Below are positions 1 through 44,288 of a stretch of 44,288 bases of DNA, piece after piece. The stretch is taken from positions 1 through 44,288 of the forward strand of contig JAFSKK010000052.1 in the NCBI GenBank assembly GCA_017448965.1, given 5' to 3'. The notes beneath the pieces are model-generated. The model saw only the letters and a list, made by a program, of their open reading frames with translations, was not told the DNA's origin and ran no database searches. A program made the position numbers and the translations under genes. This DNA is from Bacteroidaceae bacterium. GTDB lineage: Bacteria; Bacteroidota; Bacteroidia; Bacteroidales; Bacteroidaceae. Positions within the stretch are counted from its first letter, which is position 1; the number at the start of each line of letters is the position of its first letter.

Positions 1-8
1 ATGCGTTG

Positions 9-40
9 CAAAGGTAAGCGGATTTTTGAGAACCACCAAA
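9..40 (-). promoter_or_regulatory. Leftward promoter pointing out of the window
   Basis: Read on the minus strand this is TTTG (complement of 37-40), a 20 bp spacer and TACCTTTG (complement of 9-16), the full Bacteroidota primary-sigma consensus. Transcription would run left, out of the window, so the gene served is not visible. Positions 41-132 hold nothing else I can support. Confidence 0.5.
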
Positions 41-132
41 AAGCAAGCCCGAAGTGTTAAAATCTAAAAGTAGTTGATATACAGAGGCTTATCTCTATGT
101 GTTTTTCATTGTTTATTGTTGTTTAGAGGTCT

Positions 133-759
133 CTAAATACACTGCGAAAAAGCACCATCTCCAATGCTCGTCACGCTGTTGGGGATGGTCACGGAGGTCA
201 AACCGCTGCATCCACCGAAAGCATCATTACCAATAGTTGTCACGCTGTTGGGAATGGTCAAGGAAGTCAAACCACTGCATTCTGCGAAAGCATCATTACC
301 AATAGTCGTCACGCTGTTGGGAATGGTCACGGAGGTCAAGTTACTACAACCGGAAAAATCATAGGAATTGATACTTGTTACACAGTTACCAATGGTCACG
401 GAGGTTAAGATGCTACAATCTTTAAATGTCCATGGATAAATCCTCAACACCTCATAAGTATTTCCCTTGTACGTAATGCGGGAAACGATATTGGCTTGTC
501 CTTTGAAACCTGTTTTGTCATATCCAGTAACCACCAGATGTCCCTCTTCGACCGTGTATTTGATGTAGTCGAGATAGAAGTTCTTGTCATCGATGGCAGA
601 GAAGATACTGCCGTTAGAAGTGGTGCCATTCTCGTTGACCAGCACATTGGTGTTACCACTACCGCCTCCATCTTCTTCCTCATCTTTGCTACAAGACACC
701 ATCAAAGGCAGGATAATCGCTACAAGGAGCAACATGCTCAAATCTTTGATTTTCTTCAT
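133..759 (-). CDS. BspA-type leucine-rich-repeat surface lipoprotein
   Basis: A 208-residue exported lipoprotein. The N-terminus is a lipoprotein signal ending LMVSC with the lipidated cysteine at residue 23. It is followed by SKDEEED, an acidic stretch resembling the lipoprotein surface-export signal of Bacteroidota, so the protein is probably on the cell surface. After a linker and a ~60-residue beta-rich region, residues ~110-208 are four TpLRR/LRR_5 repeats of 23 residues with the core [18 protein letters not shown]. Such BspA-like proteins usually bind host or bacterial surface ligands, and the ligand here is unknown. The protein ends in the middle of a repeat (AFSQCI then TAG) with no capping or C-terminal sorting domain, so it is either a short family member or a truncated longer one. 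No neighbour shares an operon with it. Confidence 0.85.
170..376 (-). repeat. 69-bp in-frame tandem repeats encoding LRR units
   Basis: Three near-identical 69 bp units begin at 170, 239 and 308, each with the motif gtcacgctgttggg, and each encodes one 23-residue LRR. Identity at DNA level is much higher than needed for the protein fold. This suggests recent unit duplication and gives a substrate for repeat-number variation. A more diverged unit follows from 377. Confidence 0.85.
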
Positions 760-806
760 AATTCGTTTAGTTTTAGATTAATATGAATATTTGAATATAT
801 ACAAAA

Positions 807-842
807 AGAAAACGTGGACAATTTACTTCGTCTACGCTTTCT
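807..842. repeat. Degenerate hairpin of the GAAAGCGCAGAC/GTCTGCGCTTTC family
   Basis: An imperfect inverted repeat, agaaaacgtggac ... gtctacgctttct, with a 10-nt loop aatttacttc. It closely resembles the hairpins at 1790-1823 and 6452-6485. It lies upstream of the LRR lipoprotein in the gene-free stretch 760-1040. The rest of that stretch shows no ORF or RNA gene I can support. Confidence 0.5.
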
Positions 843-1040
843 GAGGTATCGCCAAACACCTTGTAATCTTAAACGAGCAAATGCCCACGCCATCTGGCGT
901 GAACTATCTACTTCAGTTCTTGCAGTTATCTTTCTATTTTGTCGATTTTCAGATAACAAGAATCCAAAAGTGGATGTTCATCCTATATGTCCTTAATTAT
1001 AAGTTATCTCAGCCCATAGGCAGTTCGTTTTTAAAATGAA

Positions 1041-1421
1041 TTATATAGTTGGTTTGTTGTTCTCCCATTCTTCCCAATCAATTGATTCTAGGAGTTGTGT
1101 CACTTGATCCTGTAGAGGTTTTAGGTCTGACTGAATGACATCCCACACATCCTTGGCATTCACCTGATAGTAGCCGTGAACAAGATGGTGACGCATATTA
1201 GCGATGACATCCCAATCCACTTGATTGTATGTGGCCACAAAATCACGGCTAAGTTTATAGGCAGCTTCACCTATTATCATAGTATAATAAACAATGCCAC
1301 CATACACAATTTTATCTTTGGTTAAACTCTCGAAGGTTTGCCCTTGGGCTCTTTCGAGGATGGTTTTAATGGCCTCCTGTATGTGAAGAAGTCGTCCTTT
1401 GTCTCTAGGAGGCTCTCTCAT
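1041..1421 (-). CDS. hepT: HepT-type HEPN toxin of a type VII toxin-antitoxin pair
   Basis: A 126-residue helical protein of the HepT (DUF86) family. In this family the toxin is a HEPN ribonuclease kept inactive by a cognate MNT nucleotidyltransferase, which AMPylates the tyrosine of the catalytic motif. The RX4HXY signature is intact here as R77-HHLV-H82-G-Y84, so both the nuclease residues and the AMPylation target are present. It is the downstream gene of the pair: its start overlaps the end of the mntA-like gene by 17 bp, which suggests coupled translation. The protein has full family length and no frame break. Confidence 0.88.
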   Translation of the reverse strand: MREPPRDKGRLLHIQEAIKTILERAQGQTFESLTKDKIVYGGIVYYTMIIGEAAYKLSRDFVATYNQVDWDVIANMRHHLVHGYYQVNAKDVWDVIQSDLKPLQDQVTQLLESIDWEEWENNKPTI

Positions 1422-1704
1422 AAATAAGTTCCTTTTCTTTATTTACTTGGTTGCTCACCCATGGGAAAAGCGTTTCTTCATCCACCAAATCCACCTTTTT
1501 ATCTATCAGTTTCTCTAAAGCCAAGTGCATAGCCGAAATCTTGAACAGACCTATTCTTTGAGAACGGTCGTATTGAACCAATATGTCCACATCACTGTCT
1601 GGTTTCTCCTCGCCTCGCGAATAAGAACCAAACAGCCATGCCTTCAAGACAGGTTGGGTCTTGAAGTACTCGGCTATCATTTTTGTCATTGTCAAGGTAC
1701 TCAT
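1405..1704 (-). CDS. mntA: MntA-type minimal nucleotidyltransferase antitoxin
   Basis: A 99-residue minimal nucleotidyltransferase of the polymerase-beta superfamily. The active-site signature GSX10DXD is complete: G26-S27, then D38 and D40, all within a beta-strand context (AWLFGSYSRG ... DSDVDILV). Known members neutralise HepT by transferring AMP to its tyrosine. The ATG at 1704 sits ~19 nt after the predicted transcription start and is preferred; methionines at 1689 and 1680 would also keep the active site. It is cotranscribed with hepT and lies first, as is usual for this pair. Confidence 0.88.
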   Translation of the reverse strand: MSTLTMTKMIAEYFKTQPVLKAWLFGSYSRGEEKPDSDVDILVQYDRSQRIGLFKISAMHLALEKLIDKKVDLVDEETLFPWVSNQVNKEKELIYERAS

Positions 1705-1729
1705 AGAACGTTTCTTTTCTTTTCAATTG

Positions 1730-1759
1730 CAAATATACAACTTACTTTTCACAAACAAA
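1730..1759 (-). promoter_or_regulatory. Promoter of the mntA-hepT operon
   Basis: On the minus strand: TTTG (complement of 1756-1759), an 18 bp spacer, and TATATTTG (complement of 1730-1737). The predicted start of transcription is near 1723, shortly before the ATG at 1704. Confidence 0.6.
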
Positions 1760-1789
1760 GAATTTTGGCAAAAAAAATGAACAAAAAAA

Positions 1790-1823
1790 GGAAGCGCGGA
1801 CAAATGGGTTTGTCTGCGCTTCC
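1790..1823. terminator. Strong bidirectional hairpin (terminator-like)
   Basis: A 15-bp stem, GGAAGCGCGGACAAA with TTTGTCTGCGCTTCC, closed by a 4-nt loop and preceded by an A-run (1783-1789) that gives a U-run on the minus-strand transcript. It would stop leftward transcription arriving from 1850 onward. No intact gene now ends here; the hairpin belonged to the adjoining serA remnant. Confidence 0.65.
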
Positions 1824-1849
1824 TTGGGAATGTCGTGATGTGAGACTCT

Positions 1850-1888
1850 AACTTGTTCATCTGGAACTTGGTGATGCCGTCTTTGATG
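1850..1888 (-). pseudogene. Remnant of the serA 3' end
   Basis: Read on the minus strand it encodes IKDGITKFQMNK, which matches the last residues of the intact SerA at 6512-7432 (IKDGITKFQVNK). The stop codon is changed from TAA to TTA, and similarity ends abruptly upstream of the IKDG codons. It is too short to function and marks a recombination or insertion boundary. Confidence 0.75.
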
Positions 1889-1992
1889 CCCCTTTTTCCA
1901 CCTCAAAGGATGGAAAATGGGTGGAAAATGGGAATAAAAACAGATGATTATCAGGGAGAAAAGGATGGAAAGTCCTTTTCCACCTTGTATCC

Positions 1993-2023
1993 TTGTGGAG
2001 GTCGCAGAATAGCAGTACCTTTG
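1993..2023 (+). promoter_or_regulatory. Promoter of the regulator/barrel operon
   Basis: TTG at 1993-1995, a 20 bp spacer and TACCTTTG at 2016-2023. Transcription should start near 2030. This rules out a TTG start codon at 1993 and fixes the ATG at 2044 as the start of the regulator gene. The stretch 1893-1990 upstream contains repeated ggaaaatggg and inverted ttttccacc/ggtggaaaa words that could be operator sequence, but this is not established. Confidence 0.8.
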
Positions 2024-2043
2024 CAACGACAAAACTAAACGAC

Positions 2044-3657
2044 ATGAAAAGAAAGACTATTGGAATCATTGTTGTAGTGCTGGTGCTGGCCTTGGCGGGC
2101 GGCATCGGATGGAACTTGCGGGACTTGCCACAGAAACGCTTGCTCAATGCTGCAGAAGATATTGTGTTTGCAGATGCGGACAGCGCGGAGCATTTGTTAG
2201 TTCAAGTCGATACAGCACAGCTGACAGAAAGTTCGCAGATGCTCTATGACCTCATGCGGGCTATGGTTCACGAAGAACAATGGTATGTGCGCCATGCTGA
2301 CTCCGCATCTTGCCTCTCGTCGGATGCGGAGACATGGAATTTCAAGCGAGAAAAGGGCAAGCAAAAGAACGTCGACCCAGCATTTCCTGATGACAGCACC
2401 CTCCTGCGCGTGTACCATTATTATGAGCATGAGAGTTTTGGTGGTACAAGCGACGACAAAGATGACTTGCGGCGATTCGGTCGCATCTGCTTCGTGCTGA
2501 CCCGTCACCAGGGTGAGAAGATTCATTCAACACGGAAAAATCAACTCTTCCATCTGGCCATCCATTGTGCTGAAACCACAGAAGACCACGCCCTTGCCTA
2601 TCGTACCTACGACAAGTTTGCCAATCATCTGCCTTTATCCAACTCTGCCCAATCAGAACTGTACCAACGCCGTGCACTGGAACATTATCGCCTGTCGCCC
2701 GACCAACCACGCTGGCTGCTAACGATGCTTAACGACTACGGCTTCATGGTGCTCCTCTACCCACCCTTCGACCTGCACCACTTTGGCTCTCTGGAACGCA
2801 TTACCACCATTGCGGCCAGACATGCACACAGCGCCTCATCACCTATTGTCTGTGATTCCATCTATCAGCGTCTGGATTCCCTTTGGGCACTTCCTCATGC
2901 CGACCTCTCACCGACATGTGCCTTGAGCATCACGAAATCTGTTTCCATTATTGGAGACATCACCGTACCTGTTGGCATGTATGATGATGCCCTGCAGGAA
3001 CAAAAAGAAGACACGACGAAACATCGGCAGCCGTCGTACGAAAGCGCGAAGGAATGGATAGAACAAGAGTTTGCTACCGACCGCGACACCTATCTGGCAT
3101 CGGGCTACGTACAGAAAACAGCAATGTTGCAACGACGACTGATGGCCACAGTCATCACCATCCTCGTGCTGACCATGCTTGTCCTTCTTCTCGCTTTTTG
3201 GAACTGGCGCAATCATGTGCATCGTCGACATGAAACGGAGCAGGCTGCCCATCAACGTGAAGCCAATCAGTTGACCGAACGCTTGCGACAGAAAGATGCC
3301 ATGATTGCCATGTTGCGTGGACACATCATGGACAAGAGTGAAATCCTTGATATGCTGGAACCTACAGCTGGCAAACGCACCATCATCAATGCCCGCAATT
3401 GGCGCGAAATAGAAATGACGCTGGACACAGCCGACGGCAATTTCGTCAGTCGTCTGCGAGCCGAGCACCCGCAGTTCAGCGAGGAAGACATACGTCTTTG
3501 TATGCTCACACGACTAAAACTCTCGAACACAGCTCTTTCTGCCATCTACGTCATCTCCGTCTCTGCCGTACAACATCGAAAACAGAAACTGAAAAAGGAC
3601 GGTTTTGGCATCACTGACCCAACTACAACCTTCGATCAGATCATCGCAAACTTCTAA
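2044..3657 (+). CDS. Membrane-anchored helix-turn-helix regulator with TPR-like sensor region
   Basis: A 537-residue protein with an N-terminal membrane segment (residues ~5-24), a long helical, probably TPR-like periplasmic region, a second membrane segment (~358-387), a coiled coil, and a C-terminal LuxR-like helix-turn-helix (~475-520; core LSNTALSAIYVISVSAVQHR preceded by HPQFSEEDIRLCML). This architecture recurs in Bacteroidota one-component regulators (DUF6377 and relatives), where the periplasmic part senses and the cytoplasmic end binds DNA. The gene lies 12 bp upstream of an outer-membrane barrel gene, so it probably controls that gene and itself. The ATG at 2044 was chosen over a TTG at 1993 because the promoter overlaps the latter. 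The signal sensed is unknown. Confidence 0.75.
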   Translation: MKRKTIGIIVVVLVLALAGGIGWNLRDLPQKRLLNAAEDIVFADADSAEHLLVQVDTAQLTESSQMLYDLMRAMVHEEQWYVRHADSASCLSSDAETWNFKREKGKQKNVDPAFPDDSTLLRVYHYYEHESFGGTSDDKDDLRRFGRICFVLTRHQGEKIHSTRKNQLFHLAIHCAETTEDHALAYRTYDKFANHLPLSNSAQSELYQRRALEHYRLSPDQPRWLLTMLNDYGFMVLLYPPFDLHHFGSLERITTIAARHAHSASSPIVCDSIYQRLDSLWALPHADLSPTCALSITKSVSIIGDITVPVGMYDDALQEQKEDTTKHRQPSYESAKEWIEQEFATDRDTYLASGYVQKTAMLQRRLMATVITILVLTMLVLLLAFWNWRNHVHRRHETEQAAHQREANQLTERLRQKDAMIAMLRGHIMDKSEILDMLEPTAGKRTIINARNWREIEMTLDTADGNFVSRLRAEHPQFSEEDIRLCMLTRLKLSNTALSAIYVISVSAVQHRKQKLKKDGFGITDPTTTFDQIIANF

Positions 3658-3669
3658 TCCATAACTTAT

Positions 3670-6390
3670 ATGAAAAAGAACTTTTTTCGATGCGGAAACC
3701 TCCGCATCCTGCTACTGCTATGCCTTATCGCAAGCATACAAACAACTCATGCCGACATCGTCAAGGGGCGTGTGGTGGATGCTGAAACCCAAGAGCCGAT
3801 GCCAGAAGTGTTGGTGAAACACACGCAACAGTTTGGCGACAATAGCTATTCGATAAGGAGCACCAAGACCGACTCATTAGGCTGCTTCACTTTATTCGCT
3901 GACGGGCGAGGAACCATCGAGGTTTCCATGCTGGGCTACAACTCGAAGTCGAAGCCTGTGCTGGCCTTCGGTGACAGCCGTAAGGACACGCTCGACATTG
4001 GCGATATAGAGCTAAAAATGTTGCCACAGATGCTGAAGATGGTGGAGGTGGCAGGACACGCACGGCGTTTCACGGTTAAAGGCGACACGATTGTATTCCA
4101 TCCTGAGGCTTTCCACTTGCTGGAAGGGACGAGACTCGATGAACTGATCAAGCAGTTGCCAGGTGTACAGGTGAACGATGACGGCAAGCTCTCATGGAAC
4201 GGCAAGCCCATCCGAATCACGATGGATGGAGAAAGCCTCTTCGGTGGCGATGACTTGGTCAAACAGTTACCGGCCGAGGCAGTGGAGAACATCAAAGCCT
4301 ACAACAAGCAATCGGAGTTCAGCGAGCGAACAGGCAAGGACGACGGAGGGGAGGACATGGTGCTCGACCTGACCATCAAGCCCGGCTTCCTCGACCGCTG
4401 GTATGGCGATATACGGGCGTACTATCAGTCGCCCAAACACTACGAAGGCGAACTGGTGATGAATCGCCTGTCGAAAACTGACCCCATCATGGTCTTCGCC
4501 AACGCCAACAACATCGACAAACATTGGCGGCGCAACATGAATGGCAGCATGGCCAACATGGGTAACGGTTTTGGCCAAGAACAGGGTGCATCGGCTGGCT
4601 ATCAGCACAACTGGCAGCGCAAGGAGGGAACACACGAACTGAAAAACTATTACAGTTTCACGGGCGGCGTAGCACACGATGACGACTGGCGCACCAGCCA
4701 CCAACTGACAGAAAACTACTTTCCAAACACTGTTGCCACTCGCACCACCTCTGAAGACTATCAGCGAGACCACAAACTGGAGCCACGACTGAACGCCAAC
4801 CTGCGCTGGGTACGTGACTCACTGAATACTTTCACACTAAGCACCAGCGCAGAGCACAGGAAAAACCGTGCACACAACCGCCAGAGCATTGAACAAGAAG
4901 AGATGACAGCCACCGATGCCCCCTATGCTACAACATTATCGCAACTCACAGCCAGCCACACAAACGGACACACTACAAAGCTAAGCGCCAATGCCGGATG
5001 GGAACACTATGTGAAGGATGGTGCACTTGGCGCCAGCGTCAATCTAAACTACCAAGATGACAAGACCGAAGGACAAACCGACCGCACCATCACCGCACAC
5101 AGCCTATCCTACAACTCATCGCAGTTCATCCAAACCTACATCATGGCCATCCAACAACTCTCCACCACAGCTGAGGTTCACCACGCCCGCTGGCTCACGA
5201 AAAGATGGATGATGCAGGCACAATACGTTATGACCTACAACCGTGACCGCAACGACCGCAACTTTCTGACCAATGGTGTGACGGATGCAGCCAACAGCTA
5301 CCACAACCTTTACAACCGTAACGAGCACAGCCTACGAATTTCACAAACCATCAACCTCACGCCCGTCCAACTGATGCCCAACATATCGGTCCGATGGCAA
5401 CGCGAGTGCCTGGATTACCAGCGAGGCATACTCGACACCGCCACTGTGCGCCATCACTTTTTCATTGACCCATCACTCCGTGCCACTTGGAAACTCAGCA
5501 AGACCGCTGGAATTGAACTGAATTATGGGTTCACAACCAAACAGCCTGACATCCTCCAAACCATTGGCTATCGCGACCTCACCGACCCACTTTTCATTAC
5601 TGAAGGTAATCCGGCTCTTCGTTATACGCACACCCACGACATGAAGCTGACCTACAACATGGTTCTCGCCCATAGCCAGACTTCGCTCAGCGTTACTATC
5701 GGCCATGTTCACAATGACCGCGAAACAATCACTGTCCTCAGCTATGACCCTGCAACCGCCATCTACATCAGCCGACCAGAAAACGTCAGAGGCAGTCAGT
5801 CATGGAATTTCCACCTAAACTTTGACCAAGCCCTCGGCGACTATCTCCGTCTGCAAAGCGATTTCCGCATGAACACCAGTCAGCGCTACGGCTACCTCAC
5901 CCTCCTGCCAACGCAGCCTGAGCGCATCGAGAACCGCCAGAGCAGCATGAATCCGCGTGAAAACCTCACCCTCTCGTTCGACCATAACTGGCTCAAAGCC
6001 TCCATCTTTGCCGAAATCAACGCTGACCGCCTCCGCTATACCGCCTCGCCTGAGCAGAACACCACCCACTGGAACAACAACTTCGGCCTGCGCATTGAAG
6101 CCACCCACGGAAACTTCTTCTTTTACACCAGTCTCACAGAACGTACCTATCGAGGGTACACCATCAGTAGCATGAATCGCAACATCCTTGCCTGGGACGG
6201 TTCCGTTGGTTGGAATATTCTGAAGAAGAAAGCTCGCCTCATGCTGGAGTTCAACGACATCCTAAACAATGAGGACGGTCGCATGAGCCAACAAACAGCA
6301 TATCAGCAAACCACTTCTTGGCGCGAATTCCGCCACCACTACGTTGGTCTCAGTTTCAGGTATCACTTGGATGCGAAGGTGAAAGAATAA
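3670..6390 (+). CDS. Outer-membrane beta-barrel protein with carboxypeptidase-like N-domain and plug
   Basis: A 906-residue outer-membrane protein. A signal peptide (cleavage probably after THA, residue ~28) is followed by a carboxypeptidase-D regulatory-like domain (VKGRVVDAETQEPMPEV, ~30-110). A TonB-receptor-type plug region follows (~145-240; LDELIKQLPGVQVNDDGK, then IRITMDGE), and then a long barrel of alternating polar and aromatic strands. This matches the OMP_b-brl_3 type of Bacteroidota barrel, which resembles SusC/TonB receptors. No SusD-like partner or enzyme accompanies it, so the substrate cannot be read from context. It is cotranscribed with the upstream membrane-bound regulator, and the pair is flanked by serA-tail repeats. 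Confidence 0.82.
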   Translation: MKKNFFRCGNLRILLLLCLIASIQTTHADIVKGRVVDAETQEPMPEVLVKHTQQFGDNSYSIRSTKTDSLGCFTLFADGRGTIEVSMLGYNSKSKPVLAFGDSRKDTLDIGDIELKMLPQMLKMVEVAGHARRFTVKGDTIVFHPEAFHLLEGTRLDELIKQLPGVQVNDDGKLSWNGKPIRITMDGESLFGGDDLVKQLPAEAVENIKAYNKQSEFSERTGKDDGGEDMVLDLTIKPGFLDRWYGDIRAYYQSPKHYEGELVMNRLSKTDPIMVFANANNIDKHWRRNMNGSMANMGNGFGQEQGASAGYQHNWQRKEGTHELKNYYSFTGGVAHDDDWRTSHQLTENYFPNTVATRTTSEDYQRDHKLEPRLNANLRWVRDSLNTFTLSTSAEHRKNRAHNRQSIEQEEMTATDAPYATTLSQLTASHTNGHTTKLSANAGWEHYVKDGALGASVNLNYQDDKTEGQTDRTITAHSLSYNSSQFIQTYIMAIQQLSTTAEVHHARWLTKRWMMQAQYVMTYNRDRNDRNFLTNGVTDAANSYHNLYNRNEHSLRISQTINLTPVQLMPNISVRWQRECLDYQRGILDTATVRHHFFIDPSLRATWKLSKTAGIELNYGFTTKQPDILQTIGYRDLTDPLFITEGNPALRYTHTHDMKLTYNMVLAHSQTSLSVTIGHVHNDRETITVLSYDPATAIYISRPENVRGSQSWNFHLNFDQALGDYLRLQSDFRMNTSQRYGYLTLLPTQPERIENRQSSMNPRENLTLSFDHNWLKASIFAEINADRLRYTASPEQNTTHWNNNFGLRIEATHGNFFFYTSLTERTYRGYTISSMNRNILAWDGSVGWNILKKKARLMLEFNDILNNEDGRMSQQTAYQQTTSWREFRHHYVGLSFRYHLDAKVKE

Positions 6391-6443
6391 TCTTCTGCTT
6401 GGTACGAGTGGTAAAACGTTTTAAAACATCAAGCAACATAAAA

Positions 6444-6551
6444 ACAAAAAAGAAAGCGCAGACAAATTGCTTCGTCTGCGCTTTCTTTTGATATGTCTTG
6501 ATGTGAGACTCTTACTTGTTCACCTGGAACTTGGTGATGCCGTCCTTGATG
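6444..6551. repeat. Right copy of the ~107-bp direct repeat
   Basis: This is the intact version of the repeat: A-run, hairpin, spacer and the true 3' end of serA. Compare 1782-1888. Positions 6391-6443 between the barrel gene and this repeat show nothing else. Confidence 0.85.
6451..6490. terminator. Bidirectional terminator between the barrel gene and serA
   Basis: A perfect 12-bp stem, GAAAGCGCAGAC/GTCTGCGCTTTC, with loop aaattgcttc, flanked by A-rich sequence on the left and tttt on the right. It can terminate both convergent transcripts. Confidence 0.85.
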
Positions 6552-7432
6552 AAGCCGACAATCTGGTTGGCTGCAGCAAGACCTGCGTTGGTGTTGGCCT
6601 CAGCGGTCTGGGCACCCATCTTTTTGGGTGTACAGTAGTAGCGACCTTCGAACTGGGCGAACTCGGCATCAGCAATAGGCTTGATGTCGGTGATGTACTT
6701 GAGGTCTTCACGCTCCTTGAGGAGGGCGATGAGTTCAGGCTCGTTGATGACTTCCTTGCGGGCGGTGTTGATGAGGATGGCGCCCTGCTTCATGCTGCCC
6801 ACGAGTGCCTTGCCAATGCTGCCCTTCGTTTCGTCGGTGGCTGGGATGTGGAGCGACACAATGTCGCAAGTCTTGAAAAGCTCTTCCTGAGATGCCGCAG
6901 CCTTCACACCAGCAGCCTCAATCACCTCTGCTGGGCAGTAAGCATCGTATGCAGACACTTCCATACCGAAGCCCTTGGCGATGCGAGCCACGTTGCGACC
7001 CACGTTGCCGAATGCGAGGATACCCAGTTTCTTGCCCATAAGCTCAGAACCTGCCTTGCCATTGTAGAAGTTGCGAACGGTGAACACAAGCAGACCGAGC
7101 ACGAGCTCAGCCACCGCATTGGCGTTCTGACCAGGAGTGTTCATCACCACCACCTTGCGGGCAGTAGCAGCCTCGAGGTCAACATTGTCGTAACCAGCAC
7201 CTGCACGAACCACAATCTTCAGGTTCTTGGCTGCATCCATCACCTCAGCATCAATCACGTCGGAACGGATGATGATGGCATCCACGTCGGCCACAGCCTC
7301 CAAGAGCTGAGCCTTCTCTGTATATTTCTCCAAGAGTGCCAACTCGAAGCCAGCACCTTCAATGATTTCCTTGATTCCAGCAACCGCGGCAGCCGCGAAT
7401 GGCTTCTCAGTTGCAATTAAAACTTTTGCCAT
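6512..7432 (-). CDS. serA: D-3-phosphoglycerate dehydrogenase (short form)
   Basis: Oxidises 3-phosphoglycerate to 3-phosphohydroxypyruvate with NAD+, the first step of serine synthesis in the cytoplasm. The 306-residue protein shows the 2-hydroxyacid dehydrogenase fold: an N-terminal half, the RAGAGYDNVD substrate loop, a nucleotide-binding loop LGILAFGNVGRN (alanine in place of the first glycine of GxGxxG), and the catalytic histidine region HIPATDETKGSIG. It lacks the C-terminal ACT regulatory domain of the long form, so serine feedback of the E. coli type is not expected. It follows serC in the same direction, giving two consecutive serine-pathway enzymes. Confidence 0.93.
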   Translation of the reverse strand: MAKVLIATEKPFAAAAVAGIKEIIEGAGFELALLEKYTEKAQLLEAVADVDAIIIRSDVIDAEVMDAAKNLKIVVRAGAGYDNVDLEAATARKVVVMNTPGQNANAVAELVLGLLVFTVRNFYNGKAGSELMGKKLGILAFGNVGRNVARIAKGFGMEVSAYDAYCPAEVIEAAGVKAAASQEELFKTCDIVSLHIPATDETKGSIGKALVGSMKQGAILINTARKEVINEPELIALLKEREDLKYITDIKPIADAEFAQFEGRYYCTPKKMGAQTAEANTNAGLAAANQIVGFIKDGITKFQVNK

Positions 7433-7447
7433 AATATTAAAAGTTAA

Positions 7448-7528
7448 AGAATTGAAGAATTGAAAAATTGAAGTTAAACTTATCGAATGACAAAAACTTC
7501 AATTCTTCAATTCTTACATTTTTCAATT
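7448..7528. repeat. Inverted arrays of the GAATTGAA octamer between serC and serA
   Basis: Left arm 7448-7474 repeats gaattgaa; right arm 7494-7528 repeats its complement ttcaattc. The two arms could form a long AU-rich hairpin in the serC-serA transcript. The same octamer recurs at 30531-30554. Confidence 0.7.
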
Positions 7529-7533
7529 TTCCA

Positions 7534-8601
7534 TTAATGTTGAGCTTCAAACTCCTGCATGCACTTCACGAGAGCCTGAACGCCTTCTACAGACATGGCG
7601 TTGTAGCAAGATGCGCGGAAACCACCCACGTCGCGGTGACCCTTCACGCCGACCATGCCCTGGCTGGTGGCGAACTTCAGGAACTCGTCCTGCAACTCCT
7701 GATACTCTGGCTTCAGGACGAAGGTGATGTTCATGAGGGAACGGCTGTCCTTCTCGGCTGTGCCGACGAAGAGCTTGTTGCGGTCGATTTCAGCATAGAG
7801 AATCTCGGCACGCTGCTCTGCCAACTTCTGCATAGCCTCAACACCACCGTGAGCCTTCATGTAGCGGAGGTTCATCAAAGCAGAGTAGATAGGCACTACA
7901 GGAGGAGTGTTGAACATAGAACCCTTCTTCACGTGAGTGCGATAGTCGAGCATCGTCGGGATGTGGCGAGACACCTTGCCCAGAGCGTCTTCCTTCACGA
8001 TAACGAAGGTGAGACCTGCCATAGCGAGGTTCTTCTGAGCACCACCATAGATGAGGGCGTACTTGCTCACATCGACAGGACGGCTGAAGATGTCGGAAGA
8101 CATGTCGGCAATCACAGGGATTGGAGAGTCGAGGTCTTCGCGGAGTTCAGTACCGTAGATGGTGTTGTTGGTGGTGATGTGGAGATAGTCAGCATCGGCT
8201 GGAATCTCGAAGTTGCGTGGAATGTAAGTGAAGTTCTTGTCGGCAGAAGAAGCCACTTCCACCACTTCACCGAATGCCTTGGCTTCCTTCTCTGCCTTTG
8301 TTGCCCAAACACCCGTGTTCAGGTAGGCAGCCTTCTTCTCGAGGAAGTTGTAAGGAACCATACAGAATTCAAGGCTTGCACCGCCGCCGAGGAAAAGAAC
8401 GGAGTAACCCTCAGGAATGTTGAGAAGTTCCTTGAAGAGGGCAACTGCCTCATCAACTACTGGCTGAAAATCTTTTGCGCGGTGGCTAATCTCCATGAGA
8501 GAAAGTCCTGACCCATTGAAATCAAGACAAGCCTGTGCAGTCTGTTCAATCACCTCGCGAGGAAGGATGGAAGGTCCTGCATTGAAATTGTACTTTTTCA
8601 T
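7534..8601 (-). CDS. serC: Phosphoserine aminotransferase
   Basis: Converts 3-phosphohydroxypyruvate plus glutamate to phosphoserine, the second step of serine synthesis; the family also acts in pyridoxal phosphate synthesis. The 355-residue protein starts [14 protein letters not shown], the canonical SerC N-terminus, so the ATG at 8601 is chosen over an upstream in-frame start at 8661. The PLP lysine is K190 in the motif [12 protein letters not shown]. It lies upstream of serA with a 101-bp gap filled by inverted octamer repeats. No serB is in the window. Confidence 0.95.
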
Positions 8602-8635
8602 TTTTGATGTTATTGTTAGATAAATGATATTGCCA

Positions 8636-8643
8636 CAAATGTA
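8636..8643 (-). promoter_or_regulatory. Possible -7 element of serC
   Basis: The minus strand reads TACATTTG here, 35 bp before the serC ATG. No TTTG lies at the standard spacing; one at 8659-8662 is only 15 bp away. Only the -7 box is supported. Confidence 0.4.
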
Positions 8644-8734
8644 ATGTAGTCTTTTTACCAAAAAATCGTTGCAAATTTACTAATAATTAGTAAAAGGACA
8701 TGACATCTCGCTACCTTTTTATGTTAAAAAGCAT

Positions 8735-8770
8735 AAAAAAGGACGCACACAACTAAAAATTGGTACGTCC
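8735..8770 (-). terminator. Terminator of corA
   Basis: On the minus strand GGACG at the 5' side pairs with CGTCC at the 3' side (complements of 8766-8770 and 8741-8745), with partial pairing inside the loop. Six U residues follow (complement of 8735-8740). It lies 20 bp after the corA stop codon. Confidence 0.65.
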
Positions 8771-8790
8771 ATGTTACAATTAACGGGAAA

Positions 8791-9717
8791 TCACAACCAC
8801 TTCTTCCGTCGGAACCACCACAACGAAACGGCCGTGCACACCACACAGGCGATGATGGCAATGGGGAAACCCATTTTCCAATGCTCCATGCCGTTGATGA
8901 GGTTCATGCCAAACATGGAGGTGATGAACGTCGGGAAGAGGATGATCATGTTCAGCGATGTGAGCAGTCGCATCACGGAGTTCATATTATTATTAATAAT
9001 GTTCGCGTAGGTATCCATCGTCGAGTCGAGAATGTTGATGTAGATGGCCGTCGTCTCACGCGCCTGATTCATCTCGATGTTCACGTCCTCGATGAGTTCA
9101 GCATCCAGTTCGTCGACAGGCAGACGGAACTTCAACTTGCTCAGCAGCGACTCGTTGCCTCGGATGGAAGTGCCGAAATAGGTGAGCGAATCCTGCAGAC
9201 GCGAAAGATTCACGAGGTCTTTGTTGTCGATGTGCTTGTCGAGGTCGCGCTTGGCCTTCTCGATGATGCCGTTCACCTGCTTCAGATACTTCAGATACCA
9301 CACCGATGCACTCAAGAAGAGTCGGAACACCAAGTCAGCCGCATCGGTGAAACCCTCCGCACGCCGCATTTGGTGATTGACGAAATCGAGCATCATCCGC
9401 GTCTCCTGATTACAGATGGTGATGATCTTGTCGCCCTTGATGACAATACCCAACGGAATGGTCGTGTAAGGGCTACGAGATGAGACACTCTTCAGATGTG
9501 GAATACGCAAGATGATCATGAGCCAACCCTCATCCATGTCGTAGCGGGCACGCTCATCAGCATCCGACACGTCCTCCATGAAGTAGTCGGGCATGCCGAG
9601 TTCCTGCTCCAAAAACTCTCTATCGTCATCTACTGGGCATGTAACCTGCACCCAGCAGTTTGGCTCCCAAGCATCAATATGCTTGATGCCGCCATTGAAA
9701 TTCCAGAATGTTCGCAT
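8791..9717 (-). CDS. corA: CorA-family magnesium (divalent cation) transporter
   Basis: An inner-membrane channel that lets Mg2+ (and Co2+/Ni2+ in some members) enter the cell. The 308-residue protein has a soluble, helix-rich N-terminal domain, then two C-terminal membrane segments. The first ends with the family signature MFGMNLINGM (GMN near residue 270), and the C-terminus is basic (RRKKW). The ATG at 9717 (MRTFWNFNGG) is preferred over one at 9768 because the extra residues are not CorA-like and fall in the structured leader. Expression is probably governed by the leader at 9718-9867, which has a short ORF overlapping an intrinsic terminator. Confidence 0.93.
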   Translation of the reverse strand: MRTFWNFNGGIKHIDAWEPNCWVQVTCPVDDDREFLEQELGMPDYFMEDVSDADERARYDMDEGWLMIILRIPHLKSVSSRSPYTTIPLGIVIKGDKIITICNQETRMMLDFVNHQMRRAEGFTDAADLVFRLFLSASVWYLKYLKQVNGIIEKAKRDLDKHIDNKDLVNLSRLQDSLTYFGTSIRGNESLLSKLKFRLPVDELDAELIEDVNIEMNQARETTAIYINILDSTMDTYANIINNNMNSVMRLLTSLNMIILFPTFITSMFGMNLINGMEHWKMGFPIAIIACVVCTAVSLWWFRRKKWL

Positions 9718-9752
9718 TGTTGTCTGAACCTTTGCTTTGATGTAAGAACAAT

Positions 9753-9808
9753 AAAAAAGGTGGGGCAAAGACTCATGGCAACTCCGCGTGAGAGGTGAGT
9801 CTTATCCC
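9753..9808 (-). terminator. Intrinsic terminator in the corA leader (attenuator)
   Basis: On the minus-strand RNA, GGGAUAAGACUCA (complement of 9796-9808) pairs with UGAGUCUUUGCCCC (complement of 9762-9775), giving eight perfect pairs plus a GGG/CCC extension past a small bulge. ACC and six U residues (complement of 9753-9758) follow. It lies between promoter and coding sequence, so corA is made only when the polymerase passes it. The 5' arm contains the stop codon of the leader ORF. Confidence 0.7.
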
Positions 9809-9843
9809 AGGCACTTCATACTGTTCGCCGGATAATCGTCCAT
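9802..9843 (-). CDS. Putative corA leader peptide (13 residues)
   Basis: ATG at 9843 to TAA at 9802-9804 encodes MDDYPANSMKCLG. It begins ~24 nt after the predicted transcription start, and its stop codon lies inside the 5' arm of the downstream terminator. A ribosome at its end would therefore block hairpin formation, while one that falls off early would not. The DDYP opening is an acidic/proline stretch like those known to destabilise translating ribosomes in E. coli MgtL. Its translation is an inference from position only. Confidence 0.5.
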   Translation of the reverse strand: MDDYPANSMKCLG

Positions 9844-9873
9844 AGTTGTTGTTTGTTTAACTTTATTCGGGTG

Positions 9874-9881
9874 CAAAGATA
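9874..9881 (-). promoter_or_regulatory. -7 element of the corA leader transcript
   Basis: TATCTTTG on the minus strand, giving a predicted start near 9867 and a ~150-nt leader. No clear TTTG is found upstream; that area is a purine-rich gggagttaggaggcaggaggcaggag run. Confidence 0.55.
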
Positions 9882-9987
9882 GAGAAAAGTTGGGAGTTAG
9901 GAGGCAGGAGGCAGGAGTTTTTTGCCATTCAACGTGATTTTTTTAACGAAAAAACAGGATACGACACTTTTTCAGCATATTTATTGC

Positions 9988-9995
9988 TACATTTG
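9988..9995 (+). promoter_or_regulatory. -7 element of the pectinase gene
   Basis: TACATTTG, 22 bp before the ATG at 10018. The upstream ctttttcag supplies only a weak -33 box. It excludes the in-frame ATG at 9922 as the true start. Confidence 0.6.
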
Positions 9996-10017
9996 TGGCA
10001 AAATAGAAGAAAGAAAC

Positions 10018-13000
10018 ATGAGAACGGGAAAATATATTGCCATTGCCTTGATGATGCTGCTCTTATCGTCTGTCACAATTGATGCACAAGAATGGGAAGC
10101 ATCTCTCTATCAGCAAATAGAAACAAGCATTCTGTTGCCACAACTGCATGAATCGGAGGTGGCGATTACCAGCTGTGGAGCCAAACCTTCCGCATCGGCA
10201 GTAGCGAATCAGAGAGCCATCCAAAGGGCCATTGACCAATGTTCGAAGAAAGGCGGCGGAAAAGTCATCATTCCTGCTGGACAAACTTTCAAGACGGGTG
10301 CCATCGAGATGAAAAGCGGCGTGAATCTGGTGGTGGAAGAAGATGCTGTGTTGGAGTTCGTGTTCGAGTCTGCACTCTACCCTATCGTTGAAACCTCATG
10401 GGAAGGACTCGACTGCTACAATTTGTCGCCATGCATTTATGCCTTCCGGGCTCACGACATTGCCATATCAGGCAAAGGCACCATCGATGGAGGTGGAAAC
10501 AAGGAAACTTGGTGGCCTTGGTGTGGCGCAACTAAATACGGATGGAAGGAAGGGATGGTCAGTCAAAAGTTGGGTGGACGTGCACGACTTTTGCAGAACG
10601 GTGAGGACGGAGAGCCCATGAAGGATGAGAAAGGGAAACGTTCCACACAACGCACCTTCGAGGCCAAAGATGGTATGCGTCCGCAACTGATTGGCTTCAA
10701 TCAATGCGAACGGGTGCTCATCGAGGATGTGACTTTGTTGCGTTCGCCATTCTGGGTGATTCATCCTCTGAAATGCACGGATGTGACGGTGAGACGAGTG
10801 CACATCAACAATGACGGCCCGAACGGTGACGGTTGCGACCCTGAATCGTGCGACCGTGTACTGATTGAGGATTGTTTTTTCAACACAGGCGACGATTGCA
10901 TCGCCATCAAGAGCGGACGAAACAGAGATGGCAGAACACGCAATATGCCCAGCCAGAACATCATCATTCGCCGATGTGAGATGAAAAACGGACATGGTGG
11001 CGTGGTGATTGGTTCTGAAATCAGCGGTGGCTGCAAAAACGTGTTTGCCCACGACTGCACGATGGACTCACCCAATCTCGACCGTGTGTTGCGCATCAAG
11101 ACGAATTCGTGTCGAGGAGGAGTGATTGAAGGCATCTACATGAAAAACATCACCGTGGGACAATGTCGTGAGAGTGTGCTGAAAATCAATCTCGACTATG
11201 AGCACAACGAAGTCTGTTGCCGCGGATTCTATCCGATAGTGAAGAATGTGTTGATGGAAGACGTGACCTGTAAGACGTCCACCTATGGTGTACAAATCAT
11301 CGGTTTGGAAGAAGACACATTGGTGCATGACATCATGGTGAAGAACTGCCACTTCAACGGGGTGAAACAAGGGAACACCATCACAGGAAAGACACGTGAC
11401 ATCGTGTTCGACAGGCTTTTCATCAATGGTTCTCTCTGCTTGCAGAAGAATCCCTATCAGCATTACAGCGAATGGATGACTTACTCAGAGATGCAACGAG
11501 TGCCGAGGAGTTTTCTGCTCGACTTCTCCACAAAGCCCAAATGGAGTTACGTGATGGGCATCGAACTGGAGGCCATGCTGGACACTTATCTGCAGTATGG
11601 TGACGAGCGCATCTGGCATTACTGCCAAGAATACACCGATACCATGATTAATACCCAAGGAGAGATTCGTGGCTATAAACTGGAAGACTACAACCTTGAT
11701 AATATCCGAACGGGGCATTTCGTCGCAAGAATGTATCAGCAAACAAAGGAGACGAAGAATCTGCTGGCCATGAAGACAATGATGCGACAACTGCAGAAGC
11801 AGCCACGAACGATGGAGGATGATGTCTTTTGGCATAAAGCCATCTACAGTTATCAAGTGTGGCTCGACGGCATTTTCATGGGACTCCCCTACTATACGCT
11901 GACGGCTTCCATGCTGTTGAAACCCAAAGATGCCCAGAAAGTATATGACGATGCCGTCCATCAAATCGCAACCACCTACCGTCGAACACTCGACCCACAA
12001 ACAGGACTGAACCGCCATGCATGGGACGAAACGCATGAGATGTTCTGGGCAGACAAGCTGACAGGCCTTTCTCAACATTGTTGGGGACGCGCACAGGGAT
12101 GGTACACAATGGCACTCATAGAACTGTTGGATGTGTTGCCAGAGGACTACCAACGACGTGGAGAAGTTCAGGAGTTGTTGAAATGGGATTTGGATGCCAT
12201 TATCAAGTGGCAAGACAAAGAGTCGGGTGTGTGGTATCAAGTAATGGATGCTCCAGAACGTGAAGGGAACTATCTCGAATCCACCTGTTCTTCCATGTTC
12301 GCTTATGCCCTGCTGAAGGCATATCGGAAGGGGTATGTAGGTGCATCCTATCGTGATGCCGGCATCAAGGCCTATCGCGGCATCATCAACCATTTCATCC
12401 GCGTGAATGAAGACCAAACCATCTCACTCACCAATTGCTGTTCGGTGGCAGGTCTTGGTCCTGGCATCAGCGAAAAGGTGCTGAAAGCCGCTCCCAACGT
12501 GAAGGAAAACAAACGCAGAGACGGCTCTTTCAACTACTACTTATCGGAACCCATCAGAGACAACGACGCCAAAGGTATCGGGCCTTTCATCTGGGCTTCG
12601 CTGGAGATGGAAATGCTCGGTTACGACACGGAAAATGTGATGAAACCGATTGATCGCAAAGCGGTGGTGAGCCGAAACAATCCCAAAGTGAGTGCAGCCG
12701 ACCCATTGGCAGCACTTTCTGTTGGCAACGGCCACTTTGTCACCACCGTCGATGTGACGGGCATGCAGTCCTACCCTCTTGCTTACAAGGATGCCGTGCC
12801 TCTCACAGCGATGTCCGATTGGGGTTGGCACAGATTTCCCAACACCAATCATCTGCGAGAAGAAGAAACACAGCGAACCTTTCGTTTCCCTCATCGACAA
12901 CATGACGAGGTATATGCCGTAGAGTATAAGCAGGGAGGGCGACAGCAAGAAGCCACTACTTATTTCCGCGTGAATCCCCATCGTCTGAATCTTGGTGCCA

Positions 13001-14856
13001 TCGGCCTAAATCTTCATGCCACCAACGGAAAGCCCATCGCATTGGAAGAACTAACCGACATTCATCAGGAACTGAAACTCTATGATGGTGTGATTGAAAG
13101 TTCTTTCCGTGCTGACAACGCACCAGTGGATGTGACGACTGCAGCCCTTGAAGAAGGCAATGACGTTCTCTATCGCATCAAGACTCCACTTCTGAAAGAA
13201 CACCGTGCCAGCGTGAGCATCCGTTTTCCATATCCCACAGGGAAACACGCTGACGATGCAAGCGACTGGAATGCGCCCGAACAACACACCTCACGCATCG
13301 TGGCAACAGACAACCAATCCGCCCTTATCGAACACATCATCGACTCCACCCGCTACTATCTCACCCTCTGTTGGCAAGGTGAAGCCACCCTGCAAGCAAG
13401 CGATGCACACCACTTTGAGCTGTCCACCACCGATGATGTCCTCACGTTCAAGGCTTCTTATACACCTCATCCTCCCATTGCCACCATCAATAACCAAGAA
13501 TACATAGCCCCTCCTTTTATTTTCGACCAAGAACTCCGTTCCGTCATCCGTTCATGGAATCGTTGGTGGAACGAAGGAGCCATTGTCGATTTCAGTCAAT
13601 GCACAGACCCACGTGCCCAAGAATTGGAACGTCGCGTTGTCCTCTCGCAATATCTTACCCAAATCAACTGCGCCAACGGATTACCCCCTCAAGAGACAGG
13701 ACTGACCTACAATTCCTGGTTCGGTCGTCCTCATCTGGAAATGACGTGGTGGCATACCGTGGACTTCGCCCTTTGGAATCGTCCCCAAGTGCTACAACAG
13801 ATTCTGGAATGGTACAACAATGTGGCGTATCCAAAAGCCAAGAAGATTGCCGAAAGACAGGGGTTCAAAGGCATCCGCTGGATGAAAATGACCGACCCGT
13901 GGGCAGGCGAAGCCCCTTCAAACACAGGCTCTTTCCTCATCTGGCAACAACCCCATTACATTTATATGGCAGAGGAGATGTATCGCGCAACTCCCACAGC
14001 CGAGACATTGAGCCAATACGGCAAGCAGGTGGAAGAGACAGCCGAATGGATGGCAGACTTCGTCACCTTCGACACCAGCACCAAGACTTATCAATTGAAA
14101 GGAGCCACCTCCATGCAGGAATCCATGTCGAAAGACTTCTCCTACAACCATCCTTTCGAACTTGCTTATTGGCGATATGGACTGCTGAAAGCACAGGAAT
14201 GGCGCGAACGTCAAGGACTTCCTCGACATCCTGAGTGGGACAAAATCATCAAGCATCTGGCTCCACTTCCCTGGAAAGATGGTCTTTACAGGGCTGGCAT
14301 TCCCCTCTATCCCTTCAACCGAGCAACTGTTTCCCAAGATTTCGACCCCTTTAAGACACCTGAACAGAATGGGCAGAGAAGCATCTCAGAAGAAGAATTT
14401 GAGAAGAAAAGCCACTCCGACCATCCTGCTATTCTTGGTGTTGCAGCCCTCTTCCCCTACTCCCATAAATGCCGCATCATTCCTTCCACCTACTACACCT
14501 ACAAGACTCTCACCATGCTCTCCACCTTCCAGCACATTCGTCAACATTGGAATTGGGAGAGCACATGGGGATGGGATTATGGCATGATGGCGATGGCAGC
14601 TGCACGTCTCAATCAACCTTCCGAAGCCATCAACATCCTCCTGTCTAACTACACCAAAAACACCTATCTCGTCTCTGGACACAACTTCCAAACTCCTGAC
14701 CGCCTACGCATCTACCTGCCAGGCAACGGCGCCCTGTTGACCGCTATCGCCATGATGTGTGCAGGTTGGGATGGATGTCCTGAAGTGAACAACCCTGGTT
14801 TTCCACACGATGGCACTTGGAATGTTCGATGGGAAGGTCTGCACAGAATGCAATGA
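10018..14856 (+). CDS. Secreted multidomain pectin-degrading enzyme: GH28 + GH105 + third (alpha/alpha)-barrel-like region
   Basis: A 1612-residue exported protein; the signal peptide ends near TIDAQ. Residues ~30-440 form a GH28 polygalacturonase beta-helix with the catalytic set D271 (NGDGCDPESC), D292-D293 (GDDCIAIKSG) and H326 (GHGGVVIGSE), hydrolysing galacturonan backbones. Residues ~500-900 match GH105, unsaturated rhamnogalacturonyl or galacturonyl hydrolase (WGRAQGWYTMAL, NYLESTCSSMFAYALLKAYRKGY), which removes the unsaturated end sugar left by lyases. Residues ~925-1612 have a beta-sandwich-like start and a tryptophan-rich helical region (GRPHLEMTWWHTVDFALW, then DPWAGEAPSN). This resembles six-hairpin glycosidases such as GH65-like proteins, but I cannot name the family. 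The gene stands alone, with no SusC/SusD genes beside it. The start is fixed by the promoter. Confidence 0.85.
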   Translation: MRTGKYIAIALMMLLLSSVTIDAQEWEASLYQQIETSILLPQLHESEVAITSCGAKPSASAVANQRAIQRAIDQCSKKGGGKVIIPAGQTFKTGAIEMKSGVNLVVEEDAVLEFVFESALYPIVETSWEGLDCYNLSPCIYAFRAHDIAISGKGTIDGGGNKETWWPWCGATKYGWKEGMVSQKLGGRARLLQNGEDGEPMKDEKGKRSTQRTFEAKDGMRPQLIGFNQCERVLIEDVTLLRSPFWVIHPLKCTDVTVRRVHINNDGPNGDGCDPESCDRVLIEDCFFNTGDDCIAIKSGRNRDGRTRNMPSQNIIIRRCEMKNGHGGVVIGSEISGGCKNVFAHDCTMDSPNLDRVLRIKTNSCRGGVIEGIYMKNITVGQCRESVLKINLDYEHNEVCCRGFYPIVKNVLMEDVTCKTSTYGVQIIGLEEDTLVHDIMVKNCHFNGVKQGNTITGKTRDIVFDRLFINGSLCLQKNPYQHYSEWMTYSEMQRVPRSFLLDFSTKPKWSYVMGIELEAMLDTYLQYGDERIWHYCQEYTDTMINTQGEIRGYKLEDYNLDNIRTGHFVARMYQQTKETKNLLAMKTMMRQLQKQPRTMEDDVFWHKAIYSYQVWLDGIFMGLPYYTLTASMLLKPKDAQKVYDDAVHQIATTYRRTLDPQTGLNRHAWDETHEMFWADKLTGLSQHCWGRAQGWYTMALIELLDVLPEDYQRRGEVQELLKWDLDAIIKWQDKESGVWYQVMDAPEREGNYLESTCSSMFAYALLKAYRKGYVGASYRDAGIKAYRGIINHFIRVNEDQTISLTNCCSVAGLGPGISEKVLKAAPNVKENKRRDGSFNYYLSEPIRDNDAKGIGPFIWASLEMEMLGYDTENVMKPIDRKAVVSRNNPKVSAADPLAALSVGNGHFVTTVDVTGMQSYPLAYKDAVPLTAMSDWGWHRFPNTNHLREEETQRTFRFPHRQHDEVYAVEYKQGGRQQEATTYFRVNPHRLNLGAIGLNLHATNGKPIALEELTDIHQELKLYDGVIESSFRADNAPVDVTTAALEEGNDVLYRIKTPLLKEHRASVSIRFPYPTGKHADDASDWNAPEQHTSRIVATDNQSALIEHIIDSTRYYLTLCWQGEATLQASDAHHFELSTTDDVLTFKASYTPHPPIATINNQEYIAPPFIFDQELRSVIRSWNRWWNEGAIVDFSQCTDPRAQELERRVVLSQYLTQINCANGLPPQETGLTYNSWFGRPHLEMTWWHTVDFALWNRPQVLQQILEWYNNVAYPKAKKIAERQGFKGIRWMKMTDPWAGEAPSNTGSFLIWQQPHYIYMAEEMYRATPTAETLSQYGKQVEETAEWMADFVTFDTSTKTYQLKGATSMQESMSKDFSYNHPFELAYWRYGLLKAQEWRERQGLPRHPEWDKIIKHLAPLPWKDGLYRAGIPLYPFNRATVSQDFDPFKTPEQNGQRSISEEEFEKKSHSDHPAILGVAALFPYSHKCRIIPSTYYTYKTLTMLSTFQHIRQHWNWESTWGWDYGMMAMAAARLNQPSEAINILLSNYTKNTYLVSGHNFQTPDRLRIYLPGNGALLTAIAMMCAGWDGCPEVNNPGFPHDGTWNVRWEGLHRMQ

Positions 14857-14967
14857 CACCCTCTTCTCCCCCCCCTCCCAACCTCATTTTCCTCTAAGAA
14901 AAGCCCAAAAACAACCTCAAGACACCCAAATCGACGGGGAAAGAAAAGAATCTTGGCACAAAATACG

Positions 14968-14996
14968 TTGAGTTCAAAGAAAAAACGCTAATTTTG
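14968..14996 (+). promoter_or_regulatory. Promoter of the DUF5103 operon
   Basis: TTG at 14968-14970, an 18 bp spacer and TAATTTTG at 14989-14996. The predicted start is near 15003, ~50 nt before the ATG at 15053. The remaining gap 14857-14967 is C-rich and shows no gene. Confidence 0.6.
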
Positions 14997-15052
14997 AGGC
15001 TTTAAAATCATTGTTTGACAAACCAAACTTACTAAAAGATACGACAACCAAG

Positions 15053-16294
15053 ATGAAAGGACTACTGGGATTGCTTATCATCTCTGCAACATTCTTCTGC
15101 TCGGCAAGGGCACAGGAGAACATCTGTTTCTCGCCTCGTCTGAAGACGTTGCAGGTGAAGGTGGACGGCGAATGGGGAAAACCATCGGTGATGCTGTTGA
15201 GCCGCGGGCATCATGTGGAAATCAGTTTTGACGACTTACAAGCACAGTATCAGCGATACACTTACACCATCACCCATTGCAATGCCGACTGGACGGAGAG
15301 TGACTTGTTAGTAAGCGAATACATGACAGGCTTCAATGACCAGCGCATTGATGATTATGAGCCTGCTATGGGTACGGAGATGAATTACTGCCACTACACC
15401 TTCTCGTTGCCAAACGAAAATACACGTCTGCTGGTGTCGGGCAACTACCGTGTGAGCATCTTCGAGGACGGAGAGGATGAACCTGTTGCACAGGCTTGTT
15501 TCTCCATCATCGAGCCCCGTGTGGGTGTGGAGATCAACGTGAGTGCCAACACCGATATTGACACATACGATTCTCACCAGCAAGTGAACTTCGCTGTCAA
15601 CTACAGCGGCTATCAGGTGAGCGACCCCGTGGGCGAGTTCCGCTACATCGTACAGCAGAACCGCCGATGGGACAATCACGTGGAGAATCTTCGTCCCACA
15701 CTCATGCAGGTGAACCGACTCATCTTCAACCACAACCGTTCCCTCATCTTCGATGCGGGTAACGAATACCGCCGTTTCGAGATTCTAGATGAGTATGTTC
15801 CAACTATGCACGTTGACCAAATGGTGTTTGACGACACCTACTACCACGCTATTCTCTACATCGACGAGCAGCGCATCAACTATCTCTACGACGAGGATCA
15901 AAATGGACGTTTCTACATCCGCAACAGCGACAATATAGCGAACGACACGGAGAGTGATTACTTTCTCACCCACTTTGCCCTGCAGATGCCGCAAGTGGCA
16001 GGTGGAGAGGTGTATTTGTTTGGCGACTTGACGGGCAACCGTATCGACGAGGCATACAAGATGGAGTACAACCTCATTGATCATCAGTACGAACTGATCA
16101 CACCGCTGAAACAGGGTTCGTATAATTATATGTATATGTACAGCCGCGACGGAGAAACGACGGGGCTGACACGCCCTTGTGAGGGAGACTTCCACCAAAC
16201 CGAAAACGAATACAGCGTGTATGTCTATCACCGCCCGTTCGGACTTCGATATGACAAACTCGTCGGTTTCCAAAACATGAAATCTAAAGAATGA
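15053..16294 (+). CDS. DUF5103 / type IX secretion plug-type protein
   Basis: A 413-residue exported protein. The signal peptide (MKGLLGLLIISATFFCSARAQ) is followed by beta-rich sequence typical of DUF5103: an early RLKTLQVKVDGEWGKPSVMLL strand region, the motif YTYTITHCNADWTESDL near residue 80, and a late region with GEVYLFGDLTGNRIDEAYKMEYN. Family members include the plug that seals the SprA translocon of the type IX secretion system, but many Bacteroidota lacking visible por genes nearby also carry it. The ATG at 15053 gives a clean signal peptide; the upstream in-frame ATG at 15011 does not. Its stop overlaps the next start (ATGA), so the two are translationally coupled. Confidence 0.82.
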   Translation: MKGLLGLLIISATFFCSARAQENICFSPRLKTLQVKVDGEWGKPSVMLLSRGHHVEISFDDLQAQYQRYTYTITHCNADWTESDLLVSEYMTGFNDQRIDDYEPAMGTEMNYCHYTFSLPNENTRLLVSGNYRVSIFEDGEDEPVAQACFSIIEPRVGVEINVSANTDIDTYDSHQQVNFAVNYSGYQVSDPVGEFRYIVQQNRRWDNHVENLRPTLMQVNRLIFNHNRSLIFDAGNEYRRFEILDEYVPTMHVDQMVFDDTYYHAILYIDEQRINYLYDEDQNGRFYIRNSDNIANDTESDYFLTHFALQMPQVAGGEVYLFGDLTGNRIDEAYKMEYNLIDHQYELITPLKQGSYNYMYMYSRDGETTGLTRPCEGDFHQTENEYSVYVYHRPFGLRYDKLVGFQNMKSKE

Positions 16295-19113
16295 AATCAT
16301 TTCTGCTCACTATCCTATTATTTGCCTTGCCTTACGTCGGCAGGTCGCAAACACTACAAAGCCTGCTGGCCGACTGGGCTGCCAACTACACACGCACAGA
16401 TGCCAACATCAAGCCTTCGACCATCACATCGTGTGACGTGGATGCCAACAATCAAACCATCCGTATCGTGGTGGATGGAGGATTCCCCGAGCAGCACTTC
16501 ACACCCGAAGTGGTGGAGAACATATACAAGGAGGTGCGCTCGTTGGTTCCTGATGCCCAAAAGAACTACGAATTGAGCATTGTGGCCGACGGACGCCCCA
16601 TCGAGGAACTCGTCCCCAACTTTTTCCGACAGGGAAAGAAAGACCCTACACGCTTGTTGCACGACACCTACGAGGGTGCTCCTTGGGTGAAGAACATCTC
16701 ACGTCCCTACACCGCCGAACATGGGCTGGAGGGTCATCACATCGCCCTGTGGCAAAGTCATGGACGATACTACCGATTGGAGAAGGATGACTGGTACTGG
16801 CAGCGCCCTCGACTTTTCTGTGCCACGGAAGATCTTCTTTCCCAGACGTTTGTGGTGCCATACATCATCCCTATGCTACAAAATGCAGGTGCCGTAGTCT
16901 TCACGCCTCGCGAACGGGATTATCAAACCAACGAAGTCATCATCGATAATGATCAACCCCATCGTGGAGGCACCTACATCGAAGCTTTCCGAGGGAAGCA
17001 GAAGAACAGGAAATGGCAAAATACGGAGCGTAATGGTTTCGCACAATACAAGGACGTGTATGAATCATGTGATTCCCCCTTCACGGACGGCAGCGCACGC
17101 TACATTCCCACGGTGTCTTCCATCAAGGAAGAGGGCATCGTGCAGTGGACACCCGACATTCCCCAAGAGGGACGATATGCCGTCTATGTGAGCTATCAGT
17201 CGTTCGAGAACTCCATCACCGATGCCACCTACACCGTCTATCACAAGGGCGGTATGACAGAGTTCAAGGTGAACCAGCAAATCGGAGGTGGCACATGGGT
17301 CTATCTCGGTACATTTGAATTCGACGAAGGTGAACACGACTACGGAATGGTGTCGCTCTCCAACTACAGCCACCACAAAGGCATTGTCACCGCTGATGCT
17401 GTCCGGTTCGGAGGGGGCATGGGAAACATTGTACCCGAAGGACATGGAGGCCGCGTGAAACCTTCGGGATTGCCACGTTGGGCAGAAGCCGCCAAGTACA
17501 GCGTACAATGGTATGGTTTCCCCTACCGAATCCATACCGAGCCGTTCGGCAACAACGACTACAACAACGACATCAATGCCCGTTCCGCTGCCATCAACCA
17601 TCTGTCGGGAGGTTCTGTCACCAACCTCACACGTACAACAGGAATGGGTGTTCCACTCGACCTCTCCGTGGCTTTCCACACAGATGCAGGCGTGAAACTC
17701 AACGACGAGTTTGTGGGACCACTCAGCGTTTACACGACCAACTTCAACGACGGGAAGACAGGAGCCAATCTCGACCGCTACGTGTCGCGCGACCTCTCCA
17801 GCATGTTCCTCACCAACCTCTCCATCGACCTCAAGAAGTATCATTGGCAGGTGCGACAACTCTGGAACCGCAATTACGGAGAATCACGTGCTCCGCTCGT
17901 TCCTGCTTGCATCCTCGAAATGCTCTCCCACCAGAACTTCGCCGACATGCGGATGGCATACGACCCACACTTCAAGTTCGACTTCTCTCGGTCGGTATAT
18001 AAGACAATCGTAAAATACATCGCCACCCTCTACAAGCGCGACTACGTCATCCAGCCGCTGCCCGTCGAGAACTTCTCCATCGCACTGAATGAACAGAAGC
18101 GCACCGCCACCCTCTCGTGGTCACCAGTCGAAGACCCGCTCGAACCGACAGCCAAACCCAAGGAATACATTCTCTACACCCGACACGGTTATCAAGGATT
18201 CGACAACGGCATCCTCGTCAAGGGTACCAGCCATACAGTAGAACTCAACAAGGATGAAGTTTACTCTTTCAAAATCACCGCATTAAACGATGGTGGTGAA
18301 AGTTTTCCTTCCGAGGTGCTTTCGTGTGGCATAGCCTCCCATAACAAAGGTACTGTTCTAGTGGTCAACGCCTTCACCCGACTGGAAGGGCCACAAGTCA
18401 TCAACACCGCCACCCAAGCAGGTTTTGACCTCGATGCTGACCCAGGAGTTCCCTATGGAGCCTTCACTGGCTTCTGTGGACGTCAACGATATTTTGACCG
18501 TTCGAAGGCAGGCAGCGAAGGCACCGATGCACTGGGCATGAGTGGCAGCGAACTGGAGGGAAATCTCTTCATGGGCAACACCTTCGACTACCCCGTCATT
18601 CATGGCCGTGCCATCATGCTTTCAGGTCGTCACTCCTTCACCTCATGCAGCGAAAAGTCACTGCTCGAAGGCAAAGTGGCGCTCTCCGACTATCCCATCG
18701 CAGACATCATCTACGGAACCCAAAAGCAGTTTGACAGCAGGACGAACGCACTCGTGGAACAATACTACAACAACGGAGGTAAACTGCTCATCAGTGCCGC
18801 CAATGCAGGTTGCCCGTCCATCGGAGGAAACATCAGCGGTACCGTCGCGTCAAAGGCTGCAACAACACTCAACGGCTGCGGACTCACGTTCGACATTCAC
18901 CGTGAAATGAACCCCGAAAGTTACTGTGTTCCGTCACCATCCATTCTCTCGCCGACGGGCAACGCATTCGCCATCCTCACCTACGCTGATGGTTCCTATG
19001 CAGCCATCGCTCAACAAGGGCGATTCATCCGTCTCGGTTTCCCACTCGAGAGCATCACCGACCGTCAGAAGATGAACGCGCTCACCAAAGCCTTCCTCTC
19101 CTTCCTCGAATAA
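16291..19113 (+). CDS. Exported golvesin-domain protein with amidase-like N-terminal part
   Basis: A 940-residue exported protein of the type often labelled xanthan lyase or golvesin C-terminal-like. The signal peptide ends near GRS. Residues ~140-250 and ~375-500 contain GHHIALWQSHG (H149/H150), ATEDLLSQTFV and LSVAFHTDAG. These are spaced like the zinc ligands of Amidase_3-type N-acetylmuramoyl-L-alanine amidases. The golvesin/XLY carbohydrate-binding-like domain is inserted at ~255-375 (YESCDSPFTDGSARYIPTV ... ADAVRFGGG). A fibronectin type III domain (~590-675) and a C-terminal alpha/beta region follow. A peptidoglycan-related role is an inference; polysaccharide binding is equally possible. 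It is coupled to the DUF5103 gene by a 4-bp overlap. Confidence 0.7.
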   Translation: MKSFLLTILLFALPYVGRSQTLQSLLADWAANYTRTDANIKPSTITSCDVDANNQTIRIVVDGGFPEQHFTPEVVENIYKEVRSLVPDAQKNYELSIVADGRPIEELVPNFFRQGKKDPTRLLHDTYEGAPWVKNISRPYTAEHGLEGHHIALWQSHGRYYRLEKDDWYWQRPRLFCATEDLLSQTFVVPYIIPMLQNAGAVVFTPRERDYQTNEVIIDNDQPHRGGTYIEAFRGKQKNRKWQNTERNGFAQYKDVYESCDSPFTDGSARYIPTVSSIKEEGIVQWTPDIPQEGRYAVYVSYQSFENSITDATYTVYHKGGMTEFKVNQQIGGGTWVYLGTFEFDEGEHDYGMVSLSNYSHHKGIVTADAVRFGGGMGNIVPEGHGGRVKPSGLPRWAEAAKYSVQWYGFPYRIHTEPFGNNDYNNDINARSAAINHLSGGSVTNLTRTTGMGVPLDLSVAFHTDAGVKLNDEFVGPLSVYTTNFNDGKTGANLDRYVSRDLSSMFLTNLSIDLKKYHWQVRQLWNRNYGESRAPLVPACILEMLSHQNFADMRMAYDPHFKFDFSRSVYKTIVKYIATLYKRDYVIQPLPVENFSIALNEQKRTATLSWSPVEDPLEPTAKPKEYILYTRHGYQGFDNGILVKGTSHTVELNKDEVYSFKITALNDGGESFPSEVLSCGIASHNKGTVLVVNAFTRLEGPQVINTATQAGFDLDADPGVPYGAFTGFCGRQRYFDRSKAGSEGTDALGMSGSELEGNLFMGNTFDYPVIHGRAIMLSGRHSFTSCSEKSLLEGKVALSDYPIADIIYGTQKQFDSRTNALVEQYYNNGGKLLISAANAGCPSIGGNISGTVASKAATTLNGCGLTFDIHREMNPESYCVPSPSILSPTGNAFAILTYADGSYAAIAQQGRFIRLGFPLESITDRQKMNALTKAFLSFLE

Positions 19114-19153
19114 CTTTCAATTTTCAACTTTCAACTTTCAACTCTCAACTTCC
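19112..19153 (+). repeat. Heptamer AACTTTC repeat tract
   Basis: Six tandem heptamers, aactttc aattttc aactttc aactttc aactctc aacttcc, fill the gap between the previous stop codon and the ygiQ start. The same heptamer on the same strand lies inside tilS at 43111-43152. Confidence 0.85.
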
Positions 19154-19156
19154 TCC

Positions 19157-21001
19157 ATGAACTGGCTACCGACCACCAAGAAAGAACTCGAACGCCTCGG
19201 CTGGGATGAGCTTGATGTCATCCTCTTCTCTGCCGATGCTTACGTTGACCATCCCTCTTTCGGAATGGCGGTCATTGGCCGTCTTCTCGAAGCGGAAGGA
19301 CTACGTGTCGCCATCGTTCCCCAACCCGACTGGCACGGTGACTATCGCGATTTCAAGAAACTGGGTCGGCCACGCCTCTTCTTCGGCATCTCGCCAGGTG
19401 CGATGGATTCGATGGTGAACAAATACACCGCCAACAAACGCCTCCGCTCTGAAGATGCCTACTCGCCCGATGGCCGACACGACCTTCGACCCGAATACCC
19501 CACCATTGTCTACACACGCATTCTCAAGGAACTCTATCCCGATGTGCCCGTCGTACTTGGTGGCATTGAGGCAAGCCTTCGTCGCCTCACTCATTATGAT
19601 TATTGGCAAGACAAACTCATGCCCACCATTCTCCATCCTTCGGGTGCCGACCTGCTCATATACGGGATGGGTGAAAAGCCTATGGTCTCTCTGGCACAAC
19701 TGCTGATGGAGCAGGATTGCGAGATAGACGTGAAGATGTTCCGCAACCTCATGGCGCGTTTTCCACAGAAACAGACGGTTTCATTGCTGAGCAAAAAGGA
19801 AATCCCTGGTGGCATCCGTCCTGACGACATTGTGCTGCACAGCCACGAAGAGTGTCTTCGCAACAAACGCGCACAAGCCGAGAACTTTCGTCATATCGAA
19901 GAAGAATCGAACAAATATGCTGCACAGCGCATCATCCAAGAGGTGGATGGGCGGTTTGCGGTGGTGAATCCTCCCTACCAACCGCTCTCACAAGACGAGC
20001 TTGACCGTTCCTTCGACCTTCCTTACACGCGCTTGCCGCATCCGAAATACAAAGGAAAGCGCATCCCAGCCTACGAAATGATCAAGTTCTCCGTCTGTCT
20101 GCATCGAGGCTGTTTTGGCGGTTGCGCCTTCTGCACGATTTCTGCCCATCAAGGCAAGTTCATCACTTCGCGCAGCAAGGAGAGTATCCTCAAAGAGGTC
20201 AAGGCCATCACGCAACTGCCCGACTTCAAGGGCTACCTGAGCGACCTTGGAGGTCCTTCAGCCAACATGTACGCCATGCATGGAAAGAACCTCGATCTTT
20301 GCCATCAATGCAAGCGTCCGTCGTGCATCCACCCTAACATCTGCAAGAACCTCAACACCGACCACACCGCCCTGCTCGACATCTATCATGCCGTCGATGC
20401 GCTGCCTGGCATCAAGAAGAGTTTCATTGGCTCAGGCGTTCGCTACGACCTCCTGCTTCACGATACAGGCGATGAGCGCACAAACCGCATCAATCGTCAA
20501 TACACAGAGGAACTCATCACCAAGCACGTGAGCGGTCGCCTGAAAGTGGCACCCGAACACACCTCCGACCGTGTGCTCTCCCTGATGCGCAAGCCCTCCT
20601 TCCAACTCTTCTACGACTTCAAGCGCATCTTCGACAACATCAACCGCCGCAAGAATCTGCGCCAGCAAATCATCCCCTACTTCATCAGCAGCCACCCTGG
20701 ATGCACAGCCGAGGATATGGCCGAACTCGCCGTGCTGACCAAAGACCTCAACTTCCAACTCGAACAGGTGCAGGACTTCACACCCACCCCGATGACCGTA
20801 TCGACCGAAGCATGGTACACAGGCCTTCATCCCTACACTCTCCAACCTGTCTGGTCGGCCAAGACACAAAAAGAAAAGCTTGCCCAGCGTCAATTCTTCT
20901 TCTGGTACAAGCCTTCCGAGCGTCAGAACATTCTCCGTCTCCTCCGTCAGATGAACCGTTCCGACCTAATCGCAGCCCTCTACAACAAACCTTCCCGTTG
21001 A
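19157..21001 (+). CDS. YgiQ-family radical SAM protein
   Basis: A 614-residue radical SAM protein of the UPF0313/YgiQ family. Its N-terminal region matches the family closely (ELDVILFSADAYVDHPSFG, then VVLGGIEASLRRLTHYDYWQ). The [4Fe-4S] cluster motif CxxxCxxC is C319, C323 and C326, so the S-adenosylmethionine cleavage site is intact. A cysteine-rich stretch follows (CHQCKRPSCIHPNICKN). The reaction carried out by the family is not established. The gene is separated from the golvesin gene only by heptamer repeats and may be cotranscribed with it. Confidence 0.9.
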   Translation: MNWLPTTKKELERLGWDELDVILFSADAYVDHPSFGMAVIGRLLEAEGLRVAIVPQPDWHGDYRDFKKLGRPRLFFGISPGAMDSMVNKYTANKRLRSEDAYSPDGRHDLRPEYPTIVYTRILKELYPDVPVVLGGIEASLRRLTHYDYWQDKLMPTILHPSGADLLIYGMGEKPMVSLAQLLMEQDCEIDVKMFRNLMARFPQKQTVSLLSKKEIPGGIRPDDIVLHSHEECLRNKRAQAENFRHIEEESNKYAAQRIIQEVDGRFAVVNPPYQPLSQDELDRSFDLPYTRLPHPKYKGKRIPAYEMIKFSVCLHRGCFGGCAFCTISAHQGKFITSRSKESILKEVKAITQLPDFKGYLSDLGGPSANMYAMHGKNLDLCHQCKRPSCIHPNICKNLNTDHTALLDIYHAVDALPGIKKSFIGSGVRYDLLLHDTGDERTNRINRQYTEELITKHVSGRLKVAPEHTSDRVLSLMRKPSFQLFYDFKRIFDNINRRKNLRQQIIPYFISSHPGCTAEDMAELAVLTKDLNFQLEQVQDFTPTPMTVSTEAWYTGLHPYTLQPVWSAKTQKEKLAQRQFFFWYKPSERQNILRLLRQMNRSDLIAALYNKPSR

Positions 21002-21057
21002 CTCACGCAAATGCAGGGAAACACTCTGTGGAAAACGCGGGAAAACGGTGCTTCGAG

Positions 21058-21142
21058 TGTTACAACTGTAACAGTGCCAGTGTTACACTTGTAACAGTGC
21101 GTGTGTTACACTTGTAACACTGTATATGTTACATTTGTAACA
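21058..21142. repeat. Four 16-bp palindromes at exact 23-bp period
   Basis: TGTTACA-N2-TGTAACA occurs at 21058-21073, 21081-21096, 21104-21119 and 21127-21142. The pentads start exactly 23 bp apart, with linkers such as gtgccag, and a partial fifth half-site TGTTAC is at 21152. All four copies keep both arms perfectly while the central two bases and linkers vary. This is the pattern of a protein-binding array rather than of a decaying repeat. It lies between the convergent ygiQ and BASS transporter genes, a place where no promoter is expected. Confidence 0.9.
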
Positions 21143-21173
21143 GTGGGCATGTGTTACCACCGCCCCTGTCACG

Positions 21174-22133
21174 TCAGCCGTTCACTCTCTTTCTCTCCCT
21201 CCACAGCTGCCAAGAGTTCACCAGATTGTGCCACACAGAATAGAAGCCGCCAGCCAGAGCCGTCACAGGGTTCAGAAAAGTATAGCCCATCCAGATGGCG
21301 AACACCGTGTTTTTCTGGCCGAGTGCCTGAGTGCCTGCCACAGGTTCCCCATGCTGCCGTCCGATGATACGACCCAAAACGAATTGAGCCAAGCAACACA
21401 CCAACGAAGCCATCGCAATGCCCACCATCGTCCAGAAGCCCTCATCGCTATGCACCAGTGCCTTTACCGACATGCCAATCGCCAACGACAGCGACACCGA
21501 CCACAGATAGAACGCCAAGTTTGTTTGACGCAGAATGGCCGCATGAAACTTTGGGAATAAATGCCTCACAAACCAAGCAGCCACCAGCGGCATGATGAGC
21601 AAGGGGAACACCTTCGCCAGAATCAGCAGGAAAGACACCTCGAAACCCATCCCAGCGTGGGCACTCTCATGCAGGAATGGCACCATAGCCGGCACCAGCA
21701 GCGACACCACCAGATTGATGAGACACGTGTAACTCACCACCACGCTCGAATTGCCGTGCAACTTCATCGTCACCACAGCAGCAGCCGTAGCGGTTGGACA
21801 AATCATGCAAATCATCGCACTCTCAATCACCACCCTGCCCGGCACATCAGGAATCGCGATGACAAACAGCCCCATCGCCACGAAACTCAGCGCCTGAATG
21901 GCCAGCATCTTCAGCATCCACGAACGCGGTTTCAACTCTCTAACACTCACTCGGCAGAAACTCACAAACAGCATACAGAAGAGCAACGCTGGCTGCACAT
22001 AGCCAATCGCCCGATTCACCACCGCATGCGTGCCATCCAGCACAGGGATGTTCACATAGACGTAGTACGCCACCACACCCGTCAGCATCGCTATCGGCAA
22101 CATCCAGTTTTTCACAAATCCAACAATCGTCAT
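21174..22133 (-). CDS. Bile acid:sodium symporter (BASS) family transporter
   Basis: A 319-residue inner-membrane protein with nine to ten hydrophobic segments in the order typical of the BASS/SBF family. These include the conserved stretch ESAMICMICPTATAAAVVTMKLHGN in the middle and a late GQKNTVFAIWMGYTFLNPVTA helix pair. Family members import organic anions with Na+, and the substrate cannot be read from the sequence. The ATG at 22133 is used because the TACCTTTG promoter at 22160-22167 overlaps the longer ORF start at 22190. It is divergent from the outer-membrane protein gene at 22239. Confidence 0.85.
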   Translation of the reverse strand: MTIVGFVKNWMLPIAMLTGVVAYYVYVNIPVLDGTHAVVNRAIGYVQPALLFCMLFVSFCRVSVRELKPRSWMLKMLAIQALSFVAMGLFVIAIPDVPGRVVIESAMICMICPTATAAAVVTMKLHGNSSVVVSYTCLINLVVSLLVPAMVPFLHESAHAGMGFEVSFLLILAKVFPLLIMPLVAAWFVRHLFPKFHAAILRQTNLAFYLWSVSLSLAIGMSVKALVHSDEGFWTMVGIAMASLVCCLAQFVLGRIIGRQHGEPVAGTQALGQKNTVFAIWMGYTFLNPVTALAGGFYSVWHNLVNSWQLWRERKRVNG

Positions 22134-22159
22134 ACACGTTACTGCATTAAAATCAGCCA

Positions 22160-22167
22160 CAAAGGTA
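22160..22167 (-). promoter_or_regulatory. -7 element of the BASS transporter gene
   Basis: TACCTTTG on the minus strand, with a predicted start near 22153 and a 20-nt leader. The nearest TTG lies 22 bp upstream, slightly longer than ideal. Confidence 0.6.
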
Positions 22168-22238
22168 CGTATTTTCCCACGTTCATGCACAATAAATCAG
22201 CCTCCGATGCGTTTATATCAGTACATTTTCTCACATTC

Positions 22239-23171
22239 ATGACACATTCAAGACAATTCATCACACTGCTCTGCATGGCATTTGTTCTCTGTGCCCATGC
22301 GCAACTGAACGACCCGCGTGAGAAATTCAGCATCACAGCAGTGGTTGGTGGCAGCACAAACACAGATTATTACTGGAAGGCGAGAAACGGCAACCGATTG
22401 GAGGACGGCCGCATGGAACCCGGTGTGAACGCCCGTGTAAGGGCGAACCTGAAACTGCTGGGCAACCAGAAGTTCTCCCTCTCCTTCTCTCCCTTCTACA
22501 ATTTCAGCAATCGGGAACTGCGCCCCGACACCCCCACTCCGCTCTTCAAGGTGCCCACCGAGCATCATCACTACGGCGGCAGTTTGAGCGGAAACTACAG
22601 CACCCTCTGCTTCGGGAAACCACTTACACTCATGGCCATCACGTCAGGCAACTTCTCCCAATACGGGTTTGAAGATGCCTCAGCCATGCTCGGCGGTGTC
22701 TTCTCCATCACACGAAACCAGAAGACCCATCTCGCGCTCGGCGCCATCTGCCTAGTCGGCACCTCCGTATCATGGCCACTCTATCCCATGATTATCTACA
22801 CGCACAAGTTCAATCAGCGCTGGAGCATCAACTGCATGGAGACCAACAATTACCTCTACTATCAGGCATCTCCCAAAGTGCGCCATGCGTTGGGTATGGA
22901 AATCGAGACGGAAAAAATCTATTTCCGCCCCAAGGTGGTCGGCCTGCCCAAGAAAGCAGAAATCAGCCTCGTGTCCGAACGCTTCGGATTCTTCACCAAC
23001 ATCCAAGCCAGCCAAGAGTTCTCCTTCAACTTCGGATTGGGCATGACCTACCCCTTCTATGGCCGTCTGCGCGAAAGCGGGCACAACTACACCTACATGA
23101 AAATGCATGACCACGTCAAACCCTTCGTGAAGATGCAAGTCAAGTACAGCCTCAACTCCCAAAAGAAATAA
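22239..23171 (+). CDS. Outer-membrane protein of unknown function (DUF6268-like)
   Basis: A 310-residue exported protein: a signal peptide (MTHSRQFITLLCMAFVLCAHAQ) followed by ~14 amphipathic beta-strand stretches with aromatic ends, for example LSFSPFYNFSN, LSGNYSTLCFG and FSFNFGLGMTYPFYG. This is the pattern of a small outer-membrane barrel. It resembles DUF6268-type proteins, but I am not certain of the family. The ATG at 22239 gives the signal peptide; the open frame extends far upstream only because it is antisense to the BASS gene. The gene ends 3 bp before queH and is probably cotranscribed with it. Confidence 0.65.
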   Translation: MTHSRQFITLLCMAFVLCAHAQLNDPREKFSITAVVGGSTNTDYYWKARNGNRLEDGRMEPGVNARVRANLKLLGNQKFSLSFSPFYNFSNRELRPDTPTPLFKVPTEHHHYGGSLSGNYSTLCFGKPLTLMAITSGNFSQYGFEDASAMLGGVFSITRNQKTHLALGAICLVGTSVSWPLYPMIIYTHKFNQRWSINCMETNNYLYYQASPKVRHALGMEIETEKIYFRPKVVGLPKKAEISLVSERFGFFTNIQASQEFSFNFGLGMTYPFYGRLRESGHNYTYMKMHDHVKPFVKMQVKYSLNSQKK

Positions 23172-23174
23172 CGT

Positions 23175-23768
23175 TTGACCGCCTTGAAGAAAAAGAACGA
23201 CATCATCATCCCCGAAGGCCTCCACGAAGTGCTCCTGCACGCCTGTTGCGCCCCCTGCTCCTCAGCCATTGTCGAGTGGATGCTCCAGCACGACATCCGT
23301 CCCATCATCTTCTACTTCAACCCCAACATCTATCCACGCGAGGAATACGACATCCGCAAGAACGAGAGCAAGCGTCATGCCGACCATCTCGGCATCCGTT
23401 GGATAGACGGCGACTACGACCACGAAGCGTGGCTCCGACAGGTGCAAGGCCTCGAACACGAACCCGAACGCGGTTCCCGCTGCCTCCAGTGCTTCCAGTT
23501 GCGCCTCATCGCCACCGCCCTCCAAGCCCGACAACTCGGCATCACCTACTTCGCCACCACCCTCGCCTCCTCACGCTGGAAAAGCCTCGAACAGATCACC
23601 CAGGCAGGACAAGCAGCAGAATCTGCCGTCGAAGGCACTCGCTTCTGGGCACAGAACTGGCGTAAAGGTGGGCTCCAAGACCGCCGCAACCAACTCCTGC
23701 GCGACTACCAATTCTACAATCAGCAATACTGCGGCTGCGAATTTAGCATGAACAAACAAGAGAAATAA
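23175..23768 (+). CDS. queH: Epoxyqueuosine reductase QueH
   Basis: Reduces epoxyqueuosine to queuosine in tRNA, the last step of queuosine synthesis, replacing QueG. The 197-residue protein has the QueH (DUF208) cysteine set: HACCAPC near residue 30, CLQCF near 100, and YCGCEF near the C-terminus, which bind the FeS cluster and a metal. No ATG is available: the frame opens with TTG at 23175, and a second TTG at 23184 would give MKKKNDIIIPEGL. I favour one of these two, with the first recorded. It directly follows the outer-membrane protein gene. Confidence 0.92.
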   Translation: MTALKKKNDIIIPEGLHEVLLHACCAPCSSAIVEWMLQHDIRPIIFYFNPNIYPREEYDIRKNESKRHADHLGIRWIDGDYDHEAWLRQVQGLEHEPERGSRCLQCFQLRLIATALQARQLGITYFATTLASSRWKSLEQITQAGQAAESAVEGTRFWAQNWRKGGLQDRRNQLLRDYQFYNQQYCGCEFSMNKQEK

Positions 23769-23790
23769 AATCCTTGTTTGCTTATTTCTT
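23753..23790 (+). terminator. Two mutually exclusive hairpins at the queH stop codon
   Basis: CAAACAAG (23753-23760) pairs perfectly with CTTGTTTG (23773-23780), and AGAAATAA (23761-23768, containing the stop codon) pairs perfectly with TTATTTCT (23782-23789). The arms interleave, so only one stem can form fully at a time. There is no GC-rich stem or U-run, so termination is only a guess. Confidence 0.4.
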
Positions 23791-23838
23791 CCGCGAATCA
23801 AGAAGCCTGTCCTTGACAATTTGGCAAATGGACCAAAC

Positions 23839-23990
23839 GCGGTCAAAGTGGTCAAGGTCAAGATGGTCATTTTCATTTTCGGATTCGGTCATTTGCTCAC
23901 TATATATAAATATAAAATATTTATTATAGTGGCGGATTTTGACACTTGAAAAACGATTTTGACCAAAATGACCATGACCATCATGACCGC
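23839..23990. repeat. Concentric palindrome of GGTCA pentamers around an AT-rich core
   Basis: The left arm 23839-23869 carries GGTCA at 23841, 23850, 23856 and 23865. The right arm 23960-23990 carries TGACC at 23960, 23969, 23975 and 23984. Spacing is 9-6-9 in both. Both arms and an inner palindrome CACTATA...TATAGTG (23898-23931) share the same centre, between 23914 and 23915. The core 23898-23930 is almost pure A+T. This looks like an operator, iteron or origin-type site. No gene in the gap 23769-24250 is convincing. Confidence 0.88.
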
Positions 23991-23995
23991 GATTG

Positions 23996-24016
23996 TATCT
24001 TTGAGTTATACCTTTG
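23996..24016 (+). promoter_or_regulatory. Two overlapping -7 elements next to the GGTCA palindrome
   Basis: TATCTTTG at 23996-24003 and TACCTTTG at 24009-24016 point right, immediately after the palindrome. Neither has a TTTG at -33. That suggests activation by whatever binds the pentamers, or loss of the original context. Confidence 0.5.
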
Positions 24017-24064
24017 CATCGTCGAAAATGAGGGCGAAACGGTGACCCCGTGCAGGGAGAAGGG

Positions 24065-24106
24065 TGCACGGCACGCACGAGGAGACCTGCACGGCACACG
24101 CGAGGA
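24065..24106. repeat. GC-rich 23-bp direct repeat, possible small RNA
   Basis: tgcacggcacgcacgagga (24065-24083) and tgcacggcacacgcgagga (24088-24106) are near-identical with a 23 bp period. They lie in a GC-rich block 24040-24130 that stands out from its AT-rich surroundings and is downstream of two -7 elements. No credible ORF covers it. It could be a short non-coding transcript or a remnant of a lost mobile gene. Confidence 0.4.
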
Positions 24107-24190
24107 TGCAGAGACGGGGCGATCGACAATCGAATAGTTCCCATTTAAAAAAGAACGATGAAAGGATGGAGGAGTTTCGGGAAAAAAACG

Positions 24191-24198
24191 TACCTTTG
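24191..24198 (+). promoter_or_regulatory. -7 element of the thioesterase gene
   Basis: TACCTTTG, with a predicted start near 24205. There is no good -33 box. Confidence 0.6.
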
Positions 24199-24250
24199 TA
24201 GGATTTTATCTGCGAAACAGATGAAGAACTGGGATAAAAACAATAAGAGT

Positions 24251-24682
24251 ATGATTGAAGTTGGAATGAAACACACGAGCGAATTGGTGGTGAGCGAGCC
24301 GGTCACTGCCATTCGGATAGGATCTGGCGATATGCCAGTCCTTGCCACACCTGCCATGATGGCTTTGATGGAAAATGCCGCTATGAGGGCTGTCGGAGAT
24401 GCAATTCCAGAGGGTTGCACCACCGTTGGCGGTCATATCGAATCGTCACACTTGAGTCCTTCGAAAATTGGTGACAGGGTTACGGCCACCGCTGAAGTGA
24501 CGAAGGTGGATGGCAAGAAGATTGAGTTCAAGGTGATGGCTCACTCGGGCGACAAACTGATTGGAGAGGGCACGCATTTGAGGTTTGTTGTGGACAAAGA
24601 GCGGTTCATGTCAAAAGTCAACTCCTCGCTTCCAGCAGTTTCTCCAGACGCACCACTTCCTGCTTGTACTCCTCGGCCTTGA
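24251..24682 (+). CDS. Hotdog-fold thioesterase (FlK-like)
   Basis: A 143-residue hotdog-fold thioesterase of the FlK/fluoroacetyl-CoA-thioesterase-like group. Its pattern is MIEVGMKHTSELVVSE, ATPAMMALMENAAM (central helix with the acidic residue), TTVGGHIESSHLSP and GTHLRFVVDKERFMSKV. Such proteins hydrolyse acyl-CoAs; the natural substrate is unknown. I prefer the ATG at 24251, which has an A-rich upstream region, over 24221, which would add MKNWDKNNKS. The conserved part ends near RFMSKVN; the last ~20 residues (SSLPAVSPDAPLPACTPRP) are read from DNA antisense to the end of uvrB and look like run-on sequence. Confidence 0.82.
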   Translation: MIEVGMKHTSELVVSEPVTAIRIGSGDMPVLATPAMMALMENAAMRAVGDAIPEGCTTVGGHIESSHLSPSKIGDRVTATAEVTKVDGKKIEFKVMAHSGDKLIGEGTHLRFVVDKERFMSKVNSSLPAVSPDAPLPACTPRP

Positions 24683-26651
24683 GGAATGCAAGTTTCTTGG
24701 CTTCTTCTTTCATGAGTTTGCGGTTGCGGTCGATGGCACGGCGGATTTCGTCGGGAGTCATGGCATTGTAGATGGTGTCGGCTTCCGATTCGGCTGCCAG
24801 AGAGGCATTCTCCTCAATGTAGGCGTTGCCGAGATAGTCGATGGGCTTGTGCTGGCTGATGGCAATTTGCGTCTTCCGTATCTGTGTGGGTGTGATGCCG
24901 TGCTCTTCGTTGTAGGCCATCTGTTTCTTGCGGCGGCGATTGGTCTCATCGATGGTTTGCTGCATGGTGTCGGTGATGGTTTCGGCATACATGATGGCAA
25001 GCCCGTGCACGTTGCGGGCAGCACGTCCGATGATTTGTACGAGGGAACGGTGGTCGCGCAGAAAGCCCTGATAATCAGCATCGAGAATGGCAACGAGTGA
25101 GACCTCGGGGATGTCGAGTCCTTCGCGCAGCAGGTTGATGCCGATGAGCACTTCGTAGGTGCCTGCACGGAAATTGTTGATGATGTCCACACGCTCGAAA
25201 GTGTCCACATCGGAATGGATGTAGTTGGCGTTGATGCCCACGCTGTTGAAGAATGCTGACACCTCCTCTGCCTGCCGTTTCGTGGAGGTGATGACAAGGG
25301 TGCGCTCCCCCACCTCATTGCGCTGATGGATTTCTTCGATAAGGTCGTCCATGAAGTTGAGCTTGGGACGCACTTCGATGGGCGGGTCGAGCAGGCCTGT
25401 AGGACGGATGAGTTGTTCGACGATGACTCCTTCAGCGCGTTCCAGTTCATACTCGGCTGGTGTGGCCGACACATAGATGGTTTGTGGCGTGAGGGCTTCA
25501 AACTCTTCGAGCCGAAGCGGACGGTTATCGAGTGCGGCTGGCAGGCGGAAGGCGTAATCGACCAGATTCTCCTTACGATGGCGGTCGCCTCCCCACATGG
25601 CTTTCACCTGCGGGATGGATTGGTGGCTCTCATCGACGATGAGCAAATAGTCGTCGGGAAAGAAGTCGAGCAGGCAATAAGGACGTTCGCCCGCCTCGCG
25701 CCCGTCAAAGTAGCGGGAGTAGTTTTCAATGCCCGAACAATGCCCCGTCTCGCGTATCCATTCGAGGTCGTTCGTCACACGGAGTTCTATCTGCTTGGCC
25801 TTCTCCATATCGCCCCGTTCCTCATAAAAAAGGATGCGTTTGTGCAGGTCGTCCTCGATGTCGTGAATGGCCTTCAAGGTCTGTTCCTTGGTGGTCATGA
25901 AGAGGTTGGCGGGATAGATTTTATACTCCTCGTAGGAGGTGATGGGATAGAGTGTCTGCACGTCCAGTTCCTGTATCTCATCTATTGTATCATCGAAATA
26001 ACAAATGCGCAGAATCTTCTCATCATAAGCAAGATACACATCAACAGTTTCACCTTTTACCCGAAACTGTCCACGCTCCAACTCACCTGTCGCAGCCAAG
26101 TCATTGTTGGTGTAGAGCATATCGACCAACTTGCGGCGCAACGTCTCTATAGGAAGTTCCTGATCCACCGCGATGGGAAGGATGTTTTCGGCATAACTGG
26201 TCGGGGCACCCATACCATAGATGCACGACACCGACGAGACAATGATGACATCTTTTCTGCCCGAGAGCAAGGCAGAAACAGCTGCCAGACGCTTGCGGTC
26301 GAGTTCTTCGTTGATGGCCAAATCCTTCTCGATGTAGGTGCCTGTGGAGGGGATGTACGCCTCTGGCTGATAGTAGTCGTAGTAACTCACGTAATACTCC
26401 ACAGCATTGTTGGGGAAGAAGGCTTTCATCTCCGTGTAGAGTTGGTGTGCCAAGGTCTTGTTGTGGCTGAAAATGAGGGTCGGCTTTCCGATGTTCTGAA
26501 TGACATTGGCCATCGTGAACGTCTTTCCAGAACCCGTCACCCCCAAAAGCACCTGAGCCGGCAATCCGTCCTTCACTCCTTGTGTGAGCTGTTCAATGGC
26601 TTGCGGCTGGTCGCCTGTCGGCTGAAACTTCGATGTCAACTGAAAATTCAT
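24618..26651 (-). CDS. uvrB: Excinuclease ABC subunit B
   Basis: The damage-verification helicase of nucleotide excision repair, working with UvrA and UvrC. The 677-residue protein is full length. The Walker A motif GVTGSGKT spans residues 37-44; the beta-hairpin region YYDYYQPEAYIPSTGTYIEK is present, as are the DEAD-like box IVDESHQS, the helicase motif VLIGINLLREGLDIPEV, and a C-terminal UVR motif. The last 65 bp overlap the 3' end of the convergent thioesterase gene. Confidence 0.97.
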   Translation of the reverse strand: MNFQLTSKFQPTGDQPQAIEQLTQGVKDGLPAQVLLGVTGSGKTFTMANVIQNIGKPTLIFSHNKTLAHQLYTEMKAFFPNNAVEYYVSYYDYYQPEAYIPSTGTYIEKDLAINEELDRKRLAAVSALLSGRKDVIIVSSVSCIYGMGAPTSYAENILPIAVDQELPIETLRRKLVDMLYTNNDLAATGELERGQFRVKGETVDVYLAYDEKILRICYFDDTIDEIQELDVQTLYPITSYEEYKIYPANLFMTTKEQTLKAIHDIEDDLHKRILFYEERGDMEKAKQIELRVTNDLEWIRETGHCSGIENYSRYFDGREAGERPYCLLDFFPDDYLLIVDESHQSIPQVKAMWGGDRHRKENLVDYAFRLPAALDNRPLRLEEFEALTPQTIYVSATPAEYELERAEGVIVEQLIRPTGLLDPPIEVRPKLNFMDDLIEEIHQRNEVGERTLVITSTKRQAEEVSAFFNSVGINANYIHSDVDTFERVDIINNFRAGTYEVLIGINLLREGLDIPEVSLVAILDADYQGFLRDHRSLVQIIGRAARNVHGLAIMYAETITDTMQQTIDETNRRRKKQMAYNEEHGITPTQIRKTQIAISQHKPIDYLGNAYIEENASLAAESEADTIYNAMTPDEIRRAIDRNRKLMKEEAKKLAFLKAEEYKQEVVRLEKLLEARS

Positions 26652-26673
26652 GCGCTGTTCGTCTATCGGAGTG

Positions 26674-26681
26674 CAAAATTA
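26674..26681 (-). promoter_or_regulatory. Possible -7 element of uvrB
   Basis: TAATTTTG on the minus strand, 23 bp before the ATG. No clear -33 box. Confidence 0.4.
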
Positions 26682-26777
26682 CGACTTCTATCCGTAAATA
26701 TTTCCTAATTCGTTCGGATTTTTCTAAAGAAAACTAAAATAATCCTCGGATATGGAGTTTCTTAGGCAAAAAAAGCG

Positions 26778-26785
26778 TACCTTTG
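26778..26785 (+). promoter_or_regulatory. -7 element of the bamD operon
   Basis: TACCTTTG, with a predicted start near 26792 and a 14-nt leader to the ATG at 26806. The upstream TTT at 26758-26760 is a weak -33 box. Confidence 0.65.
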
Positions 26786-26805
26786 CAGTCGAAATTTTTA
26801 TCACA

Positions 26806-27651
26806 ATGAGGAAATTCTTGTCGATCGGGGTCATTTCAGCCATGCTTTTGAGTTCTTGCAACTCCTACAACAAAGTGCTGAAATCAACTGATTATGATTA
26901 TAAATACGAGGTTGCCAAGGAGTGCTACACCGCAGGGCTATACACAAGAGCATACCAACTGCTGGAAGAACTCATCATGGTCATGAAAGGCTCTGACCGT
27001 GGGGAGGAATCACTGTTTATGCTGGGTATGTGCTTCTACAACCTGCGTGACTACGAGACTTCCACCATGTATCTCGACCGATATGTGAAAACCTATCCAA
27101 AGGGAGACTACGCGGAACTGGCTCGTTTCTACAGCGGCAAAGCCTCTTTCATGATGAGTCCTGACCCCCGACTGGATCAATCGCCCACTTACACCGCCAT
27201 CAACCAACTGCAGGATTTTCTGGACTTTCACCCCTACTCCGAACTGCGCGAGGAGGTGAACGACATGATTTACGAATTGCAGAACCGATTGGTGCAGAAA
27301 GAGTATGACAGCGCAAAACTCTACTACAACCTGGGCTCCTACGTGGGCAACTGTGCCAACGGAGGCAGCAACTACGAGGCCTGCATCATCACGGCAGAGA
27401 ATGCGCTGAAGACGTTCCCTTACACCCGTATGCGCGAAGACCTCTACATGATGATTCTCCGCTGCCGCTACCAGTTGGCACAACGCAGCGTGGACGAGAA
27501 ACGGGATGAACGCTACCGTCAAACTATCGACGAGTATTTCGGCTTCAAGAACGAGTTCCCGAACAGCAAGTACCTAAAAGAGGCCGACAACATCTACCAG
27601 CACTCTGCCGCAAAGGTGAAGTATGAGGATAACAGGGACTCGCAAAATTGA
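26806..27651 (+). CDS. bamD: Outer-membrane assembly lipoprotein BamD
   Basis: A TPR lipoprotein of the BAM complex, which inserts barrels into the outer membrane together with BamA. The 281-residue protein has a lipoprotein signal with LSSC (lipidated Cys18), then five TPR-like helix pairs, beginning with the DYDYKYEVAKECYTAGLYTRAYQLLEELI repeat region and including GEESLFMLGMCFYNLRDYETSTMYLDRYVKTYPKG. The ATG at 26806 follows the promoter; the longer frame from 26752 would start inside it. It is followed by omega and DUF4293, an arrangement that suggests one operon. Confidence 0.92.
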   Translation: MRKFLSIGVISAMLLSSCNSYNKVLKSTDYDYKYEVAKECYTAGLYTRAYQLLEELIMVMKGSDRGEESLFMLGMCFYNLRDYETSTMYLDRYVKTYPKGDYAELARFYSGKASFMMSPDPRLDQSPTYTAINQLQDFLDFHPYSELREEVNDMIYELQNRLVQKEYDSAKLYYNLGSYVGNCANGGSNYEACIITAENALKTFPYTRMREDLYMMILRCRYQLAQRSVDEKRDERYRQTIDEYFGFKNEFPNSKYLKEADNIYQHSAAKVKYEDNRDSQN

Positions 27652-27694
27652 TGCCCCCACTTACAGAATAACCAAAAGATAAAACATAAAAACA

Positions 27695-28030
27695 ATGGAT
27701 TTCAAGAAAACAAACGCCCCTACCACTACTGTGACGCGCAACCTGATGGATTTGAGCCGCGACACCAACAACGTGTATGAAAGCGTAGTCATCATCTCCA
27801 AACGTGCCAACCAAATTGCCGCCGAGATGAAGGAAGAACTCAGCAAGAAACTGGTTGAATTCGGCACACACACCGACACCCTCGACGAGGTGTTCGAGAA
27901 TGAAGAGCAGATTCAGATTTCTCGCTACTACGAGCGTCTGCCCAAACCTACACTCATCGCAACACAGGAGTTTCTGGAGGACAAAGTGTACTACCGCAAT
28001 CCATCGAAGGAATCTGACAGAAAGTTCTAA
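27695..28030 (+). CDS. rpoZ: RNA polymerase omega / Rpb6-like subunit
   Basis: A 111-residue protein of the Bacteroidota omega type, the small subunit that helps assemble RNA polymerase by folding around the beta-prime C-terminus. The core helix is NVYESVVIISKRANQIAAEMKEELSKKL (about residues 26-53), matching the Rpb6/omega motif of an aliphatic helix ending in RANQI. The acidic tail with RYYERLPKPTLIATQEFLEDKVYYRNP is shared by Bacteroidota members. It lies between bamD (43 bp gap) and the DUF4293 gene (3 bp gap). Confidence 0.85.
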   Translation: MDFKKTNAPTTTVTRNLMDLSRDTNNVYESVVIISKRANQIAAEMKEELSKKLVEFGTHTDTLDEVFENEEQIQISRYYERLPKPTLIATQEFLEDKVYYRNPSKESDRKF

Positions 28031-28033
28031 ACG

Positions 28034-28531
28034 ATGATTCAGCGAATACAGACCGTCTATCTGGCACTCGTCCTCATCTTCTCGTTTGTGGGGGTCATCT
28101 CCACCATCGGCGGATGGACAGTGGCGGACAGCGTGGTGGCACATTTCAGCAATTTCACCTTCGGAGCCGAGGGAGCATTCAAGGCTTTAGACTCCACAAG
28201 TGGCCCTTGGTGCTTGGGTGTGCTGCTCATCATGGTTATGTTCCTTTCGGCCATGAGCATCATGCTCTTCCGCAAGCGCATGCGCCAGTTGCGGATCACC
28301 ATCTTCAGCACAATCCTGCTGGTAGGGTATGTGGCAGCCTACGCTGTGTTTGCCTATTATTACCACCTGAACCTTCAAGAGTTCGCAGAGGCAGCTGGAG
28401 GTATCGTTCCCACCTTCCATCTGAAATTCGTGGCCATCTTTCCCGTGCTCAGCATCATCCTCAATTGTCTGGCCATTCAGGGCATTCGCAAAGACGAGGC
28501 ACTGGTTCGTTCGCTCGACAGAATCCGATAG
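28034..28531 (+). CDS. DUF4293 membrane protein
   Basis: A 165-residue inner-membrane protein with four hydrophobic segments (residues ~5-28, 58-78, 88-112, 130-150) and a short basic C-terminus. The start MIQRIQTVYLALV and the FYYxxxLNLQEF-like region are typical of DUF4293, a Bacteroidota-only family of unknown function. It is the last gene of the bamD-rpoZ operon. Confidence 0.82.
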   Translation: MIQRIQTVYLALVLIFSFVGVISTIGGWTVADSVVAHFSNFTFGAEGAFKALDSTSGPWCLGVLLIMVMFLSAMSIMLFRKRMRQLRITIFSTILLVGYVAAYAVFAYYYHLNLQEFAEAAGGIVPTFHLKFVAIFPVLSIILNCLAIQGIRKDEALVRSLDRIR

Positions 28532-28604
28532 GAAAAGGACAAAATTCCCCACTCTTTATAATATAATAATGTGTAAAGAAAGGCGATAAAAAGAAAACAA
28601 AAAG

Positions 28605-28632
28605 AAAATACTTTTTCAAGGTATTTTTTTAC
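28605..28632 (+). terminator. Weak terminator after the DUF4293 gene
   Basis: An AU-rich hairpin, aaaatac with gtatttt, followed by a T-run at 28623-28629. The stem is short, so confidence is low. Confidence 0.4.
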
Positions 28633-28640
28633 TGAAAAGT

Positions 28641-28671
28641 TTTGTTGGTTCGTGAAAAAGTGCTACCTTTG
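28641..28671 (+). promoter_or_regulatory. Promoter of the tRNA cluster
   Basis: A perfect consensus: TTTG at 28641-28644, a 19 bp spacer and TACCTTTG at 28664-28671, ending 11 bp before the first tRNA. Confidence 0.88.
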
Positions 28672-28682
28672 CACTCGCAAAC

Positions 28683-28755
28683 GCGGAAATAGCTCAGTTG
28701 GTAGAGCACAACCTTGCCAAGGTTGGGGTCGCGAGTTCGAGTCTCGTTTTCCGCT
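28683..28755 (+). tRNA. tRNA-Gly (GCC)
   Basis: A full cloverleaf: acceptor GCGGAAA/TTTCCGC, anticodon arm CAACC-TTGCCAA-GGTTG with anticodon GCC, and TtgCGAGTTCGAGTCTCG arm. No encoded CCA. It is identical to the copies at 29047 and 29192. Confidence 0.96.
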
Positions 28756-28801
28756 CTCTCTGTAAAAAGAGACATTTCTTTGACACAATGACAGCAAACA
28801 T

Positions 28802-28882
28802 GCCCACGTGGCGGAATGGTAGACGCGCTCGTTTCAGGTGCGAGTGTTGAGAGACGTGCAAGTTCGATTCTTGTCGTGGGCA
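28802..28882 (+). tRNA. tRNA-Leu (CAG)
   Basis: Acceptor GCCCACG/CGTGGGC, anticodon arm CTCGT-TTCAGGT-GCGAG with anticodon CAG, and a class II long variable arm. CCA is not encoded. Confidence 0.94.
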
Positions 28883-28892
28883 CTAAAAGAAT

Positions 28893-28974
28893 GGAGAGGT
28901 GGCGGAATGGTAGACGCGCTACTTTGAGGGGGTAGTGGGCTCAGCCCGTGGGAGTTCGAGTCTCCTCCTCTTCA
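28893..28974 (+). tRNA. tRNA-Leu (GAG)
   Basis: Acceptor GGAGAGG/CCTCTTC with one G-U pair, anticodon arm CTACT-TTGAGGG-GGTAG with anticodon GAG, and a long variable arm (gtgggctcagcccgt). CCA is not encoded. Confidence 0.93.
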
Positions 28975-29046
28975 CTCAAATCCAAAAAGAAGACTCTGGA
29001 GAGAGTTCCTTCAACAGACATTGACATACAATGCATCCAAGCATTT

Positions 29047-29119
29047 GCGGAAATAGCTCAGTTGGTAGAGCACAACCTTGCCAAGGTTGGGGTCGCGAGT
29101 TCGAGTCTCGTTTTCCGCT
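29047..29119 (+). tRNA. tRNA-Gly (GCC), second copy
   Basis: Identical over its full length to the tRNA-Gly at 28683-28755. Confidence 0.96.
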
Positions 29120-29191
29120 CAAAAAAATAATGGTTCATAATAAATTAAGGGATTTTTGTGATTTTTGTTTGCGAAAATGGAAATCACGTGT

Positions 29192-29264
29192 GCGGAAATA
29201 GCTCAGTTGGTAGAGCACAACCTTGCCAAGGTTGGGGTCGCGAGTTCGAGTCTCGTTTTCCGCT
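29192..29264 (+). tRNA. tRNA-Gly (GCC), third copy
   Basis: Identical over its full length to the tRNA-Gly at 28683-28755. The 72-nt spacer before it is AT-rich with several TTTTTG words. Confidence 0.96.
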
Positions 29265-29300
29265 CATCATTAGACATTCGTTTTTTCATAGCATTCGTGT

Positions 29301-29333
29301 ACCAGAGGTCGTGAGATTTCTGGTGCATTTTTT
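29301..29333 (+). terminator. Terminator of the tRNA cluster
   Basis: ACCAGA (29301-29306) pairs with TCTGGT (29319-29324), followed by gcatttttt. A competing 10-bp pairing of TTCTGGTGCA (29318-29327) with TGCACCAGAA (29359-29368) is also possible. Confidence 0.6.
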
Positions 29334-29382
29334 ATATCTGACAACAACAAACAAAAGGTGCACCAGAAGCAATAACTGGAAT

Positions 29383-29437
29383 AAAAAAACCGCTGTTTCC
29401 GAATGACAGATATCCGTCAACAGGAAACAGCGGTTTT
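29383..29437. terminator. Bidirectional terminator between the tRNA cluster and the his operon
   Basis: A perfect 15-bp stem, AAAACCGCTGTTTCC with GGAAACAGCGGTTTT, and further pairing TGAC/GTCA inside the loop. It has A-runs on the left and Ts on the right, so it serves both convergent transcripts. Confidence 0.85.
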
Positions 29438-29460
29438 AATTTTGATGTATGTGGAAGAGG

Positions 29461-30528
29461 TCAAAGAACTCCCTTGCTGCTGGGCAATTGGAACTTGTAG
29501 ATGTCACGCTTGACCGCCATCTTGATGCTACGGGCAAGTGCCTTGAAGATGCCCTCAATCTTGTGGTGTTCGTTATCGCCTTCAGCCTTGATGTTGAGAT
29601 TCATGCGAGCGGCATCGCTGAATGACTTGAAGAAATGGAGGAACATCTCGGTAGGCATGTCCCCCACCCGTTCACGTTTGAATTCAGCATCCCACACAAG
29701 CCAAGGACGACCGCCAAAGTCGAGTGCCACTTGGCAAAGGCAATCGTCCATCGGGAGTGTATAGCCATAACGCTCAATACCTCGCTTGTCGCCAAGTGCT
29801 TTTGCAATACACTCTCCGAGAGCAATGCCCGTATCCTCAATGGTGTGGTGTTCATCCACATCGAGATCACCCTTCACATGGATGCGGAGGTCGATGGATC
29901 CATGCTTTCCAATCTGCTCCAGCATATGGTCGAAGAAGCCAAGCCCTGTGTGGATGTCGCACTGTCCTGTTCCGTCGAGATTGAGACTGATGTCGATGTC
30001 TGTCTCTTTCGTGGTGCGACGCACAGAAGCCGTTCGTTCTCCTGCAAAAAGAATCTCCGTGATTTCATCCCACGACTGTACGTTATCGCCAAGAATCAAA
30101 TACTTGCAACCCAGATTCTCCGCCAGCTGCTTATCTGTCTGGCGGTCACCAATGACGTATGAGTTGGCAAGGTCGTACTCCCCTGTCATATACTTTCCCA
30201 TCATGCCTGTTCCAGGCTTGCGAGTTGGCAAATGATCTTCAGGGAAGGAACGGTCAATAAGGATGTCATCAAATGTGACGCCCTCCCCTTTCAAGGTATT
30301 GAGCATGAGATTGTGCGTTGGCCAAAAGTCAGCTTCAGGATACGAAGTCGTTCCAAGCCCGTCCTGATTGCTCACCATCACAAACTCAAAATCAAGTTTG
30401 GTACGGATGAAATTAAGATTGCGTATCACACCCGGAACGAACTGAAACTTCTCGAAAGAATCAATCTGCTCGTCAGCCGGTTCCACAAGGATGGTGCCGT
30501 CGCGGTCGATAAAAAGTGCCTGTTTCAT
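29461..30528 (-). CDS. hisB: Bifunctional histidinol-phosphatase / imidazoleglycerol-phosphate dehydratase
   Basis: Catalyses two steps of histidine synthesis: dehydration of imidazoleglycerol phosphate and dephosphorylation of histidinol phosphate. The 355-residue protein has an N-terminal HAD phosphatase (DRDGT with D8 and D10 near the N-terminus) and a C-terminal IGP dehydratase with GLGFFDHML and [15 protein letters not shown] metal-binding motifs. Length equals that of E. coli HisB. The ATG at 30528 is chosen because the HAD motif must lie close to the N-terminus; the open frame continues to 30651. Last gene of the leftward his operon. Confidence 0.95.
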
Positions 30529-30530
30529 AA

Positions 30531-30554
30531 GAATTGAAGAGTTGAAGAATTGAA
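30531..30554. repeat. Octamer GAATTGAA x3 before hisB
   Basis: gaattgaa gagttgaa gaattgaa in tandem fill most of the hisC-hisB gap. The same octamer occurs at 7448-7528. Confidence 0.75.
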
Positions 30555-30569
30555 GCGTGGAATCCACAC

Positions 30570-31607
30570 CTATACATATTGGCGAAGTGCGGCCAAAAGT
30601 TTGGTGTTCTCCTCTTTCGTGCCCACGGTGATACGAAGGCAATCGCCACAAAGATGTACCCGATTGCGATTACGCACAATGACATTTTTCTGTACCAAAT
30701 ACCTGTAGATGCCATCAGCATCAGTCACCTTCACGAGAATGAAGTTGGCATCGGTTGGATAGACCTTCTTGCAAATCGGCAAGATTTTGAGTGACTTGAT
30801 GAGCGTCTCACGTTCTTCGAGCATCATGGTGATGTGGCGTTGCAACAGCGTCGCATTGCTCAGAATCTCCATCGCCTTCTTCTGTGTGAGCACATTCACG
30901 TTGTAGGGATACTTGACTTTGTTGAAGAGTCCAATGATGTCGGTGCTTGCAAATGCCATACCCAAACGGATTCCAGCAGCTCCCCACGCTTTGGAGAAGG
31001 TGGCCAGCACGATGAGATTGGGGTACTTCTGGATGTCAAGACGGAAAGGACGCTGCACAGAAAAGTCACTATATGCTTCGTCCACAATCACAACACCCTG
31101 GAATGTCTTCACGATTTTTTCTATCTTTTCACGTTGGAACGCATTACCAGTAGGGTTGTTGGGCGAACAGACAAAGATGATTTTCGTGTTTTCATCACAA
31201 GCCGCCAAGATGGCATCCGGATCGATGTCATACTCCTCGTTGAGCGACACCTTCCTGTACTCCACATCGTTCACATCGGCGCACACCTCATACATGCCAT
31301 AGGTGGGATCAATCGCCACCACATTATCCTTCCCTGGACGACAGAATATACGATACGGCAAGTCTATCGCCTCATCGCTACCGTTTCCCAAAAAGATGTT
31401 ATTCACAGGCACATTCTTCATCGGAGAAATCATCTGCTTCAACTGCTCCTGCAACGGATCGGGATAGCGGTTTACGCCGTTGGGATAAGGATTCTCGTTG
31501 GCATCGAGAAAAGCATCAGCCTTCACGCCCTTGAACTCATCGCGGGCGCAACTATATGGTTTGAGTGCCCAAATGTTCGGGCGCACTAATTCTTTAAGTG
31601 GTTTCAT
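30570..31607 (-). CDS. hisC: Histidinol-phosphate aminotransferase
   Basis: A PLP-dependent transaminase of histidine synthesis, making L-histidinol phosphate. The 345-residue class I/II aminotransferase has [31 protein letters not shown] and the PLP-lysine motif [15 protein letters not shown]. Its ATG overlaps the hisD stop by 4 bp. Confidence 0.95.
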
Positions 31608-32884
31608 ATTGATTGAAGTCTTACAGTCATTGCATTCTTGTGGGCATCCAGTTGTTCCGCTTCGGCCATCAGTTCAACAGCACGACCGATGGAACGAATG
31701 CCTTCAACTGATAGTTCTTGGAAAGTAATCTTTCGGCAGAACGAATCGAGGTTCACACCGCTATACGCTTTTGCATAGCCCGATGTAGGCAGGGTGTGGT
31801 TAGTTCCCGAAGCATAATCGCCCGCCGATTCGCACGAGTAGTGACCGAGGAAAACACTTCCCGCATTCACCACCCTATCGGCAAACGACATATAATTGTC
31901 CACAGACAGAATCAGATGTTCAGGCGCATATTCATTGGTCATCTCAACCGCCTCATCCATATCCTTCACAATAATCAGTTTCGAATACTGCAAAGACTTC
32001 TCGGCAATCTCCTTACGAGGCAGAAGAGCCAACTGACGAGCCACTTCCGCATCCACATTCTCTGCCATCGACTCGGATGTGGTGATCAGAATGACCTGAG
32101 AATCCACACCATGCTCTGCCTGAGAGAGCAAGTCTGCCGCCACAAAGGTCGGGTTGGCTGTCTCGTCTGCCACCACAGCCACTTCTGAAGGGCCAGCAGG
32201 CATGTCAATCGCCACATCGTGCAGACTCACTTGCTGCTTGGCAGCCATTACAAACTGATTGCCAGGACCGAATATCTTGCTGACTTTCGGCACAGACTCT
32301 GTTCCGTAGGCCATTGCGCCAATTGCCTGAACGCCACCTGCCTTGAAGATTTTGCTGACACCAGCCACCTTGGCTGCCATCAGAATCGCAGGATGCACCT
32401 TTCCCTCACGGTTGGGAGGAGTACAGAGCACTATCTCCTGACATCCAGCAATCTTGGCAGGAGTGGCCAGCATGAGCACAGTGGAGAACAGGGGTGCTGT
32501 GCCCCCTGGGATGTAAAGTCCTACCTTCTCTATAGGTACAGATTTCTGCCAGCACACCACACCCGAAGCGGTTTCCACTTTCTCGCCCTCAAACTTCTGA
32601 GCAGCATGGAACTTCTCGATATTGGCATGAGCCAATTGCAAGGCTGCCTTCAAGTCATCAGACACCAGTTCTTCCGCTTCGGCCATTTCCGCTGCAGAAA
32701 CTGCCAACGAGTCAAGCCTCACTTTGTCGAACTTCTCTTCAAAGGCTTTCACCGCAGCATCACCATCTTGTCGAACTTGATCCAGCACGGTCTTCACCGT
32801 CTCGCGCAGTTCTGAAGCATCGCGATGCGGACGTTCAAGCATAGCAGTCCACTCCGTCGGGTTTGGATATTTGATAATGTTCAT
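31604..32884 (-). CDS. hisD: Histidinol dehydrogenase
   Basis: Oxidises histidinol to histidine in two NAD+-dependent steps using Zn2+. The 426-residue protein has the family core: [20 protein letters not shown], the GPGNQFV region, [27 protein letters not shown] (zinc ligand Q/H) and YAPEHL. Placed between hisG and hisC. Confidence 0.96.
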
Positions 32885-32902
32885 TTTCTTTGCCTCGTTC
32901 AG

Positions 32903-33754
32903 TTACAATATCATCTTTTCAATAGGTGTCACCAAGATGCCTTCAGCACCAAGCGCTTTCAACTGACCCACAATCTCCCAGAAGTGTTTCTCGTCCAGAA
33001 CCGCATGTACAGAACACCAGTCTTGGTCAGCCAACGGAATGATAGTGGGACTCTTCAATCCTGGAAGCACCTTCACGATTTCATTCAGACGTGCCTTCGG
33101 AGCATTCATGCGCACATATTTCTTGTCTTCGGCAATCAGCACAGACTCAATACGGAAAAGAAGGTCATCAAGAATGGCCTGCTTCTCCTCAGAAAGGTTG
33201 GGTGTGCCAATGAGCAATGCCTCGCTCTTCATCACCACCTCCACTTCCTTGAGGTTGTTGCTAACCAATGTGGAACCTGAACTAACGATGTCGAAGATTC
33301 CATCAGCAAGTCCGATGCCCGGAGCAATCTCCACAGAACCTTGAATCACGTGGATTTCTGTCTTCACACCCTTCTCTTCCAAGAACTTACGCAGGATGAC
33401 TGGATAGGAAGTCGCTATCTTCTTCCCGTTGAACCACTCCACGCCAGGATAGTCGATAGCCTTCGGAATGGCTAAAGAGATGCGACACTTGCTGAAGCCC
33501 AGACGCTTCACCACGTCGGCATCTTCACCACGCTCCACAAACTCATTCTCGCCCACGATGCCTACATCGGCCACACCATCAGCCACTGTCTGTGGAATAT
33601 CATCGTCGCGGAGGAAAAGCACCTCCAATGGGAAGTTAGAAGACTGAACGAGCAACGTGCGCTTGCTCGAACTCACCTTGATGCCCGTCTCCTTCAGAAG
33701 ATTCATTGTGTCTTCGAAGAGACGGCCTTTTGATTGTACTGCTATACGTAACAT
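32903..33754 (-). CDS. hisG: ATP phosphoribosyltransferase (long form)
   Basis: The first enzyme of histidine synthesis, joining ATP and PRPP. The 283-residue long form has the two-part catalytic domain (LRIAVQSKGRL, GVADVGIVGENE, GIFDIVSSGSTLVSN PRPP loop) and a C-terminal regulatory domain (residues ~205-283) that gives histidine feedback inhibition in known members. It is 49 bp downstream of the glycosyltransferase gene with no clear promoter between, so the his genes may be read from the recR promoter. Confidence 0.95.
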   Translation of the reverse strand: MLRIAVQSKGRLFEDTMNLLKETGIKVSSSKRTLLVQSSNFPLEVLFLRDDDIPQTVADGVADVGIVGENEFVERGEDADVVKRLGFSKCRISLAIPKAIDYPGVEWFNGKKIATSYPVILRKFLEEKGVKTEIHVIQGSVEIAPGIGLADGIFDIVSSGSTLVSNNLKEVEVVMKSEALLIGTPNLSEEKQAILDDLLFRIESVLIAEDKKYVRMNAPKARLNEIVKVLPGLKSPTIIPLADQDWCSVHAVLDEKHFWEIVGQLKALGAEGILVTPIEKMIL

Positions 33755-33803
33755 ATATGATTTTGTTTTTATTCGTTGAATAATATAATGATCATGTAAT
33801 GCC

Positions 33804-34973
33804 TCAATTGAGGGCTCCTTGGAACGTCATGATTGTCTTGTTCGAAGGGATATAAGTGGCGATATAAGGACGACGACGATTGGGTTCGTCGTGTCGGAAG
33901 AACTCCAGAATGGAACTGTAAGGATAACGACTGGTGTCAAACACAATGTAGTCGTAATCTCTGTACAGCACATCCGTACTGGGCATATCGCCCAGGCGAG
34001 AATGGAACACATCATACTTGAACTGGTGTTTCTCCGCAATGTGCTTCATGTCGGAGAGATTCCGTCCGTCACTCACGATTAGGAACTTCAGTTGCTCCAT
34101 TTCGACCGACTTTCGCGACCACGCTTTCGTCTTTTGCATGATGTATGACATTGCGCCTCGCATCACCACCGTCAGCATGATGAATGCAGAATAGATGGTA
34201 CTGTAATGCGCAAAATGCTTCTTGAAGAAGATGACCATCGCCTTATGGAAGGCGTTCACGTATTTGAGGGAGTCCTTTTTGGTGCTCTCCCCTTTGTAGT
34301 GCAGAATCTGGGTGGGAAGATAATAGTTTTTATAACCTGCCTTCAACACACGATAACTGAGGTCGATGTCCTCGCCGTACATGAAGAAGGCCTCGTCAAG
34401 CAACCCCACCTTATCCAAGGCAGACTTGCGAATGAACATGAAAGCACCACTCACAATTTCTATCGGATTGATGGCCTGCTTGTTGAGATACTGCATGTAA
34501 TAGCGACCAAAAAGGCGACTCTTCGGAAACAAGGCACCCAACCCTGACATCTTGCAGAACGCGACGAAAGGTGTTGGAACTCCTCGACGAGACTCTGGCG
34601 CAAAAGAACCGTCCACTTTCAACATACCGACACCACACATGCCTGCCTGCGGATTCTTATCCATGAAGTCTATGCACTCTCTCAACGTGCGCTCACCAAT
34701 AAACGTGTCGGGATTCAGCAACAACACATACTCGCCACGTGCCTCGCGTAGAGCCTGATTGTTGGCACGTGAAAAGCCCACGTTCTCATCATTCTCTATA
34801 TAACGAACCCATGGAAACCGTCCCTTCAAAGATGGCATGGAGTCGTCGGAACTGTTGTTGTCAACCACAAACACCTCACCACACACACCCGTCAAGGCTT
34901 TCTCCACCGAGAGCAAACATTGCTCAAGGTAATACCGCACGTTGTAGTTTACTATGACTATGGAGAGTTTCAT
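33804..34973 (-). CDS. Family 2 glycosyltransferase
   Basis: A 389-residue GT2 enzyme of the dTDP-rhamnosyl-transferase-like subgroup. It has an N-terminal SIVIVNYNVRYYLEQCL, FVVDNNSSDDS, ENVGFSRANNQAL, LLNPDTFIG (DXD-like), and the MYGEDIDLSYRVLKAGYK general-base region. A single hydrophobic stretch near residues 235-260 suggests membrane association. The C-terminal ~100 residues (LKFLIVSDGRNLSDMKH onward) are outside the usual GT2 fold. The product is probably a surface polysaccharide or glycolipid. It starts 2 bp after the preceding membrane-protein gene. Confidence 0.87.
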   Translation of the reverse strand: MKLSIVIVNYNVRYYLEQCLLSVEKALTGVCGEVFVVDNNSSDDSMPSLKGRFPWVRYIENDENVGFSRANNQALREARGEYVLLLNPDTFIGERTLRECIDFMDKNPQAGMCGVGMLKVDGSFAPESRRGVPTPFVAFCKMSGLGALFPKSRLFGRYYMQYLNKQAINPIEIVSGAFMFIRKSALDKVGLLDEAFFMYGEDIDLSYRVLKAGYKNYYLPTQILHYKGESTKKDSLKYVNAFHKAMVIFFKKHFAHYSTIYSAFIMLTVVMRGAMSYIMQKTKAWSRKSVEMEQLKFLIVSDGRNLSDMKHIAEKHQFKYDVFHSRLGDMPSTDVLYRDYDYIVFDTSRYPYSSILEFFRHDEPNRRRPYIATYIPSNKTIMTFQGALN

Positions 34974-34975
34974 TC

Positions 34976-35428
34976 CTATTCCTTATTAACTCCTTCAAGA
35001 TAGGAGGAGATTTTATCGCCAGAAGGCCAACAATAAACGGTGACACACACCGCTATGAGTGCACAAAAAGCACCTGTAAGGCTCATGGTCAGATAGTAGG
35101 CCACAATGCTGAACACAGCAGCAACACACAAGATGCCCAACCTGACAGCACTCCATATATGATATGACTTCAGTGCCTCCTCGTTGTTCATACGACGCAA
35201 ACCCTTGGTCGTATTCAACGTGAACAACTTAATGGCTAAAGGAACTCCCACGATGGTCAACGTGATGGCAATCGTGTCCAGCCAAAACTCCTCCGACGAA
35301 TGTGGCAACACCATCCCGTTCGGAATAATGTCAAGTTCGCCCAACACTATCGTTGCAACAACCATCAGCCACACCACTATTATTTCTGCCTTCAACGTGT
35401 TCGACAATTTCTGTATATATTTTACCAT
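34976..35428 (-). CDS. Small four-helix membrane protein of unknown function
   Basis: A 150-residue protein with four hydrophobic segments (residues ~15-32, 48-68, 93-110, 115-132). The loop between the second and third segments is basic (TKGLRRMNNEEALKSYH) and probably cytoplasmic. I do not recognise the family. It sits between recR and the glycosyltransferase and touches the latter (2 bp gap), so it is coexpressed with it. Confidence 0.7.
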   Translation of the reverse strand: MVKYIQKLSNTLKAEIIVVWLMVVATIVLGELDIIPNGMVLPHSSEEFWLDTIAITLTIVGVPLAIKLFTLNTTKGLRRMNNEEALKSYHIWSAVRLGILCVAAVFSIVAYYLTMSLTGAFCALIAVCVTVYCWPSGDKISSYLEGVNKE

Positions 35429-35506
35429 AAGCTTATTTTTTCAATTCTCTTCTTTTCTGCCCTGCGACACTCCTATTTGTGTGTAAATGCACGATGTCAC
35501 ATCTTT

Positions 35507-36124
35507 TTATTTTCCAGTGAATGGAACTCTGTTGACCAGCGAGCGTCCCAATGTCACCTCATCCGTATATTGCAATTCATCGTTAATGCTCATACCTCTC
35601 GCCAACACTGTCAGCTTCACGTCTGGATACTGACTCAGTTTACGGGAAATGTAGAAATTGGTGGCATCTCCCTCCATGGTTGAACTCAAGGCAAATATCA
35701 CCTCGTCCACATCTCCTCTGTCCACACGCTCCACAAGACTCTCTATCTCCAGTTGACCTGGCCCCACCCCATCCATCGGAGAGATAACACCACCCAGCAC
35801 ATGATAGAGACCATGATACTGCATCGTCTGCTCGATGGCCATCACGTCCTGCACATTCTCAACCACACAGATAATGGAACGGTCGCGGGCGGAACTGGCG
35901 CAAATCTGACACACATCTTCGTCGCTAATGTTGTGGCACACACTACAATAATGCACTTCGTGACACAACGTCGACACAGCATCCGTGAAAGCATCAATCT
36001 TGCCGACATCCAAACGCAACATGTGCAACACCAGCCGCATGGCCGTCTTGCGCCCGACACCTGGCAACTTAGAAAACTCATCTACGGCACGTTCCAACAA
36101 CGCCGACGAATACTGCTGACTCAT
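35507..36124 (-). CDS. recR: Recombination mediator RecR
   Basis: Works with RecO and RecF to load RecA at single-strand gaps. The 205-residue protein is full length: helix-hairpin-helix [14 protein letters not shown]4 zinc finger (C60, C63, C72, C75), and a Toprim domain with [14 protein letters not shown] and [13 protein letters not shown]. First gene of a leftward operon that continues into his genes. Confidence 0.97.
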
Positions 36125-36156
36125 CTTTCTCTCTTTCTTTGTTCAGAAATCAGGTG

Positions 36157-36187
36157 CAAAGGTAACACTTTTCAGTGGGTTGACAAA
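36157..36187 (-). promoter_or_regulatory. Promoter of the recR-his operon
   Basis: A perfect consensus on the minus strand: TTTG (complement of 36184-36187), a 19 bp spacer and TACCTTTG (complement of 36157-36164). Its -33 box lies in the U-tract of the preceding terminator. Confidence 0.85.
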
Positions 36188-36224
36188 AAAAAGTGCCTGC
36201 AATCATGGAATTGCAGGCACTTTT
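36185..36224 (-). terminator. Terminator of the ytxH operon
   Basis: A perfect 12-bp stem, AAGTGCCTGCAA/TTGCAGGCACTT, followed on the minus strand by eight U residues (complement of 36185-36192). Confidence 0.9.
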
Positions 36225-36243
36225 GCGTTTGTTTTACCATTAG

Positions 36244-36486
36244 TCACCTCTTCTTCGAGAAGATTTTGAAGACTCCCCTAAAAGTTTGGAAGGCCTTATA
36301 GGCAGAGATGCCATATCCAATGTAGTTCATATACTTATTGGAAGACCTCAAGAAGATGCTGCTGGGCGACACAAAACAATCGGTGACATCATTTTTCAAC
36401 CTGTCAACTCCATAAGTAATTTGTCGCTGCGTCTGCTCCTTCTCTGAGCGGATGTCTTCCAATGACATGTATTTCTGCTTTTTCAT
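36244..36486 (-). CDS. Small protein of unknown function
   Basis: An 80-residue, basic protein with a helical N-terminal half (MSLEDIRSEKEQTQRQITYGVDRL) and a C-terminal weakly hydrophobic stretch ending FKIFSKKR. I do not recognise it. Its ATG overlaps the stop of the holin-like gene by 4 bp, so it belongs to the YtxH/holin-like operon and probably acts at the membrane with those products. Confidence 0.7.
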   Translation of the reverse strand: MKKQKYMSLEDIRSEKEQTQRQITYGVDRLKNDVTDCFVSPSSIFLRSSNKYMNYIGYGISAYKAFQTFRGVFKIFSKKR

Positions 36487-36935
36487 CGCCCACCTCCTTC
36501 CTCATCCTCTTCTTCCAACTCTTGCACGAGACTTTCTGCCAACTTGCGAATTTGTTCGTTCTTGGAAGATTTGGACATCATTTGCTCCGTAATGGTCGGC
36601 ACTTCCAGGAATTGCTGGCTGAACATCCGTACAAACGGATTCTCCACCAACGGTTTCCGGAGCAAGAAGACAAACAGTATGATGAGCAGCAAAGAACCGC
36701 CTACAATGTAGTAACTGAGCATCTCGTTGCCTGTCAACAAGGTCAACGTCTTCACCAAGCCTGTGCTCAGGAAGAAGATGGCACTTGTGGCCAAAGCCAT
36801 CGTCACGGCAGCCAATACCACAAAGGTGGTCACCATCGTCAGACGTTCCGTGGCCTCCAGACGGAGATAGCGCTCCACACGATAGGCCAATCGGCGAAGA
36901 TCATTGCTTACCCTATTGGTCGTATCCGCACTCAT
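36483..36935 (-). CDS. Holin-like (phage holin superfamily III) membrane protein
   Basis: A 150-residue protein: an amphipathic N-terminal helix (YRVERYLRLEATERL), two membrane segments (residues ~34-60 and 72-92), and a C-terminal acidic tail (ELEEEDEEGGG). This is the layout of the Phage_holin_3_6 family found in chromosomal stress operons of Bacteroidota and Actinobacteria, where it is not a phage gene. Middle gene of a three-gene operon with a YtxH protein. Confidence 0.8.
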   Translation of the reverse strand: MSADTTNRVSNDLRRLAYRVERYLRLEATERLTMVTTFVVLAAVTMALATSAIFFLSTGLVKTLTLLTGNEMLSYYIVGGSLLLIILFVFLLRKPLVENPFVRMFSQQFLEVPTITEQMMSKSSKNEQIRKLAESLVQELEEEDEEGGGR

Positions 36936-36980
36936 CCTTTCATGTTTTTGAAGTTCAAACTAATATCATTCAACAGAGAA

Positions 36981-37223
36981 TCACTCGGCATCGAAGTCCT
37001 CAGCAGGCACCAGTTCCTTCTTCTTGCCGATATTCTTGATCTCATCTATCAACTTGTCAAAGCCTTCTTTGTCAAGTTTGATACCGCGCTTCTCAAGCGC
37101 TTCCTTAATCTTGGCGCGCTGGTCAACACCCTTTTCTGGGGCAAACAGAAGACCCACTGCTGCGCCTGCAATTGCACCACCCAAAAAAGCAGCGGCCAAT
37201 GCAATACCATCACCTTTTGTCAT
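36981..37223 (-). CDS. YtxH-domain small membrane protein
   Basis: An 80-residue protein with one N-terminal glycine/alanine-rich membrane helix (IALAAAFLGGAIAGAAVGLLFAPEKG) ending in the APEKG signature of YtxH, then a charged amphipathic tail. Members are linked to general or envelope stress in other bacteria. First gene of the operon with the holin-like and 80-residue proteins. Confidence 0.87.
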   Translation of the reverse strand: MTKGDGIALAAAFLGGAIAGAAVGLLFAPEKGVDQRAKIKEALEKRGIKLDKEGFDKLIDEIKNIGKKKELVPAEDFDAE

Positions 37224-37280
37224 AGTCTTGTCAATGTTTTTAAGATTTATAAATTTTGTTAATTATTCAGTTTTCGATGA

Positions 37281-37310
37281 CAAAGATACAACTTAATCCA
37301 TAAAAACAAA
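37281..37310 (-). promoter_or_regulatory. Promoter of the ytxH operon
   Basis: Minus strand: TTTG (complement of 37307-37310), an 18 bp spacer and TATCTTTG (complement of 37281-37288). Confidence 0.75.
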
Positions 37311-37350
37311 CACTTTTTTCGTCATTTAACTTTTTTTTGCACTCGGCTGC

Positions 37351-37381
37351 TTTGTCATGTGGCAAATAAATCTTACCTTTG
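37351..37381 (+). promoter_or_regulatory. Promoter of the SPOR lipoprotein gene
   Basis: A perfect consensus: TTTG at 37351-37354, a 19 bp spacer and TACCTTTG at 37374-37381. Confidence 0.88.
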
Positions 37382-37415
37382 TGGAAAATCTTTCTAATTA
37401 TAATAAGGAGAAAAA

Positions 37416-37901
37416 ATGATGAAAAAGAATCTCATGTTGGGTTTGGCATTGATCGCCGCCCTTGCCTTCGTTTCATGTAAGACAAAAGAAAGCAGTTACA
37501 AGAAGGCGTATGAAAAAGCTAAAGCACAGGAAATGGCCAGAGCAAATGCTGGCGACCAAGTTGAAACGGCTCCAGTGACCGTCACTCCCGTTGTGACCAC
37601 CCCCGTCACCACTGCCACTAACACTGAGCATGACACTCAGGAACGCCTCACCGTCCTGAACGGCGGCACTCTGAAAGCATTCAACGTCGTGTGCGGTTCA
37701 TTTGGTGTTGAAGCCAATGCCAACAACCTCCGCAACACTCTCGTTGCCAAAGGTTACGCTGCACAGGTGGCTTACAACTCAGAGAAGAACATGTACCGCG
37801 TCATCGCTTCTTCTTTCGATGACCGTGCATCAGCAGTTCAGTCTCGCGACCAACTTCGTGGCACCTACCCCGACGCTTGGATTCTCTACAGAACATACTA
37901 A
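37416..37901 (+). CDS. SPOR-domain lipoprotein
   Basis: A 161-residue lipoprotein: signal with FVSC (lipidated Cys21), a charged helix, a Thr/Val/Pro-rich linker (residues ~50-68), and a C-terminal SPOR domain (residues ~85-161; FNVVCGSFGVEANANNLRNTL, YRVIASSFDDRASAV). SPOR domains bind denuded peptidoglycan at division sites, so a cell-division or wall role is likely. ATG-ATG at 37416/37419 leaves the exact start open by one residue. Divergent from the ytxH operon. Confidence 0.9.
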   Translation: MMKKNLMLGLALIAALAFVSCKTKESSYKKAYEKAKAQEMARANAGDQVETAPVTVTPVVTTPVTTATNTEHDTQERLTVLNGGTLKAFNVVCGSFGVEANANNLRNTLVAKGYAAQVAYNSEKNMYRVIASSFDDRASAVQSRDQLRGTYPDAWILYRTY

Positions 37902-37926
37902 TCGATTATATCATTCAAACAAGCAA

Positions 37927-37970
37927 ACGGCAACCATCATTCATTCGTATTGGTGGCTGCCGTCTTTTTT
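37927..37970 (+). terminator. Terminator ending one base before the AGCS start codon
   Basis: ACGGCA (37927-37932) plus ACCA pair with TGGT and TGCCGT (37958-37963), with a 3-nt bulge, followed by ctttttt. The U-run ends at 37970 and the next gene's ATG is at 37972, so there is no room for a separate promoter or leader. Confidence 0.8.
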
Positions 37971-37971
37971 C

Positions 37972-39345
37972 ATGGAACAACTACTTCAGATAACAGAAGA
38001 CATCAGCGGCATCATTTGGGGATGGCCCATGATTATCCTACTGCTTGGCACACATCTTTTTTTGACCATCAGATTGAAATTTCCTCAGCGGAAAATATGG
38101 ACAGCCATCAAATTGTCGGTACGGAAGGACAAGGACGCAACGGGCGACGTGAGCCAGTTTGGCGCATTGGCCACCTCGTTGGCTGCCACGATTGGAACGG
38201 GCAACATCATTGGTGTAGCGACAGCGGTAAGCCTGGGCGGTCCTGGAGCGGTGCTTTGGTGTTGGCTGACCGGTGTGTTGGGCATCGCCACCAAGTACAG
38301 TGAAGGACTGCTTGCCATCAAGTATCGGGAGAAAACGGCGGACGGCAGAATGCTGGGCGGCCCGATGTATGCGCTGGAAAAGGGGTTGAAGATGAGGTGG
38401 CTTGGTGTGCTGTTCTGCGTGTTTGCCGCTGTGGCATCGTTCGGCATCGGCAACACCGTGCAGGCAAATGCCATCAGCGAGAACATCTCGCTGGTGATGG
38501 AAGACTGGATAGAACCCGACACGACCAAGATGATTACAGGCTTTATGTTGGCTGCCGTTGTTGGTTTTGTTGTGATTGGCGGTGTGAAAAGCATCGCACG
38601 TTGGTGCACGGCTTTGGTGCCAATGATGGCGCTTCTGTATGTGTTGGGATGTATCTACATCCTGTGTGTGAACCATGCCTATCTGACGGAGGCCATCTCA
38701 CTCATATTCAACGAGGCTTTCTCCCTAAAGGCCGTAGGCGGCGGAACCGCAGGCACAGTTCTGATGGTGGCGGCACGATATGGTATTGCCCGCGGACTCT
38801 TCTCGAACGAGTCAGGTATGGGTTCCGCTCCCATTGTAGCAGCAGCAGCACAGACAAAGAACCCTGTCCGTCAGGCATTGGTGTCCTCCACGGGCACATT
38901 CTGGGATACGGTGGTCATTTGTGCCATTACGGGGTTGGTCATCGTGTCGAGTATCATTGCCTATCCAGAGATTAGTCAGGAGGATGGTGGCATGCTGACC
39001 AAAAAGGCCTTCGGCATGATACCTTACATTGGCTCCCCCATCCTGACATTCGGCATCATCACATTTGCCTTCTCCACCATCTTGGGATGGAGCTACTATG
39101 GTGAACGCGCGATGGAATATCTGGCAGGCAAACGCAGCATTGTCTTCTACCGCATCCTCTACATCCTGCTAGTGTTTGCAGGCTCAACGATGAGCCTTGC
39201 ACTGGTGTGGAACCTGGCCGACATCATGAATGCTTTCATGACCGTTCCGAACCTCATTTCATTGTTGCTGCTGTCGGGCGTGCTGGCCAAGGAGACGCAG
39301 CACTATCTGTGGGATAAGAATTTGGACGAAGAGCAGAAAGAGTAA
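37972..39345 (+). CDS. Sodium:alanine symporter family (AGCS) transporter
   Basis: A 457-residue inner-membrane Na+/amino-acid symporter. Family features include PMIILLLGTHLFLTIRLKFPQ, ATSLAATIGTGNIIGVATAVSLGGPGAVLW (the glycine-rich Na+/substrate region), and ARGLFSNESGMGSAPIVAAAA. About eleven membrane helices are visible. The ATG at 37972 gives the normal N-terminus for the family (MEQLLQITEDISGIIWGWP). Because a terminator ends one base before it, expression presumably depends on readthrough or on a promoter inside the SPOR gene. Confidence 0.93.
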   Translation: MEQLLQITEDISGIIWGWPMIILLLGTHLFLTIRLKFPQRKIWTAIKLSVRKDKDATGDVSQFGALATSLAATIGTGNIIGVATAVSLGGPGAVLWCWLTGVLGIATKYSEGLLAIKYREKTADGRMLGGPMYALEKGLKMRWLGVLFCVFAAVASFGIGNTVQANAISENISLVMEDWIEPDTTKMITGFMLAAVVGFVVIGGVKSIARWCTALVPMMALLYVLGCIYILCVNHAYLTEAISLIFNEAFSLKAVGGGTAGTVLMVAARYGIARGLFSNESGMGSAPIVAAAAQTKNPVRQALVSSTGTFWDTVVICAITGLVIVSSIIAYPEISQEDGGMLTKKAFGMIPYIGSPILTFGIITFAFSTILGWSYYGERAMEYLAGKRSIVFYRILYILLVFAGSTMSLALVWNLADIMNAFMTVPNLISLLLLSGVLAKETQHYLWDKNLDEEQKE

Positions 39346-39350
39346 AAAAG

Positions 39351-39394
39351 AACAGAAAAAGTAAGAAGATATAACAGAAAAAGTAAGAAGATAT
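39351..39394 (+). repeat. Perfect 22-bp tandem duplication at the antiporter start
   Basis: aacagaaaaagtaagaagat followed by at occurs twice back to back (39351-39372, 39373-39394). The last two bases of the second copy are the first two of the ATG at 39393. It fills the gap between the AGCS and antiporter genes. Confidence 0.92.
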
Positions 39395-41288
39395 GATACA
39401 GGATCTTTGCATCATCATGCTGACTGCTGGCATCACCAGCCTGTTGTTCAAACTTTTCAAGCAGCCGGTCGTGCTGGGCTACATTGTGGCAGGCATGCTG
39501 GTAGGTCCCCACTTGCTGGGCGAAGCATGGGTGAGCAACAAGGAGAACGTGGAAACATGGGGAGAGATTGGTGTGCTCTTCCTCCTGTTCAGCCTCGGTC
39601 TGGAGTTCTCGTTCAAAAAACTACTGAAAGTGGGCAGCACGGCTGTCATTGGTGCAGGTGTCATTGTGGTGGGCATGATGTGTGTTGGCATGCTGACCGC
39701 CTACCTTTTGGGTTGGGACAGCATGAACGCCCTGTTCCTCGGCGGCATGCTCTGCATGTCATCCACCACCATCGTCTTCAAGGCGATAGAAGAAGCAGGC
39801 TTGCGCAGCCACCGATTCGCCGGCGTTTGTTTCGGCATCCTGATTGTGGAAGACCTCTTTGCTGTGGTGCTCATGGTGTTGCTCACCTCCATTGCAGTCA
39901 AGAACGAGTTTGAAGGCAAGGAACTCTTGTGGCAAGTGGGAAAACTGGTCATGTACATCGCCTTGTGGTTCGTGCTGGGCATCCTGATGATTCCGACATT
40001 CCTGAAGAAATTCAAGAAGCACCTCAACGACGAAACCCTGACCATCGTCTCTATCGGCCTCTGCCTCGGCATGGTGCTGCTGGCTGTCCAATCAGGATTC
40101 AGCAGCGCGCTGGGTGCCTTCGTGATCGGTTCCGTGTTGGCTGAAACGGTTGATGCCGAGCGCATTGAGCATCTGGTTCAACCTGTCAAGAACATATTCG
40201 GTTCCATCTTCTTCGTGTCCGTCGGCATGATGATCGACCCAGCCTTACTGCTACAATACTGGCTACCCATCACCATCATCACGTTAGTCGTCATTTTCGG
40301 ACAAATTCTCTTCGGCAGCTTCGGTCCACTCCTCTCGGGACAACCACTCAGAGTGTCGTTGCAGACAGGCTTCTCGTTGGTGCAAATAGGCGAATTTGCC
40401 TTCATCATCGCCAACCTCGGACAAAGCCTGCACGTGACCGACTCAAGCCTCTACCCCACGGTTGTGGCAGTCAGCGTTATCACTACCTTCCTCACCCCCT
40501 ACATCATGCGACTCGCCTATCCCACGCTCGCATTTCTCGAAAGCCACATGAGCGAGAACACCAAAAAGATGCTCGACAGTTACACCGAGAAACGGCAGAC
40601 AGGCTCCTCAAAGACAAAGGATAAATCATGGTTGGATGCCCCTTGGCGCCTCATCAAATTCCTTTTGCTCAAACTCGCTATGGCACCAGGCATTAACCAA
40701 CTGTTGCGTGTCTTCAACGACAACCTCTATGCCCGCGAACGACTGGCAGAGTCGCAACGAGGACTGGAACGCGAAGTGGAGAACTCTTTGATCAGCCTCG
40801 AAATGAACATCGCCGAAGTGGAAGTGCCCAGCAATTCTGCCTTTGCAGGTAAGGCACTCAAGGATCTCAACATCCGTAACGTCACAGGGGCAAACATCGT
40901 GCGCATCATTCGTGGTGGCATCAACATCAACATCCCTGGCGGCAATCACCGCCTCTATCCAGGCGACCGCATCATCCTGGCAGGCTCCGACACCGATGTG
41001 GCAGCCTTCCAGAAAATGCTGGAAACCAGCCTTACCTCCAATGACGAGGTGGACAGCATGAGCACCAACATCGTATTGGACAACTTCACCATCACCGCAG
41101 AATCGCCCCTTTGTGGCAAGAGCATCCTCAAATCAGGCATCCGCGAAAAGGGTGGCTGCATCGTGATGGGACTCGTCCGACCCTCCGAGGATTTCTACAC
41201 CAATCCCGACCCCAACCTCGTCATACAGGAAGACGACATCATCATTGTGGCTGGCGAGGAACAGAAAATGCACGATTTCTTCTCCTAA
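39393..41288 (+). CDS. CPA2 family cation:proton antiporter with two TrkA-C domains
   Basis: A 631-residue KefB/KefC-like protein. The N-terminal ~390 residues form a 12-13 helix Na+/H+-exchanger domain (QPVVLGYIVAGMLVGPHLLG, LLFSLGLEFS, GILIVEDLFAVVLM with the conserved acidic pair). After a charged linker come two RCK_C/TrkA-C ligand-binding domains (~480-545 and 555-631; GANIVRIIRGGININIPGG, YPGDRIILAGSDTDV). There is no Rossmann TrkA-N domain, unlike E. coli KefC. Substrate is probably K+ or Na+ against H+. Follows the AGCS gene by 47 bp. Confidence 0.9.
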   Translation: MIQDLCIIMLTAGITSLLFKLFKQPVVLGYIVAGMLVGPHLLGEAWVSNKENVETWGEIGVLFLLFSLGLEFSFKKLLKVGSTAVIGAGVIVVGMMCVGMLTAYLLGWDSMNALFLGGMLCMSSTTIVFKAIEEAGLRSHRFAGVCFGILIVEDLFAVVLMVLLTSIAVKNEFEGKELLWQVGKLVMYIALWFVLGILMIPTFLKKFKKHLNDETLTIVSIGLCLGMVLLAVQSGFSSALGAFVIGSVLAETVDAERIEHLVQPVKNIFGSIFFVSVGMMIDPALLLQYWLPITIITLVVIFGQILFGSFGPLLSGQPLRVSLQTGFSLVQIGEFAFIIANLGQSLHVTDSSLYPTVVAVSVITTFLTPYIMRLAYPTLAFLESHMSENTKKMLDSYTEKRQTGSSKTKDKSWLDAPWRLIKFLLLKLAMAPGINQLLRVFNDNLYARERLAESQRGLEREVENSLISLEMNIAEVEVPSNSAFAGKALKDLNIRNVTGANIVRIIRGGININIPGGNHRLYPGDRIILAGSDTDVAAFQKMLETSLTSNDEVDSMSTNIVLDNFTITAESPLCGKSILKSGIREKGGCIVMGLVRPSEDFYTNPDPNLVIQEDDIIIVAGEEQKMHDFFS

Positions 41289-41311
41289 ACAGCAATTTCC
41301 AATCCGAAAAT

Positions 41312-41343
41312 TTGGTCATAAACCGAAAAGGCAGTACCTTTGC
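41312..41343 (+). promoter_or_regulatory. Promoter of tmRNA
   Basis: TTTG at 41312-41315, a 20 bp spacer, and TACCTTTG at 41336-41343. It ends 17 bp before the mature 5' end. Confidence 0.85.
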
Positions 41344-41360
41344 GGCCACTTACCATCATC

Positions 41361-41758
41361 GGGGATGACTGGATTTGACAGCAAGATGAGGTGGTACGTA
41401 AGCATGCAGAGAGTCGATGCCCCTCTCTCAAATCTCAGACATCAAAGAATTAATTGGCGAAACTCGTTACGCTCTCGCTGCCTAATCGAAGCATAGTAGA
41501 TATGGCCTAATTCCCTTGCCAGGCAGGGGAACGAGACATCGCCCAGAAAGCTAACCGTTCCGAAGCGTTCTGATCAGCGGTGCTATAAAATCGGAAATAG
41601 TCAGCAGCAGCCTCGTGCTGCCGATGAAACTTTTAGAGGATAAGGATGCAGTTGGTGGTCTTGGTCTTGCTGCATCACGAAAACCAAAGACAAGAATAAG
41701 CATGTAGAAAGCGTATGGCTTCCTTGTTTGGACGAGGGTTCAATCCCCTCCATCTCCA
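41361..41758 (+). ncRNA. ssrA: Transfer-messenger RNA (tmRNA)
   Basis: Rescues stalled ribosomes and tags their nascent chains for degradation, with SmpB. The 398-nt gene has a tRNA-like acceptor made of 5' GGGGATG and 3' CATCTCC (one G-U pair), a T-arm with GGGTTCAATCCC at the 3' end, and a tag reading frame at 41456-41485 coding GETRYALAA then TAA. The tag ends in the usual ALAA recognised by ClpXP. The CCA end is not encoded. The 3' end is repeated 63 bp downstream. Confidence 0.96.
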
Positions 41759-41762
41759 CTAA
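41745..41762 (+). repeat. tmRNA 3'-end direct repeat, first copy
   Basis: The 18 bases cccctccatctccactaa, the end of the tmRNA gene, recur exactly at 41808-41825. The 3' ends of ssrA genes are well-known attachment sites for genomic islands, so the second copy looks like an attachment-site scar. Confidence 0.8.
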
Positions 41763-41768
41763 GTTACG

Positions 41769-41798
41769 ACGGTCGGGTATTGAACCTGACCGTTTTTT
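41769..41798 (+). terminator. Terminator of tmRNA
   Basis: A 10-bp stem, ACGGTCGGGT/ACCTGACCGT with one wobble, a 5-nt loop and a T-run. Confidence 0.85.
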
Positions 41799-41807
41799 AT
41801 TTCTTGG

Positions 41808-41825
41808 CCCCTCCATCTCCACTAA
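41808..41825 (+). repeat. tmRNA 3'-end direct repeat, second copy (possible att scar)
   Basis: An exact 18-bp copy of the tmRNA end, downstream of the tmRNA terminator and outside any gene. No integrase gene is visible in the window. Confidence 0.75.
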
Positions 41826-41832
41826 ACCCCAC

Positions 41833-41871
41833 AAAAAAGAGCGGCGGAACAATTTGTTTCGTCGCTCTTTT
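41833..41871 (-). terminator. Terminator of tRNA-Cys
   Basis: A 13-bp stem with two wobble pairs (AGAGCGGCGGAAC/GTTTCGTCGCTCT, loop aattt), with an A6 run (41833-41838) that gives six U residues on the minus strand. Its sequence resembles the serA-side hairpins (acaatttg...ttcgtc). Confidence 0.85.
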
Positions 41872-41874
41872 TCT

Positions 41875-41949
41875 TGGAGGTGCGTACCCGATTCGAACGG
41901 GTGTAGACGGTTTTGCAGACCGTTGACTAAGCCTCTCATCCAACGCACC
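41875..41949 (-). tRNA. tRNA-Cys (GCA)
   Basis: On the minus strand, acceptor GGTGCGT/ACGCACC, anticodon arm ACGGT-CTGCAAA-ACCGT with anticodon GCA, T-arm CCCGTTCGAATCGGG, and discriminator U as expected for cysteine. CCA is encoded, unlike the Gly and Leu genes in this window. Confidence 0.95.
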
Positions 41950-41977
41950 AAATGAGGAGATTTTGCTTTAGCGAGTG

Positions 41978-42008
41978 CAAAGGTAGTACAAATTTGAGAT
42001 ACCACAAA
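41978..42008 (-). promoter_or_regulatory. Promoter of tRNA-Cys
   Basis: Minus strand: TTTG (complement of 42005-42008), a 19 bp spacer and TACCTTTG (complement of 41978-41985). Confidence 0.82.
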
Positions 42009-42025
42009 ATAAAAAAGGTGTTTTT

Positions 42026-42057
42026 TTTGCAAGGAAGTTGTTTTTTCTCTAATTTTG
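42026..42057 (+). promoter_or_regulatory. Promoter of tilS
   Basis: TTTG at 42026-42029, a 20 bp spacer and TAATTTTG at 42050-42057. The predicted start (~42064) lies about three bases before the ATG, implying a nearly leaderless message. Confidence 0.6.
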
Positions 42058-42066
42058 TGACGTTTT

Positions 42067-43374
42067 ATGGAAAAGGCACAAGAGAAAGTGAAGCGATTCA
42101 TCCAGACTCATCAACTTTTGAGTGAGGGAGCACGGGTGGTGGTCGGCTTGAGTGGCGGCCCCGATTCGGTGTGCCTTGCTCTCTTGCTGGATGGTTTGGG
42201 CTATGAAGTGGCGGCTGCCCATTGCAACTTCCATCTGCGAGGAGAGGAAAGCATGAGGGACGAGCAATTCGTGACAGATTTGTGCCTCCAAAAGGGATGG
42301 ACACTCCGAAAGGAACATCTCGACACCGAGGCATACGCTCGTCAGCAAGGCATCAGCATTGAGATGGCCGCACGTGAATATCGGTACGATTGGTTCAGAA
42401 GACTACTGAAAGAAGTGGGAGCTGAGGCGATTGCTGTGGGTCATCATCAGGACGACAATGTGGAGACGATGCTGCTGAACTTGACAAGAGGAACGGGCAT
42501 CAAGGGCTTGTGCGGCATGCAACCACGAAATGGAGATGTCGTTCGTCCATTGCTATGTCTGACAAGAAAGGAGGTGCTGGCCTTTCTGCAGGAGATGGGG
42601 CAAGACTATGTCACCGACCACACCAATCTGGAAGATGAGTATGCCCGCAACAAGGTGCGGCTGGATGTGCTGCCACAATTGGAGCGCATCAACCAAGGTG
42701 CCACCAAGAACATGGTTTCCACGATGGAGAATCTGAAGGAGGTGATGAAAGTGTATCAGGAGGCGATGAAAGAGGCCGTTAGTCAATGCGTTGAGCACAA
42801 AGAGAACGGAGAGATTTTCATCCATATCCAAACCCTCAAGGGACTTCCCTCCCCCATTTCTGTACTGCATGAAGTGCTTTCACCATTAGGCTTCAACAAG
42901 GTGCAAATCAATCAAATGCTTTCTGCGCAGGACGAATGCGGAAAGGTGTTTGTCTCCGCAGAAAGGAGAGTCTTGATAGACAGAGAGTACATCATCGTGG
43001 AGGCAGATTACTACTCGATGCCCCACATCAGCCAGGAAGTGATTCCCATCGAGAATCTCACCATCGAGAAAGATCCATGTGTGGCCTATCTCGATGCCGA
43101 CAAACTACAGAACTTTCAACTTTCAACTTTCAACTTTCAACTTTCAACTCCCAAAGAAGGCGACACCTTTGCTCCCTTCGGCATGGGCGGCAAAAGGAAA
43201 CTCCTCAGCGATTTCCTGACCGACCTGAAACTGAACCTCTTCGAAAAAGAAAGGCAACCTCTTCTCATGGATGGCGAAGAGATTGCCTGGGTGATTGGCC
43301 GCAGAAGTTCCGACCTCTATCGGGTGGACAGCCAAACAAAACGAGTGGTTCGAGTGAGACTGCTTCCTCAATAA
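42067..43374 (+). CDS. tilS: tRNA(Ile)-lysidine synthase
   Basis: Converts the wobble cytidine of the CAU-anticodon tRNA-Ile to lysidine, so that it reads AUA; the enzyme is essential in most bacteria. The 435-residue protein has the PP-loop SGGPDS (residues 29-34), the HCNFHLRGEESMRDEQF and GHHQDDNVETMLLNLTRGTG motifs, a substrate-binding helical domain, and a C-terminal TilS_C domain (FGMGGKRKLLSDFLTDLKL onward). Between the last two, residues ~349-362 (NFQLSTFNFQLSTP) are encoded by a heptamer DNA repeat foreign to the family. Each repeat unit added or lost would shift the reading frame. Confidence 0.94.
   Translation: MEKAQEKVKRFIQTHQLLSEGARVVVGLSGGPDSVCLALLLDGLGYEVAAAHCNFHLRGEESMRDEQFVTDLCLQKGWTLRKEHLDTEAYARQQGISIEMAAREYRYDWFRRLLKEVGAEAIAVGHHQDDNVETMLLNLTRGTGIKGLCGMQPRNGDVVRPLLCLTRKEVLAFLQEMGQDYVTDHTNLEDEYARNKVRLDVLPQLERINQGATKNMVSTMENLKEVMKVYQEAMKEAVSQCVEHKENGEIFIHIQTLKGLPSPISVLHEVLSPLGFNKVQINQMLSAQDECGKVFVSAERRVLIDREYIIVEADYYSMPHISQEVIPIENLTIEKDPCVAYLDADKLQNFQLSTFNFQLSTPKEGDTFAPFGMGGKRKLLSDFLTDLKLNLFEKERQPLLMDGEEIAWVIGRRSSDLYRVDSQTKRVVRVRLLPQ
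43111..43152 (+). repeat. Heptamer AACTTTC x5 inside tilS
   Basis: Five perfect AACTTTC units (43111-43145) plus AACTCCC. The unit length is not a multiple of three. The same repeat on the same strand forms the intergenic tract at 19112-19153. Confidence 0.92.
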
Positions 43375-43423
43375 GTGACTTTGAAGTAATACAGCACAAC
43401 TCCATCGGCAAGAAAAACGTACA

Positions 43424-43741
43424 CTAAAGGAGATTATTCGTCAACTTTTCAGGCATCTGTCGGGTATCCAATATATCGGCAATATACAGCGTTTCTGCAT
43501 CAATAAAATAGATTAGCTCAAACGGTTTACACAGCACAATACTTCTATATTCAAATGTTCGACCTTCTGCCATACGTTCGATGCCACCCAGTCGAGGATT
43601 ATCGGCCATCAATCGTTCTGTTCGCTTCAAGTCTCCATTCAATCTACACAAAAGGTCTCGTGAATAAAACTTTTGAGCACATGTGAAGATGAACTCCAAA
43701 GACCTGCTTCCCTGTGCAGTCCACACTACTCGCATAGCCAA
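43424..43741 (-). CDS. RelE/ParE-superfamily toxin
   Basis: A 105-residue toxin-like protein: RVVWTAQGSRSLEFIF at the N-terminus, a helical middle, then GRTFEYRSIVLCKPFELIYFIDAETLYIADILDTRQMPEKL, the usual beta-sheet with the R..y.i.Y and late DxRQ-type residues of ParE/RelE proteins. These either cut mRNA on the ribosome or poison gyrase; the sequence does not settle which. It follows the antitoxin gene with a 16-bp overlap. Confidence 0.85.
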   Translation of the reverse strand: MAMRVVWTAQGSRSLEFIFTCAQKFYSRDLLCRLNGDLKRTERLMADNPRLGGIERMAEGRTFEYRSIVLCKPFELIYFIDAETLYIADILDTRQMPEKLTNNLL

Positions 43742-44037
43742 GGGAATTTTTGTTCCAACTGCTCATGGAGAGTTTCACACGACATAACGCGCCCAGCCTT
43801 CATGTCCGCCTCTGCTTGGTCAAGCCTCTCATAGATTTCATCCAGAGTGAAGTGCTCCGGTTCTGCAAGAATGCCTGGATACTTATCCTCGGTTGCCGAA
43901 TTCACATACGACTTTGCCTCTGGCGTGTTCGATGAACTAAGCAAAAGAATCATCAGATGGCGCTTCACTTCTGCAGGCATTACATCAAGATGAAAAGTCT
44001 CATAAAAGTTCCGAGCTGTTTTCTCTGCTGTACTCAT
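43726..44037 (-). CDS. Putative antitoxin partner
   Basis: A 103-residue, acidic, helical protein whose C-terminal part (LDEIYERLDQAEADMKAGRVMSCETLHEQLEQKF) resembles the toxin-wrapping tail of antitoxins. The MSCETLHEQL stretch recalls the G(K/R)-x-s-s-eev motif seen at the end of RelB-like partners. I cannot place the N-terminal half. It lies directly upstream of, and overlaps, the RelE/ParE-type toxin. An insertion-sequence end sits about 10 bp before its ATG, so its native promoter has probably been displaced. Confidence 0.7.
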   Translation of the reverse strand: MSTAEKTARNFYETFHLDVMPAEVKRHLMILLLSSSNTPEAKSYVNSATEDKYPGILAEPEHFTLDEIYERLDQAEADMKAGRVMSCETLHEQLEQKFPWLCE

Positions 44038-44045
44038 ATCTTATT

Positions 44046-44288
44046 TTAACGTGAGTTCGACGAATTCACCACAGTGCAAGTTGTGTGTCTAAAGTTCTTT
44101 CACATACGATGCATGGTTTCTTTGGGAAGAAGCAGTAAGCTGCCAGAGCCCCCAGCATGTTCACGATGAAGTTGTCAAATGACCTGTGTCTTGAGTGCTC
44201 CACCTGTGCAATGTTCTTCAACTCATCGTTGATGGTTTCAATGATGGCACGTTTCCTTGTCAGCAGCCTGTCCGACATGCTCATGACG
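44046..44288 (-). mobile_element. End of an IS982-family insertion sequence (continues beyond the window)
   Basis: The boundary is placed at the imperfect inverted repeat ttaacgtgagttcgacgaatt (split: ttaacgtgag, ttcgacgaatt), which forms GTGA-TTCG-CGAA-TCAC, just after the transposase stop codon. The other end is outside the window, so the true terminus and target duplication cannot be checked. Confidence 0.65.
44066..44288 (-). CDS. IS982-family transposase, C-terminal part
   Basis: About 74 C-terminal residues of a DDE transposase, cut off by the window edge. The stretch [19 protein letters not shown] with the catalytic glutamate in IETINDELK, then [29 protein letters not shown], is the well-conserved end of IS982-group transposases. 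The protein ends at 44066-44068 (TGA). Nothing shows that it is broken within the visible part. Confidence 0.88.

Follow-up and report, generated by a model that had tools for sequence, protein, structure and literature searches.

RESULTS

A palindrome with mirrored pentamer arrays lies downstream of queH

The DNA analysed (the window) is a stretch of 44,288 nucleotides from a Bacteroidaceae bacterium. Between its queH and uvrB genes (23768-24618) lie a palindrome, a leader repeat and a gene for a FlK-like thioesterase. The queH stop, at 23768, is separated from the next gene by 389 to 482 bp, depending on whether the thioesterase start is placed at 24158, 24218 or 24251, so the original prediction of some 480 bp around the palindrome without a gene is fair. 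The GGTCA pentamers of the left arm start at 23841, 23850, 23856 and 23865, and the TGACC pentamers of the right arm at 23960, 23969, 23975 and 23984, the start-to-start distances being 9, 6 and 9 (hereafter 9-6-9) in both. The arms share a centre (23914.5) with the pair CACTATA (23898-23904)/TATAGTG (23925-23931), and a fifth, inner GGTCA is paired with TGACA (23940-23944). The mirrored arrays around an A+T core, first proposed from the letters alone, were confirmed where they had been placed (Table 1), and the two −7-like boxes reported to the right of the palindrome (TATCTTTG and TACCTTTG) are present; the near-match TCCATTTG on the left is given as claimed in that first description.

Table 1. 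Coordinates of the palindromic element and the adjoining repeat in the window
Feature	Position	Strand	Basis
Whole palindromic element (two iteron arrays, linkers, A+T-rich core)	23838..23991	+	DNA fold and motif positions
Left iteron array, 4 × GGTCA at 9-6-9	23841..23869	+	Motif positions
Right iteron array, 4 × TGACC (minus-strand GGTCA) at 9-6-9	23960..23988	-	Motif positions
Fifth inner GGTCA, left half	23887..23891	+	Present in many, not all, rows of alignment A1
Inner TTTTGACA, right half	23937..23944	-	Present in many, not all, rows of alignment A1
A+T-rich core palindrome CACTATA...TATAGTG, candidate melting region	23898..23931	.	Alignment
Promoter-like box and G-rich leader repeat beside the element	24005..24126	+	DNA repeats at other places in the same genome; membership in the element uncertain

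Folded as DNA, the element had a z-score of −8.7, a value equalled by none of 200 dinucleotide shuffles, and when the window was shuffled 200 times by mononucleotide, not even one exact 9-6-9 array appeared. So strong a fold is also what an RNA-level hairpin (a terminator or a structured RNA) would show, but this explanation is scarcely credible: no Rfam family was reached at threshold (searches up to E 5 gave only matches far below the gathering scores), the copies described below stand in differing orientations to their neighbours, and what is conserved is a set of direct repeats, a feature dispensable for a hairpin.

The palindrome belongs to a family dispersed in Bacteroidales genomes

With the 401-bp region as DNA query, 24 of 101 genomes were matched at E ≤ 0.01, a figure in which the window's own genome is counted, along with matches that are short or fall on the second repeat. 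The exact TGACC pattern at 9-6-9 occurred in at least 119 stretches of the genome collection; among the matches listed, 26 of the 119 had the exact mirrored arm too, their record titles naming Prevotella, Prevotellaceae, Bacteroidaceae, Bacteroidales or Parabacteroides, and many being ruminant by title. A covariance model (R1) made from 41 copies, the window being one of them, matched positions 23839-23991 (E 2.8e-36) and found palindromes in 16 of 45 same-genus genomes, at ∼50 distinct places (as read from the match table, in which nearly every place is matched on both strands) and with 1-7 copies per genome. In viral contigs nine matches to an arm were found; the mirrored arm was missing in every case, the best candidate having 8 mismatches.

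In all, 95 distinct palindromes were collected. Spacing was exactly 9-6-9 in 88 of their 190 arms (a share raised by loci that had been fetched by that spacing), 9-7-9 in 15 and 8-6-8 in 10. The first base of the word was mostly G, T or A, and its majority was equal in both arms of 90 of the 95 palindromes (shuffled mean 51.5, maximum 67); the arms therefore change together. An A+T-rich core was present in the aligned members, with conserved ends and a variable but self-complementary A+T interior. Full palindromes lay in intergenic places beside unrelated genes and in varying orientation to them, and so are not remnants of one coding sequence. Neither objection foreseen at the outset, namely that the pentamer spacing might recur in no second genome and that the arms might be coding remnants, was borne out.

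In relatives the palindrome lies near one end of islands encoding a DUF3987 protein

In relatives, palindromes were found near one end of islands of ∼7-13 kb with the order HU-HIG gene, palindrome, variable cargo, DUF3987 primase-helicase gene, a single array, often a 130-aa ORF, and an endolysin-like ORF. The order was complete in L328, L331 and L488, while palindrome and single array, about 5-12 kb apart, flanked a DUF3987 gene in L328, L329, L331, L488, L489, L490, L501 and L502. Single arrays between the DUF3987 gene and the ∼130-aa ORF were first met in loci fetched by motif. Pfam identified HU-HIG in six islands (L328, L330, L331, L488, L490 and L501); it was not found in L489, and in L329 and L502 the palindrome is at the contig edge. 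The 130-aa ORF was not found in L329 and L333, nor an endolysin-like match in L490, nor the single array in L330; L501 has a DUF5675 ORF in place of the endolysin-like one. The endolysin-like name derives from a PHROG 873 match of the L331 protein, and neither this ORF nor the 130-aa ORF had Pfam matches. The cargo is partly defence-like, comprising type II and type III methyltransferases, a weakly nuclease-like protein and a PDC-M30 pair (M30B E 2e-113) in L330, an XRE/ImmA pair with an RNase_T/DEDDh protein in L331, and DNA methylases in L501 and L502.

In two genomes without the L331 block (G015 and G034), a lipoprotein gene (SusD-like by eye) adjoins the ThiF gene. A third, G022, had looked empty as well but lacks half of ThiF, so the empty ThiF site rests on G015 and G034 only. 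A common site at a PPIase gene was also considered; L328 and contig C30 of the window's own genome are not at one site, because the paralogues they adjoin are different (41% identical).

The arrangement admits the idea of an unusual transposon that ends in the arrays (TGACC arm, cargo, DUF3987 gene, GGTCA arm), the palindrome being an insertable form with the ends joined. The near arm of the palindrome and the single array do form inverted repeats around cargo and DUF3987 gene, and none of the 13 L331 ORFs of at least 90 aa had an integrase, resolvase or DDE domain (Pfam; the other islands were partly scanned). Moreover, genome G025 carries a solitary element of ∼190 bp that the otherwise very similar flank of G016 lacks, with GGTC(A/T)TTT at both edges. 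Against this stand the conserved ends of the core, unlike a junction of random target DNA, and the 130-aa and endolysin-like ORFs, which accompany the island yet lie outside the arms. The difference between G016 and G025 is also accommodated equally well by insertion and by deletion between short repeats, and a neighbouring tandem repeat of 20-odd bases differs too; among the 30 loci of this site, at an RNA-methyltransferase gene, these two are the pair alignable across an edge (G015 and G044 have a palindrome in common there). Of the features of a MITE, the inverted ends are present, together with one empty/filled pair whose GGTC(A/T)TTT repeat is ambiguous. That the arrays are transposon ends was judged quite unlikely.

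The DUF3987 gene is followed by an array matching the palindrome of the same island

DUF3987 genes were detected in 36 of the 45 same-genus genomes (E 1e-10). Palindromes occurred in nine of the ten genomes with a close DUF3987, compared with seven of the 35 others (Fisher p 1.1e-4, the cut for 'close' having been set after the search results were seen). The tenth genome, G036, has a partial palindrome (L041), and seven of the 16 palindrome-bearing genomes of the genus are without a close DUF3987. Fourteen close DUF3987 genes of the genus, found by protein and not by motif, have their 3′-end in the sequence; an array lies no more than about 60 bases from the stop codon in 13 of them, L304 being the one without. 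After the genes of some more distant DUF3987 clades there are other repeated words (GTTGCAG, GTTACAG and others), and after some none.

The single array scored 0.80 against the arms of its own palindrome and 0.38 between islands (eight islands, all 40,320 pairings, p 5e-5; left out were L123, in which the palindrome arm is cut short, and L110, L120, L330 and L505). The island's own palindrome ranked first in six of the eight, second for L328 and fourth for L502, and in L329, L489 and L501 the single array is identical to one palindrome arm.

The island protein has a DUF3987 domain (Pfam, E 4e-14), a BT4734-like N domain below the Pfam cut-off, and AEP-primase motifs (DhD, xxH and D) that are recognisable in all 14 DUF3987 proteins, four rows being irregular (DhD two columns off; K, not a small residue, before xH). 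By motifs and domain it would be classed as a BT4734/DUF3987-type primase-helicase. Weak Pfam hits hint that its C-terminus may be of the WH type. Searches of the PDB with the protein and with the alignment gave no match up to E 1; DUF3987 relatives were confirmed in no viral contig (alignment A2) and found in no plasmid. DUF3987 has been predicted to be a helicase, with a WH domain that might recognise origins (Kazlauskas et al. 2018, PMC5862659). The island protein resembles the BT4734-like AEP primases/DUF3987 helicases in the features just listed, while the available part of that paper gives neither an origin nor a recognition rule.

A residue of the C-terminal helix region covaries with the first base of the array

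The C-terminus of the DUF3987 proteins includes a helix-like stretch (...[HR]NxVX-QMLKNW...) in which residue X tracks the first base of the words in the array after the gene. Proteins with R had 74 words starting with G, 17 with T and 1 with A; those with Q had 28 A, 2 T and 2 G; those with H had 15 T, and those with K had 18 T and 1 A. From 55 rows at the start, seven were dropped for having no NGTCA word in the bases read (including L110 and L488, whose arrays lie slightly further on), two for having one word (L487 and L500) and one, contrary to the trend, for falling outside the helix pattern (L480, K with TGGG). This left 45, of which 41 have R, Q, H or K at X, the remaining four having I, I, T or S. 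Pairing R with G, Q with A and H/K with T, by majority, gave the correct base in 37 of the 41 proteins (permutation mean 16.1, maximum 29 in 100,000; the permutation ignores relatedness and the residue code was set after seeing the data). In three of the four misses the array has two words in equal number, the one true miss being L485 (R with TTTG). The pairs R-G and Q-A are textbook major-groove contacts.

On a tree built without the C-terminus, the base label changed 17 times among 39 rows. Independent pairs drawn from the tree numbered seven for and none against the association of A with Q (p 0.016), about seven for and none against that of G with R (p 0.016), and about 4.5 for and none against that of T with H/K, which was not significant (median p 0.06). 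A human-faecal record encountered later (MT839699.1) has R at X (...AVRQMLKNW) and GGTCA ×4 at 9-6-9, as the rule predicts. The replication protein of the island appears to read the palindrome by a simple amino-acid-to-base rule. That record (L527) is an unannotated scaffold of 4 kb, labelled 'Bacteriophage sp.', in which the DUF3987 gene is followed by an exact 9-6-9 GGTCA array and then by ORFs that are DUF5675- and amidase-like by eye.

The copy in the window is probably an orphan

No relative of the HU-HIG, DUF3987, 130-aa, endolysin-like or RAYT-like proteins was found in the window (tblastn, E 1e-4). The close DUF3987 island of the same genome (C30; L306 and L333) is of the T type, and the G-type site of the window is therefore without a detected partner in this assembly, which is 86% complete. 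The palindrome of the window is thus probably an orphan or remnant, a site that is present while the genes of its island are not detected. The original prediction had suggested that a mobile element might have been lost here and left its control region behind, and this fits.

An array within 1.4 kb downstream of queH was found at two of 30 queH loci, those of the window and of G036; in G002, G018 and G041, uvrB directly adjoins queH. Beside queH, G036 has a G-type DUF3987 gene, a 130-aa ORF and the array GGTCAAAGTGGTCAAGGTCATTTTGGTCA (L039 2768-2796), which differs from the left arm of the window in one spacer only. Derivation of one from the other was considered and is not claimed, because the family DNA at the two sites lies in opposite orientation and the G036 contig ends within the island.

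Most palindromes are solitary, and few adjoin RAYT-like genes

Neighbours were counted for 58 palindromes with at least 1.4 kb of sequence on both sides. A HU-HIG relative lay within 1.5 kb of 15 of them; DUF3987, endolysin-like and RAYT-like genes each lay within 1.4 kb of one (overlaps occur), and 42 had none of the four that near. In the finished genome G303 there are five palindromes, four of them nearly identical over ∼150 bp; the left flanks of these four diverge almost from the first outside base, while part of the right flank is common to three and reaches the HU-HIG gene in two.

The nearest description of odd palindromes in Bacteroidetes, as far as the available text goes, ties them to RAYTs (Quentin et al. 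2018, PMC6006769), and reports atypical structures beside subclass 2.6 genes. A RAYT-driven, REPIN-like element was accordingly considered. In L074 and L110 a RAYT-like gene starts about 80-100 bp from the palindrome, and the cargo of island L489 includes another, about 6 kb away; the near-identical copies dispersed in G303 would suit such an origin, and several other RAYT-like genes adjoin other long palindromes. RAYT as the driver, suggested by L074 and L110, was weakened by the counts, however: the neighbour count above found a single case (L110, at a contig edge, and L489 are outside it), presence of palindromes and of RAYTs was not associated across 45 genomes (p 0.69; close RAYTs, p 0.46), and G009 and G037 have palindromes without any RAYT at E 1e-5. 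Furthermore, the RAYT-like proteins score below the NCBIfam cut-off, NGTCA words stand at the foot of the hairpin where no GTAG/GGAG-type tetranucleotide was seen (alignment A1, by eye), and neither the array after the DUF3987 gene nor the residue-base rule would be explained. Like REPINs and TnpA_REP subclass 2.6 (PMC6006769, available part), the present elements are palindromes scattered between genes in Bacteroidetes, a few of them near a RAYT-like gene; they differ in their direct-repeat iterons, their foot, their low copy number and their association with DUF3987. A RAYT-driven origin is on balance very doubtful. The RAYT-like genes beside other palindromes are those of L245 (G005), L246 and L234 (G008), L225 (G022) and L199 (G016), with arm words such as GAAAGT, TTGCA, GCCAAA and others.

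Alternatively, the DUF3987 or the HU-HIG protein might bind the arrays to regulate genes or organise DNA, as at an operator or partition-like site, with no role in replication. The frequency of HU-HIG neighbours would suit this, as would the position of the palindrome in L328, L331, L490 and L501, where the HU-HIG and cargo genes on its two sides diverge, and the promoter-like stretch in the right flank of several copies. It is nonetheless unlikely: the protein whose residue tracks the base is of the primase-helicase type, which acts at the origin in PICIs, inverted iteron sets around A+T DNA are origin-like, and the single array is downstream rather than upstream of its gene.

DISCUSSION

The palindrome is probably the cognate iteron site, most likely the replication origin, of integrated Bacteroidales islands that encode a BT4734/DUF3987-type primase-helicase. 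This protein would bind the two inverted NGTCA arrays through its C-terminal helix region, the intervening A+T core would melt, and the primase-helicase would be loaded; the single array just after the gene would be a second cis site. The palindrome is read as origin-like and the single array as a second site because of the AEP/DUF3987 character of the protein and the likeness to PICI origins. Features of iteron origins were found in the regularly spaced short direct repeats, the A+T-rich region beside them in aligned members and, by covariation only, a replicon-encoded initiator of matching specificity. Among the possibilities first offered for the arms, the iteron cluster has held up, in that they behave as iterons, and for the multimeric binding protein proposed with it the primase-helicase of the mobile islands is now a candidate.

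In PICI origins, A+T DNA next to the initiator gene is flanked by two sets of iterons (PMC6092414, available part). Common to those of SaPIs and other PICIs and to the present islands are short iteron sets that flank an A+T region, iterons directly 3′ of the initiator gene, and accessory genes (PMC6092414). Here, in contrast, the two sets are inverted and palindromic and lie beyond the cargo, separated from the one set 3′ of the initiator by about 5-12 kb, whereas in PICIs both sets are directly 3′ of rep/pri; many palindromes are solitary, and no integrase was found in L331. The far-side position of the double array argues against an origin, as does the solitary state of most copies, which a pure origin does not explain. 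PICIs are induced and packaged by a helper phage; among the DUF3987 records here, one, from human faeces, is labelled Bacteriophage sp.

In satellite phage P4 one protein, alpha, is both primase and helicase, reads DNA through its C-terminal domain and has two cis sites lying apart, ori and crr. The island protein, with its palindrome and single array, would be organised likewise; the likeness is one of organisation only, the words being different and the double array here being inverted and palindromic. The alpha protein and its ori are mentioned in the available text of PMC6092414.

It is also conceivable, although a tentative and rather unlikely proposal, that the palindrome is both origin and mobile unit, islands without an integrase seeding solitary but complete origins over Bacteroidales chromosomes, to act as landing pads, decoys or latent origins. 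If so, solitary origins would serve any incoming island whose DUF3987 protein reads the same first base.

No description of the element was found in the listed titles and abstract starts of open-licence papers on Prevotella repeats, HU-HIG/DUF3987, BT4734/VirE/satellites and Bacteroidales satellites/iterons, and no paper naming an origin site or recognition rule for DUF3987 proteins was found in the literature searched. The PINSR of Prevotella intermedia is likewise an intergenic repeat of similar length in Prevotella, but is 188 bp long, is present in 177-184 copies and is without terminal inverted repeats (PMC4755523, available part). Were a residue-base rule to hold in a primase-helicase initiator, origins could be paired with initiators in metagenomes; one residue and one base make it directly testable with natural DUF3987 variants. 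The mirrored NGTCA arrays and the array after the DUF3987 gene also provide a sequence tag for an island family of rumen and human gut bacteria, some members of which carry defence genes.

Other repeats in the window and its genome

The promoter-like box and G-rich leader to the right of the palindrome form a repeat of ∼110 bp, 79-82% identical, at four places in the same genome: the window, C7 (L044 4426-4547), C31 (L046 4653-4762) and C44 (L045 4541-4650); further coordinates are those in the relative G036 (L047 1237-1346). It is possibly a small RNA or leader. On C31 and C44 it precedes a gene of the MutS2 type, with MutS_V and Smr domains, and in the window and on C7 it lies to the right of a palindrome. 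That of C7 (L044 4200-4340) is of a second type, with GTTACA words and an A+T core; a distantly related DUF3987 gene lies ∼6 kb away, and in a more distant clade (L320 and L340) this word stands after DUF3987 genes. The window also has a cluster of five tRNA genes (28683-29265; Gly, Leu, Leu, Gly, Gly), all three Gly anticodons being gcc.
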